A DNA stretch of 44,924 nucleotides, from the NCBI GenBank assembly GCA_025463565.1, contig JAODAT010000032.1, positions 1-44,924 of the forward strand, read 5' to 3'. Below are positions 1 to 44,924 of this stretch, one piece after another. Positions within the stretch are counted from its first letter, which is position 1, and each line of letters begins with the position of its first letter. The position numbers and the translations under genes were made by a program. The notes beneath the pieces were generated by a model. It ran no database searches, had not been told where the DNA came from, and saw nothing but the letters and a program-made list of their open reading frames with translations. Origin of the DNA: Microbacteriaceae bacterium. Its GTDB lineage: Bacteria; Actinomycetota; Actinomycetes; Actinomycetales; Microbacteriaceae.

Positions 1-28
1 CTCGACACGCTCGACCCGCCTTCCGCGG

Positions 29-874
29 TCATTTGAAGATGATGGTGCGCTTGCCATCCTGCAGCACACGATTCTCGGCGAACCACTTGACGGCCTGGGT
101 GAGTGTTCGCGACTCCTCGTCCTGCCCGATCGCCATCAGCTCGGCGGGCGTCTGCGAGTGGTCGACGCGCACCACGTTCTGCTCGATGATCGGGCCCTCA
201 TCGAGGTCGCTCGTCACGAAGTGGGCCGTCGCGCCGATCAGTTTCACGCCGCGTGCGTGCGCTTGACGGTACGGGTTGGCGCCCTTGAAGCCCGGAAGGA
301 AGGAGTGGTGGATGTTGATGAGCCGCCCGGCGAGCCGGTCGCAGAGCTCCGGGGAGACGATCTGCATGTACCGGGCCAGCACCACCAGCTCGATGTCATT
401 CGTCTCGACGGCCTCGAGTACCCTGGCCTCGAACGCGACCTTCTCGGCCGGCGAACCGATCGCGTGCTGCTCGAACGGCACCCCGTAGAACTCGGCCAGC
501 GAGCCGAGGTCGGGGTGGTTGCTCAGAACCAGCGGGAGTTCGACCGGAAGCTGGCCGGCTCGCTGCCGGAACAGCAGGTCGTTGAGGCAGTGCGCGGCGG
601 TCGACACCAGCACCAGGGTGCGCAGCGGTCGGCCGACGACATCCAGCTTCAGGGCCATGCCGTAGCGCTCGGCGATCGGCGCGAGGGCGGTCTCGAAGGT
701 GAGGCGGTCGACATCCGACTCCACCTGCAGCCGCATGAAGAAGGTGCCGGTGTCGTCGCTCGAGAACTGCTGCGACTCGGTGATGTTGCCGGCGGCGTCG
801 ACGATGGCGCCGCTGATCGCGTGCACGATGCCGGGCCGGTCCGCGCAGGTGATGGTCAATACCCAATGGGTCAC
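29..874 (-). CDS. purU: Formyltetrahydrofolate deformylase
   Basis: Hydrolyses 10-formyl-THF to formate and THF in the cytosol, balancing the one-carbon pool and feeding formate-dependent purine synthesis. At 281 aa it has the usual family length. An N-terminal ACT domain (about residues 4-80, starting TITCADRPG) is followed by the formyltransferase fold (about 84-275). The catalytic signature NIHHSFLPG (187-195) carries Asn187 and His189, and the catalytic Asp lies in SDLDEGP (222-228). The frame stays open to 988, but homology begins at the GTG at 874, so the longer N-terminus is not used. No Shine-Dalgarno is visible and a TACTCT hexamer lies just upstream, so the mRNA may be leaderless. 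It diverges from the MFS gene. The ZTP-controlled glyA and folD genes are 6 kb away. Confidence 0.93.
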   Translation of the reverse strand: MTHWVLTITCADRPGIVHAISGAIVDAAGNITESQQFSSDDTGTFFMRLQVESDVDRLTFETALAPIAERYGMALKLDVVGRPLRTLVLVSTAAHCLNDLLFRQRAGQLPVELPLVLSNHPDLGSLAEFYGVPFEQHAIGSPAEKVAFEARVLEAVETNDIELVVLARYMQIVSPELCDRLAGRLINIHHSFLPGFKGANPYRQAHARGVKLIGATAHFVTSDLDEGPIIEQNVVRVDHSQTPAELMAIGQDEESRTLTQAVKWFAENRVLQDGKRTIIFK

Positions 875-963
875 GGCATCAAGAGTATTCTGCTTGCTGT
901 CGCGGCGTGTGCCGTGGCCCGCGGGCGGCGCAGCGCACCACACCTGTTCGAACGGATGACGCA

Positions 964-2181
964 GTGTCTGCGCGTACCACCTCATCATTCCCCTGGGTCG
1001 GCCTGGTCGTTCTGGCCGGAGCGATCTTCTCGTCGGTCACCAGCGAATTCCTGCCGACGGGCCTCCTGCCCGACATGGCACGGGACCTTCACGCGTCGAT
1101 CTCGCAGGTCGGCCTGCTGGTGACGATCTTCGCTGGAACCGTCGTGCTGTCGGCCATGCCGCTCTCGGCCCTCACTCGCAACTTCTCGCGCAAGTCGCTC
1201 GTTGTGGTCGTTCTGCTGGTGAACGCGGCGGCGGGGGTGCTCGCCGCGATCGCACCGAACTATGAGGTGCTTCTGGGCGCGCGCGTTCTCGGCGGCCTCG
1301 CCCACGGCCTGTTCTGGGCGGTCGTCGGCGCATACGCGGCCCATCTGGTGCCGAAGCCGCAGATCGGCCGCGCCGTGGCGATCACGAGTGGCGGTGGAAC
1401 GGCCGCCTTCGTGCTCGGCGTTCCGGTCGGTACGGCCCTCGGCCACGCCCTCGGCTGGCGCCTCGCCTTCGCGTCCATCGCCGTCGTCATGGTGGTGCTG
1501 GCCATCCTGGTGGTGAGATTCCTGCCGGCCGTAGAACACCGGGTGAGCCTGTCGACGGGGGAGATACCGCTGCCCGCCCGCCGGGACCGCACACTGCCCG
1601 GAGTGATCGTGGTGTGCCTGATCATCGTGGTGATGGCCACCGGTCACAACCTCTTCTACACATACATCGTGCCCTGGCTGATCGGGGTGGTGCACTTCTC
1701 CGAGTCAGCGGTCGCCCCGCTGCTGTTCCTCTACGGAGGAGCGGGCGCCATCGGTCTCGCGCTCGCGGGCGTCATCGCCGACCGTTTGCCTCGACGCGGT
1801 GTGCTCATCGTGTCGGGCGCCGTTCTCCTCGCCGTCACCGCACTTGCGCTCGTGTCGCAGGTGCCCTGGGCGGCCGTCGTCGCGTTCGCCTTCTGGGGCG
1901 CCGTGTTCGGAGGCCTGCCGGCCATGTTCCAGACGCGGATGATGCACGTGGCGTCCCCGCGCATCCGCGACCTAGCCTCCGCCCTGTTCACCACCTCGTT
2001 CAATCTCGCCATCGGCGGCGGCGCCTTCCTCGGCGGAGCGCTGCTCGACCGCTTCGGACTCGGCGTTCTGCCCTTCGTCGATATCGCGTTCATCGTGCTG
2101 GGTCTCGTGGTGAGCGTCGTCAGCAGCGCGTGGCTGGATGCCCGCGAGCGACCGTTGACATCGCCGATCGTGCAGGAGTAG
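964..2181 (+). CDS. MFS transporter, DHA1 family
   Basis: Polytopic inner-membrane protein of about 405 aa with roughly 12 hydrophobic segments, typical of proton-coupled drug/sugar/purine efflux carriers (AraJ/PbuE-like). The N-terminal half contains SEFLPTGLLPDMARDL, characteristic of this subfamily. The loop 2-3 region (SALTRNFSRKSL) and the matching C-terminal IADRLPRRGV are the MFS signature loops. I chose GTG at 964; an in-frame GTG at 907 would add 19 hydrophilic residues that do not look like the family N-terminus. It diverges from purU and runs into the NCS1 operon 68 bp downstream, so it may be co-transcribed. The substrate cannot be read from sequence. Confidence 0.85.
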   Translation: MSARTTSSFPWVGLVVLAGAIFSSVTSEFLPTGLLPDMARDLHASISQVGLLVTIFAGTVVLSAMPLSALTRNFSRKSLVVVVLLVNAAAGVLAAIAPNYEVLLGARVLGGLAHGLFWAVVGAYAAHLVPKPQIGRAVAITSGGGTAAFVLGVPVGTALGHALGWRLAFASIAVVMVVLAILVVRFLPAVEHRVSLSTGEIPLPARRDRTLPGVIVVCLIIVVMATGHNLFYTYIVPWLIGVVHFSESAVAPLLFLYGGAGAIGLALAGVIADRLPRRGVLIVSGAVLLAVTALALVSQVPWAAVVAFAFWGAVFGGLPAMFQTRMMHVASPRIRDLASALFTTSFNLAIGGGAFLGGALLDRFGLGVLPFVDIAFIVLGLVVSVVSSAWLDARERPLTSPIVQE

Positions 2182-2196
2182 CTTGGCTCTCACGGA

Positions 2197-2216
2197 CTGA
2201 ACAGGTCTGAACAGGT
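2197..2216. promoter_or_regulatory. Tandem 10-bp direct repeat, possible GntR operator
   Basis: CTGAACAGGT occurs twice head to tail with no spacer, 34 bp before the NCS1 permease ATG. The 10-bp period places both copies on one face of the helix. The junction reads GGTCTGAAC, close to the GGTCTAGACC core bound by HutC-type GntR regulators, and such a regulator is encoded in this operon. Binding is inferred. Confidence 0.4.
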
Positions 2217-2249
2217 GCAGCAGGAACCGCACGTTCGAGGGAGAACAGC

Positions 2250-3734
2250 ATGACCACGATCGACAAGCCCGCCGCCCAGGCTCCGAAGGCCGAGCGCGGC
2301 GGTATCGAGACCAACGGCATCAACACCATCGCCGAGTCCGAGCGGAAGGGCGTTGCGCGCAGCCTGTTCTGGCCATGGTTCGCCGCCAACGTGTCGGTGC
2401 TCGGCGTCAGCTACGGCTCGTTCGTGCTCGGCTTCGGCATCTCGTTCTGGCAGGCGACGCTGGTCGGAATCATCGGCATCGTGGTGTCGTTCCTGTTCTG
2501 CGGATTCATCGCCCTGCTCGGCAAGCGCGGGTCGGCGCCCACGATGGTGCTCGGTCGCGCCCGGTTCGGCGTTCGTGGCAACGGAGTGCCGGCGGTGCTG
2601 TCCTGGATTCTCACCGTCGGCTGGGAGACCGCGCTCACCTCGCTCGCGGTGCTCGCCACCTCCACGGTCTTCACACGGCTCGGCTGGGATGGCGGGGTGC
2701 TGACCAAGATCGTCGCGCTCATCATCGTGGCGGCCCTCATCGTCGGGGCTGGCGTCGCCGGCTTCGCGGTGATCATGCGGGTGCAGCTGTGGATCACCAT
2801 CATCACCGGTGTGCTGACCGTCGTCTACATCATCCTGGCCCTGCCGAGCATCCACCTCGACAAGGTCGCGGCGCTGCCGAACGGCAACCCCGAAGCCTTC
2901 ATCGGGGCTCTCGTCTTCGTGATGACCGGCTTCGGGCTTGGCTGGGTGAACGCCGCCGCCGACTACTCGCGTTACCTACCGCGCACCACGAAGAGCGCCG
3001 GCGTCGTCGGCTGGACCACCTTCGGCTCCTCACTCGCGCCAGTGGTATTAGTGATCTTCGGTCTGCTTCTCGCCGGCTCGTCCACCAGCCTCAGCAAGGC
3101 GATCGGGGCGGACCCGATCGGTGCGCTCACCTCGATCCTGCCGGTGTGGTTCCTCATCCCGTTCGCGCTCGTCGCCGTGCTGGGGCTCGTGGGGGGTGCC
3201 GTGCTCGACATCTACTCGTCCGGCCTCGCTCTGCTGACCGCGGGCATCCGCATCCCGCGTCCCGCCGCAGCCGGCATCGACGGTGTCGTGATGATCATCG
3301 GCTCGATCTTCGTGGTGTTCTTCGCGACCAGCTTCATCGCGCCGTTCGAGGCCTTCCTGGTGACGCTCGGCACGCCGATCGCCGCGTGGTGCGGCATCAT
3401 GCTGGCCGACGTGATCCTGCGGAAGAAGGCGTACTCCGAGAAGGATCTGTATACGACCAAGGGCCGCTACGGCAGCGTGCAGTGGCTACCGATCGCGCTT
3501 CTCGTGATCGGTACCGGCATCGGCTGGGGTCTCATCACCAACACCTACGGCGTGCCGAGCTGGCTGAACTGGCAGGGCTACCTGCTCGGACCGTTCGGCC
3601 TCGGTGGCCAGACCGGTGCATGGGCGTATGCCAACCTCGGCGTGCTGGTCTCACTGGTAATCGGCTTCGCCGGAACGCTCATCCTCGGCCGCGCCTCGGT
3701 GAAGAAGCAGGAGAGTCTTCCCGTTGACAAGTGA
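2250..3734 (+). CDS. NCS1-family nucleobase/cytosine-type permease
   Basis: 494-aa membrane protein with about 12 transmembrane segments and the NCS1 (CodB/purine-cytosine/allantoin permease) pattern. A cytosolic N-terminus of about 40 residues is followed by FWPWFAANVSVL and GFGISFWQA, and then by GKRGSAPTMVLGRARFGVRG (about 91-110), which matches the conserved NCS1 loop. GWVNAAADYSRYLP (about 231-244) is the family's substrate-site region. A GAGGGAGAA ribosome site precedes the ATG. It is the first gene of an operon with a hydrolase, a GntR regulator, an ADP-ribosylglycohydrolase-family enzyme and a sugar kinase, so it probably imports the nucleobase or nucleoside-like substrate. The next gene starts 11 bp before its stop. 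Confidence 0.88.
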   Translation: MTTIDKPAAQAPKAERGGIETNGINTIAESERKGVARSLFWPWFAANVSVLGVSYGSFVLGFGISFWQATLVGIIGIVVSFLFCGFIALLGKRGSAPTMVLGRARFGVRGNGVPAVLSWILTVGWETALTSLAVLATSTVFTRLGWDGGVLTKIVALIIVAALIVGAGVAGFAVIMRVQLWITIITGVLTVVYIILALPSIHLDKVAALPNGNPEAFIGALVFVMTGFGLGWVNAAADYSRYLPRTTKSAGVVGWTTFGSSLAPVVLVIFGLLLAGSSTSLSKAIGADPIGALTSILPVWFLIPFALVAVLGLVGGAVLDIYSSGLALLTAGIRIPRPAAAGIDGVVMIIGSIFVVFFATSFIAPFEAFLVTLGTPIAAWCGIMLADVILRKKAYSEKDLYTTKGRYGSVQWLPIALLVIGTGIGWGLITNTYGVPSWLNWQGYLLGPFGLGGQTGAWAYANLGVLVSLVIGFAGTLILGRASVKKQESLPVDK

Positions 3735-4260
3735 GCCATGGCTCGTCGTCATCGACATGCAGGAGGTGTTCGGGCGGCCGGGCGGTGACTGGTTCACCCC
3801 CGGCTATCCGGCCATCGAGTCGACGGTCGTGAAGCTGGCCGAGAAGTTTGGTGAGCGCACCGTGTTCACCCGTTTCGTCGCGCCGGAGACGCCAACCGGA
3901 TCATGGGTCGAGTACTACGAGCAGTGGCCGTTCGCCCTCGTTCCGCACGATGATCCGATCTACGAACTGATGCCCGCTTTCCGCGGTCTTCCGGGGCATG
4001 TCATCTCGCGTACGACGTTTGGCAAGTGGGATGCCGGCCTCGCCGCGATGCTCGGCCCCTCCCCGGAGATCGTGCTCGCGGGGGTCTCGACCGACTGCTG
4101 CGTCATCTCCACGGCGCTGGCCGCGGCCGACGCGGGAGTTCACGTGCGCGTGGTGTCGGACGCGTGTGCCGGGCTGACCGATATCGACCACCAGCGCGCG
4201 CTCGACGCGATGGCCCTGTACGCCCCGCTGATCGAGATCACGACCTTCGCGGAGCTGTAG
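3724..4260 (+). CDS. Isochorismatase-fold cysteine hydrolase
   Basis: 178-aa cysteine hydrolase of the nicotinamidase/ureidoacrylate-amidohydrolase superfamily. The triad is visible: Asp11 in VVIDMQEVF, Lys101 in TTFGKWDAG and Cys126 in STDCCVIST. These enzymes usually hydrolyse amide or carbamoyl bonds of small N-containing molecules. The start is a TTG inside the permease gene, giving an 11-bp overlap and strong translational coupling; no later in-frame start keeps the first strand. Lying between a nucleobase-type permease and a ribosyl hydrolase and kinase, it may process the released base (a nicotinamide-, ureido- or carbamoyl-type group). That role is inferred and the substrate is unknown. 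Confidence 0.85.
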   Translation: MTSEPWLVVIDMQEVFGRPGGDWFTPGYPAIESTVVKLAEKFGERTVFTRFVAPETPTGSWVEYYEQWPFALVPHDDPIYELMPAFRGLPGHVISRTTFGKWDAGLAAMLGPSPEIVLAGVSTDCCVISTALAAADAGVHVRVVSDACAGLTDIDHQRALDAMALYAPLIEITTFAEL

Positions 4261-4973
4261 TGGCCGTCTCCGGTTTGAAACACGAGGAGATCGCCCGCAC
4301 TCTGGCGAGCGAGATCCGCGACGGGCAGGTGCCGTTCGGGCGGCAGCTTCCCGGCGAGACGACCCTGGCGGAGCGCTTCGCGGTGAGTCGCAACACAGTG
4401 CGCGCAGCGCTCACCGAGCTCGGTCGCGCCGGTCTCATCCGCACCCGCTCGGGCAAGGGGTCGTTCGTCACCTACGACGGCAGACCGCTCAACGTGCGGC
4501 TGGGCTGGGCACGGGCGCTCGAGGCACAGGGGGTCGACACCCGGGTTGAGGTGATCCGTGCCGAACTGATCGACGACCCAGAGCTTGCCTCGGAACTCGG
4601 CCAACCGTCCACGTCGTTCATGGCGATCGACCGTGTGCGTTCGATCGTCGACGGCCCGCTTATCTCGTTCGAGCGCTCGCGCGTTCCGGTCACGGATGCG
4701 GTGGCCATGGCGGTCGCGCACGGCAAGGCCGCGGGGTCCCTCACCCGCATGCTCTTCGACGCTGGACTCGTCGCCGCCACTGGCCAGCAGTGGGTGGAGG
4801 TGCGGATGCTGGACGCGTCGGACGCGTCGCGGCTCGCGCGGTTACCCGGCGACGCGTTCCTCTGGTCCCGCTGCATTACCCGCAACGCGGTCGGCGAGCT
4901 GGTCGAACACGTGGAGAGCCTGCTCGACCCCGCGCACTTCCGCCTCTACTTCCAGTTCAGCTCCCAGGTATGA
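4260..4973 (+). CDS. GntR family regulator, HutC subfamily (UTRA domain)
   Basis: 237-aa transcription factor. The winged helix-turn-helix (about 8-73) contains PGETTLAERFAVSRNTVRAA and the wing RSGKGSFV. The UTRA ligand-binding domain follows (about 78-235), with the typical IDRVRSIVDGPLISFERSRV stretch. GTG at 4260 overlaps the last base of the upstream TAG. It lies inside the operon, as yegW is linked to yegTUV in E. coli, so it most likely autoregulates the operon in response to a substrate or phosphorylated intermediate. Candidate operators are the direct repeats at 2197-2216. Confidence 0.9.
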   Translation: MAVSGLKHEEIARTLASEIRDGQVPFGRQLPGETTLAERFAVSRNTVRAALTELGRAGLIRTRSGKGSFVTYDGRPLNVRLGWARALEAQGVDTRVEVIRAELIDDPELASELGQPSTSFMAIDRVRSIVDGPLISFERSRVPVTDAVAMAVAHGKAAGSLTRMLFDAGLVAATGQQWVEVRMLDASDASRLARLPGDAFLWSRCITRNAVGELVEHVESLLDPAHFRLYFQFSSQV

Positions 4974-5926
4974 ACAGCCGTGACCGCGTACTCGGCGCAC
5001 TCTACGGCCTCGCCATCGGCGACGCGCTCGGCATGCCAACGCAGATGATGTCCCGCGAGGGGATCGCTGCGCGGTACGGCTCGATCACCGACTTCGAGTC
5101 GGCCGCTGTCGACCACCCCATTGCGGCGGGAATGGCCGCGGGCCGGGTCACCGACGACACCGAGCAGGCACTGCTGCTCGCGCGTGCGCTCATCGACGGG
5201 CGCGGGCACATCGACCCGATGCGGTTCGCCAGGGACCTGGTCGAATGGGAGGACGAGATGCGCCTGCGCAGGTCCCTCGACCTGCTCGGCCCCTCCACGA
5301 AGCGCGCGGTACAGGCGGTACTCGACGGCGAGCTTCTCGACCAGGCCGGCCGGTTCGGCACCACCAACGGAGCCGCGATGCGCGTCACCCCCGTCGGTAT
5401 CGTTGCACGGCCGGGCCCGGCCCTCGTCGATCTCGTCGTGGAGGCCAGCTTCGTCAGCCACAACACCGGCATAGCGCTCGCGGGTGCCGCCGCGGTCGCC
5501 GCGGCGGTCAGCGCCGGGATCGAGGGAACCGCGCCGCTGTCGGCCGCGCTCGCTGCGGCAGAGCAGGGCGCCCAGCGAGGTCACTGGGTGGCGGGTGCGG
5601 ATGTCGCGAAGCGGATCGTCTGGGCTCGAAGTCTCGGATCGGTGGACGACATCTACGAGCTGGTGGGCACCAGTCTCGCCACGCAGGAATCCGTGCCCGC
5701 CGCCTTCGGCATCCTCAACCTATATGCCGGCGATCCATGGGGTGCCGTGTGTGCCGCGGCATCGCTCGGCGGTGACAGCGACACCATCGCCGCGATGGTC
5801 GGGGCGATAGCGGGAGCGACCCACGGGTACGAGGCGTTCCCGGCGAAGGCGCGGGCGAAGATCGAGCGGGTGAACCGGCTCGGACTGGCCCAGGTGGCCG
5901 ACCGGCTGCTGGCGCTGCGCTCATGA
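4970..5926 (+). CDS. ADP-ribosylglycohydrolase family protein (YegU-like)
   Basis: 318-aa all-helical ARH/DraG-fold protein. Both magnesium-binding signatures are intact: TDDTE at 61-65 and GGDSDT at 267-272, followed by IAAMVGAIAGATHG. The N-terminal GALYGLAIGDALGMPTQ is also canonical, so it should be catalytically active. Members cleave N- or O-glycosidic bonds to ribose. Beside a nucleobase-type permease and a PfkB kinase the likely substrate is a small ribosylated metabolite rather than ADP-ribosylated protein (inference). The ATG overlaps the GntR stop (ATGA), and its own stop overlaps the kinase ATG. Confidence 0.9.
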   Translation: MNSRDRVLGALYGLAIGDALGMPTQMMSREGIAARYGSITDFESAAVDHPIAAGMAAGRVTDDTEQALLLARALIDGRGHIDPMRFARDLVEWEDEMRLRRSLDLLGPSTKRAVQAVLDGELLDQAGRFGTTNGAAMRVTPVGIVARPGPALVDLVVEASFVSHNTGIALAGAAAVAAAVSAGIEGTAPLSAALAAAEQGAQRGHWVAGADVAKRIVWARSLGSVDDIYELVGTSLATQESVPAAFGILNLYAGDPWGAVCAAASLGGDSDTIAAMVGAIAGATHGYEAFPAKARAKIERVNRLGLAQVADRLLALRS

Positions 5927-6747
5927 GGCTCGTGAGCGTCGGCAACATCATCGTCGACGTGCTGCTCTCGGTTCCGGCGCTGCCGGAGCGCGGCGGCGAC
6001 ATGCTCGCCACCAGCGGCGGGATGTCGCCGGGCGGCAGCTTCAACACCCTCGTCGCGGCGACCCGGCAGGGTCTTCGCTCCGCCTATGCCGGTGGCCACG
6101 GCACGGGCCCGATGGGCGACCTCGTGAGGTCGGCTCTCGCTCGGGAGGGCATCGAGCTGCTCTCCGAGCGGTCGGATGCCGACACCGGCTTCGACGTTGC
6201 CATGATCGACGCAGGGGGCGAGCGCAGCTTCGTCACCGCGTTCGGTGCGGAGGCGCAGATCACCTCACTGCCCGGACTGGAGCCCGGCGACCTCGTGCAC
6301 GTCTCCGGGTATGGGCTGCTGCCGTCCACGAATGCCGCCGTGGTTACCGCGTGGCTGGACACGGTCGACGCGACGGTGCTGCTCGATCCCGGGCCGCTGG
6401 TCGCGGACATTCGCGTTCTTGATCGTGTCAAACGCCGCACGACCTGGCTGAGCTGCAACGAACGGGAGGCCGCGCTGGTCGGTGACGGCTGGGATCACAC
6501 CGTGGTGCGACTCGGACCGGACGGCTGCCTGGTCGACGGGGTACACGTTCCGGGTTTCCCGGCGGACGCCGTCGACACGAATGGCGCGGGGGATGCTCAT
6601 GTCGGCGCATTCCTGGCCGCGCTCGCCGCAAGACTCGACCCGCTCGAGGCCGCCCGTCGCGCGAACGCGTGCGCGGCGATCGCCGTGTCGCGCTCCGGCC
6701 CGTCGTCATCCCCCACTGCCGCGGAGGTCGACGCTTTGCTAGAGTGA
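5923..6747 (+). CDS. PfkB family carbohydrate kinase (YegV-like)
   Basis: 274-aa ribokinase-fold sugar kinase. An N-terminal [10 protein letters not shown] (37-46) contacts the sugar, and [11 protein letters not shown] (218-228) is the PfkB signature with catalytic Asp224 and the anion hole. It is slightly short but complete. The ATG overlaps the upstream TGA, making this the last gene of the five-gene operon. It probably phosphorylates the sugar or nucleoside released by the preceding hydrolase. The ZTP riboswitch begins three bases after its stop codon, so either glyA uses a promoter inside this gene or the operon reads through into the riboswitch. Confidence 0.9.
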
Positions 6748-6749
6748 CC

Positions 6750-6820
6750 TTGTCGCGACTGGCGTTCGGATGGGTGACCATCAGGGAGCGACTTGGATCG
6801 CATCGGCCGTTCGCCTGGGC
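6750..6820 (+). ncRNA. ZTP riboswitch (pfl motif) aptamer upstream of glyA
   Basis: The sequence carries the conserved pfl elements in order. P1 is GTCGC (6752-6756) with GCGAC (6788-6792). The core ACTGGCG lies at 6758-6764. P2 is GGATGG with CCATC around a GTGA loop. GGGAG lies at 6784-6788, and after a short linker the 3' domain is CCGTTCGCCTGGGC (6807-6820). GGCG (6761-6764) can pair with CGCC (6812-6815) to form the diagnostic pseudoknot. The class senses the purine intermediate ZTP/ZMP, which builds up when 10-formyl-THF is short, and commonly controls glyA, folD and pur genes. The downstream gene is glyA. I consider this firm without covariance scoring. Confidence 0.93.
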
Positions 6821-6821
6821 C

Positions 6822-6860
6822 GAGCGGATAACTCGTTTCCTATCCGTTCGATCTAAGGAG
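6822..6860 (+). promoter_or_regulatory. Riboswitch expression platform with hairpin and strong RBS
   Basis: GAGCGGATA (6822-6830) can pair with TATCCGTTC (6841-6849), a nine-bp stem with one G-U pair and a 10-nt loop. It is followed by AAGGAG (6855-6860) and the glyA ATG at 6867. There is no U-tract, so control is more likely translational or by alternative pairing with the aptamer's 3' half than by intrinsic termination. Confidence 0.55.
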
Positions 6861-6866
6861 CAGCCA

Positions 6867-8150
6867 ATGTCCACCTTCACCGATCCTCTGTCGATCGTCG
6901 ATCCAGAGATCGCCCGCGTGCTCGAGCAGGAGCTCGACCGCCAGCGCAACACTCTCGAGATGATCGCCAGCGAGAACTTCGTTCCGCGTGCGGTGCTCGA
7001 GGCGCAGGGCTCCGTGCTGACGAACAAGTACGCCGAGGGCTATCCGGGTCGCCGCTACTACGGCGGCTGCGAGTTCGTCGACATCGCCGAGCAGCTCGCC
7101 ATCGATCGCGCGAAGAGCCTGTTCGGCTCCGCATACGCGAACGTGCAGCCGCACTCCGGCGCCTCCGCCAACGCGGCCGTGCTGAGCGCGATCGCCCAGC
7201 CCGGTGACTCGATCCTCGGGCTGGAGCTCGCTCATGGCGGTCACCTCACCCACGGCATGAAGCTCAACTTCTCCGGCAAGCTCTACGACGCGCACGCCTA
7301 CGGCGTCGACCCCGACACCTTCCTGGTGGATATGGATGTCGTGCGCGAGAAGGCGCTCGAGGTGCGGCCGCGAGTGCTCATCGCCGGCTGGTCGGCCTAC
7401 CCGCGCCAGCTCGACTTCGCCGCGTTCCGTGCCATCGCCGACGAGGTGGGCGCGTCGCTCTGGGTTGACATGGCGCACTTCGCCGGCCTTGTCGCTGCAG
7501 GCCTGCACCCGTCGCCGGTACCGCACGCGCACGTCACCTCGTCCACCGTTCACAAGACCATCGGTGGTCCGCGTTCCGGCTTCATTCTCACCAACGACCT
7601 GGACACGCAGAAGAAGCTCAACTCGAACGTCTTCCCGGGCCAGCAGGGCGGCCCGCTCATGCACGTGATCGCCGCGAAGGCGACCGCGTTCAAGCTGGCG
7701 GCGGAGCCCGAGTTCAAGGACCGCCAGGAGCGCACCCTCAGCGGCGCGCGCATCCTGGCGGAGCGCCTGACGGCGAAGGACGCGACGGATGCCGGCATCG
7801 ACGTGCTCACCGGCGGCACCGATGTGCACCTGGTGCTGGTCGACCTGCGGAACGCGGCCATCCACGGGCAGGACGCCGAAGACATCCTGCACTCGGTCGG
7901 CATCACGGTGAACCGCAATGCGGTGCCGTTCGACCCGCGGCCGCCGATGACCCCGTCGGGCGTGCGCATCGGTACCCCGGCGCTCGCGACCCGCGGTTTC
8001 GGTGACGAGGAGTTCACCGAGGTGGCCGACATCATCGCGACCGCACTGAAGCCGGCACCGGATGTCGAGGCTCTGCGTGCACGCGTGGTCAAGCTCACCG
8101 ACGGCTACCCGCTCTACCCCGGCCTCACGAGCCCCGGCACCTGGAACTAA
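6867..8150 (+). CDS. glyA: Serine hydroxymethyltransferase
   Basis: 427-aa PLP enzyme interconverting serine plus THF with glycine plus 5,10-methylene-THF, the main cytosolic source of one-carbon units. The N-terminal [13 protein letters not shown] and the [10 protein letters not shown] substrate loop are canonical. The PLP lysine is Lys230 in [13 protein letters not shown]. Length matches the family. The start is fixed by AAGGAG seven bases upstream; the open frame further upstream is the riboswitch region. It is probably co-expressed with folD, although a palindromic repeat fills the 114-bp gap between them. Regulation by ZTP is inferred from the aptamer. Confidence 0.97.
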
Positions 8151-8157
8151 CTGTCAG

Positions 8158-8255
8158 GCGGGTCGAGCTCGTCGAGACCTCACCCGCGAGTTACCTCTTC
8201 ATGAGGTCCCTTCGACAAGCTCAGGACATCGCTCGACTTCAAGCTCGACCCGCTT
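8158..8255. repeat. Intergenic palindromic repeat, composite copy
   Basis: This fills the glyA-folD gap. The left arm 8158-8183 runs from GCGGGTCGAGCTCG to GAGACCTCAC. A central CGCGAGTTAC is followed by ATGAGGTCC, by CTTCGACAAGCTCAGGAC (8210-8227), and by a right end AAGCTCGACCCGCTT. The arms match those at 17984-18085 and 9259-9283, so this is a dispersed element of the genome rather than a site particular to folD. Confidence 0.75.
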
Positions 8256-8264
8256 AAGGAAGAA

Positions 8265-9140
8265 ATGACAGCAGTAAGAATCGACGGGGTCGCGACGGCG
8301 GCCACCGTTCGCGGCGAACTCGTCGACCGCATCGCGGCGCTGAAGGCCCGGGGCATCCACCCGGGCCTCGGCACGCTGCTCGTCGGCGCCGACCCCGGCT
8401 CGCTCTCCTACGTCGCGGGCAAGCATCGTGACTCGCTCGAACTCGGCATCGAGTCGGTGCGGGTCGACCTGCCCGAGACGGCCACGGCCGACGAGGTGCG
8501 TGCCGCCATTATCGGGCTGAACGAGAACCCGGCCGTCACCGGCTACATCATCCAGCTGCCGCTGCCCGCCGGTCTCGACGAGAACGCGATGCTCGAGCTG
8601 ATGGACCCGGCGAAGGATGCCGATGGCCTGCACCCGATGAACCTCGGGCGACTCGTGCTGGGCGTCGCAGGCGAGCTGCATTCGCCGCTGCCCTGCACGC
8701 CCGCCGGCATCGTCGAGATGCTGCGCCGTTATGGCGTCGAGATCGCCGGAAAGCGCGTCGTCGTGGTCGGCCGCGGTCTCACCGTGGGTCGCCCGCTCGG
8801 ACTCCTGATGACCCGCAAGGGCATCGACGCAACGGTCGTACTCGCGCACTCCCGCACGGTCGATCTGGCCGACGAAGTTCGGCGTGCCGACATCGTGATC
8901 GCTGCCGTCGGCGTGCCCGGGCTGATCAAGGCCGACTGGGTGAAGCCGGGCGCCGCGGTGCTGGACGTCGGCATCACGCGCGTGCTGAACGCAGAGACCG
9001 GCAAGGCGAAGCTGATCGGCGACGTCGACCCCGGTGTCGCCGAGGTGGCGGGATTCCTGTCGCCGGTGCCGGGCGGGGTTGGGCCGATGACCCGCGCGAT
9101 GCTCATGAGCAACGTGGTCGAGGCGGCCGAACGGCTCTAG
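8265..9140 (+). CDS. folD: Bifunctional methylene-THF dehydrogenase / methenyl-THF cyclohydrolase
   Basis: 291-aa cytosolic enzyme oxidising 5,10-methylene-THF (NADP-linked) to 10-formyl-THF, directly downstream of the GlyA reaction. The active-site pair Tyr49 and Lys53 lie in [42 protein letters not shown] and the C-terminal [12 protein letters not shown] are all present. The nucleotide-binding motif reads [13 protein letters not shown], with Gly where the family usually has Ser in GRS; cofactor binding should survive. AAGGAAG precedes the ATG. It shares the one-carbon theme with purU and glyA and probably the ZTP-controlled transcript. Confidence 0.96.
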
Positions 9141-9189
9141 GTTTCCTTCACTGTCATCAGGTCGAACTACGTTGGGATCTCTTGGCGAG

Positions 9190-9238
9190 AGTGCAGTAGT
9201 GGCGACTTGCGAGTGAGGAAAGTCACCACAAGTGCACT
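9190..9238. repeat. Imperfect inverted repeat downstream of folD
   Basis: AGTGCAGTAGTGGCGACTT (9190-9208) and AAGTCACCACAAGTGCACT (9220-9238) are near-perfect inverted arms of 19 bp around an 11-nt loop. There is no T-tract, so it is not a standard terminator. It could still protect the 3' end of the folD mRNA or be a second family of dispersed palindromes. Confidence 0.6.
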
Positions 9239-9258
9239 TTCGAAGAACGAACTCGCGG

Positions 9259-9283
9259 GTGAGGTCTCAATAAGCTCGACCCG
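9259..9283. repeat. Half copy of the intergenic palindromic repeat
   Basis: GTGAGGTCTCAATAAGCTCG followed by ACCCG matches the right arm of the elements at 18028-18054 and 18059-18085 with a few changes. It lacks the left arm. It ends just before the stop codon of the convergent lipoprotein gene, followed by TTTTTGA. Confidence 0.65.
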
Positions 9284-9290
9284 TTTTTGA

Positions 9291-10052
9291 CTACTCCCCC
9301 GAGTACCCGATCACGCAGGTGAGTCCGCTCTGCGGTGCGCTCGTATCCCAGCCGGTGACCGAGGCGACCTCGTCGGCTGCGCCGAGCGGGGTGATGGTGA
9401 TCTTGCAGGCCTCGATGGTGGCATTGGAGCCATCGGCGAGTCCGAAGCCGTATAGGCCATAGCGCCAGAGCTTCAGGTCGGGTCCGGGCTGGCCGCTCTC
9501 GAAGTCCGCGATCGCGTGGACCCTGCCGGAGGTGACCCACTGGTAGCCGTTGTAGCAGGGAGCGGTCGTGTCGGAGGGCACGACGCTCTTGCCGATGATC
9601 GCCGAGCCGAAGTATGGGCTGCCGAGAGTGATTCCCACCGGGGCGACGAAGGTCTTGCCGCTGATCGTCGACGTGATGTCGATCGGCACGAGGATGCTGC
9701 CGTTGGCGGCGAGGTAGGCGGTGTCCCTCGGAACGGTGCCGCCCTTGCCGTCGCCGCACTGCCCGAGGAACGTAGATTCGTATGTTTTCGCCGCCGGGTC
9801 GCTGTACGTCAGCGGCTTGTGCGCGGTCAGCTGGATGCCGATGGTGCTGCCGTCCGCTCCGCGAACGTTGGCGGTGATGGTGAACAGCACGTCCGTGGCG
9901 GTGGCCGACGGGGTGGGTGTGGCGCTCGGGGCGACCGTCGCCTTACCGGTCGAGCCTCCGGTCGGCGTGCCCTGCGTGCCGCAGCCCGCCAGAAGCAGGG
10001 TCAGGGCAACACCGCCCGCTACGATCGAGGTGGTGGCGAGCGACCTTCTCAT
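9291..10052 (-). CDS. Putative lipoprotein of unknown function
   Basis: 253 aa with a clear lipoprotein signal: positive MRRS start, hydrophobic stretch and lipobox LLAGC with Cys24 as the lipidation site. A Thr/Ser/Pro/Gly-rich linker (about 25-52) leads to an extracellular domain of about 200 residues. That domain has three to four cysteines (QCGDGKGG, APCYNGYQW, IEACKI, LTCVIGY) that could form disulfides outside the cell. I recognise no enzymatic motif. It is a single gene, divergent from the aldose epimerase across 35 bp. Confidence 0.75.
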   Translation of the reverse strand: MRRSLATTSIVAGGVALTLLLAGCGTQGTPTGGSTGKATVAPSATPTPSATATDVLFTITANVRGADGSTIGIQLTAHKPLTYSDPAAKTYESTFLGQCGDGKGGTVPRDTAYLAANGSILVPIDITSTISGKTFVAPVGITLGSPYFGSAIIGKSVVPSDTTAPCYNGYQWVTSGRVHAIADFESGQPGPDLKLWRYGLYGFGLADGSNATIEACKITITPLGAADEVASVTGWDTSAPQSGLTCVIGYSGE

Positions 10053-10087
10053 TGTTCGAGAGTACCAGCGGCTCGGTACTCTGAACC

Positions 10088-11002
10088 ATGCTCAACCCCA
10101 CCGGCATCCAGTACGAGCTCGTCCGTGGCACCGCCCGGGCGGTGATCACGCAGGTCGGCGCGGCGATCCGCGAACTGCAGGTGGACGGCGTCGATCTCGT
10201 GCAGCCGTACCCCGCGACGACGATCGCGCCGTTCGGTGCCGGCATCACCCTCGCGCCCTGGCCGAACCGGGTGCGGGACGGGCTGTGGCACCACGATGGC
10301 GAGCCGCAGCAGCTCGACCTCACCGAACCCGAACTCGGCAACGCCCTGCACGGCCTGCTGCGCGACCGCCCGTACGACCTGATCGAGCGCACCGACTCGT
10401 CGGTCACGCTGGCGGCAACCATCTTCCCCACGCGCGGCTACCTTTTCGAGGTCGCAACGACGGTCAGATTCGAGCTGACCGGCGATGGGATCACGGTGAG
10501 CCACTCCCTGCGCACGATCGGTGACGCGGCGGCGCCGGTCGCGGTCGGGTCGCATCCGTACCTTCGGGTGGGCGATGTGCCGATCGACGACCTGATCGTT
10601 ACAGTGCCGGCCGGCAGCCACTTCGAGACGGACGCCCGGCTCAACCCGACCGCGGAGACCCCGGTCGACGGCACGAGGTTCGACCTTCGCGGCGGCGTCC
10701 CGCTGCGAGGGCTCGCCCTCGACGACGGCTTCGGGCAGCTTCCCGCGGGCGTCGCTACCAGCAGGGTGAGCGCTCCCGATGGGCGCGCTGTCGAGCTGTG
10801 GCAGGGCGACGACTACCGCTACGTGCAGGTGTTCGTCACGCGGATCTTCCCGCTCGACGGCGAGGTGATCAGCGCCCTCGCCATCGAGCCGATGTCCGCG
10901 CCGGCCGACGCTCTCAACTCCGGGCAGGGCCTGCGCTGGCTCGAACCGGGGGAGTCCTGGGAACTGTCCTGGGGCATCCGCTACACGGCACCGGTCAAGT
11001 AA
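10088..11002 (+). CDS. Aldose 1-epimerase family protein
   Basis: 304-aa galactose-mutarotase-fold enzyme expected to interconvert alpha and beta anomers of hexoses in the cytosol. NALHGLLRD (86-94) and GSHPYLRVG (154-162, His156) hold the substrate and acid histidines. The C-terminal AIEPMSAPADALNSG corresponds to the conserved region with the catalytic Glu. The subfamily is the GalM/YihR-like group common in actinobacteria. The ATG lies 35 bp from the divergent lipoprotein start, and the next gene follows 26 bp downstream, so the two may be co-transcribed. The exact sugar is unknown. Confidence 0.88.
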   Translation: MLNPTGIQYELVRGTARAVITQVGAAIRELQVDGVDLVQPYPATTIAPFGAGITLAPWPNRVRDGLWHHDGEPQQLDLTEPELGNALHGLLRDRPYDLIERTDSSVTLAATIFPTRGYLFEVATTVRFELTGDGITVSHSLRTIGDAAAPVAVGSHPYLRVGDVPIDDLIVTVPAGSHFETDARLNPTAETPVDGTRFDLRGGVPLRGLALDDGFGQLPAGVATSRVSAPDGRAVELWQGDDYRYVQVFVTRIFPLDGEVISALAIEPMSAPADALNSGQGLRWLEPGESWELSWGIRYTAPVK

Positions 11003-11028
11003 AGCGCCCATCAAGTAATCTGTACCGC

Positions 11029-12087
11029 GTGCCTGAACCGACCAAGCGTGACCTGAGGCGGTGGCGGCACTACCTCGCCGACGAGCTTTCAGAAGCCGCG
11101 GTCTATCGAGACCTCGCCGTTCGGCGCAAGGGCGAGGAGCGCGAGATCCTGCTCGCCCTCGCCGATGCCGAGGGTAGGCATGCCGACCACTGGCGCGAGC
11201 TGCTCGGTGACAATGCCGGCCGTGAGGTCGGAGGCGACGTCCGTTCACAGCTTCTCGGATTCTTCGCGCGCCGGTTCGGGTCGGTCTTTGTGCTCGCCCT
11301 CGCCCAGCGGGCGGAGGCGCGCTCGCCGTATGAGAAGGATTCAGATGCGACCGCCGCGATGGCAGCGGACGAACGCGTTCACGCGGAGGTCGTCCGCGCC
11401 CTGGCCACCCGCGGTCGCAACCGCCTGTCCGGCACGTTCCGAGCCGCCGTCTTCGGCGCGAACGACGGTCTCGTATCGAACCTGGCGCTCACGCTCGGCA
11501 TCAGCGCGAGCGGTGTTCCCACCCACGTGGTGCTGCTGACCGGCATCGCAGGACTGTTCGCCGGGGCGCTGTCGATGGGCGCGGGGGAGTACGTCTCGAT
11601 CAGCTCGCAGCGCGAGTTGCTTCAGGCGTCGACACCCGATCCCGACAGTGACACCGCCCTGCCGCATCTCGACGTGAACGCGAACGAGCTGAGCCTCGTC
11701 TATCGCGCCCGCGGTATGTCGGAGGAGGACGCCGACAAGCGTGCGGCCGAAGTGCTGAGGGACAACAGCCTTGCCGTGACGGAGGAGGCCGACGAACACG
11801 AGGCCGTTGGCACCGGAATCGGGGCAGCCCTCTCCAGCTTCTGCTTCTTCGCGTCGGGCGCGATCATCCCGATCATCCCCTATTTCTTCGGGCTGGGCGG
11901 GTGGACGGCCATCGTCATCTCGGGCGGCCTGGTCGGCCTTGCGCTGATCGGCACCGGCGCGATCGTCGGGGTGCTGTCCGGCGGCCCGCCGTTCAAGCGC
12001 GCCCTGCGACAACTTCTGATCGGGTTCGGCGCCGCGCTCGTCACCTACCTGCTCGGGTTGCTGTTCGGCACCGGCGGGGCCGGCTGA
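11029..12087 (+). CDS. Ferritin-like domain fused to VIT1/CCC1 Fe/Mn transporter (MbfA-type)
   Basis: 352-aa membrane protein. The N-terminal ferritin-like domain (about 10-125) has diiron-type residues: Glu22 in SEAAVY, EGRH (48-51) and ERVH (115-118). The C-terminal VIT domain (about 135-350) begins FRAAVFGANDGLVSNLALTL, contains the MGAGEYVSISSQREL segment and ends in hydrophobic helices. This two-domain design matches MbfA-type exporters that move iron or manganese out of the cytosol; the ferritin part is thought to sense or bind the metal. GTG at 11029 is the start because homology begins with the helical domain. A second, ferritin-less VIT protein lies at 25806-26537. Confidence 0.9.
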   Translation: MPEPTKRDLRRWRHYLADELSEAAVYRDLAVRRKGEEREILLALADAEGRHADHWRELLGDNAGREVGGDVRSQLLGFFARRFGSVFVLALAQRAEARSPYEKDSDATAAMAADERVHAEVVRALATRGRNRLSGTFRAAVFGANDGLVSNLALTLGISASGVPTHVVLLTGIAGLFAGALSMGAGEYVSISSQRELLQASTPDPDSDTALPHLDVNANELSLVYRARGMSEEDADKRAAEVLRDNSLAVTEEADEHEAVGTGIGAALSSFCFFASGAIIPIIPYFFGLGGWTAIVISGGLVGLALIGTGAIVGVLSGGPPFKRALRQLLIGFGAALVTYLLGLLFGTGGAG

Positions 12088-12088
12088 G

Positions 12089-12505
12089 CTATACCAGCTC
12101 GTTCAGCACAGTCACCGGGAAGTCGGCGTGCACGTCATCCGCTCCGTACATCAGCAGCGCGCTGAATCGCATCGGCGGTCGCACGGAGGCGAGCCAGTGC
12201 TCGTCGAAGGGGGCGACGATCACCGTGCTCCCCATCGCGAACCCTTCGCCCGCCAGTTCGTGCAGGTGCGGCACAGCCTGGTCGATCACGAAGTAGCGTC
12301 GCAGTTCACCTCGCGCCAGCGTGAGGCCGAACTGGATGTGGTCTTTCTCCGCTTTGCCGTCGACATAGAGGCACAGCATCAGCGGCGACGGTTCGGCGGG
12401 AAGCGGGCGGTCGAGTTTGAACCGGATCCAGATTCGGCCCGTCGACCGCGACAAGCTCACCCTGGCGAGTCGCGGTGCTTCGACATCCTCGGGCTCCGCA
12501 TGCAT
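12089..12505 (-). CDS. Conserved hypothetical protein
   Basis: About 138 aa, soluble, no signal peptide and no motif I recognise. It looks like a small beta-rich cytosolic protein (LARVSLSRSTGRIWIRFKLD, LMLCLYVDGKAEKDHIQFGL). A GTG nine bases upstream (12514) is an alternative start. It follows the hypothetical gene at 12539-12775 by 33 bp on the same strand and converges on the VIT gene with one base between the stops. Its style (VDG, small, single-domain) recalls the other lineage-specific small genes at 20734 and 27-30 kb, but I cannot prove homology. Confidence 0.6.
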   Translation of the reverse strand: MHAEPEDVEAPRLARVSLSRSTGRIWIRFKLDRPLPAEPSPLMLCLYVDGKAEKDHIQFGLTLARGELRRYFVIDQAVPHLHELAGEGFAMGSTVIVAPFDEHWLASVRPPMRFSALLMYGADDVHADFPVTVLNELV

Positions 12506-12538
12506 GCCGCACACGGTAGGCCGAGATGCGACCGATTG

Positions 12539-12775
12539 CTAGCTGGCGAGCGCCGGCATCGGTTGGAAGACGTCGACCGCGTCGCGCAGCGTGGAGTAGA
12601 ACTCCGGCTCGGCGGGTGCGCTGAGTTTCAGCAGTTCGTAGACACCGGCGACGTGGTTGACGAAGCCAACCACTCCGCAGCCGGTGACGGACTCCTGCAG
12701 GCGATCGTAGATCACCCAATCCGTCTCGTTGAGCTTCACAACCTCGATCTGTTCGTCGTGCGTGTAGTTCGTCAT
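12539..12775 (-). CDS. Small hypothetical protein
   Basis: 78 aa, acidic, no signal peptide or membrane segment. It starts MTNYTHDEQIEVVKLNETDW and has a hydrophobic middle GCGVVGFVNHVAGVYELLKL that looks like an amphipathic helix. It reads as a complete small gene, between the GT87-like gene upstream (8 bp away) and the hypothetical gene downstream on the same strand, so all three may share a transcript. Function unknown. Confidence 0.6.
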   Translation of the reverse strand: MTNYTHDEQIEVVKLNETDWVIYDRLQESVTGCGVVGFVNHVAGVYELLKLSAPAEPEFYSTLRDAVDVFQPMPALAS

Positions 12776-12783
12776 GCCTTCAT

Positions 12784-14211
12784 CTAAGCCGCTGGAGCTT
12801 TTTTGCGGCTACGGGTTGAACTCCCAGAAATTTCGTCGTAATGGGGCGAGCGCCACGGATGCCGCAGCTCGCCGAGAAGGCGTCCCCACCACCCCGGCCC
12901 GGCCCGGTAAATCGTCACGGCCACGATCACCGCGATCGCGGCCGGGTACGACGCGAGCGTCAAGTTCGCCTGCGGATCGAGCTGCCTCAGAACGAGAATC
13001 GCGGGAATGGCCAGCCATTCCCAGCGGCTCGACATTGCGATCATCGGCAGCAGCAGAAGCGCGTACCAGGGGTAGCGGGGCGACACGATGAGCAGCGTCA
13101 CACCGATCATCGCCACCTCGCCGAGCCATGGCGAGTCCTGGTTCGATTTTCGCCAGACGAAGAACGCGAGCACGAGCAGCAGCACGGCGACGATCACAAT
13201 GCCGGCGTTGCCCTTCGCGAACCAGCTGATGAGCACGAATCGAGATCCGTCGTCATAGCCCTCCTCGTTGAGATAGGTGGGCAGGTAGCCGAGAACCTTC
13301 ACCCCGCTGGCGAGGATGTACGGCAGGTAGAGCAGCAGGAATGTCACCACTGCTCCGACGATGATCTTCACGGGATGGCGGCGCAGCACGGCGATCCCGC
13401 CGATGACCGGGATGAGCTTCGCCGCAATCGAGGCCCCGAGTGCGATGCCGCCCCGCCACGGTTTCTTCGACGACGCGAGCAGAACACCGGCGAGCAGCAG
13501 CAGGGCGCCCAGGGTGTCCACGTGCGAGTTGGTGACGGCTTCCGTCGCGACGAGCGGGCACCACGCCCACAGGGCCGCCCATCTCGGGTCGAGGCCGCGG
13601 CGGTGCAGCGCCACCAGCAGCATCCAGGTGATCGCCAGCGCCATCAGCAAGCCGGCGAGCTGCATCGGCCAGTACTGGGCGTCCGGCCCGACGATGAAGC
13701 GGATGCCGGCGAACAGCAACTCGCTCGACGGCGGATAGATGGTGTGCGCCGTGCCGCGGTTGAGCGCGGTGTAGGCGACGATGCTCGAGCCGGGCTCGTG
13801 CGAGGTCTGGATGCGCGAGCCGTCACCGGAGGACGGGAACAGCCAGTCCGGACGGATCGAGGCGAGATACGGCGAGGTAGCGGCATAGCGATACGGCGAG
13901 ATGCCGTGGGTCTGCACGATGCCGTCCCAGGCGTACCGAGCCGAGTCGGTGCTCGTGTTCGGCGGACCCGCCATCGCCGCCCCGCCGATCCCGACCGCCC
14001 CCACGACGATGAGGATGACCGCCGCCTTCAGCGGGACCTTCCGCAACAGCCAGTACGCGGCACCGAACGCCAGCCACAGCCCGAGCGTGTACCACTCGAG
14101 CGCCCCGCCGAGATGCGAGCGATAGAACGGCAGCGTCGCGATCGACAGCGCGGTCGCGACGGCGAGGCCGGTGAGCAGCACGGCCGTGATCGCGATACGC
14201 ACGGGTCTCAT
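12784..14211 (-). CDS. GT87-like polyprenyl-phosphate-dependent membrane glycosyltransferase
   Basis: 475-aa integral membrane protein with about 10-12 transmembrane helices and the GT-C layout. A short cytosolic N-terminus and the first helices are followed by a large extracellular loop holding an acidic pair (STDSARYAWDG, about 92-102), then repeated hydrophobic helices. GT87/DUF2029 members transfer mannose or related sugars from polyprenyl-phosphate donors to cell-envelope glycans. The tail (about 440-475) is charged and cytosolic. It is divergent from the molybdopterin oxidoreductase with only 51 bp between the ATGs and a mirrored promoter element. The GT2, DUF2064 and epimerase genes lie just beyond. 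Confidence 0.75.
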   Translation of the reverse strand: MRPVRIAITAVLLTGLAVATALSIATLPFYRSHLGGALEWYTLGLWLAFGAAYWLLRKVPLKAAVILIVVGAVGIGGAAMAGPPNTSTDSARYAWDGIVQTHGISPYRYAATSPYLASIRPDWLFPSSGDGSRIQTSHEPGSSIVAYTALNRGTAHTIYPPSSELLFAGIRFIVGPDAQYWPMQLAGLLMALAITWMLLVALHRRGLDPRWAALWAWCPLVATEAVTNSHVDTLGALLLLAGVLLASSKKPWRGGIALGASIAAKLIPVIGGIAVLRRHPVKIIVGAVVTFLLLYLPYILASGVKVLGYLPTYLNEEGYDDGSRFVLISWFAKGNAGIVIVAVLLLVLAFFVWRKSNQDSPWLGEVAMIGVTLLIVSPRYPWYALLLLPMIAMSSRWEWLAIPAILVLRQLDPQANLTLASYPAAIAVIVAVTIYRAGPGWWGRLLGELRHPWRSPHYDEISGSSTRSRKKAPAA

Positions 14212-14218
14212 ACTGGTG

Positions 14219-14255
14219 GTTCGTAACCCTGTCGCCTGGCGGCCGGGTTACGAAC
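14219..14255. promoter_or_regulatory. Mirror-image divergent promoter/operator
   Basis: GTTCGTAACCC (14219-14229) and GGGTTACGAAC (14245-14255) are perfect 11-bp inverted arms around a 15-bp centre. Each arm sits exactly seven bases from the ATG of its gene, so both genes have GGGTTACGAAC, seven bases, then ATG. No Shine-Dalgarno is present for either, which fits leaderless transcription with TACGAA at about -14 to -9 as a -10 box. A dimeric regulator site is the alternative reading. Confidence 0.6.
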
Positions 14256-14262
14256 GATCTTT

Positions 14263-15519
14263 ATGCAGAGTCTGCTCTACGCGTTCCGACAGGCGTTACA
14301 GACGCCGTCGCGTAACCCGCGAACAGCCGTCGCCCTCGGCCGCCTGCTCGGGTTCGCCTTCATCCTGTGCTTCGCCACCGGCATTTACAGCCACTTCATC
14401 CAGGACCCGCTGCCGGGCATGCACTTCCTCACGCGGCCCGTCTGGCTCTACCAGGTGACGCAGGGCATCCACATCACGGCCGGCATCGCCTGCTTCCCGC
14501 TGATCTTCGCCAAGCTGTACTCGATCTTCCCGCTGCTGTTCCAGACGCCGCCGGTGAAGGGCGTCGTGCACCTGCTGGAGCGCGCGTCGATCGCCCTTTT
14601 CGTGGCGTCGTCGCTGTTCGAGATCACCATCGGCCTGATCAACACCTTCCAGTGGTACGCGCTCTTCCCGTTCCCCTTCCGGCAGACCCACTTCTCCATC
14701 TCCTTCGTCGTGATCGGCTCGCTCGCCATCCACATCGCGGTGAAGCTGCCGATCATCACCCGCTACTGGGCGAAGAAGAACGCGTACGACGAGAACGGCG
14801 AGGTGAAGCCGCTCGAGGAGCACGAAAACGATGACCTGGTTCGGCTACCGCTGACTGACATCGGAATCGGCGTCACCAGCCGCGTCTTCGCCTGGATCGA
14901 CAGGGCTCCCAAACCGAAGACGCCCGGCACCAATCGCCGTGGGTTCTTCGTCACCGTCGGTGTCGCTGTCGCCGCGGTGGTCGGGCTGACGGTTGGCCAG
15001 TCCGTGCGACCCCTCGACTTCGCGAACATCTTCGCGCCGCGCAAGGCCGGTGTCGGGCCGAACGCCTTGCCCGTCAACCGCACGGCTCATGCGGCGAAGG
15101 TCATCGACGACGCGATGTCGCCGCACTGGACGCTCACCGTCACCGCCGGGAACGTGACGAAGGATTTCAATCGCAAGCAGCTCGAGGCGATGACCCAGTA
15201 CCAGGTCGACCTGCCGATCGCGTGCGTCGAGGGCTGGAGCCAGATGGCGCACTGGAAGGGACCGCGCGTGAAGGATCTCATGTCGAGAGTCGGGGCCAAA
15301 CAGGGCGTCTCCGTGAAAGCCACCAGCCTCGAGAAGGGCAGCAGCTACGCCGTGACCACCATGGAACCCGAATTCGCCTGGGACGACCTCACTCTCATCG
15401 CGCTCGAGGTCGACGGCGCGACGCTCGACATCGACCACGGCTTTCCCGCGCGGCTGATCGCGCCGGCCCGGCCGGGCGTGCTTCAGACCAAGTGGCTCGA
15501 CTCGATCGAGGCGCTCTGA
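14263..15519 (+). CDS. Membrane-anchored molybdopterin-dependent oxidoreductase (YedY-like)
   Basis: 418 aa in two parts. Residues 20-170 form about four transmembrane helices with histidines (His44, His70, His143, His157) suitable for haem b, as in cytochrome b561/YedZ-like electron carriers. After a cytosolic linker, NRRGFFVTVG (224-233) starts a fifth hydrophobic stretch resembling a Tat signal. The C-terminal domain (about 270-418) is the sulfite-oxidase-type molybdopterin fold with the Mo-ligating Cys321 in PIACVEGWS. Electrons would pass between an extracytoplasmic substrate and the quinone pool through the haem part (inference). The substrate is unknown; YedY-type enzymes reduce sulfoxides. 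Coupled to the next gene by a TGATG overlap. Confidence 0.85.
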   Translation: MQSLLYAFRQALQTPSRNPRTAVALGRLLGFAFILCFATGIYSHFIQDPLPGMHFLTRPVWLYQVTQGIHITAGIACFPLIFAKLYSIFPLLFQTPPVKGVVHLLERASIALFVASSLFEITIGLINTFQWYALFPFPFRQTHFSISFVVIGSLAIHIAVKLPIITRYWAKKNAYDENGEVKPLEEHENDDLVRLPLTDIGIGVTSRVFAWIDRAPKPKTPGTNRRGFFVTVGVAVAAVVGLTVGQSVRPLDFANIFAPRKAGVGPNALPVNRTAHAAKVIDDAMSPHWTLTVTAGNVTKDFNRKQLEAMTQYQVDLPIACVEGWSQMAHWKGPRVKDLMSRVGAKQGVSVKATSLEKGSSYAVTTMEPEFAWDDLTLIALEVDGATLDIDHGFPARLIAPARPGVLQTKWLDSIEAL

Positions 15520-15977
15520 TGGCCGTGCGGTTGTGGAGATATGGGCTTCTCCTGCTCGGGCTCGCGCTTCTTGGTACGGGAGCCGTCGTGCTCGCGCAGG
15601 AGGTGAAGCCGACCCGTTACATCGGCATCCTGGTGTGGTTCATCGGTGCCCTGATCATCCACGACGGCATCATCGCGCCCACGGTCTTTCTCATTACCGT
15701 CGTCATGCGCAAGCGGCTCTCGAAAGTACCGACAGTCGTCGTCGCGATCATCCAGGGCGCGCTCGTCGTCGCGGGAATCATCACGCTGATCGTCGTGCCC
15801 GAGGTTCTCAAGAAGTGGATCGGCACCCTCAGCTCGTCCATCCTGCCGCAGAACTACGCGCTGCACCTCGGTCTGTTCTACGCGGCACTCGTGCTGCTGA
15901 CCGCGCTCGCGGTCGCGTTCTATCGGGTGATCTTCACCAGGCGGCAGAAGCTCCTGTCGTCGGCCGACCAGGCCTGA
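15519..15977 (+). CDS. Small integral membrane protein next to the Mo-oxidoreductase
   Basis: 152 aa with four predicted helices (about 8-26, 33-58, 71-92 and 118-138), a basic loop KRLSKV and a basic C-terminus FTRRQKLL. No family motif is recognisable. Its ATG overlaps the stop of the oxidoreductase (TGATG), so translation is coupled and the two products probably work together, for example as partner membrane subunit or assembly factor. Its 3' end overlaps the convergent methyltransferase gene by 58 bp, so antisense transcripts are expected there. Confidence 0.75.
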   Translation: MAVRLWRYGLLLLGLALLGTGAVVLAQEVKPTRYIGILVWFIGALIIHDGIIAPTVFLITVVMRKRLSKVPTVVVAIIQGALVVAGIITLIVVPEVLKKWIGTLSSSILPQNYALHLGLFYAALVLLTALAVAFYRVIFTRRQKLLSSADQA

Positions 15978-16591
15978 CGCAGCTCGAAGCCCGCGTTCGC
16001 CGCACGGGCGATCATGCTGGTGAGTCCGATCTCCGCCCACGGGAAGCTCTCGCTCTCGCGACCCTGGAGGTCGACGAGCCGGCCGTTGTAGCGGCGGTCC
16101 CGTTCGTCGTCGGGGTGGAGCTCGATCACGAGCTCGCCGGTCGGCGCGAGCAGCTGCCCGCAGCGCACCAGCAGGGCGTCGACGTCGCCGCCGATCCCCA
16201 CGTTCTCGTCGACCAGCAGCACCGTCTGCCAGCCACCCTCGTCGGGCAATGCATCGAAGATCGAGCCCTCGAAGACCGGAAGGCCAGCCGCGCGTGCCAA
16301 CTCCACCGCGGCCGGCGACACGTCGACACCGAGCACCTCGAGTCCGAGGTCGCGCGCCGCGCGCACCATCCGGCCGGGACCGCAGCCCACGTCCAAGACC
16401 GGGCCGGTAACCGAAGCTAGCAGCAGCAGGTCCACCTGGTCTGCGTCCGCGGTCCAGCGGGCGACATCCATCTTCGCGGGCGATTTGCCCAGCTCATGCA
16501 GGTAGAGAACTTCTACGTCGGAGTCGCGCAGCGCGCGGGCGTACGGCTCGCTGCCGCCGGCACCGAAGCTGCGGGGTGAGAGCAGGGTCAT
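15920..16591 (-). CDS. Class I SAM-dependent methyltransferase
   Basis: 223 aa. The Rossmann motif I is PVLDVGCGPGRM (about 64-75), followed by motif II GVDVSPAAVELA; ELVIELHPDD is near motif IV. The substrate-binding C-terminus ends in FCRLVKITR. Soluble. It is the last gene of a minus-strand run (GT2, DUF2064, methyltransferase) with start/stop overlaps, so it probably methylates a product or precursor of that pathway. The acceptor is not predictable. Its 3' end overlaps the convergent membrane-protein gene. Confidence 0.82.
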   Translation of the reverse strand: MTLLSPRSFGAGGSEPYARALRDSDVEVLYLHELGKSPAKMDVARWTADADQVDLLLLASVTGPVLDVGCGPGRMVRAARDLGLEVLGVDVSPAAVELARAAGLPVFEGSIFDALPDEGGWQTVLLVDENVGIGGDVDALLVRCGQLLAPTGELVIELHPDDERDRRYNGRLVDLQGRESESFPWAEIGLTSMIARAANAGFELRQAWSADDRSFCRLVKITR

Positions 16592-17229
16592 GCTGCCGAC
16601 ACCTGCCTCGTGTGGGCATAGAACCCCGTCAGGGTCGCAGCGAAGCGGCTGTGCGGGGCGGCCTGTGCGGCCTCCCAGGCGTCATGGATGTCGTCGACAT
16701 CGTTCAGCGGGCGCAGCAGGCCGACCCCGAGTCCGGCCGCCCGCAGGCGGTCGAACTGCAGCGCGCCGGTGTCGGTTCGCGACATCGGCACACCGCGGAT
16801 CAGGTCGCCGCGCGGGTCGCGCAGCGCCAGCGCCCAGAACCCGCCGTCCGTCGCCGGGCCGAACCAGGCGTCGACACCGTCGCGCCACTCGCCGAAGACG
16901 GGTGCGAGGTCGGCGGCGGCCAGCTGCGGGGTGTCCATGCCGATGAGCACGGTGGGTCCATCGCACTGGTCGAAGACGGCGGCGAGACGCTCGTCGAGGC
17001 CGCCCGCGCACTGCTGCACGACATCCCAGCCCTCGGTTCCCTCGGGCACGTTCGTGCCGTCGAAGGCAAGCACGCGACGGGTCGTTGGCAGGGAACGAAT
17101 GGCGTCGAGCGTGTCAGCAATGGATGCCGCGGCCAGCTCCGCCGCCTGCTCGAGGCTGAGCGGTGGGTGCAGCCGGGTCTTCACCTTGCCCGGGATCGTC
17201 TCCTTGGCGATGAGCACGAGGGTCGTCAT
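16588..17229 (-). CDS. DUF2064 / TIGR04282-type nucleotidyl- or glycosyltransferase
   Basis: 213 aa with a GT-A/nucleotidyltransferase-like fold. The N-terminal IAKETIPGKVKTRL (7-20) matches the family's K-TRL phosphate-binding motif. IGMDTPQL (about 96-103) supplies the metal-binding acidic residue, and GPATDGGFWALAL is the conserved signature of this family. TIGR04282 proteins are named for occurrence beside arsenosugar genes but are widespread; biochemical function is not established. It overlaps both neighbours by four bases, forming a tight GT2-DUF2064-methyltransferase unit. Confidence 0.85.
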   Translation of the reverse strand: MTTLVLIAKETIPGKVKTRLHPPLSLEQAAELAAASIADTLDAIRSLPTTRRVLAFDGTNVPEGTEGWDVVQQCAGGLDERLAAVFDQCDGPTVLIGMDTPQLAAADLAPVFGEWRDGVDAWFGPATDGGFWALALRDPRGDLIRGVPMSRTDTGALQFDRLRAAGLGVGLLRPLNDVDDIHDAWEAAQAAPHSRFAATLTGFYAHTRQVSAA

Positions 17230-17915
17230 GCGCTGAACCCGCCCACCTGGGTCGCGCCGGCCAGCAGCCGCGACATGTCCTGGATGGCGTTCAGTGTGCC
17301 GCGCAGCGTTCCGGTGACCTTCGAGCGGCCGACCCGTGGGGAGTACGGGATGCCGACCTCGGTGATTCGCCAGCCGGCTTCGCCCGCGCGGAGCACCAGC
17401 TCGAGCGGGTAGCCACTCCGGCGATCCGTGAGACCGAGCGACAGCATCGCCTCACGGCTCATGGCGCGCATCGGACCGAGGTCGGTGAGGGCGAAACCGG
17501 TGGTGCGGCGAAGGCGCGAGGCGAGGTAGCGGTTGGCGATGCGGGCGTGCAGCGGCCAGGCGCCCCGAGCAGTCGGGATGCGGCGGCCGAGAACGGCGTC
17601 CGCTCGTCCCGCCGCGACCGGGTCGACGACGAGTGGGAGATCGGCGGGATCCATCGACGCGTCCGCGTCGCAGAAAGCGACGATCGGAGCGGTCGCGGCC
17701 AGCAGTCCGGCGTGTGCGGCCGAGCCGAAACCGCGTCGCGGCTCCGAGATGACGGTCGCGCCGAGCGTGCGGGCGACATCTGCAGAGCCGTCTGTCGACC
17801 CGTTGTCGACCACGATCGCGCGGTAGCTCTCGGGCATCCGGCCGAGAAGCCACGGAAGTGCCGCCGCCTCATCGAGACAGGGGAAAATCACGTCGACTGG
17901 ATGTGTGGGTGCCAT
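17226..17915 (-). CDS. Family 2 glycosyltransferase
   Basis: 229-aa GT-A enzyme without transmembrane anchor. It starts with PVDVIFPCLDEAAALPWLL, then VVDNGSTDGSADVA (nucleotide site), the DXD region FCDADASMDP (81-90) and GRSKVTGTLRGTLNAIQD near the C-terminus, similar to dolichol/polyprenyl-phosphate sugar synthases. It could make the polyprenyl-phosphate sugar used by the GT87-like membrane transferase 5 kb away (inference). First gene of the three-gene overlapping unit; a 170-bp repeat-filled gap separates it from the epimerase gene. Confidence 0.87.
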   Translation of the reverse strand: MAPTHPVDVIFPCLDEAAALPWLLGRMPESYRAIVVDNGSTDGSADVARTLGATVISEPRRGFGSAAHAGLLAATAPIVAFCDADASMDPADLPLVVDPVAAGRADAVLGRRIPTARGAWPLHARIANRYLASRLRRTTGFALTDLGPMRAMSREAMLSLGLTDRRSGYPLELVLRAGEAGWRITEVGIPYSPRVGRSKVTGTLRGTLNAIQDMSRLLAGATQVGGFSA

Positions 17916-17983
17916 GTAATTCGTTCGGAGCGCTAGCTCCGTCGGACGGCCCCGTGACAGTTCGTGCTGGTCGAGCTTGGTTA

Positions 17984-18085
17984 AGCGGGTCGAGCTTGTC
18001 GAGACCTCACGGACGAGTTACTCGCCGGTGAGGTCTCGACGAGCTCGACCCGCTCTCGGTGAGGTCTCGACAAGCTCGACCCGCT
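17984..18085. repeat. Three-arm intergenic palindromic repeat cluster
   Basis: The left arm is 17984-18010 (AGCGGGTCGAGCTTG to GAGACCTCAC). The inverted right arm is 18028-18054 (GTGAGGTCTCGACGAG to CGACCCGCT), and a second direct copy of the right arm lies at 18059-18085 with two changes. The first two arms pair over about 27 bp around a loop containing CGAGTTAC, also present in the copy at 8158. The last arm abuts the stop codon of the epimerase gene. In RNA this would form a very stable hairpin that could attenuate read-through from epimerase to GT2. Confidence 0.85.
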
Positions 18086-19120
18086 CTAGCGCACGGCAGC
18101 ACGCAGGGGGGCCGTCGCGAACTCCCGCATACCCGACTCGAACGGGACCCGCGGCGCCCAGTCGAGCTCGCGGCGGGCACGGGCCGAACTCGCGGTGATG
18201 TGACGCACGTCGCCCAGGCGGTACTCGCCCGTGATCACCGGTGGCAGGTGCGCCGGCGCGAGCTCGGCCGCCAGTTCGCCGATCGTGTGCACGTCGCCGC
18301 TGCCGATGTTGTACGCGCGGAAGCCGTCCCGCTCGAGAGCGGCTGCCGCGAGGTTCGCCGCGGCCACGTCGTCGACGTGCACGAAGTCGCGACGCTGGCG
18401 GCCATCCTCGAAGACGCGCGGGCGCTCGCCGCGTTCGACGGCCGAGCGGAACAGTGATGCGACGCCCGCATAGGGAGTGTTCTGCGGCATGCCCGGGCCG
18501 TAGACGTTGTGATACCTGAGGGCGACGGCGCTTCCGCCGGTGCTGCGTGCCCAGGAGGCAGCGAGGTGCTCCTGGCCGAGCTTGGTGCCGGCGTAGACGT
18601 TGCGGGGATCGAGCGGTGCGTCCTCCGAGATCAGCTCGGGCGTGAGGGGGTTGCCGTGCTCATCGAGCGGATCGAACCGGCCCGCGTCCAGATCGGCGAC
18701 GGTTCGCGCGGCAGGCCGCGTGATTCCGGCAGGGCCGCGGTACGCGCCCTCGCCGTAGACCACCATCGAACTCGCGACGACGAGGCGTCGCACCCCTGCC
18801 GCAGTCATGCCGGCGAGCAGCACGGCCGTGCCGAGTTCGTTCGACGAGACGTAGTCGGGGGCGTCCGAGAAGTCGACGCCGAGCCCCACTTTGGCCGCCT
18901 GGTGCAGCACCAGCTCGACGCCGCGGAGCGCGTCGGCAACGGCATCCGCGTCGCGCACATCGCCCCTCATGAAGCGGATGCCCGGGGCGAACGAGGGCAC
19001 CGCCCCGTGCACATCTTCCCGAAGCGAGTCGAGCACGACGACCTCGTCACCCCGCGCGAGGGCCTGGCGCACGATCGCCCCGCCGATGAAGCCGGCCCCA
19101 CCGGTGACGAGCACTCTCAT
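18086..19120 (-). CDS. NAD-dependent epimerase/dehydratase (extended SDR)
   Basis: 344 aa. TGGAGFIGG (6-14) binds NAD(P), DVRDADAV follows, VVASSMVVYGEGAY supplies the catalytic Ser/Thr, and Tyr176-xxx-Lys180 (VYAGTKLGQEH) is the catalytic pair. The C-terminal part includes RRDFVHVDDVAAA. It acts on a nucleotide-activated sugar (GalE/WbpP-like group). Its ATG overlaps the MTAP stop by four bases. Together with GT2 and GT87 it suggests supply of a modified sugar for a glycoconjugate. Confidence 0.88.
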   Translation of the reverse strand: MRVLVTGGAGFIGGAIVRQALARGDEVVVLDSLREDVHGAVPSFAPGIRFMRGDVRDADAVADALRGVELVLHQAAKVGLGVDFSDAPDYVSSNELGTAVLLAGMTAAGVRRLVVASSMVVYGEGAYRGPAGITRPAARTVADLDAGRFDPLDEHGNPLTPELISEDAPLDPRNVYAGTKLGQEHLAASWARSTGGSAVALRYHNVYGPGMPQNTPYAGVASLFRSAVERGERPRVFEDGRQRRDFVHVDDVAAANLAAAALERDGFRAYNIGSGDVHTIGELAAELAPAHLPPVITGEYRLGDVRHITASSARARRELDWAPRVPFESGMREFATAPLRAAVR

Positions 19121-19920
19121 CGCGCGAGAACTGCGGCTACAGCGTCTGCCGGGATGAGTTCGGGAGGCGCGAGTTCGGCGGGCAGCGCGCGCACGATCGT
19201 CTCGATGGCGGCGATGATGCGCGGCTGGGCGTCGAGCAGGCGCGCCATGACGAGCTGGTGGCTGACCGCGTTCTCGGGGTCGGAGTCCCGGGCGAGCCCT
19301 GCATCCGTGTCGGTCACGAACGACAGGTTGACCGTGCCGATGTTGAGTTCCGAGGCGAGCGGCACCTCCGGGTACATCGTCATGTTGACGGTGGCGGCAC
19401 CGAGGTCACGAAACCACAGCGACTCGGCGCGGGTCGAGAATCGCGGACCCTGGATGACGACCACCGTGCCGCGGTCAACGAACGTCTCGCCCGCATCCGC
19501 CAGCGCCGCGGCCGCGAGCGCGTGCAGCGCGGGGTCGAACGGGTCGGCGGCGGGGAGATGCTGCACCGAGCCCTGGTCATAGAACGTGTCGGGGCGTCCC
19601 CAGGTGCGGTCGATGAACTGGTCGGTGAGCACGAGGGTGCCCGGCGGGCAGTCCGCACCGATCCCGCCGACCGCGGAACTCGAGAGGATGACCTTCACGC
19701 CGAGGCTGGCGAGCGCCCAGATGTTGGCCCGGTAGTTGATGAGGTGCGGGGCGACCGAATGGTCGGCGCCGTGCCGGGTGATGAATGCCACATCCCGCCC
19801 GCCCAGCGACCCCACTGTCACCGGAACGTCGCCGTACGGCGTCGCGATCGTGACGGCGGGAGCGTCGAAGAGGCTGTAGAGGCCCGATCCGCCGATGACG
19901 GCGATCTCAGCACTGGTCAT
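19117..19920 (-). CDS. mtnP: S-methyl-5'-thioadenosine phosphorylase-type nucleoside phosphorylase
   Basis: 267-aa PNP/MTAP-fold enzyme. Phosphate site GGSGLYS (9-15) and RHGADHSVAPHLINYRANIW; SAVGG; DQFIDRTWG; GPRFSTRAES; the MTAP hallmark NMTMYPEVPLASE; and the adenine-specific TDTDAG. It should cleave 5'-methylthioadenosine or a similar 5'-modified adenosine with phosphate. Other genes of a methionine-salvage pathway are not visible here; instead it is overlapped by a sugar epimerase gene and followed by glycosyltransferases. The 5-modified ribose-1-phosphate might therefore enter a sugar pathway (inference). Confidence 0.88.
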   Translation of the reverse strand: MTSAEIAVIGGSGLYSLFDAPAVTIATPYGDVPVTVGSLGGRDVAFITRHGADHSVAPHLINYRANIWALASLGVKVILSSSAVGGIGADCPPGTLVLTDQFIDRTWGRPDTFYDQGSVQHLPAADPFDPALHALAAAALADAGETFVDRGTVVVIQGPRFSTRAESLWFRDLGAATVNMTMYPEVPLASELNIGTVNLSFVTDTDAGLARDSDPENAVSHQLVMARLLDAQPRIIAAIETIVRALPAELAPPELIPADAVAAVLAR

Positions 19921-19944
19921 GGTTCATTCTCCTGTGACAATGGC

Positions 19945-19980
19945 GAAAGGCCCGCCGCACCGGGGTGCGACGGGCCTTTC
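19945..19980 (-). terminator. Strong hairpin terminator between secreted-protein gene and mtnP
   Basis: GAAAGGCCCG (19945-19954) pairs with CGGGCCTTTC (19971-19980), with further pairing inside (CCGCACC with GGTGCGA). On the minus strand the 3' arm is followed by CGCC rather than a long U-run; the arm itself ends in CCTTTC. It lies between the stop of the secreted-protein gene (19988) and the mtnP start (19920). Confidence 0.75.
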
Positions 19981-19987
19981 GAGGTGA

Positions 19988-20650
19988 CTACTTGATCTGC
20001 GCCGTGATGGTCGCGATGCCCACCAGCAGGCCCGCCTTGACGGCGGTCGTCGCGAAGACCTTGTCGAGCAGGCCGGCAGCGGTCGACGACACGTGCACGG
20101 TGGTGCCGGTCAGAATCGCGTTGTCACCCTGCAGCTGAAGCGGCTTCAGCGTTCCACCGTGAAGGTCGAACAGCGGAGCCTGCACAGCGGCCGATGTGCC
20201 GTTGACGGCAACGTCACCGTAGAGCTCCGAGTTGCCCGGGTTGACCGTGAAGTTGGTCAGGGAGACGACTGTGCTGCCGGCAGTGAGCGACAGGCCGGAG
20301 CCGTCGTGCTCGATGATGCCCTGCACATAGGGGCGGTACGAACCCTTCGGCGACCAGTAGACGACGGAGCCGCCCGTGATCGGGAAGTGAACCGAGCCGT
20401 CGGTCAGCGTCGCGGTGCCGAGCACGCCGGGGGTGAGCCCGAGCGAGGTCAGGGCGCCGGTGAAGCCGGAGTCGAGGAGAACGGCGGTGTTTCCACCCTT
20501 GAGGGCCGGCACAGCGGCGACGGGCGCCGGGATGCTCGAGGAGGCCTTGGCAGCGACCGGTGTTGCATTTGCAGCGGAGACGCCGACAACGCCGGTGATG
20601 AGAAGGGCGGCAGCCGCGAGGCTGATTCCCGCCTTGGAGATCTTGTTCAT
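19988..20650 (-). CDS. Secreted protein of unknown function
   Basis: 220 aa with a Sec signal peptide: MNKISKAG, then a hydrophobic core LAAAALLITGVVGV, with probable cleavage after SAANA near residue 29. The mature domain is beta-rich and Gly/Ser/Thr-heavy (TDGSVHFPITGGSVVYWSPK, LYGDVAVNG) with no cysteine. The pattern of repeated strands and a Y-x-P-Y segment resembles haem-binding HtaA-like folds, but key residues cannot be confirmed by eye. The C-terminus AGLLVGIATITAQIK is hydrophobic but ends without a charged tail. The gene has its own terminator and stands alone. Confidence 0.7.
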   Translation of the reverse strand: MNKISKAGISLAAAALLITGVVGVSAANATPVAAKASSSIPAPVAAVPALKGGNTAVLLDSGFTGALTSLGLTPGVLGTATLTDGSVHFPITGGSVVYWSPKGSYRPYVQGIIEHDGSGLSLTAGSTVVSLTNFTVNPGNSELYGDVAVNGTSAAVQAPLFDLHGGTLKPLQLQGDNAILTGTTVHVSSTAAGLLDKVFATTAVKAGLLVGIATITAQIK

Positions 20651-20681
20651 TGTGTGTTCCTTCTGTCGAATGTGGAGAACT

Positions 20682-20693
20682 TTCCAGCTGGAA
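20682..20693. promoter_or_regulatory. 12-bp palindrome upstream of secreted-protein gene
   Basis: TTCCAGCTGGAA is a perfect palindrome 32 bp before the start codon of the secreted-protein gene. It is a candidate operator in the promoter; AGAAGGA near 20660 is the likely ribosome site. Confidence 0.3.
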
Positions 20694-20733
20694 TGAGTTC
20701 GCCACAGTTCGCCAAAGGGATTGGGTATGAGTT

Positions 20734-21171
20734 TCAGGCGGCCAGGCTGATCCGCATCGGCAGGCGCTTCACGGCCTCACCATCGATGGAGACGACCCAG
20801 TTGAACATCGCGGGCCGGTCGAACGGCAACTGGTCGAAGTTCATGGCGAAGGAGATCATTTGGGCATCTCCCGGCAGAAGCTGCGGTGGGCGCCCGACCG
20901 TGAATGACGAGTTCAGCTGGGCGATCGGGGCGCCGCTCTGCGGGTCGACGCCAAGCGGCCGGCGCCCGCCGTCCTCGTCTTCGAGATGCACGCGCAGGCT
21001 GTGCGGTTCGTTCGTCTCGTTGTACGGCACCTGCACGGTGATGCCGAGCGCGATGCGCGACTGCGCGAACGGGAAACCGCCGGTGAATATGGAATTCCAG
21101 CCCATGCCCATCGCGTAGAGCTTGCCCTGCACGGACTCCGCCGAATCGGCGAGGAAGGCGTCGATCTCCAT
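20734..21171 (-). CDS. DUF6941-like hypothetical protein
   Basis: 145-aa soluble protein. LYAMGMGWNSIFTGGFPFAQ, ALGITVQVPYNETNEPHSLRV and the C-terminal FNWVVSIDG match a family of small actinobacterial proteins that I associate with DUF6941 (family name from memory). It looks like a beta-sandwich with Asp/Glu-rich loops (HLEDEDGG). The start at 21171 is chosen because AAAGG lies six bases upstream. It is divergent from tag over 39 bp. Function unknown. Confidence 0.72.
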   Translation of the reverse strand: MEIDAFLADSAESVQGKLYAMGMGWNSIFTGGFPFAQSRIALGITVQVPYNETNEPHSLRVHLEDEDGGRRPLGVDPQSGAPIAQLNSSFTVGRPPQLLPGDAQMISFAMNFDQLPFDRPAMFNWVVSIDGEAVKRLPMRISLAA

Positions 21172-21210
21172 AAGCATCCTTTCGTCGTGGGTACAGGATA
21201 TGGTCGCGCC

Positions 21211-21774
21211 ATGAGCTTCGACCCGGACGACGGAACCTGCGCATGGGCGAACAGCTCGCCCGAGATGCGCGCATACCACGATGCCGAATGGGGCGTTCCG
21301 TCGCACGACGACCGGCACCTGTTCGAGATGCTTACGCTCGAGGGCGCGCAGGCCGGGCTGTCGTGGTCGATGGTGCTGAAACGTCGCGACGGCTATTCGG
21401 CGGCGTTTCACGGTTTCGATCTTGAGAAGGTGGCTTCGATGACGGATGCCCGGCTCGAGGCCCTGAGGGATGACGCTGGCATCGTGCGCAACCGGGCGAA
21501 GATCTATTCCACGAGGTCCAATAGCGCCGCCATCCTGGCGTTGGGGTCGTTCTCCGACTACCTCTGGGACTGGGTGGATGGAACGCCAGTCGTGAACCAT
21601 CCGCACGGGATGGGTGACCTTTCCGCGCACACCGAACTGTCCGACCGGCTGAGCAAAGACCTGAAGAAACGCGGCTTCTCCTTCGTCGGCACGACCATCG
21701 CCTACTCGCTCATGCAGGCGGTCGGCATGATCGACGACCACGTCGTTGGCTGCCCCGCGAAGGGCGCACGTTAA
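21211..21774 (+). CDS. tag: DNA-3-methyladenine glycosylase I
   Basis: 187-aa base-excision repair enzyme removing 3-methyladenine from alkylated DNA. The zinc-binding residues of the TAG family are in place: Cys10 (GTCAWA), His23 (AYHDAEWG), His177 and Cys181 (DDHVVGC). The base-binding Glu44 lies in LEGAQAGLSW. Length matches the family. The ATG at 21211 is the first start that keeps the Cys motif near the N-terminus. Single gene, divergent from the DUF6941-like gene. Confidence 0.95.
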   Translation: MSFDPDDGTCAWANSSPEMRAYHDAEWGVPSHDDRHLFEMLTLEGAQAGLSWSMVLKRRDGYSAAFHGFDLEKVASMTDARLEALRDDAGIVRNRAKIYSTRSNSAAILALGSFSDYLWDWVDGTPVVNHPHGMGDLSAHTELSDRLSKDLKKRGFSFVGTTIAYSLMQAVGMIDDHVVGCPAKGAR

Positions 21775-21831
21775 GGCTTACCTTTGAGATTTCTCAGGTA
21801 GCTCTGAGGTTCAACGGGTTGGTTGTTAACA

Positions 21832-22947
21832 GTGACGACGACCACTTACGAAATCGAAACGCACACAACCACCGCTCGCGAAAGCGCGGCGACCTCCGCT
21901 GCCAAACCTCCAAAGGCGGCGAGAACCCCCTTCTGGGACAACGGTCGCTACATCGCCATGGCCCTGGTGATCGTCGGCCACGCGACGCTCAAGATGATCG
22001 GCACGTCGGATCCGGCGTACGCGGTCTATCTCTTTGTCTACCTGTTCCAGGTTCCGGTTTTTGTCATGATCAGCGGGTATTTCGCGAAGTCGTCGCTGCC
22101 GACTGCCTCCGACATCCGCAAGCTGTTCAGCTGCCTGATCGTGCCGTACCTGGTCTTCGAAACCGTGTGGAGCGTCATCCACTGGGCGATGAGCGGCAAG
22201 CTGAGCCTCGACTACTCCACAGCCTGGTGGACGCTCTGGTTCATCCTGGCCCTCGTCATCTGGCGGGTCGTGCTGCCCTACCTGGTGTTGCTGCGCTTCC
22301 CGCTGACCATCAGCGTGCTGCTGTCAGTCGGGGCGGGCTACCTCGGCAATATCGACGACACCTTCTCGCTCGCTCGTGCGGCCGGGCTGCTGCCCTTCTT
22401 TGTACTCGGCTGGAAGATCAAGCAGTGGAAGCTCGCCGACCGCTGGCTGGCGCTGCCGACCGCGATCGTCTGGCGCTGGCGGGCGGCGGCGATCGGGCTG
22501 TTCGCCGTGGTGGCCGTGGTCACAGCCGTCGGGATCGACACCTGGCGTGAACTGCTGTTCCGCCGATTCCTGCTCTATGACGAGACGTACGCGAGCTTCG
22601 GATACGACCAGTGGTGGGCGGGAGCGGTGCGGCTCGGCTTCATGGCGCTCGGCGTCGTGCTGTGCTTCGCCCTGCTGATGCTGATTCCGCGGAGGGAAAC
22701 GGTGCTGACGCGTTTCGGCCAGGCAACCCTGTACATCTACCTGCTGCACTCGTTCGTGCTTTACCCGCTGCGGCAGTCGGGCCTCATCGACGGACCGTCG
22801 GACCTGCTGCTGGTCGGCCTGGTCGTCGGATCGTTCGCGCTGCCGTTCGCGCTCGGCAACCGGTTCGTGCAGAAGCTGTTCCGTCCGGTGGTCGAGCCGA
22901 AGCTCGACTGGCTGTTCTGCAAGCGCGAGCGGGTAGCGACCAAATAG
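21832..22947 (+). CDS. Acyltransferase family 3 membrane protein (fucose 4-O-acetylase-like)
   Basis: About 371 aa with about 10 transmembrane helices. The diagnostic NGRYIAMALVIVGHATLKMI (about 37-56) has the catalytic His in VGH, followed by QVPVFVMISGYFAKSS. Such proteins acetylate or acylate cell-surface sugars. The first 33 residues are Thr/Ala-rich and cytosolic. Start is uncertain: GTG at 21832 or TTG nine bases upstream; neither has a clear ribosome site. Just upstream, ACCTTTGAGATTTCTCAGGT (21780-21799) is an imperfect palindrome that could be an operator. Confidence 0.85.
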   Translation: MTTTTYEIETHTTTARESAATSAAKPPKAARTPFWDNGRYIAMALVIVGHATLKMIGTSDPAYAVYLFVYLFQVPVFVMISGYFAKSSLPTASDIRKLFSCLIVPYLVFETVWSVIHWAMSGKLSLDYSTAWWTLWFILALVIWRVVLPYLVLLRFPLTISVLLSVGAGYLGNIDDTFSLARAAGLLPFFVLGWKIKQWKLADRWLALPTAIVWRWRAAAIGLFAVVAVVTAVGIDTWRELLFRRFLLYDETYASFGYDQWWAGAVRLGFMALGVVLCFALLMLIPRRETVLTRFGQATLYIYLLHSFVLYPLRQSGLIDGPSDLLLVGLVVGSFALPFALGNRFVQKLFRPVVEPKLDWLFCKRERVATK

Positions 22948-23030
22948 AAGATTAACGAACGAATCGTTGTTTAAGGTGTACACCGGAAGATAGGCGCCTC
23001 ATCTTTGATGGTCTTTCGAAGGAGTAAACA

Positions 23031-23225
23031 ATGTTCGGCGGCAATGCGCGCAAGTCGACCTCTCCGAGGAATTACGCGCTGACTCTGGTCGTGTTCCTGC
23101 TCTCGGCATTGACGATGTTCCTCGGTGGACTTCAAATCGGCTGGAGACTGGCCATCTTCTGCGCTGCACTCGCGGGAGGGGTTCTGTCGGCGGCGCTTCT
23201 CGCCAGAGCGCTGCACCGCACCTGA
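23031..23225 (+). CDS. Small two-helix membrane protein
   Basis: 64 aa. A basic N-terminus MFGGNARKSTSPRNY precedes two hydrophobic helices (about 16-33 and 38-59), with GWR between them. GAAGGAG six bases before the ATG is a strong ribosome site, so expression is credible. It stands alone 83 bp after the acyltransferase. No family recognised. Confidence 0.65.
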   Translation: MFGGNARKSTSPRNYALTLVVFLLSALTMFLGGLQIGWRLAIFCAALAGGVLSAALLARALHRT

Positions 23226-23308
23226 CTGCTCTGGCCATCGTCTGACGCAAATTGCGCTCTCGGGTAGGTTCAGACAGCAATGTGAGTCAGATGAGCAGCG
23301 CCCGGCGG

Positions 23309-24691
23309 CTAGCCCGGGTTCGCGTTGGCCGGGATGCGGTGGTCGAGCACGCTCAGCAGCACCAGCGCGATGCCGATCACGGCGAGCGCGAGCGAGAGCA
23401 CGTGCAGGCCGCCATCGGTCGCGATCGCACCGAAGCTCAGGCCGATGATGCTCGACGAGAAGATCGCGGCGACGTTCGTGGACGTGCGCAGCAGACCGGA
23501 GCCCACCGCGATCTCGTCCGCGGGGGTCTCGATATAGAGCGCTGCCTGGTTCGCGAAACCACCCAGGCCGCTGGTGAGGCCGACCAGCAGCGACATCCCG
23601 ATCAGAACCCAGATCGGCGACTGGTCCGTGATGAACACGCCCACAGCGGCAGCCCCGATCAGGGCTGCTCCGGAGAGCACGAGCGGCCAGCGAATCCATC
23701 CGCGACCGGAGACGAATCGGGCGACGATGATGCTCAGCACCGACAGTGGGATGAGCACGAGCCCCACGACCGAGGCGCTCAAGCCCCGGCTCTGCTCCAT
23801 CCACTGGCTGACTCCGTACAACATCGCGTAGGTGCCGAGGGAGATCAGGATCTGCCTGATGTAGGTGCGCTGCAGCGGCTTTCGCCGTGCGAGCATTCGC
23901 ACGTCGATCATCGGCCGCGTCGCGCGCCTCTCCCAGAGCACCAGCGCGACTCCCACCAGCACGGTGAGCGCGAGCAGCCACCAGAACGGATGCTTCAGGT
24001 CGCCGAGAAAGAACAGCAGGCTGGTGATGGTGCCGGCGAATAGCGCGATGCCCGGAATGTCGAGGGAGACCAGCAGGCGCTCGCGACCCTCTTTCGGAAT
24101 GGGCTCGTCTTTGGCGACGCCGACGAAGGTGAGCACGATGCTGATGATTGCGAGCGGGATGTTGACGGCGAAGAGCGCGCGCCAGCCGAATGCGCCGGTC
24201 AACAGGCCGCCGAGTGGAAGGCCGACCACCGCGGTCACCTGGGCAGCGATCGAGAAGTTGCCGAGCACGCGGGTCGGCACACCGGTGCCGAGCGAGTCGG
24301 CCCGTCGCCGCACCAGCGACATGGCCGTCGGGAAGGCCGCGGCGGTGCCGACGCCGATCAGCGCGCGGGAGACCAGGAGGAACGCGAACGAGGGTGCGAG
24401 GGCGCCGATGAAGCCGGCCACCAGAAGGATGCCGACGCCGATCAGAAAGATCCGTCGCGGGCCGAATACGGTGGACAGTTTGCCCATCGTCGGCTGCGAC
24501 ACCGCGCTGAACAGGTAGAGGATCGAGACCAGCGATGCGGTGGTGCCTGGCCCCGCGTGGAAGTCGACGCCGATTCCCACGAGCGCGGTCGCCAGCATCG
24601 AGGTGTTGATCGGGTTGAGCGTCGATCCGAGGAGCAGTGGCGAGGTGAAGCGCCAGCCGAAGGGTTTGCTGGGAGCCTCCGTGGCCGTCAT
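23309..24691 (-). CDS. MFS transporter, DHA2 (14-TMS) family
   Basis: 460-aa membrane protein with about 14 helices. SPLLLGSTLNPINTSMLATA in helix 1 and GKLSTVFGPRRIFLIGVGI are DHA2 (drug:H+ antiporter) signatures. It is the last gene of a minus-strand operon: MarR regulator, isochorismatase-like protein, transporter. The start codon overlaps the stop of the isochorismatase-like gene (ATGA). Context suggests efflux of a toxic aromatic or antibiotic sensed by the MarR protein. Confidence 0.87.
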   Translation of the reverse strand: MTATEAPSKPFGWRFTSPLLLGSTLNPINTSMLATALVGIGVDFHAGPGTTASLVSILYLFSAVSQPTMGKLSTVFGPRRIFLIGVGILLVAGFIGALAPSFAFLLVSRALIGVGTAAAFPTAMSLVRRRADSLGTGVPTRVLGNFSIAAQVTAVVGLPLGGLLTGAFGWRALFAVNIPLAIISIVLTFVGVAKDEPIPKEGRERLLVSLDIPGIALFAGTITSLLFFLGDLKHPFWWLLALTVLVGVALVLWERRATRPMIDVRMLARRKPLQRTYIRQILISLGTYAMLYGVSQWMEQSRGLSASVVGLVLIPLSVLSIIVARFVSGRGWIRWPLVLSGAALIGAAAVGVFITDQSPIWVLIGMSLLVGLTSGLGGFANQAALYIETPADEIAVGSGLLRTSTNVAAIFSSSIIGLSFGAIATDGGLHVLSLALAVIGIALVLLSVLDHRIPANANPG

Positions 24692-25248
24692 CGGGTCGCG
24701 AGAAGCACGAGAACGTCGTCGGTGGTGCCCGTCTCGGCGATGCGCGGGAAGACCGAGTCGACGCTGTGGTCGTGCACCTCGAGGCTGCGGTCGGTCATCG
24801 CGTCGGTCACCAGCACCACGTTGTAGCCGTACTCGTGCGCCTGGCGCGCCGTGGATTCGACTCCGGACCCTGTCGCGATGCCGATGACGACCACCTGGGT
24901 GACGCCGAGTCCGGCGAGCTTCTCATTGAGGCCGGTGTTGGTGAACGCTCCCCGGGTGTATTTGGTGACCAGATGGTCGGCGGGCTGCTGGTCGAGTTCG
25001 TTGATCAGCTCATCCCAGCCGTCCGGGTAGTGAGCAGTCGATGCGACCCCGACATCGGTGCGGCCGCCGGGGGCGCCGGACACGTTGACGAGCACCACGG
25101 GCAGGCCGTGGGTGCGGAACGCGTCGAGAAGTTCGCGCGACCTGGCGACGATCCCGGGGATCGGGTGCGCGGCCTGCATGCCCACCACGCCCTTCTGCAG
25201 GTCGATGACGATGAGTGCCGTGACGGGGTCGAGCTGGGTGATGGGCAT
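24688..25248 (-). CDS. Isochorismatase-fold hydrolase lacking the catalytic cysteine
   Basis: 186 aa. The fold is clear: Asp16 in IVIDLQKGVVG, Lys96 in VTKYTRGAF, and GIATGSGVESTARQAHEYGY near the C-terminal third. The residue in the position of the catalytic Cys is Gly129. Amidohydrolases of the superfamily need this Cys, whereas true isochorismatases (EntB, PhzD) lack it and hydrolyse vinyl ethers. No other chorismate-pathway gene is near, so the substrate is open. Located between marR and an MFS efflux gene, so it may detoxify the same ligand. Confidence 0.83.
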   Translation of the reverse strand: MPITQLDPVTALIVIDLQKGVVGMQAAHPIPGIVARSRELLDAFRTHGLPVVLVNVSGAPGGRTDVGVASTAHYPDGWDELINELDQQPADHLVTKYTRGAFTNTGLNEKLAGLGVTQVVVIGIATGSGVESTARQAHEYGYNVVLVTDAMTDRSLEVHDHSVDSVFPRIAETGTTDDVLVLLATR

Positions 25249-25259
25249 CGGTTTCTTTT

Positions 25260-25691
25260 CTATTTCTCTAGCATGCGGCGGAGTGCCGCGAGACTTCGGT
25301 CGAGCTCTTCGAGTTGCTCCGAGCTGAGCCCGGTGCTCACCGCCGAATACAGCCAGTTCGAGCGGGCGTCGCGTCCGGCGTTGTACTCGTCGGCCGACTT
25401 CGGTGTGAGGGTCCAGAGCGTCTGGCGGCCGTCGGTGGGGTGGGGTGAACCGGTGACGACCCCGATCGATTCGAGCGTGGCGATGATCGCCCCCATCGAC
25501 TGGGGTCGCATGCTCTCGACGTTCGCGAGGAGCGTGACGGTGGACGGGCCGTGTTTGGCGAGATTGGCGATCACGTTGAGTTGCGACGCCGTGTACGCGT
25601 CGGTGGGTCCTTCCGCCTGCATGCGACGGCGGATGGCGGTGATGACCGCACGCAGCTCATCCGCGACCTCGATTGCGCGTTCCCGGCTCAT
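25260..25691 (-). CDS. MarR family transcriptional regulator
   Basis: 143-aa winged-helix regulator. The DNA-recognition region spans about 35-85, with TASQLNVIANLAKHGPSTVT and LANVESMRPQSMGAIIATLE, then the wing HPTDGRQTLWTLT. Dimerisation helices lie at both ends. It probably represses its own operon (isochorismatase-like protein, MFS efflux). The perfect palindrome at 25713-25736, 22 bp upstream of its ATG, is a candidate operator. Confidence 0.88.
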   Translation of the reverse strand: MSRERAIEVADELRAVITAIRRRMQAEGPTDAYTASQLNVIANLAKHGPSTVTLLANVESMRPQSMGAIIATLESIGVVTGSPHPTDGRQTLWTLTPKSADEYNAGRDARSNWLYSAVSTGLSSEQLEELDRSLAALRRMLEK

Positions 25692-25712
25692 GATTCGACG
25701 CTAGCATTTATG

Positions 25713-25736
25713 AAGGCTAACTGCAAAGTTAGCCTT
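25713..25736. promoter_or_regulatory. Perfect 10+4+10 palindrome in marR / VIT divergent region
   Basis: AAGGCTAACT (25713-25722), GCAA, then AGTTAGCCTT (25727-25736). Arms are perfect inverted repeats. The overlapping TTAGC-CTT-GCTAA (25729-25741) is a second palindrome. Its position fits a MarR operator, but GGCTAAC/GTTAGCC also resembles half sites of the DtxR/IdeR iron box. Confidence 0.6.
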
Positions 25737-25750
25737 GCTAATTGGCGTAC

Positions 25751-25769
25751 TGAGGCGAGCCTTGCCTAG
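25751..25769. promoter_or_regulatory. DtxR/IdeR-like iron box upstream of VIT transporter
   Basis: TGAGGCGAGCCTTGCCTAG matches the 19-bp DtxR/IdeR consensus TTAGGTTAGSCTAACCTAA at 13 of 19 positions by my count, and it ends 36 bp before the VIT start codon. Together with the half-site matches at 25724-25742 it suggests iron- or manganese-dependent control of the transporter. Confidence 0.45.
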
Positions 25770-25805
25770 CTGGACGCGCACGGTATTGGCTGCTTCGATG
25801 AATGC

Positions 25806-26537
25806 ATGGCCATCCCCGAATCCACCGCAGTCGGGCACCAGAACGAGCCGCACCGCGGCGGAGTAGCCCAGCGCCTCAACTGGCTGCGTGCCGGAGTGCT
25901 CGGCGCGAACGACGGCATCGTCTCGGTCGCGGCCATCGTGGTTGGCGTCGCCGGCGCCACCACCGCGGATGCGCCCATCCTCACCGCCGGCCTCGCCGCA
26001 CTGATCGGCGGCGCGATCTCCATGGCACTCGGCGAGTATGTGTCGGTGAGCGGGCAACGCGACAGCGAACGCGCCCTCATCGCCAAGGAGAAGCGCGAAC
26101 TCGAAGAGAGTCCGGAAGAGGAGCTGGCAGAGCTGGCAGGCATCTACGAGTCGAGGGGCCTCAGTGCTGATACGGCGATGCAGGTGGCAAAGGAACTGAC
26201 CGCCAACGACGCCCTCGCCGCGCACCTGTCGGCGGAGCTCAACATCGACCAGAACGACGTCGTCAGCCCCTGGCGCGCCGCCTTCGCTTCGGCCGTCGCG
26301 TTTCTCGCCGGAGGCATCGTGCCGTTGCTGGTCATCCTGTTGACGCCGATGAGCGTTCGTGTCCCGATCACCTTCGTCGTCGTGATCGTCGCCCTCGCTG
26401 GCACCGGCGTGCTCGGCGCCCGGCTCGGCGGAGGCAAGCCGCTGCGTGCGGCGATCCGGGTCGTCATCGGTGGCGCGCTCGCTCTTGCGGTCACCTTCAC
26501 CATCGGCGCGCTGCTCGGCACGCACGGCATCGGGTAA
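25806..26537 (+). CDS. VIT1/CCC1 family Fe2+/Mn2+ transporter
   Basis: 243 aa, membrane protein with the VIT layout: LNWLRAGVLGANDGIVSVAAIVVGV (helix 1), GGAISMALGEYVSVSGQRDS (helix 2 and start of the cytosolic metal-binding region), and a charged Glu-rich segment (about 88-145, EKRELEESPEEELAELAG) that binds metal in this family. Three more helices follow. Unlike the protein at 11029 it has no ferritin-like domain. It is divergent from the marR operon and preceded by a DtxR-like box, so metal control is likely. Confidence 0.9.
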   Translation: MAIPESTAVGHQNEPHRGGVAQRLNWLRAGVLGANDGIVSVAAIVVGVAGATTADAPILTAGLAALIGGAISMALGEYVSVSGQRDSERALIAKEKRELEESPEEELAELAGIYESRGLSADTAMQVAKELTANDALAAHLSAELNIDQNDVVSPWRAAFASAVAFLAGGIVPLLVILLTPMSVRVPITFVVVIVALAGTGVLGARLGGGKPLRAAIRVVIGGALALAVTFTIGALLGTHGIG

Positions 26538-26559
26538 ACCGCTCTCGCCCCGGGCGGCA

Positions 26560-26643
26560 CTAGCTGGGCGGAGTCATCCGCCTGACGAGGTAGAAGACCA
26601 CGCCGATCGCGAAGGCGATGGCGAGGACGATGAGACCGCTCAT
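26560..26643 (-). CDS. Putative 27-aa single-helix membrane protein
   Basis: The translation starts MSGLIVLAIAFAIGVVFYLV and ends RRMTPPS: one hydrophobic helix followed by a basic, proline-containing tail, typical of small membrane proteins. It is convergent with the VIT gene (22 bp between stops) and divergent from msrA. No clear ribosome site is visible, so expression is unproven. A perfect 12-bp palindrome CAGACGCGTCTG (26658-26669) lies just upstream. Confidence 0.4.
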   Translation of the reverse strand: MSGLIVLAIAFAIGVVFYLVRRMTPPS

Positions 26644-26767
26644 CAGACAATGGTGTGCAGACGCGTCTGGGAATTCGCTCTGCTCAGGCTGTATTCACGG
26701 AACATCCGCTCCTACGCTGCTGTTGTAGTGGACGTGGCCGCACGACGGTCACCAGAGAGGACACATC

Positions 26768-27286
26768 ATGTCAGCAACAACTGAGCGTGCGATTCTTGCC
26801 GGCGGCTGCTTCTGGGGAGCACAGCAGCTTCTGCGCCGTCGCCCCGGAGTGATCTCCACCCGCGTGGGCTATTCCGGCGGTGAGGTTGCGAACGCCACCT
26901 ACCGCAACCACAAGGGCCATGCCGAGGCGGTCGAGGTCACCTTCGACCCCGAGGTCATCTCCTACCGCGACATCCTGGAATTCTTCTTCCAGATTCACGA
27001 CCCGTCGACGAAGGACCGCCAGGGCAACGACGTCGGCTCGAGCTACCGCTCGGCGATCTTCTACACGAGCGACGAGCAGAAGCGCGTCGCCGACGACACC
27101 ATCGCCGACGTGGACGCGTCGGGCCTGTGGCCGGGCAAGGTGGTCACCGAGGTCTCGCCCGCGGGCGACTTCTGGGAGGCCGAGGAGGAGCACCAGGACT
27201 ACCTGGAGAAGAACCCGTACGGATACACCTGCCACTACGTACGACCGGGCTGGAAGCTGCCGCACCGCGAGTCGGCGTCGGCCTGA
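26768..27286 (+). CDS. msrA: Peptide methionine sulfoxide reductase A
   Basis: 172-aa thioredoxin-dependent enzyme reducing methionine-S-sulfoxide in proteins and free methionine. The catalytic GGCFWG with Cys14 is intact, [13 protein letters not shown] and [12 protein letters not shown] are canonical, and [19 protein letters not shown] is the family signature. No C-terminal resolving-cysteine motif is evident beyond the Cys in YTCHYV. ATG at 26768 is preceded by AGAGAGGA. Single gene. Confidence 0.96.
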
Positions 27287-27301
27287 CCCGGGTGAGCTGA
27301 T

Positions 27302-27646
27302 TCAGATCGGAAGGGGCTCGGGTCGGCCATCCGGCCCGAGGCTTGCGACCGTTCCCTCGTCCGTCACATACAGGCCGTGGGCCGTATTGGCGATCGCCGC
27401 GAGCTGGTCGAGCCAGTCCCGGTTGATCACGGGCGGGCGGTTTCCCTCGAACCGGTAATGAAGGTCGGTATACGGGGTTATCCAGATCATCGAACGGCCA
27501 CTGCCGCCGTTCGGCGACTCTGTCCAGGACAGGATGAATGCTTCGGTGCGGCGGAGCTTCGCCGTCATCACGATCTGGAGGTGTGCCAGCACCCGGTCGT
27601 CGAACTTCGCCTGGAATCGGCTCGCGCCGTAGAAGAGCGTTCCCAT
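27302..27646 (-). CDS. DUF7882-type small protein, copy A
   Basis: 114 aa from the ATG at 27646; the upstream extension MRAEWR is not conserved. Pattern: MGTLFYG, FDDRVLAHLQIV, TAKLRRTEAFILSW, GRSMIWI, RPPVINRDWLDQL. It is homologous to the protein at 29035-29349, which shares MGTLxYG, FDDRVLAHLQIV, KLRR and RPPxxNRxWxxxL. I associate this family with Microbacteriaceae, where entries are often labelled ATP-dependent DNA ligase; no ligase motif (KxDG) is present. Function unknown. Confidence 0.75.
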   Translation of the reverse strand: MGTLFYGASRFQAKFDDRVLAHLQIVMTAKLRRTEAFILSWTESPNGGSGRSMIWITPYTDLHYRFEGNRPPVINRDWLDQLAAIANTAHGLYVTDEGTVASLGPDGRPEPLPI

Positions 27647-27778
27647 TCGCCACTCCGCCCTCACCAGTCGAGGTCGCGGGGGCAGGGCGCCAATTCGCCG
27701 TCGGACGGCGATCGATTTCCACAGTTTAGGCGGGATGCCGTCAGCGCGTGTACCGTGCGCAGCAATGAGGAGGCACGG

Positions 27779-27856
27779 TGCCGATCGTCATTCCGGAACC
27801 GCCAAGTGAACTCTTCTCGACGGTGGGCCAGGACCTCGACTACGACTTCGAGTGAT
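27779..27856 (+). CDS. Putative 25-aa microprotein
   Basis: GTG-initiated ORF encoding PIVIPEPPSELFSTVG followed by an acidic end QDLDYDFE. AGGAGG (27769-27774) lies four bases before the GTG, one of the best ribosome sites in the window. It ends 29 bp before the dienelactone hydrolase gene and may be a leader peptide or a small partner of the neighbouring DUF7882 proteins. Evidence is the ribosome site only. Confidence 0.35.
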
Positions 27857-27885
27857 TTCGTCCGGAATGCGGGCAGAATCGGAGA

Positions 27886-28704
27886 ATGACGACTACCGCG
27901 CCCACCGCTGACCTCACCGGATGGGTGCGCGCACCATTCACGGGCGGCGGTCGCACCCATGACTGCTACGAGAAGGGCAGCGGTCCTGGTGTCGTTCTCA
28001 TTCCGGAACTGCCGGGCATGACGCCCGAGGTCCTGGGGTTCGCCCAGCACCTCGTCGACGAGGGCTTCACGGTGGTGGTGCCGTCGCCATTCGGCGTCCC
28101 CGGCAAGCCGATGACGGGTGGTTACACACTGGCCAGTGTGGCTCGGGTGTGCGTCTCCGCCGAATTCCGGGCGTTCGCGATCAACGCGCACCGCCCGATT
28201 ACGGACTTCATTCGCGCGGTCGCCGTCGACCTGGCCGCGCGCACGCCGGGCAAGGGCGTGGGCGTGATCGGCATGTGCTTCACGGGTGGTTTCGCGCTCG
28301 CCGCGGCCGTCGACGACACCGTGCTGGCATCCGTGATCAGCCAGCCGGCCGCACCCTTCCCGATCAGCAAGGCCCGTCGGCTGGACGCCACGGTTTCTCC
28401 CGACGAGTTCGACCGCATAGCCGAACGCGCGAACGCCGGGGAGGTCTGCGCCCTCGGCCTGCGATTCAGCGAGGACTCGACCGTTCCGCGGGCGCGGTTC
28501 GACACCATCAAGAAACGACTAGGAGACGCGTTCGAGATCATCGAACTCGACTCGTCGCCGGGCAACCCGGGGGGATTCTCGAAGGGGGCGCATTCGGTGC
28601 TCACCAGCGAGGTCCGGGATATCCCGGGTCATCCAGCTCTGGTCGCGCGCCAGCGGGCGGTGGCCTTCCTTCGCGAAAGGCTCGCGGTCCCGACACGAGG
28701 CTAG
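27886..28704 (+). CDS. Dienelactone hydrolase family protein
   Basis: 272-aa alpha/beta hydrolase. GVVLIPELPGMTPEVL is the typical N-terminal strand/loop with Glu41, and the nucleophile elbow GMCFTGG (129-135) carries Cys131, as in dienelactone hydrolases that open cyclic esters. A C-terminal His in GHPALVARQ may complete the triad. No aromatic-degradation genes are nearby, so the physiological substrate is unknown. It is surrounded by lineage-specific small genes, and its TAG stop shares the tetranucleotide CTAG with the stop of the convergent gene. Confidence 0.87.
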   Translation: MTTTAPTADLTGWVRAPFTGGGRTHDCYEKGSGPGVVLIPELPGMTPEVLGFAQHLVDEGFTVVVPSPFGVPGKPMTGGYTLASVARVCVSAEFRAFAINAHRPITDFIRAVAVDLAARTPGKGVGVIGMCFTGGFALAAAVDDTVLASVISQPAAPFPISKARRLDATVSPDEFDRIAERANAGEVCALGLRFSEDSTVPRARFDTIKKRLGDAFEIIELDSSPGNPGGFSKGAHSVLTSEVRDIPGHPALVARQRAVAFLRERLAVPTRG

Positions 28705-28964
28705 GGCTGCAGGTATTCCCAATCCCACAGGTCGTCGCCGCTGCTGCCGCTCTCCGACGACTCGTCGGCATCCACCGTTTCGAATCTCACCGGGCTGCTC
28801 TGGCTGATCAGCACGCTCACCGTCGCATGGCCGGCGAGTGGAATGTCGACCAGGCCGCCGCCGCTCTTCACCGCAGCGACGACACTGTTCTTCGTCTCGT
28901 CGACGTTCTGTTCGGGGTCCAGGTAGTACTCGTTCCCGTCCACAGTCATCTTGTGCATGATCAT
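28701..28964 (-). CDS. Small TVDG-family protein, copy A
   Basis: 87 aa: MIMHKMTVDGNEYYL, then VVAAVKSGGGLVDIPLAG and VLISQSSPVRFETVD, ending in an acidic Ser/Glu tail (DADESSESGSSGDD). It aligns with the protein at 29441-29683 (TVDGxxYxL, VKxGGGxVxIP, SxxxPV, acidic tail), so the two are paralogues. Alternative ATG at 28958 has better ribosome-site spacing. It is downstream of DUF7882 copy B on the same strand with a hairpin between them. Function unknown; a small beta-rich adaptor is plausible. Confidence 0.65.
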   Translation of the reverse strand: MIMHKMTVDGNEYYLDPEQNVDETKNSVVAAVKSGGGLVDIPLAGHATVSVLISQSSPVRFETVDADESSESGSSGDDLWDWEYLQP

Positions 28965-28965
28965 T

Positions 28966-29018
28966 CTTCCCGCCCTTCCCCGCCCAGAATGTGGACGGTA
29001 CCCCCGTTGGGCGGGAAG
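28966..29018 (-). promoter_or_regulatory. Hairpin occluding the ribosome site of the small TVDG gene
   Basis: CTTCCCGCCC (28966-28975) and GGGCGGGAAG (29009-29018) are perfect 10-bp inverted arms. In the minus-strand transcript the 3' arm GGGCGGGAAG contains the only Shine-Dalgarno-like sequence and ends one base before the first ATG, so folding would mask it. The position also fits attenuation between DUF7882 copy B and the small gene. Confidence 0.55.
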
Positions 29019-29034
29019 TGTTAGGTGGGCGGCG

Positions 29035-29349
29035 TCAGGTGGGCTGATTCGGATCCGGTGTCGGCTCCGTCGTGAGCTGGAGCCCCGCGGTTCTGCCTGC
29101 CGAGGCCAGCAACGATTCGACCCATTCGCGGTTGACGGCCGGCGGGCGGGAACCGGTGAAGAAGAAGTGAATGGAAACACCGTTGTCGATCCAGATCGAG
29201 TGCCGGCCACTGCCGCGTTCGAGCGGCAGTATCCAGGAGAAGAAGAAGTTCTCGCTGCGGCGGAGTTTGGTGCTGAAGACTATCTGCAGGTGGGCGAGCA
29301 CACGGTCGTCGAACTCGAAGTCCTGACCGCCATAGTTGAGTGTGCCCAC
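29035..29349 (-). CDS. DUF7882-type small protein, copy B
   Basis: 104 aa from GTG at 29349. VGTLNYGGQDFEFDDRVLAH, STKLRRSENFFFSW, GRHSIWI and RPPAVNREWVESLL parallel copy A at 27302. The C-terminus is Thr/Pro-rich and disordered. It is upstream of the small TVDG gene on the same strand (70 bp gap with hairpin) and divergent from the second TVDG gene, so the two families are physically linked twice. Function unknown. Confidence 0.72.
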   Translation of the reverse strand: MGTLNYGGQDFEFDDRVLAHLQIVFSTKLRRSENFFFSWILPLERGSGRHSIWIDNGVSIHFFFTGSRPPAVNREWVESLLASAGRTAGLQLTTEPTPDPNQPT

Positions 29350-29440
29350 GCGGCTCCCGTCAGAATGCGACGCACGACATCCGTGCGGCCCTGTGACGAA
29401 TATAACGTGAGCGCATCGCACAACGCGCTACGGTGGGCCT

Positions 29441-29683
29441 GTGATCGTAAACAGGCTGACGGTGGACGGCAAAGACTATTTCCTGCCCGACCCGGTCACT
29501 GAGCTCCGCGCCAAAATCCTTGACGCGGTCAAGGCCGGTGGCGGCTACGTGAACATCCCGCCACTGCGTTCGGGCCCGGGCGTCGACATCCTGTTCTCCC
29601 CGGGCATGCCGGTGGTCTGGACCCAGCTCGATGTCGGCAGTGAGACCGACGAGGACGACTCGGCCGCCCAAGACGACTTCTAG
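29441..29683 (+). CDS. Small TVDG-family protein, copy B
   Basis: 80 aa from GTG at 29441: MIVNRLTVDGKDYFL, LDAVKAGGGYVNIPP, ILFSPGMPVVWTQLD, then an acidic tail ETDEDDSAAQDDF. Paralogue of the gene at 28701-28964. TATAAC 48 bp upstream may be a -10 box. It converges with the EAL gene (6 bp between stops). No known domain. Confidence 0.68.
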   Translation: MIVNRLTVDGKDYFLPDPVTELRAKILDAVKAGGGYVNIPPLRSGPGVDILFSPGMPVVWTQLDVGSETDEDDSAAQDDF

Positions 29684-29689
29684 CGCCGG

Positions 29690-30445
29690 CTAGACCTGCG
29701 CGAGCAGAAGCTGCTCGATGTCGTGCTCCGGCACCGCGACACCGGTGAGGTAGCCCTGGGCGCGATCGCAGCCGAGGTCGCGCACCCGGTCAAGCTGGGC
29801 ATCCGTCTCGATCCCCTCAGCGACCACGCGGAGTCCCATGTCATGGGCGAGGTCGATCGTGGCCTCGAGCTGCTCGTCGCTGCCGGCGCCGGTGCGCTGC
29901 ACCAGTGAGCGGTCCATCTTGAGCTCGGTCGCGGGCAGCCGTAGCAGCTGGTCGAGTGAGGAATACCCGCTGCCGTAGTCGTCGATGGACACGGCGACTC
30001 CCGCGTTTCGTACGAACTCGAGACGGCGAGCGGCGTCGCGGTGGTCGGCGATGGCCAGGGACTCGGTGATTTCGACGATCATCCGGTTCGCAGGCAGCGT
30101 GAGCCGGTTGAGATTGCGCAGCAGGCGCTCGAAGAAGTCGGATGTGGTGAGCTGCGCCGCCGAGACATTGACCGCGACCTCAACGTCGATGCCGAGGTTG
30201 ATCCACTTCGATGCGCACCGGCAGCCCTCGTCGAGCATGAAGTCGCCGATCTCGTGGATCAGCCCATTGCTTTCGGCGAGGGGGATGTAGGCATCCGCGG
30301 TCAGGGTGCCGAGCGTCGGGTGGTTCCAGCGGCTGAGCGCCTCGACCGACGCGATGGTGCGGGTGGCGAGGTCGATCTGCGGCTGGAAGTAGGCCACGAT
30401 CTCGCGGCGCTCCACTGCGCCTACGAGGTCGTTCTCGATACTCAC
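29690..30445 (-). CDS. EAL-domain c-di-GMP phosphodiesterase
   Basis: 251 aa, essentially a stand-alone EAL domain, cytosolic. The catalytic set is complete: EAL (VEALSRW, 35-41), NVSA, EITES, the DD pair in SIDDYGSGYSSL, Lys in ELKMDRSL, Glu in AEGIET and Gln in QGYL. It should cleave c-di-GMP to pGpG. No sensor domain is attached, so control may be transcriptional or by partner. It is divergent from rsbQ-PAS-GGDEF across 229 bp, so synthesis and breakdown of c-di-GMP are encoded back to back. GTG start at 30445. Confidence 0.92.
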   Translation of the reverse strand: MSIENDLVGAVERREIVAYFQPQIDLATRTIASVEALSRWNHPTLGTLTADAYIPLAESNGLIHEIGDFMLDEGCRCASKWINLGIDVEVAVNVSAAQLTTSDFFERLLRNLNRLTLPANRMIVEITESLAIADHRDAARRLEFVRNAGVAVSIDDYGSGYSSLDQLLRLPATELKMDRSLVQRTGAGSDEQLEATIDLAHDMGLRVVAEGIETDAQLDRVRDLGCDRAQGYLTGVAVPEHDIEQLLLAQV

Positions 30446-30486
30446 CGTGTTTGCCCGCTTGCCGTCGATATATCCGTCTGGTTGCC

Positions 30487-30581
30487 TCGCTCAGGCTTGT
30501 CGTAACAGCGGCGCTTGTCAACGGGTATGGCGGGTGAATTGGGGCGTATATCCTAAGCGACCTGCGCGGGGAAGCCCCAAT
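30487..30581. promoter_or_regulatory. Divergent promoter region with paired motifs
   Basis: CCTAAGCGA (30552-30560, plus) and CCTGAGCGA (30495-30487, minus) face opposite ways. Each is followed 14-17 bases later by an A/T-rich element (CCCAATAG on plus, GGATATAT on minus), the geometry of a sigma promoter pair. ATTGGGGC (30538-30545) and GCCCCAAT (30574-30581) are perfect inverted arms straddling the plus-strand motif. Together they suggest co-regulation of the EAL and RsbQ operons. Confidence 0.35.
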
Positions 30582-30674
30582 AGTCCGGATTGCCCGCGCG
30601 GCTTCGATCGCTTAATCTCGGAGATGACGCAGCCATCCCCTGGCGGCTCGCCGTTCCTACTCCTGGAGAAGCCC

Positions 30675-31493
30675 ATGCCCCCGGCAGGCCCCGAGACGAT
30701 TGACGCAGTGGCACGCAACAACGTGTCCGTGAGCGGCAATCCTGACGGCAGGCCGATGCTGTTCGCCCATGGTTTCGGGTGCAGCCAGGAGATGTGGCGC
30801 CGAGTCACTCCGCAGTTCGAGCACGACTACCGCATCATCACCTTCGACCACGTCGGGGCGGGCGGCTCCGACCTGTCGGCCTACGACCGTGGCAAGTACG
30901 ACTCCCTCCACGGCTATGCAGACGACGTTCTCGAGATTATGGAGCAGCTTGACCTGGACGACGTAGTGTACGTAGGTCACTCGGTGAGCGCAATGATCGG
31001 TGTTCTCGCCTCCAATCGTGACCCCTCGCGGTTCGGCGAACTGGTGCTCGTTGGACCCTCGCCGCGCTATGTGAATGATGGCGACTACTACGGCGGATTC
31101 GAGCAGGTGGACATCGATTCGATGCTCGACATGCTCGACGCCAACTACCTCGGCTGGTCGTCGGTGATGGCGCCGGTGATCATGGGCAACTCCGACCGCC
31201 CCGAACTCGGCGTCGAGTTGACCGATAGTTTCTGCAGCACCGATCCGGCCATCGCCGGTCACTTCGCCCGGGTCACCTTCCTCTCCGACAACCGCAGGGA
31301 CCTGTCGCGCGTGACGGTGCCGACGCTGGTGCTGCAGTGCCAGGACGACGCGATCTCGCCCGGTCCGGTCGGCCAGTACGTGCACGAACGCATCCGGGAC
31401 AGCATTCTGATCAACTTGACGGCGACCGGCCACTGCCCCAACCTGTCCAACCCGGACGAACTATCGGCCGAGATTCGGACCTACCTCGGATGA
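30675..31493 (+). CDS. rsbQ: RsbQ-like alpha/beta hydrolase (KAI2/D14 superfamily)
   Basis: 272 aa. The sequence follows B. subtilis RsbQ closely: MLFAHGFGCSQEMW, FDHVGAGGSDLSAYDRGKYD, the nucleophile elbow VGHSVSAMIG with Ser103, LVGPSPRYVNDGDYYGGFE, QCQDDAISP (Asp225 region) and TGHCPNLSNPDE with His253. All triad residues are present. RsbQ is a cytosolic hydrolase that activates the PAS-containing phosphatase RsbP in the energy-stress branch of the SigB pathway, presumably by delivering a small ligand. Here the overlapping downstream gene is a PAS-GAF-GGDEF protein instead. ATG at 30675 with GGAGAA upstream is the start. Confidence 0.92.
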   Translation: MPPAGPETIDAVARNNVSVSGNPDGRPMLFAHGFGCSQEMWRRVTPQFEHDYRIITFDHVGAGGSDLSAYDRGKYDSLHGYADDVLEIMEQLDLDDVVYVGHSVSAMIGVLASNRDPSRFGELVLVGPSPRYVNDGDYYGGFEQVDIDSMLDMLDANYLGWSSVMAPVIMGNSDRPELGVELTDSFCSTDPAIAGHFARVTFLSDNRRDLSRVTVPTLVLQCQDDAISPGPVGQYVHERIRDSILINLTATGHCPNLSNPDELSAEIRTYLG

Positions 31494-32908
31494 CCTCGCT
31501 CCCGACGGAGCCCGAAGGCTCCCTCGAGGAGCTGTACGAGCACGCGCCCGCCGGCTTGGTGTCGCTCTCGCCGAACGGCACCATCCTCAAGGCGAACCGC
31601 ACCTTCCTCACCTGGACCGGCCGTGACGCGAGCCTCATCGGATCGCTGATCATCGACCTGCTGACACCGGGCGGTCGCATCTTCTACGAGACCCGGTTTT
31701 TGCAGGCGCTGTGGCTGCGCCGTGAGCTTCGCGAAGTCGCCATGTCGGTGTTGCGCGGCGATGGTTCGGAGCTCGCTGTACTGGTGAATGCGGTCGTGGT
31801 CGAGGGCGACGACGGTGATCCCCGCCTGGTGCGACTCGCTCTCTTCGATGCGACGGAGCGCCAAGACTATGAGCGCGACCTGCTCGCGTCGAGACGTGTG
31901 GCCGAGGCGTCGGAGGCCCGAGTGCGCGTGCTGCAGGAGGCGTCGAACGCGTTCGCTGTGGCGACAACCGAGGCCGAACTGGCGGATGCGCTGGTCGCGA
32001 GCGCGCGGGATGCTTTCGCGGCAAGCGCGGTCGCCGTCGTGCTGGTCGACGCGGAGGGCGACACCTACCTCGCGGGCGGGGTTCATCCACTGGCCGGCTT
32101 CGCCGAGGCCGACCGCGCCTCCGCCGAGATGGCGATGATCCGGCAGTCCGGCACGCTCACGGTGTCGAACCTCGATGAGGTGCGGCCGCTCTACCCGGCG
32201 TTGGCAGACGCGATGCTCGATGCCAGGGTCGAGGCGTTCAGCATCATCGTTCTGCAGGATGTGGGCGAGCCGGTGGGCGCGCTCATCTGCTTCTTCGGGC
32301 GGCGGCGCGTGTTCGACGAGCAGGACACCGCGCTGCAGGTGGCACTCGGTCGGCAATCCGCCGCGGTGCTCTCCCGCATCCGGCTGCAGAACGAGCTGGA
32401 ACTGCTGGCCATGCACGACCAGCTCACCGGTCTCGCGAACCGCAAACTTCTGCGCGAGAGCCTGCTGGGTGCGCTCGGGGCTGCCCTCTGGCATGAGCGG
32501 TCGATGGCGCTCATCTTCGTCGATCTCGACGGCTTCAAAGCGGTCAACGACGAATTCGGGCACACGGCGGGCGACGCCGTGCTCAAGTGGGTCGCGAACC
32601 AACTGAGAGCCGCGGTGCGGTCGACGGATGTCGTGGGCCGCTTCGGCGGGGACGAGTTCGTGATCATCTGCGAGAACGCCGGCGCCGACGAGGCACTTCT
32701 CATCGCGCAACGGGTTCTGTCGATGATCAATGCCAACTCGCACGAGTTTCCTGACGGCGTGCGCGTGGGTGCGAGCATCGGTGTCGCGCTGCATCAGCCG
32801 GAACCCGGCCTCGGCGCGGCGCCGGAGGCGATTTTCATCGCCGCGGACTCGGCCATGTACCGCTCGAAGCAGAGCGGCGGCGGCCAGGTGACACTGGTGC
32901 AACTCTGA
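31490..32908 (+). CDS. PAS-GAF-GGDEF diguanylate cyclase
   Basis: 472 aa. PAS domain at about 10-125 (ELYEHAPAGLVSLSPNGTIL onward), a coiled-coil linker (about 125-150), GAF domain at about 150-295, and GGDEF domain at about 305-472 with FGGDEF at 385-390. RSTD lies five residues before GGDEF, the classical allosteric I-site, so the product c-di-GMP should inhibit it. No transmembrane segment, so sensing is cytosolic. Its ATG overlaps the rsbQ stop by four bases, which predicts a functional pair: RsbQ supplies or processes the ligand and the PAS domain gates c-di-GMP synthesis (inference). Confidence 0.92.
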   Translation: MTSLPTEPEGSLEELYEHAPAGLVSLSPNGTILKANRTFLTWTGRDASLIGSLIIDLLTPGGRIFYETRFLQALWLRRELREVAMSVLRGDGSELAVLVNAVVVEGDDGDPRLVRLALFDATERQDYERDLLASRRVAEASEARVRVLQEASNAFAVATTEAELADALVASARDAFAASAVAVVLVDAEGDTYLAGGVHPLAGFAEADRASAEMAMIRQSGTLTVSNLDEVRPLYPALADAMLDARVEAFSIIVLQDVGEPVGALICFFGRRRVFDEQDTALQVALGRQSAAVLSRIRLQNELELLAMHDQLTGLANRKLLRESLLGALGAALWHERSMALIFVDLDGFKAVNDEFGHTAGDAVLKWVANQLRAAVRSTDVVGRFGGDEFVIICENAGADEALLIAQRVLSMINANSHEFPDGVRVGASIGVALHQPEPGLGAAPEAIFIAADSAMYRSKQSGGGQVTLVQL

Positions 32909-32912
32909 GGCG

Positions 32913-33776
32913 CTAGCGGCGCTTCTTGTGTCGTGCGGTCATTCGCAGTTCCCGGCGCGCGGCTATCGCCACTTCCGACGCGGTCGGCCGGGCCGACGGG
33001 TCGCCTGCGGTCATCGCGGCGAGGAGTGACCGCCAGCCGTCCGGCAGGTCGTTCGGTATCACCGGGTCATGCTCAAGTCGCGCGAGAGCCGACTCGACCG
33101 GGTCGCCGGGGAAGGCGATCTGGCGGGTGAACGCCTCGAGAAGCACCAGGCCCAGCGAATAGATGTCCGAGGCAGTGGTCAGCGGCTCGAGCCGCGCCTG
33201 CTCGGGGCTGAGGTAGGCGGCAGTGCCCTCGGTGATCCCGTCGCTCGACGGGTTCGTTCCTGTTTCGAGTGCGAGACCGAAGTCGGTGAGCCGTGCCCGG
33301 GGGCGCGAGAAGGTGGTGCCGTAATCGACGATCATCACGTTCGACGGCGTGATGTCGCGGTGGATGACCCCGCGCGCGTGTACATACTCGAGGGCTTCCG
33401 CCACCTCGAACGCGATCTCGCCCACGCGTTCCTGAGCCAGTTCTCCCCGCTCGAGCAGCGTCTTCAGCGAGTCGCCGGGTACCAGTTCGAGCACCAGGAA
33501 CGGGCGCGGGTCGCGGGGGGATGATTCGTCGATGCCGGCATCGAGCACGGGAACGATGCCGTGGTGGCTGAGGCTTGCGAGCATCTTGAGCTCGGCGCGG
33601 AAGCGCTCGGTCTGACCGTGGCCGCCGGTCGTGAACAGCTTGACCGCGACATCCCGGTCCAAGTGGTTGTCCTCGGCACGGTAGACGAGCGACGACCCTC
33701 CGCGGGCGATCAACGAGCGCGGCTGGTACCGCCCCAACAGAAGAGGAGCGGTCAGCGTCGCGTCATCCATCGTCAT
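32913..33776 (-). CDS. Cytosolic Ser/Thr protein kinase (Hanks type)
   Basis: 287 aa, kinase domain only. Gly-rich loop ARGGSSLVYRAED (24-36), Lys46 in VAVKLF, catalytic HRDITPSN (139-146), DFG at 165-167 and activation segment EGTAAYLSPEQA. There are no transmembrane or PASTA regions, so it is soluble, unlike PknB. The C-terminus is basic (ARRELRMTARHKKRR). GGAGGGGAG precedes the ATG and TACAAT upstream may be its -10 box. It is convergent with the GGDEF gene and divergent from the SGNH-GAF gene. Confidence 0.92.
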   Translation of the reverse strand: MTMDDATLTAPLLLGRYQPRSLIARGGSSLVYRAEDNHLDRDVAVKLFTTGGHGQTERFRAELKMLASLSHHGIVPVLDAGIDESSPRDPRPFLVLELVPGDSLKTLLERGELAQERVGEIAFEVAEALEYVHARGVIHRDITPSNVMIVDYGTTFSRPRARLTDFGLALETGTNPSSDGITEGTAAYLSPEQARLEPLTTASDIYSLGLVLLEAFTRQIAFPGDPVESALARLEHDPVIPNDLPDGWRSLLAAMTAGDPSARPTASEVAIAARRELRMTARHKKRR

Positions 33777-33936
33777 CGCGCGCAACTCCCCTCCACGATT
33801 CGTATTGTACGGAGAGGGTTCGTAGTGCACTGGGGGCTTGACGGGTCGTGCGACGGGGAATACGGGGCCAGTTTCGACACAACCCGTGTCACAGTGGCGT
33901 TCGGTGTTAGCGTGGGAATAACGCAGAGCTCCGGGG

Positions 33937-35166
33937 GTGGAGGCAATACACGAGATCGTTCGGTTGGCATTACGGCCGCTGGCAGTCCTCTGGGGGGAAT
34001 CTGTGATGGCGCGGTTGGCCCTCGGCGCGCTGCCGACAGATGATCCCCGAGCGCATTCGGCAGGTCTCGACCCGGACCGGGTGCTGCTGTTCGGCACCGG
34101 TGCGTCGGTCGGCTGGGGCGTCACCAGCCATGAGCTGGGTCTTCCCGGATCACTGGCGCGGTCGCTGACCGCGCGAACGGGTCGAGGAGCAGATGTCGAG
34201 GTGATCGCCGCGCCGTCGTTCTCCGCGTCCCAGGCCATCCATGACCTGAGGGACGCCTCGCTCTCCCGTTACGACGTTATCGTGCTGACACTGGGGCTGA
34301 CCGAGGCCGCCGGCTTTGCGAACCTTGCCGACTGGCGCCGCCACTTCGACGAACTGCTGGATTTCATCCGCCTGCGATCGCGGCGTGACGCCCGCATTTA
34401 CGCACTCGGCGTGCATTCGACCACGAAGATGACCGTGTGGGATCACCTGCTCTCGCCGGCGGCGAACGCACACCGCCGTTCGCTGAACTCCGCGACCGCC
34501 GCAGAGTGTGTCACCGGTGCCCGTGCCGCCTTCATCCCCTTCGATCCGCCACGCCAGTCGGGACAGGGGCGCTCGCGGCAGAGCTCCGACTATCGCGACT
34601 GCGCCGAGATCATCGCCGAGGTGGTGGCGCCTACCCTTGGGCTCGACGGTCCCCGCGATCGTCGCCAAGTTGGCGATCCGGATACGGAGAAAGAGCGGAG
34701 GCGCCAGAGCGCCGTCGACAGTCTCGCGATCGTCGACACGCCTGCCGAGGCGAGGTTCGATCGGATCGTGGCCCTGGCCAGGCGGGCGTTCGGCACGGAG
34801 GGTGCCGCGATGACGATCATCGATAACGACCGCCAGTGGGCGAAGTCGATCGAGGGCGATCTGCCGTTGCAGATCGAGCGGTCCCAATCGTATTGCGCCG
34901 TCACGATCGAGAGTCCCGGTGCCTTCGTCGTCGCGGATCTGCGAGCGACTCCCGTTGACGGCGTGGCAGGACAGGATCAGAACGGACTCGGGTTCTATGC
35001 GGGGTATCCCATCGAGGCACCCTCAGGCGATCGCATTGGAGCGCTCTGCGTCTACGACGCGGTGGCCAGGGACCCGGCGGATGTCGATGTGGCGCTCCTG
35101 CGCGACCTCGCCCTGATGGCTCAGAACGAGGTCTGGCAGCGCTGGTCGGGCGTCACCCGGCGTTAG
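33937..35166 (+). CDS. Degenerate SGNH-hydrolase domain fused to GAF domain
   Basis: 409 aa from GTG at 33937, which keeps the hydrophobic lead LRPLAVLWGESV seen in related proteins; ATG at 34006 with GGGGGGAA upstream is the alternative. The SGNH part (about 48-220) has block I as FGTGASVGWGV instead of GDSxxxG and block III as LGLTEAAGF instead of GxND, so catalytic residues look lost. The GAF domain (about 250-405) is similar to those in bacterial histidine kinases: DNDRQWAKSIEGDLPLQIER, and GFYAGYPIEAPSGDRIGALC. Probably a sensor of a small ligand that works with the adjacent kinase. No output domain is visible. Confidence 0.78.
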   Translation: MEAIHEIVRLALRPLAVLWGESVMARLALGALPTDDPRAHSAGLDPDRVLLFGTGASVGWGVTSHELGLPGSLARSLTARTGRGADVEVIAAPSFSASQAIHDLRDASLSRYDVIVLTLGLTEAAGFANLADWRRHFDELLDFIRLRSRRDARIYALGVHSTTKMTVWDHLLSPAANAHRRSLNSATAAECVTGARAAFIPFDPPRQSGQGRSRQSSDYRDCAEIIAEVVAPTLGLDGPRDRRQVGDPDTEKERRRQSAVDSLAIVDTPAEARFDRIVALARRAFGTEGAAMTIIDNDRQWAKSIEGDLPLQIERSQSYCAVTIESPGAFVVADLRATPVDGVAGQDQNGLGFYAGYPIEAPSGDRIGALCVYDAVARDPADVDVALLRDLALMAQNEVWQRWSGVTRR

Positions 35167-36120
35167 TCAGGGACGCAGCACAGTGCGTTGCGTGCCGGTC
35201 CGGTGGGACCAGATGCGCTCGACCTCGGACAACGGCTGCGCGACCGCCTCGATCGCGAAGCCGCCGCGATCGATCTGCTCGACCAGTGATGGCAGCGTCT
35301 CGAGGATGCCGCGGGCGCTTACCGACCCCTGCCCGCTCCCCATGAAGTGAACGTTGGCCTGGCGCAGCGCGGCCGAGGGAAGCGCGATGTCCGGCCCGGC
35401 GACGGCGCCGATCTGGATCCAGGACAGCAACCGGGAACGGTCGTCGCGCCCCAGGAGCAGTGGCATGATCGCGGCCTGGGCCGGCGGCCCCCAGAGGTAG
35501 TCGAGCACGACGTCGACGTTGCCGGCTTTCGCGGCGAGCTCCGATGCCACTGTCTTCGGGTCCGCGCTGAGGTCGATCGTGGCATCCGCACCCAGGGGCG
35601 CAAGCGCGGCGAGCCTGTCGGCGCCGCGGCCGGCCGCGATGACGGCACCCGCTCCGACGTGTTTCGCGATCTGGATGGCGAGCTGGCCGGCGGAGCCGGT
35701 GCCGCCGAGCACGAGCACCGACTGCCCGGGCTCGAAGGTGATGCGCTTGTGCAGCGCCACCCACGACGACATCGCCGGGTTCATCGCCGCGGCGAGCAGG
35801 ATCGGGTCGGCGTCGGCCGGCAGCGGGATGCTGCGCCGCGGGTCGATGACGGTGCGGTCGGCCAGGGCGCCGAGGCTGGTGTCCGGCAGCAGGAAGTAGA
35901 CGAGCGACCCGTCGGCGCGGCGACCGATGCCGTCGATGCCCGGGATGAGGGGCAGTTCGTCGGTCGAGGTGTAGTGGGATCCGGCGGCCTGCGACCGCAC
36001 CCGCGGGTGAAGTCCGGAGGCGATGACCTCGACGACCTCCTCGTTCTCGCCGGCGACCGGCTCGGCGAACTCTTCGTACTTCGGTAGCTGCCCGAACTCG
36101 CGGACCACGGCAGCGTGCAT
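35167..36120 (-). CDS. MDR-family quinone oxidoreductase-like protein (zinc-independent)
   Basis: 317 aa. The N-terminal GroES-like domain (about 1-115) lacks the zinc-binding Cys/His set. The Rossmann part has VLVLGGTGSAGQLAIQIAK (about 134-152), as in NADPH quinone oxidoreductases. It reduces quinones or enals with NAD(P)H (family knowledge); the substrate is unknown. ATG at 36120 is preferred because AAGGAGG is six bases upstream; GTG three bases earlier is possible. It is divergent from the MarR gene with two shared operators, so it is probably induced by an electrophile or quinone. Confidence 0.87.
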   Translation of the reverse strand: MHAAVVREFGQLPKYEEFAEPVAGENEEVVEVIASGLHPRVRSQAAGSHYTSTDELPLIPGIDGIGRRADGSLVYFLLPDTSLGALADRTVIDPRRSIPLPADADPILLAAAMNPAMSSWVALHKRITFEPGQSVLVLGGTGSAGQLAIQIAKHVGAGAVIAAGRGADRLAALAPLGADATIDLSADPKTVASELAAKAGNVDVVLDYLWGPPAQAAIMPLLLGRDDRSRLLSWIQIGAVAGPDIALPSAALRQANVHFMGSGQGSVSARGILETLPSLVEQIDRGGFAIEAVAQPLSEVERIWSHRTGTQRTVLRP

Positions 36121-36141
36121 CACGCGCCTCCTTGTGCTAAG

Positions 36142-36182
36142 TAGTTGGTGACACCAATTACTTTAGTTGGTGGCACCAACTA
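36142..36182. promoter_or_regulatory. Twin 19-bp MarR operators
   Basis: TAGTTGGTGACACCAATTA (36142-36160) and TAGTTGGTGGCACCAACTA (36164-36182) are 9-1-9 palindromes; the second is perfect, the first has one mismatch. Centres are 22 bp apart, two helical turns, on the same face. They lie between the divergent oxidoreductase and marR genes, the classical arrangement for autorepression plus target control. Confidence 0.88.
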
Positions 36183-36201
36183 AAACAAGTACGATCGATT
36201 T

Positions 36202-36633
36202 ATGCAGCCGCCGGATGATGTCCAGACTCCCGACCAGGTCGACGCCCTGGTGCAGCTCAGCTTCGCCGTGCAACTGGTGCTCACCCGCGTCGCCGCCGAG
36301 CACGACCTCTCCGTGACACAGCTGCGGATGCTGGGAATCCTGCGGGATCGCACGCCCACCATGGCGCAGATTGCGGCGTACCTCGAACTGGACCGGTCAT
36401 CCGTCTCCGGCCTGGTCGACCGTGCCGAGCGTCGGGGACTCGTCGCCCGGCGCCCTTCCGAGACGGATGCCAGGGTCACGCTGGTCGAGGCGACCGACCG
36501 TGGGTTCGCGGTCGGCGCTCAGATCGCGGCGGCCGTCACCCGCGGCATCCAGTCACTGCTCGAGGGGAGCCCAGCGCCCGACATCGAAGCGGTCGTCCGG
36601 ATCGCGGCGCGCGCTATCCGAACGGCGGGCTAG
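36202..36633 (+). CDS. MarR family transcriptional regulator
   Basis: 143 aa. LAVQ-type N-terminal helix, then VTQLRMLGILRDRTPTMAQI, YLELDRSSVSGLVDRAERRG (recognition helix) and the wing RPSETDARVTLVEAT. It is divergent from the MDR oxidoreductase gene and separated from it only by the two operators, so it very likely represses both. No ligand cysteine of the OhrR type is visible. Its TAG stop overlaps the stop of the convergent dipZ gene within GCTAGC. Confidence 0.92.
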   Translation: MQPPDDVQTPDQVDALVQLSFAVQLVLTRVAAEHDLSVTQLRMLGILRDRTPTMAQIAAYLELDRSSVSGLVDRAERRGLVARRPSETDARVTLVEATDRGFAVGAQIAAAVTRGIQSLLEGSPAPDIEAVVRIAARAIRTAG

Positions 36634-38387
36634 CCGAAAGTGAATGAGTATGCCGAGAGGCCGGGGCTCAGCGTCGCGGTCAGGGTTCCGCGCTGCGCCG
36701 TTGGCACGCTCACGAGCGTGTAGATGTTGGGGGCGCCGCTCACCGGGTAGGTGGTCGTCTTGCCGTCAACTGTGGCGGTGATCGTTCCCGTGCCGCTGAC
36801 GTCCAGGTAGACGTTGCTGGCCATGTAGTTGAGGCGGATCGTGGAGCTGCCACTGGCCGCCGTGATCGACTCGTCGCCGATCGTCCACGTGCCGGTGAGG
36901 CCGAAGCTGTCGTTGGGGAGGGTTCCGGTGTCGGAGAACGCGGCCGTGCCGGTCGGCAGCTGCCCGTTCACGTAGTTGGTCTCGCGCTGCGAGTCGAGGT
37001 AGCTCTCCGGCGTCTGCGACGGGTCGGTGGGCGTCGTGTCGGGCACGGAGGTCTGCGCCGGGAGGGTCGCGCTCTTATCCGCGGAGGTGAGAAGGCTGCG
37101 GATGAGCGTCTCGAGGTGGCCGTAGTTGCCCTCGCCGATGGTGACGTTGCGCACCGTGCCCGTCGCATCGATCAGGTAGTCGGCCGGCCAGGACTCGTTG
37201 TTGTAGGCGTCCCAGGTGCCGTAGTCGTTGTCGAGCGCGACCGGGTACTGGATGCCGAGGCGGGCCGCCCCCGCCTTCACGTTGTCGGCGACGTGCTCGA
37301 AGGCGTACTCAGGGGTGTGCACGCCGATCACCTCGAAGCCGGCGTCTTTATAGGCCGAATACCAGGCATCCACGTGGGTGATCGCGCGCTGGCAGTTGAT
37401 GCAAGAGTATGCCCAGAAGTCGAGCAGCACCACCTTGCCCTTGAGGGATGCCAGCGTCACCGGTTCGTCGTTCGCCGTGTTGAACCAGGAGGAGATGCCC
37501 GTGATCGCGGGCGCCTTTCCGCAGTTCTCGAGCCCGGTGGTGAGCCCTTGCGCCGCGCTCGTTTCGCACTGTGTGAGCAACTGGCTGACCTGCGTGGAGG
37601 TGCCGAGGGCCTTTGCGACGGTGCCGCCGCCCTCGAGCGAGGTGTTGAGCGCCGCCGTGTAGTCGGGGATCGCTTTCTGGATGGCGTCGGTGACGTTGAA
37701 GGTGAGGGCCACGGCGAGGCCGATCACCACGGCGCCGGCGACGATGCGAATGGCTCGCTGGTGCACCCTGAATGCCTTGACCCGCTCAGCAACCCCGCGC
37801 CCGGCGAGCGCGAAGATGAGCAGCGGAACGGCGGTGCCGACGGCGAAGGCGATGGTGAGCACGATCGTCTCGCCACCGATCTTGCCAGTGGCCCCCGCAA
37901 CCGTGATGGCGGCGAGCACCGGCCCGGCGCATGGCACGTAGACGGCGCCGAGGATGAGGCCGAGCAAAAACCCGCCGTGGTCGGTGCCGACGGCACGTTG
38001 GGGGATCCACGAGAAGGGCTTCTCGAGGATCGCCTCGAACTTCGGCACGATCATGCCGACGCCCACGAGCACGAGGGCGACGAGACCGATCCAGCGGATG
38101 ATGTCTTCTGGCACCGGGAGCGCGTTCAGCACCAGGGTGCCGAGCAGGGTGAAGATGCTGAAGCTGAGTGCGAGGCCCGCGACCACGAGGAACGGCCGGG
38201 CGCTGCGCTTCGGCCGAATGACGGCGATGGGGCGGTTGCGCGAGTCGACCGCGCGCACGTTGTCTGGCTCGGGTCGCGCCGCCTGCGCGCCGCCGGAGAG
38301 AAAGATGACCGGTAGAACCGGGAGGATGCAGGGTGAGATGCCCGTGATCAGCCCGCCGACGAGCCCGATGAAGAGAAGGGTGATCAC
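36630..38387 (-). CDS. dipZ: DipZ-like protein: CcdA/DsbD membrane domain with thioredoxin domain
   Basis: 585 aa. An N-terminal CcdA part (about 1-230) has six helices and the two redox cysteines Cys20 (GISPC) and Cys153 (VPCAGP). A long extracellular stretch (about 235-300) with Cys274 and Cys289 leads to a thioredoxin/TlpA domain (about 300-440) with the motif CINC at 329-332. A C-terminal beta domain (about 455-585) resembles the carbohydrate-binding module of mycobacterial DipZ. It carries electrons from cytosolic thioredoxin across the membrane to extracytoplasmic disulfides. GTG start. It follows no cytochrome-c gene here, so its client is unknown. Confidence 0.9.
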   Translation of the reverse strand: MITLLFIGLVGGLITGISPCILPVLPVIFLSGGAQAARPEPDNVRAVDSRNRPIAVIRPKRSARPFLVVAGLALSFSIFTLLGTLVLNALPVPEDIIRWIGLVALVLVGVGMIVPKFEAILEKPFSWIPQRAVGTDHGGFLLGLILGAVYVPCAGPVLAAITVAGATGKIGGETIVLTIAFAVGTAVPLLIFALAGRGVAERVKAFRVHQRAIRIVAGAVVIGLAVALTFNVTDAIQKAIPDYTAALNTSLEGGGTVAKALGTSTQVSQLLTQCETSAAQGLTTGLENCGKAPAITGISSWFNTANDEPVTLASLKGKVVLLDFWAYSCINCQRAITHVDAWYSAYKDAGFEVIGVHTPEYAFEHVADNVKAGAARLGIQYPVALDNDYGTWDAYNNESWPADYLIDATGTVRNVTIGEGNYGHLETLIRSLLTSADKSATLPAQTSVPDTTPTDPSQTPESYLDSQRETNYVNGQLPTGTAAFSDTGTLPNDSFGLTGTWTIGDESITAASGSSTIRLNYMASNVYLDVSGTGTITATVDGKTTTYPVSGAPNIYTLVSVPTAQRGTLTATLSPGLSAYSFTFG

Positions 38388-38396
38388 AGTCGAAAC

Positions 38397-39191
38397 CTAG
38401 AGCGGTTTGCTGTGGTGTGGCCGGGAAATGATCAGGCGCAGCGACCCGTCGAACTCGGGCTGGGTGCGCAGTTCGCCGTGGCGAGCATCCCACGCGCCGG
38501 AGGCCAGATCGCTACCGAGTGACTTCTCGAAGCGCTCCACGACATCGGTGTCGACGAAGCTCCACGCCGAGTTCGCCAACCGCGCTCCGGGGTCGAGCAG
38601 CGCTTCGGGCCGGCCGTAGTACGCCTCCCCGAAACCGTCGCTGCAGTCGAGCGGGATCGGAACGTCGAGAATCTCGGTGTGGCCGCCGAGTGCACTCGCG
38701 ATGGCGGCCGAGGCAGGGTAGCGGCGGGCCTCCGTTGAGATGACCTCGGGCGCGTACTCGACCAGCCAGAATCGGTCGAGCGCCGCCGGGTCGCAACTGA
38801 GGATCACGACCGGTCCGCGCGTGACGCGGCGAAGCTCGCGCAGGCCGGCATCGAGATCCGTCCACTGGTGCACCGTGAAGGTTCCCATGGCCGCGTCGAA
38901 CGTTCCGTCGGTGAACGGCAGGCTTTCGGCGGTGGCGTCAATGGCCGTCGGCAGCGTGGCCGGCCGCTGCCGGCGCATCGACTCGCTCGGTTCGACCGCG
39001 GTGACATCGAGGTCGACCGGCTCGTACGATCCGGCGCCCGCGCCGACGTTCAGCACGGTGACGGCGTCGCCCAGTTGCCGGCGGATGGCGGAGGCGATCC
39101 GCGGATCCGGCCGCCGGTAGTCGGCGTAGCCGCGGCCGATCACGCCGTAGTCGGCGTCACCGGCGCTGCCGTCCGTCGTTCTAGCGTTCAC
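38397..39191 (-). CDS. SAM-dependent methyltransferase (class I)
   Basis: 264 aa. TVLNVGAGAGSYEP (motif I, about 45-58), AVEPSESM (motif II), ESLPFTDGTFDAAMGTFTVH and RVTRGPVVILSCDP are typical of UbiE/COQ5-like small-molecule methyltransferases. YGVIGRGYADYRRPDPRIA is the usual lead-in. GTG start at 39191 overlaps the DoxX stop by three bases, so the two are translationally coupled. The stop lies 9 bp from the dipZ start on the same strand. Acceptor unknown. Confidence 0.87.
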   Translation of the reverse strand: MNARTTDGSAGDADYGVIGRGYADYRRPDPRIASAIRRQLGDAVTVLNVGAGAGSYEPVDLDVTAVEPSESMRRQRPATLPTAIDATAESLPFTDGTFDAAMGTFTVHQWTDLDAGLRELRRVTRGPVVILSCDPAALDRFWLVEYAPEVISTEARRYPASAAIASALGGHTEILDVPIPLDCSDGFGEAYYGRPEALLDPGARLANSAWSFVDTDVVERFEKSLGSDLASGAWDARHGELRTQPEFDGSLRLIISRPHHSKPL

Positions 39192-39619
39192 CTCGCCAGA
39201 GTAGGCGAGAAGAGCCAACGCGCGCGCGTGATGCGTCGCGCCAGCAGCGCATCGATGCTCCAGGTTGCTCCCGCAGCGGCGAAGAGCAGGGCGAGTGAGG
39301 CGAAGATGTAGCCGACCGACGGCCCGAGGTCGGTCTGCCCTGGGCGGAACCAGGGGAGGTGCAGCCCTTCGGCTCCGGTCCAGATGCCGATCGAGAGCAG
39401 TGCGCTGCCGACGAACGCCACGTTGGAGAGCACGCCGAGAATGAGGGCGATCGCCACCAGTGTCTCGATCACGGCGATCACGTGGGCAAAGAGAGAGGGG
39501 TTCGTGAGTCCGACGGTGTTCCAGAACTGCAGCCACTGGTGAACGATGGGCGTGCTCACGCCCGATGCGCCGCCAAGCTCATCGTGCAGTGTCTGGCCGT
39601 CGACGAACCCGGCTGCCAT
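39188..39619 (-). CDS. DoxX-like membrane protein, N-terminally short
   Basis: 143 aa with three clear transmembrane helices (about 42-62, 64-86 and 100-121). The conserved DoxX core is ETLVAIALILGVLSNVAFVG. Family members have a first helix before the FVDGQTLHDELGG region; here a TAA stop lies directly before the ATG and no upstream coding is visible, so the first helix is missing. It is either a shortened functional form or a decayed gene. Coupled to the downstream methyltransferase by overlap. DoxX proteins act in quinol or sulfur metabolism or oxidative-stress tolerance. Confidence 0.7.
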   Translation of the reverse strand: MAAGFVDGQTLHDELGGASGVSTPIVHQWLQFWNTVGLTNPSLFAHVIAVIETLVAIALILGVLSNVAFVGSALLSIGIWTGAEGLHLPWFRPGQTDLGPSVGYIFASLALLFAAAGATWSIDALLARRITRARWLFSPTLAR

Positions 39620-39774
39620 TTAAAGACGTGCGTCGATGCCCCAACCTTACTAACGAGTGGGAAATGGTTCAGATCGACGGCCCCTACCCCGCTGACTCGA
39701 TTGGTCAAGGCGGTTCAGACATCCCATTTGGCGAGCACACTTTCGAGACGAACCCCCTACGACAAGGAGTAATG

Positions 39775-40227
39775 ATGGCCCAGGTAGTTCAAACCATCGA
39801 TGTGGATGTTCCCGTCAGTGACGCATACAACCAGTGGACGCAGTTCGAGTCGTTCCCGCAGTTCCTCAGCTTCGTCGAGTCGATCAACCAGATCGACAAC
39901 ACTCACACTCACTGGACGGTCGACATCGGCGGAGTGCAGCGCGAGTTCGACGCGACGATCACCGAGCAGGTTCCGGATGACCGGGTGGCGTGGAAGAGCG
40001 ACGGTGGCGAGGTGAAGCAGGCGGGCGTGGTCACCTTCCACAAGCTGAGTGACACCAGCTCGCGCGTCGCGGTGCAGCTCGACTGGGAGCCGGAAGGCTT
40101 CGTCGAAAAGGCCGGGGCGCTCGTCGGGATCGACGACCGCAGCGTCAAGCACGACCTCGAGAACTTCAAGAAGTTCATCGAATCGAAGGGCGCCGCCGAC
40201 GGCTGGCGCGGGAAGGTGAAGAACTGA
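39775..40227 (+). CDS. SRPBCC/polyketide-cyclase-like protein
   Basis: 150 aa of the START/Bet v1-like helix-grip fold with a hydrophobic pocket. VVQTIDVDVPVSDAYNQWTQ, FPQFLSF, HWTVDIGGVQREFDATITEQ and DDRVAWKSDGG are the typical cyclase/dehydrase pattern found in stress-related actinobacterial proteins. ATG at 39775 is chosen because AAGGAG is five bases upstream; ATG at 39772 is too close. The stop overlaps the next small gene (TGATG). Ligand unknown. Confidence 0.87.
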   Translation: MAQVVQTIDVDVPVSDAYNQWTQFESFPQFLSFVESINQIDNTHTHWTVDIGGVQREFDATITEQVPDDRVAWKSDGGEVKQAGVVTFHKLSDTSSRVAVQLDWEPEGFVEKAGALVGIDDRSVKHDLENFKKFIESKGAADGWRGKVKN

Positions 40228-40415
40228 TGGCGAGTATCTTTGATCCGGTGGGCGACCCGGATCCACTGAGCGAATCGGACCCGCTGGACTATGCCGACCC
40301 GCTGAACAGTTCGGACCCGCTAGGCGCTCCCCGCGACCCCGACACCGAGGAGCCGTCCGAAGATCCGCTGGACCCCGAGCTGCCGGCCGATCCCGACATA
40401 TCGACCGGGAACTGA
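40227..40415 (+). CDS. Asp/Pro-rich disordered small protein
   Basis: 62 aa made of repeated S/A-DPL units (SESDPLDY, ADPLNSSDPLG, SEDPLDPELP), strongly acidic, no hydrophobic core and surely disordered. Its ATG is overlapped by the stop of the SRPBCC gene (TGATG), so translation is coupled. The regular (S/N/A)DPL repeats suggest a binding peptide or chaperone tail, but this is a guess. A coupling start and repeat structure argue that it is real. Confidence 0.55.
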   Translation: MASIFDPVGDPDPLSESDPLDYADPLNSSDPLGAPRDPDTEEPSEDPLDPELPADPDISTGN

Positions 40416-40425
40416 CAGTCGCGGA

Positions 40426-41010
40426 CTACCGGGCGCGACGCGCGGCGCGAATCAGAAGGATCGCGCCCAGCAGGTACCAGAACGCACCGAAGGCCGAGTA
40501 GCCGCCCAGCGTGGTGAGCCCGGTCTTCGGTGCTCCCGCCGTGACGACGAATGAGATGCCGGCGAGCACCGACAGGCCGCCGCTGATGATCATCGGCCAC
40601 TGGCCGCCCACCGGTGTGCGGCGGCGAAGGGCCAGAAGCAACTGGAAGCCGCCGCTGAGAAAAGCCCACACGCCGAACACGATCAGTGCGGGAGTCAGCG
40701 AACTGAGCGTCGAGATGAAGATGGCGACCGCCGCGATGACTCCGGCCGCGATGTTGATGAACTGCGGAAGATGCGTCGTGGCCGACGGGGTCGCGCGGAT
40801 GTCCGCGACGGTGGCGAGCGCATCCCACAGCGGGTAGATGGTGAGCAGGATCACAGCGGCGACCGACGGCTTGGCAGCCGTCGTCACTGTGGATGCGAGC
40901 ACGAACACGAGAATCACCCACACCACGGAGAATGCGGCGCGCACGAAGTAGAGGGTGCGGAGCGAACCGGCGGTGGTTGCGGGGGCGGAGGATGCGGCGA
41001 CTGTGGTCAT
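40426..41010 (-). CDS. DUF308/HdeD-like integral membrane protein
   Basis: 194 aa with six predicted helices (about 20-42, 47-64, 80-102, 105-125, 137-160 and 165-187). A Thr/Ala-rich N-terminus leads to LRTLYFVRAAFSVVWVILVF. RRRTPVGGQWPMIISGG is typical of the loop in DUF308. Members occur in acid-stress clusters (HdeD) but function is unproven. Convergent with the Asp/Pro-rich gene, with no terminator in the 10-bp gap. Confidence 0.78.
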   Translation of the reverse strand: MTTVAASSAPATTAGSLRTLYFVRAAFSVVWVILVFVLASTVTTAAKPSVAAVILLTIYPLWDALATVADIRATPSATTHLPQFINIAAGVIAAVAIFISTLSSLTPALIVFGVWAFLSGGFQLLLALRRRTPVGGQWPMIISGGLSVLAGISFVVTAGAPKTGLTTLGGYSAFGAFWYLLGAILLIRAARRAR

Positions 41011-41041
41011 GCTGTCAGCACGAGGTGGGCACCGGGAAGGT

Positions 41042-41419
41042 TCAGCGCGGATTCGGCCAGGGCGACGAGTGGTGCTCGTGCACGATCACCCAGTCGTCGC
41101 CGATCTTGCGGAGCCCGAGCGTGACTCGGCACCGCACCTCCTGCACGTCGAGAAGCGCGTGCGCGAAGGCCACGATGTCACCGACCGCCAGCTCCAGCTC
41201 GTGCAAGCGGAATGAGTCCGTGCCGCCCTTGCTGTATTCGAAAAACAGTTCCCACGTCTCGCGGTACTCAGCCAGGCCGCGCGCCTGGATCGGTTCCGGA
41301 ACGTCGAACATCACGATGTCGGGGGAGTGGTTCGCCAGGGTGCCGGCCATGTCGCGATCCTGCACCGCCCGCTCCCAGGCGGAGACGATCGCCGTGACCT
41401 GCGCTACATCGGTTGTCAC
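41042..41419 (-). CDS. SnoaL/NTF2-like protein (DUF4440-type)
   Basis: 125 aa with the cone-shaped NTF2 fold: AIVSAWERAVQDRDMAGTLANHSPDIVMFD at the N-terminus and GDDWVIVHEHHSSPW at the end, as in SgcJ/SnoaL-type isomerases and orphan enzymes. The pocket contains Asp, His and Tyr residues. GTG start at 41419. No partner gene is obvious; the next gene on the strand (CoA-binding) is 41 bp upstream. Confidence 0.82.
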   Translation of the reverse strand: MTTDVAQVTAIVSAWERAVQDRDMAGTLANHSPDIVMFDVPEPIQARGLAEYRETWELFFEYSKGGTDSFRLHELELAVGDIVAFAHALLDVQEVRCRVTLGLRKIGDDWVIVHEHHSSPWPNPR

Positions 41420-41459
41420 GACTGACAGTCAACTGCGTGGGCGAACGTCGGCGCAAGTA

Positions 41460-41876
41460 TCAGGCGGCAGCGGCCCTGTTGCCGAGTCGGACTGTGGTGG
41501 CCCCGATGCAGGTGTCTTCCACGTAGGTGAGCCCGCCATTCTTCGCGATGCGACCGGCCTCCTCCGAGGCTATCCCGAGCTGCAGCCAGAGAGTTTTCGC
41601 GCCGATCTCGGCTGCCTGGCGGGCGACGCCGCCGGCTTCATCCGACGGCCGGAAGACGTCGACGATGTCGACCGGGAACGGGATGTCGGAAAGCGACGCG
41701 TACGCTTTCCGCCCGAGGATCTCGGTGGCCTTCGGGTGAACGGGAATCACGTCGTAGCCGGCGCCGATCAGAATTTCCGCGATCTTGCTCGACGTCTTCT
41801 CGGGGTCGGTCGAGAGGCCGACGATGGCGACGGTGCGAGACGACTCGAGCAGGGACTTGAGTTCTGTGTCATCCAT
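41460..41876 (-). CDS. CoA-binding protein (YccU-like)
   Basis: 138 aa with a Rossmann-type CoA-binding domain: TVAIVGLSTDPEKTSSKIAE (about 15-34), VIPVHPKATEILGRKAY and VDIVDVFRPSDE, ending EDTCIGATTVRLG. Members bind CoA but their reaction is unknown. I use ATG at 41876; the longer open frame to 41993 overlaps the divergent thioesterase and lacks homology. Confidence 0.87.
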   Translation of the reverse strand: MDDTELKSLLESSRTVAIVGLSTDPEKTSSKIAEILIGAGYDVIPVHPKATEILGRKAYASLSDIPFPVDIVDVFRPSDEAGGVARQAAEIGAKTLWLQLGIASEEAGRIAKNGGLTYVEDTCIGATTVRLGNRAAAA

Positions 41877-41930
41877 CTCAGCTCCAACAGCGAACTGGCC
41901 CCGGCAATTCCGTGACGTTAGCGTGGAGCT

Positions 41931-42248
41931 GTGACCGACGCCGACGCGGTTCCTCTGCGCGCCGACCTGCTCCAGCAGAACGGTTTCATGCACGGCGGCG
42001 TGATCGCCTACTCGATCGATAACGCGGTCACCTTCGCGGCCGGGTCGGTGCCCGGGCCGAGCATCCTCACCTCCGGTATCGCGGTCACCTACCTGCGGCC
42101 CGCGCGGGCCGGTCTACGGGCTACCGCCACGGTCGTCGGCAGCTCGAAGCGGCAAGCCGTGATGCGCTGCGAGGTGACCAGTGTCAATCCCGACGGCCAG
42201 ACGGTCGTCGTCGCCAGCGGCCAGGGGACGGTTTCGGTAACGGGCTAG
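41931..42248 (+). CDS. PaaI-type hotdog thioesterase, N-terminally short
   Basis: 105 aa from GTG at 41931. FMHGGVIAYSIDNAVTFAA is the active-site helix of the PaaI family with the conserved HGG; LTSGIAVTYLRPA follows. Usual members have about 25-30 further residues in front of this helix, so this is a short variant or partial gene. It is divergent from the CoA-binding gene and overlaps the convergent aldo/keto reductase gene by four bases. Acts on acyl-CoA by family. Confidence 0.8.
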   Translation: MTDADAVPLRADLLQQNGFMHGGVIAYSIDNAVTFAAGSVPGPSILTSGIAVTYLRPARAGLRATATVVGSSKRQAVMRCEVTSVNPDGQTVVVASGQGTVSVTG

Positions 42249-43123
42249 CCCTCCGGGATCGGCCGACCCCAGGCCTCGAGCGTCATCGACTCGGGCTCGG
42301 GTCCGCCGCGGTGGCCGGTGTCGAGCGCGTCGATCGAAGCTAGTTCGTCGGCGGTGAGCTCGAAGTCGAACACGTCGATGTTCTCGGCGATGCGGGACGG
42401 CTTCGTCGACTTCGGGATGACCTGGCGGCCCTCCTGCAGGTGCCAGCGCAGCATGACCTGGGCCGGCGACTTTCCGTGAGCGGTCGCGATCGCCCCGATC
42501 GTCGGGTCTTCGAGCGTGCTCTTGTGGCCACTGTCGCGATAGAAAGTGATGCCACCGATCGGCGCCCAGGCCTGCGTCAGGATGCCACGCCGGGCATCCT
42601 CAGCCTGCACCTCCCGCTGCTGGAAGTAGGGGTGCAGCTCGATCTGGTTGATCGCGGGCACGACGGTGGCGACATCCATCAGCCTGCCCAGGTGTTCGAC
42701 CATGAAATTGCTCACGCCGATCGCGCGCACCCTGCCGTCGGCCAGCAGGGTTTCGAGTGCGCGATACGCCTCGAGGGTTTTGTCGAACGCGGTGGGGAGC
42801 GCTTGATGCAGGATCAGCAGGTCGATCTGCTCCACCCCGAGCTTGCGGGCGCTCTTCTCGAAGCCGTGCAGCGTCTCGCCGTAGCCGTAGTCGCTGATCC
42901 AGATCTTGGTCTCGATGAACACATCGGCGCGATCGACGCCGGATGCCGCGATCGCCTCCCCGACCTGTCGCTCGTTGCCGTAGGCGGCGGCCGTGTCGAT
43001 GTGGCGGTACCCGGCCTTCAGGGCCGTGGTCACAGCATCCCGGGTCTCTTCGGGCGGAGTCTGGAAGACGCCGAATCCGAGCTCCGGGATTTCGACGCCG
43101 TTGTTGAGCGTGTAGCTGTTCAT
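42245..43123 (-). CDS. Aldo/keto reductase
   Basis: 292 aa (beta/alpha)8 NADPH-dependent oxidoreductase. Catalytic tetrad: Asp in HIDTAAAYGNE with Tyr, Lys in ETKIW and His in LLILHQAL. NADP-binding PKSTKPSRIAEN lies near the C-terminus. The 2,5-didehydrogluconate-reductase-like subgroup fits. ATG at 43123 is chosen over a farther in-frame start because homology starts with YTLNNGVEIPELGFGVFQT. It is 10 bp downstream of ppk2 on the same strand. Confidence 0.9.
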   Translation of the reverse strand: MNSYTLNNGVEIPELGFGVFQTPPEETRDAVTTALKAGYRHIDTAAAYGNERQVGEAIAASGVDRADVFIETKIWISDYGYGETLHGFEKSARKLGVEQIDLLILHQALPTAFDKTLEAYRALETLLADGRVRAIGVSNFMVEHLGRLMDVATVVPAINQIELHPYFQQREVQAEDARRGILTQAWAPIGGITFYRDSGHKSTLEDPTIGAIATAHGKSPAQVMLRWHLQEGRQVIPKSTKPSRIAENIDVFDFELTADELASIDALDTGHRGGPEPESMTLEAWGRPIPEG

Positions 43124-43133
43124 GGGTCCAGTC

Positions 43134-43994
43134 TTACAGGGCGCGACCGGGTGCTGAGTTCTTCGTGGTGCCTTTCGTGGGCAGCTCGGCCGCACGATCG
43201 GGAACGTACCTGTACAACTCGCGAGCGGGGCGCTCGTAGTCGTCAGCGGAGGGGCGGTCGGGAAGCGAGATCTTCTTCGGCTTCACCGTTTCGTACGGGA
43301 TCTGCGACAGCAGATGGCTGATCGCGTTGATGCGGGCTGACTTCTTCACATCGCTCTCGATCGTCCACCAGGGCGCCTCGGGGATATCCGTCACCGTGAA
43401 CATGTCGTCCTTCGCCCGCGAGTACTTCTCCCACTCCGTGATGGAGAGCAGGTCGGTCTTCGACAGCTTCCAGCGCCGCATCGGGTCCTTCAGACGGGAC
43501 GCGAAGCGCTTCTGCTGCTCCTCATCCGACACCGAGAACCAATACTTGATCAGAGTGATCCCGTCTTCGACCAGAAGCCGTTCGACGATCGGCACCTGAT
43601 GCAGAAAGCGTTCGTATTGTTCGGGCGTGCAGTAGCCGAGCACGTGCTCCACCCCTGCCCGGTTGTACCAGGAGCGATCCATCAGCACGATCTCCCCGGC
43701 GGCGGGCAGTCGTTCGAGGTAGCGCTGGAAGTACCATTGGCCTTTTTCGCGCTCGCTCGGCTGGGGCAGGGCGACGACTCGGGCGGATCGCGGGTTGAGG
43801 TACTGCATCACCCGTTTGATCGCACCGCCCTTGCCTGCAGCATCCCGGCCTTCGAAGATGACGAGGATGCGGCCGCCGGATGCGACCACCCACTGCTGCA
43901 TCTCGACGAGTTCGATCTGCAGGCGCTTCAGTTCGCGCTCGTATGACTTCTTCGTCGGGCCGTCCTTCGGTTTCTTCGTCGACCTGTGACTCAT
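43134..43994 (-). CDS. ppk2: Polyphosphate kinase 2
   Basis: 286 aa. A P-loop at FEGRDAAGKGGAIKR (47-61), MDRSWYNRAGVE (about 104-115, Walker B) and SVSDEEQQKRF (lid) are the PPK2 signature. PPK2 phosphorylates NDPs or AMP/NMPs with polyphosphate. The class is not certain by eye. ATG at 43994 overlaps the stop of the diacylglycerol-kinase gene (ATGA); the N-terminus is basic (STKKPKDGPTKK). Cytosolic. Confidence 0.92.
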   Translation of the reverse strand: MSHRSTKKPKDGPTKKSYERELKRLQIELVEMQQWVVASGGRILVIFEGRDAAGKGGAIKRVMQYLNPRSARVVALPQPSEREKGQWYFQRYLERLPAAGEIVLMDRSWYNRAGVEHVLGYCTPEQYERFLHQVPIVERLLVEDGITLIKYWFSVSDEEQQKRFASRLKDPMRRWKLSKTDLLSITEWEKYSRAKDDMFTVTDIPEAPWWTIESDVKKSARINAISHLLSQIPYETVKPKKISLPDRPSADDYERPARELYRYVPDRAAELPTKGTTKNSAPGRAL

Positions 43995-44924
43995 GATGCT
44001 GGCACCTTTACTGTGAGTCCGCCGGCTTCCACCCACGAATGAAATCCGGTTGTGGTTCCGAACCCGTCGCCGTCGAGCTCGATCTCCTCCGAGCGTCTCA
44101 GTGACACCGTCACGTCGTCGGCTTTCACGTAGCGCAGGGAGCTGACCTCGTTCGACATGAGCGCACGACCGGCCTTCGTTCGCCGCAGCACCCCGTTCTC
44201 CCACAGCACCTTCACGAAAATCTGCACCCAGCCGACGAAGCCCTCCGGCCGGAGGAGAAGCAGATCGAACTGTCCATCGTCGACCGCGGCATCCGGCAGC
44301 AGCATGATGTTGGCGGGCAGGGTGCCGCAGTTGCCCACGATTATCGTGTGGGCGCGAAGCGCGCGGGACGGGCCGTGGTTGAGCGTGTAGTCGAAGCGCA
44401 GTTCGTTCTTGTCGCGCAGGGTCGTGCCGAGCGCGCGGGCGTAGGCGAGCCATCCGGCCTTCTTCTTCAGATCGTCGTCGGTGTTGGCCAGCATTTTCGC
44501 GTCGAGACCAAGACCCGCCATGACCAGAAACACGTGCTCCTCGGTGGCGCCCCCGTCGCGTGTCACCTCGATGAGACCGAGATCGATGGCGCGGTCGTCC
44601 CCCGTGAACGCGGTGTGGATGGAGTGCTCGACGTCGTCGAGGGTGAGGTGGAGGTTGCGCGCCAGCAGGTTACCGGTGCCCGAGGGGAGAAGGGCCACCG
44701 GGATACCGCTGCCATTCACTCCCTCGGCGACGGCCCGCACGGTGCCGTCGCCGCCGGCTGCGATCACCAGCGACACCTCGGCCTTCACCGCCTCGGCGGC
44801 CGCGCCCTGTCCCGGATCGTTTTCGCTGGTCTCCAGCCACAGCGTCGGGGCCCAGCCGTTGGCCTTCTCTTCGCGCTCGACCGCCGGCCGGATGGCGTCC
44901 AGGTCGACCTTGATCGGGTTGAAG
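43991..44924 (-). CDS. Diacylglycerol kinase family lipid kinase (5' end outside window)
   Basis: At least 311 aa visible; the frame remains open to the right edge with FNPIKVDLDAIR at its start, so the true start is beyond 44924. AAGGDGTVRAVAEGV is the catalytic GGDGT motif, LLPSGTGNLLARN follows, and later parts (AGLGLDAKML, LDGD) fit the DagK/YegS family. It phosphorylates diacylglycerol or a related lipid at the membrane. Coupled to ppk2 by a four-base overlap, so polyphosphate and lipid phosphorylation are co-expressed. Confidence 0.9.
   Translation of the reverse strand, partial: FNPIKVDLDAIRPAVEREEKANGWAPTLWLETSENDPGQGAAAEAVKAEVSLVIAAGGDGTVRAVAEGVNGSGIPVALLPSGTGNLLARNLHLTLDDVEHSIHTAFTGDDRAIDLGLIEVTRDGGATEEHVFLVMAGLGLDAKMLANTDDDLKKKAGWLAYARALGTTLRDKNELRFDYTLNHGPSRALRAHTIIVGNCGTLPANIMLLPDAAVDDGQFDLLLLRPEGFVGWVQIFVKVLWENGVLRRTKAGRALMSNEVSSLRYVKADDVTVSLRRSEEIELDGDGFGTTTGFHSWVEAGGLTVKVPAS

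Follow-up and report, generated by a model that had tools for sequence, protein, structure and literature searches.

A putative c-di-GMP control unit of three genes around the RsbQ-PAS sensing module in Microbacteriaceae

In the Microbacteriaceae genome studied here, a gene for an RsbQ-type hydrolase is followed directly by a gene for a predicted PAS-GAF-GGDEF diguanylate cyclase and flanked on its other side by a divergent gene for a predicted stand-alone EAL phosphodiesterase. Together the three genes probably control c-di-GMP as a unit that uses the known RsbQ-PAS module for sensing; RsbQ would switch the cyclase and the EAL enzyme would oppose it. What is added here is the form and strength of the RsbQ-cyclase pairing in one bacterial family. 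All coordinates refer to the window, i.e. the whole stretch of 44,924 nucleotides that was analysed.

The hydrolase, cyclase and phosphodiesterase genes

The rsbQ-type gene (30675-31493, + strand) encodes an α/β hydrolase of 272 aa, and a GGAG starts 10 bases 5' of its ATG. The strong similarity to RsbQ reported in the earlier note was reproduced: the protein is 52% identical to the B. subtilis RsbQ chain (PDB 1wom), which with 306 bits and an E value of 2.5e-90 was the top hit among the matches listed, the best 60 of 269. In the same list it was followed by 3qvm (233 bits) and KAI2/D14 proteins (at most 197 bits), and the first hydrolases outside the RsbQ/KAI2/D14 group reached about 55 bits. 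The full catalytic triad is likewise present, with Ser103 (codon 30981-30983), Asp225 (31347-31349) and His253 (31431-31433), all on the + strand. Among 206 RsbQs of all output types, counted with the window and without the outlier L296, these residues are Ser in 205, Asp in 206 and His in 204. The plant receptors KAI2 and D14 belong to the same α/β-hydrolase lineage (E values from 3e-57 to 6e-43 among the matches listed); the plant proteins act via F-box partners, whereas there is none here.

The cyclase gene (31490-32908, + strand, 472 aa) overlaps rsbQ by four bases, as had been claimed, the rsbQ stop and the cyclase start sharing an ATGA (31490-31493, + strand); the same -4 offset was found in 53 of the 69 other loci. 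Directly 3' of rsbQ, and thus as the most N-terminal domain of the cyclase, an RsbP-type PAS domain is encoded (residues 12-125; 31523-31864, +), assigned by Pfam and by alignment with B. inaquosorum RsbP and expected to be the partner domain of RsbQ. It is followed by a GAF domain (residues 158-294; 31961-32371, +) and the GGDEF catalytic domain (32408-32881, +). Within the latter, the RxxD-type inhibitory site RSTD (residue 377; 32618-32629, +) and the GGDEF motif (residue 386; 32645-32659, +) are both intact, in line with the earlier note; an RxxD occurs in 57 of 69 family members and an exact GGDEF in 59 of 69. Pfam matches were clear for GGDEF (E 4.3e-40) and PAS_9 (1e-6). The GAF_2 match of the window protein is weak (8.7e-5, under Pfam's own cut-off), but relatives secure the assignment: 57 of the 70 partners in the family match this profile, the best with 5.2e-14. 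A PAS domain was detected in 69 of 70 family partners with a purpose-built HMM. Convergent with the cyclase gene lies an ORF for a Ser/Thr protein kinase (32913-34238, - strand).

The earlier note had left out the EAL gene, which belongs to the rsbQ-cyclase unit. It is divergent from rsbQ (29690-30445, - strand) and encodes 251 aa with an EAL domain match of E 3.5e-63. EALSR, NVSA, EITES, DDYGSG and AEGIE, which we take to be the usual EAL motif residues, were recognized by eye. In 28 of the 70 other loci (29 of 71 with the window) an EAL gene adjoins rsbQ in divergent orientation; in two it lies just upstream on the same strand, in nine the EAL domain is fused behind GGDEF and in four it is found elsewhere within 6 kb. 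No EAL was detected within 6 kb of rsbQ in the remaining 27 of 70, so that the unit does not always include the phosphodiesterase.

One GGDEF and one EAL were detected in the window's genome, both at the rsbQ locus; with a genome completeness of 88.4%, a second such enzyme could be missing from the data. In the same 88.4% neither a PilZ domain nor a SpoIIE-type phosphatase domain was found. There are two matches to MshEN, a domain that binds c-di-GMP in some proteins. One of them (G000:C136:7130-7384) lies in a 571-aa ATPase that by eye is PilB-like and represents one candidate for a c-di-GMP target.

Elsewhere in the window, a ZTP riboswitch (pfl) was found at 6745-6827 (+ strand; 60.8 bits, cut-off 39), as well as two DUF7882 proteins (27302-27664 and 29035-29421, both on the - strand). 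Plasmid relatives of the first of these (120 aa) are often annotated as 'ATP-dependent DNA ligase', and all 13 records with plasmid matches to it belong to Curtobacterium, Clavibacter, Cryobacterium, Microbacterium, Cnuibacter or Glaciihabitans. These six actinobacterial genera are Microbacteriaceae, which makes the same family probable for the host.

Co-conservation in genus and family

Within the genus, RsbQ (E ≤ 1e-30) was found in 5 of 13 genomes, and all five carry a GGDEF gene downstream of rsbQ and exactly one EAL gene, divergent and beside it. Six of the 13 genomes are without GGDEF, EAL and RsbQ, and the other two have only GGDEF and EAL combined in one long frame elsewhere. In a genome of completeness 100 in 2 contigs (G003), GGDEF, EAL and RsbQ each occur just once, and all three lie at this locus. 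Further GGDEF genes occur in G005 (one strong) and G001 (two weak), so that even within the genus the RsbQ-linked cyclase is not always the only one.

For wider comparison, 398 genomes of the family and 394 of the class were used, both even draws from larger groups; the family draws for the RsbQ and GGDEF counts were taken as identical. RsbQ (E ≤ 1e-40) was present in 64 of the 398 family genomes with 69 genes. Addition of two more genus genomes gave 71 family loci including the window, of which 70 were testable after L101, at a contig end, had been dropped. In 67 of these 70, window included, the partner gene after rsbQ encodes a GGDEF domain, which bears out the proposal that here the hydrolase/PAS module has a diguanylate cyclase, not a PP2C-type phosphatase, as its output. 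Since this gene order recurs so regularly, the arrangement is not due to chance. The three non-GGDEF loci are explained by a frame break (L056), a contig end (L060) and the lack of a partner (L100).

In L056 (genome G369) the rsbQ frame is open, but that of the cyclase breaks off ahead of the GGDEF domain, which is encoded in the next frame; this reflects sequencing error or decay. L100 (genome G052) is a second RsbQ, 47% identical to that of the window and without an adjoining PAS partner, possibly an orphan receptor.

The presence of the two functions was also linked at the genome level, as the earlier note had anticipated for a true pair: of the 64 family genomes with RsbQ, 63 have GGDEF (E ≤ 1e-10), vs 107 of the 334 that lack RsbQ (Fisher p 7.5e-26, a value that ignores kinship). 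At least two GGDEF genes occur in 47 of the 64 RsbQ genomes, and a single one was found in 16. Among these 16, G291 shows a weak GGDEF match and an RsbQ gene ending at a contig edge; with this genome discounted, the RsbQ-linked cyclase is probably the sole one in 15 family genomes. Moreover, distances among RsbQs and among their partners were correlated (r 0.83, n=67, without L056, L060, L100 and L101; 0.60 among close members, n=47), while the maximum of 500 shuffles was 0.27 and 0.24, respectively.

It appears very improbable that the window's genome carries the unit in a silent or degenerate state. The window cyclase does carry residues that most of its relatives lack (A21 and Q72, with A96 also a minority residue), and one relative, L056, has a broken frame. 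Against this, the three reading frames of the unit are intact, as are the triad, the GGDEF motif and the RxxD site, and its RsbQ is 67-72% identical to those of the four genus relatives.

Plasmids carry RsbQ relatives too: 72 records had a match at E ≤ 1e-40, with Streptomyces contributing 11 and Phaeobacter and Rhizobium 8 each. A search of viral contigs gave no relative.

PAS residues and outputs across lineages

The PAS domain was compared with the RsbP class using B. inaquosorum RsbP as reference, in which 9 of 10 positions agree with the published B. subtilis numbering (position 56 is Tyr there and Cys in the paper). Four positions of B. subtilis RsbP, L48, F55, Y59 and E72, are null when changed to Ala according to the available text of PMC3183031. 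Three of the four (L48, F55, E72) are retained in the window PAS, and similar residues occur at positions 13 (Val) and 53 (Arg, where the consensus of the paper is basic). Departures from the class are C10 to Ala, Y59 to Arg, P62 to Gln and P86 to Ala.

Position 59 was followed through all groups, with L100 left out of the PAS residue counts. It is Arg in 62 of 69 family members, namely in 53 of 56 of the main group, 8 of 9 of the EAL-fused and 1 of 4 of the most distant members. Both other actinobacterial GGDEF partners, from outside the family, have Ser. The phosphatase-linked relatives of the class all have His (64 of 64), as do most kinases (29 of 32); Tyr prevails among the phosphatases of Bacillota (16 of 16) and the other GGDEF partners (21 of 25). 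By this distribution Arg59 marks the window's family and not GGDEF output as such. A counterpart to Arg59 was sought in RsbQ, and at the chosen cut-offs no column was altered in both family lineages relative to phosphatase-linked relatives. At RsbQ residues 37 and 74 the main family group differs from the phosphatase group, a difference that tracks lineage.

The window PAS closes with DAT (residues 120-122), and of the 69 family members 36 end in DxT and 13 in DxS, together 49 of 69. According to the available text of PMC3183031, none of the RsbP-PAS domains of the 2011 set has a DIT motif, an absence that is a secondary trait and does not define the class. With a looser DIT-like pattern, 23 of the 64 phosphatase-linked relatives from the class gave a match; in the global set (the best 80 of at least 569 loci) 0 of 16 PPM, 0 of 25 GGDEF and 2 of 32 kinase partners did. 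With 23 of 64 in the class vs 2 of 73 partners of known output in the global set, the ending looks like an actinobacterial trait.

The outputs themselves differ between lineages. The global set consists of the best 80 of at least 569 confirmed loci by similarity to B. subtilis RsbQ; 78 were examined after removal of L131 (contig end) and L178, a possible orphan with no ORF of more than 100 aa starting within 400 bases. Purpose-built HMMs assigned 32 of these best-ranking loci to histidine kinases, 25 to GGDEF, 16 to PPM (Bacillota) and 5 to other outputs, and Pfam agreed with 31 HATPase, 25 GGDEF and 16 SpoIIE matches. By record title, 20 of the 25 GGDEF loci of this set are from Bacillota. 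Of 74 loci in the sampled class genomes beyond the family, 71 were examined (L223, L269 and L295, at or nearly at contig ends, were dropped); 64 of them have PPM, 2 GGDEF, 1 kinase and 4 other outputs; EAL was also matched by two members of this set.

A quick RsbQ tree of 109 rows (alternate loci and selected outlying ones, arbitrarily rooted) showed that output tracks lineage, with 8 changes for 7 groups against a shuffled mean of 60. Pairs with GGDEF from the family fall in at least two places of this tree, whose inner branches are weak in 50 of 106 cases. The first holds the PAS-GAF-GGDEF group of the window with some loose early branches, and the second, among phosphatase-linked RsbQs, the PAS-GGDEF-EAL group with the two other actinobacterial GGDEF pairs. 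Thus, GGDEF coupling probably arose more than once. Altogether, judged from sequence, the RsbQ-PAS pair appears as the constant and the output as the variable part across lineages.

These comparisons bear on a rival view in which RsbQ is a hydrolase of metabolism or detoxification, its gene simply shares a transcript with that of the cyclase, PAS and GAF sense something else, and RsbQ and cyclase make no contact. Such an arrangement would agree with the absence of several class residues from the window PAS and with its DAT ending, which resembles PAS domains without RsbQ in the available text of PMC3183031. We nevertheless regard it as unlikely in view of the recurrent four-base overlap, the GGDEF partners at nearly all family loci, the correlated divergence of RsbQ and partner and the pairing of RsbQ with PAS-PPM and PAS-kinase proteins in other lineages.

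Putative mechanism and relation to known systems

According to the preferred explanation, a control unit of RsbQ, cyclase and EAL enzyme, RsbQ would bind or hydrolyse a small molecule and dock on the N-terminal PAS of the cyclase dimer, perhaps also on the helix behind it. The change would travel via helical linkers and the GAF domain, a probable second input, to the GGDEF domains and set c-di-GMP synthesis, which the RxxD site would limit. The divergently transcribed EAL enzyme would degrade c-di-GMP and close a make/break circuit. The hydrolase is probably the receptor. Direct RsbQ-PAS contact is suggested by homology with the B. subtilis RsbQ-RsbP pair, the one case for which the literature covered here demonstrates it, and we infer that this contact alters cyclase activity; synthesis of c-di-GMP by the cyclase and enzyme activity of the EAL protein are predicted from their sequences. 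Counting against this explanation, the window PAS differs from the RsbP class at several positions, among them Y59, a position of RsbQ contact in B. subtilis, and it ends in DAT; EAL is missing near 27 of 70 loci and most RsbQ genomes of the family (47 of 64) have more than one GGDEF gene.

The RsbQ-PAS module was described by Nadezhdin, Brody and Price in 2011, who found 45 RsbQ/RsbP-PAS pairs encoded by adjacent genes. Their output is a PPM phosphatase, a histidine kinase or a diguanylate cyclase, the latter 'in both lineages', and the authors proposed a direct-contact mechanism of the same logic (PMC3183031). In the available text of that paper, the RsbP PAS alone bound RsbQ weakly in yeast, F55A and Y59A of RsbP lowered RsbQ contact in the B. 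subtilis pair, and the assumption of energy stress 'may be gratuitous'. For the window's pair, energy stress, which the earlier note proposed as input next to a hydrophobic ligand, is likewise an assumption. A 2025 eLife paper repeats the GGDEF coupling, citing the 2011 work; in its AlphaFold2 prediction for 2RsbP/2RsbQ, RsbQ lies between the PAS and the linker (PMC12143880). RsbQ is also treated in sigma B control in PMC7522486, in whose available text the word diguanylate is absent. The central claim of the earlier note is thus a rediscovery, since PMC3183031 described RsbQ-PAS-cyclase coupling; its phrase 'undescribed signalling route' does not hold, and a rating as categorically new was rejected on the same ground. 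In the literature searched, as far as its text was available, no experiment on an RsbQ-linked cyclase was found.

The window shares with the 2011 module an rsbQ homologue directly upstream, an RsbP-like PAS as the most N-terminal domain and GGDEF output. It differs by a GAF domain between PAS and GGDEF (the word GAF is absent from the main text of PMC3183031), by a PAS that ends in DAT and has Arg for Tyr/His at position 59, and by an EAL encoded as a separate divergent gene, whereas EAL is fused behind three cyclases of the 2011 set, which were compared by text only. Beyond that text, the GAF insert, the DIT-like PAS ending, Arg59 and the divergent stand-alone EAL are added here. The energy-stress pathway of B. 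subtilis to sigma B likewise combines RsbQ with a PAS partner encoded in an adjacent gene, but its output is PPM instead of GGDEF. In Moorella, a stress-module partner also acts on a diguanylate cyclase: RsbT controls a GGDEF cyclase via RsbU-N, as reported from experiments by Quin et al. 2012 (cited in PMC12143880), with RsbT and RsbU-N in place of RsbQ and PAS.

Within the control-unit explanation, RsbQ could make the ligand, its product in the PAS (or GAF) pocket being the signal (model 1 of PMC3183031), and we consider this to have almost an even chance. Catalysis would then be needed, since the RsbQ product would be the signal; the near invariance of the triad in 206 RsbQs of all output types and the null phenotype of triad mutants of RsbQ in B. 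subtilis (PMC3183031) are consistent with it. The same facts fit a receptor that needs the triad for binding only (model 2 of PMC3183031), and no RsbP-PAS ligand was known in 2011 according to the available text of that paper.

We further suggest, as a tentative extension, that in hosts such as this one the RsbQ-PAS pair may be the sole input of a complete, portable three-gene c-di-GMP system that is present or absent together within a genus, and that the PAS-RsbQ contact may have been re-tuned in the family (Arg59). If this is true, all c-di-GMP functions in such a host would answer to the RsbQ ligand. The physiological ligand was still an open question for RsbQ in PMC3183031 and for KAI2 in PMC10504578, as far as the available texts go. 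Since the only detected GGDEF and EAL of the host adjoin rsbQ, the c-di-GMP level would be a clean read-out for finding the RsbQ ligand. The census moreover showed one receptor module wired to three outputs by lineage, which represents a natural experiment in the evolution of signalling.
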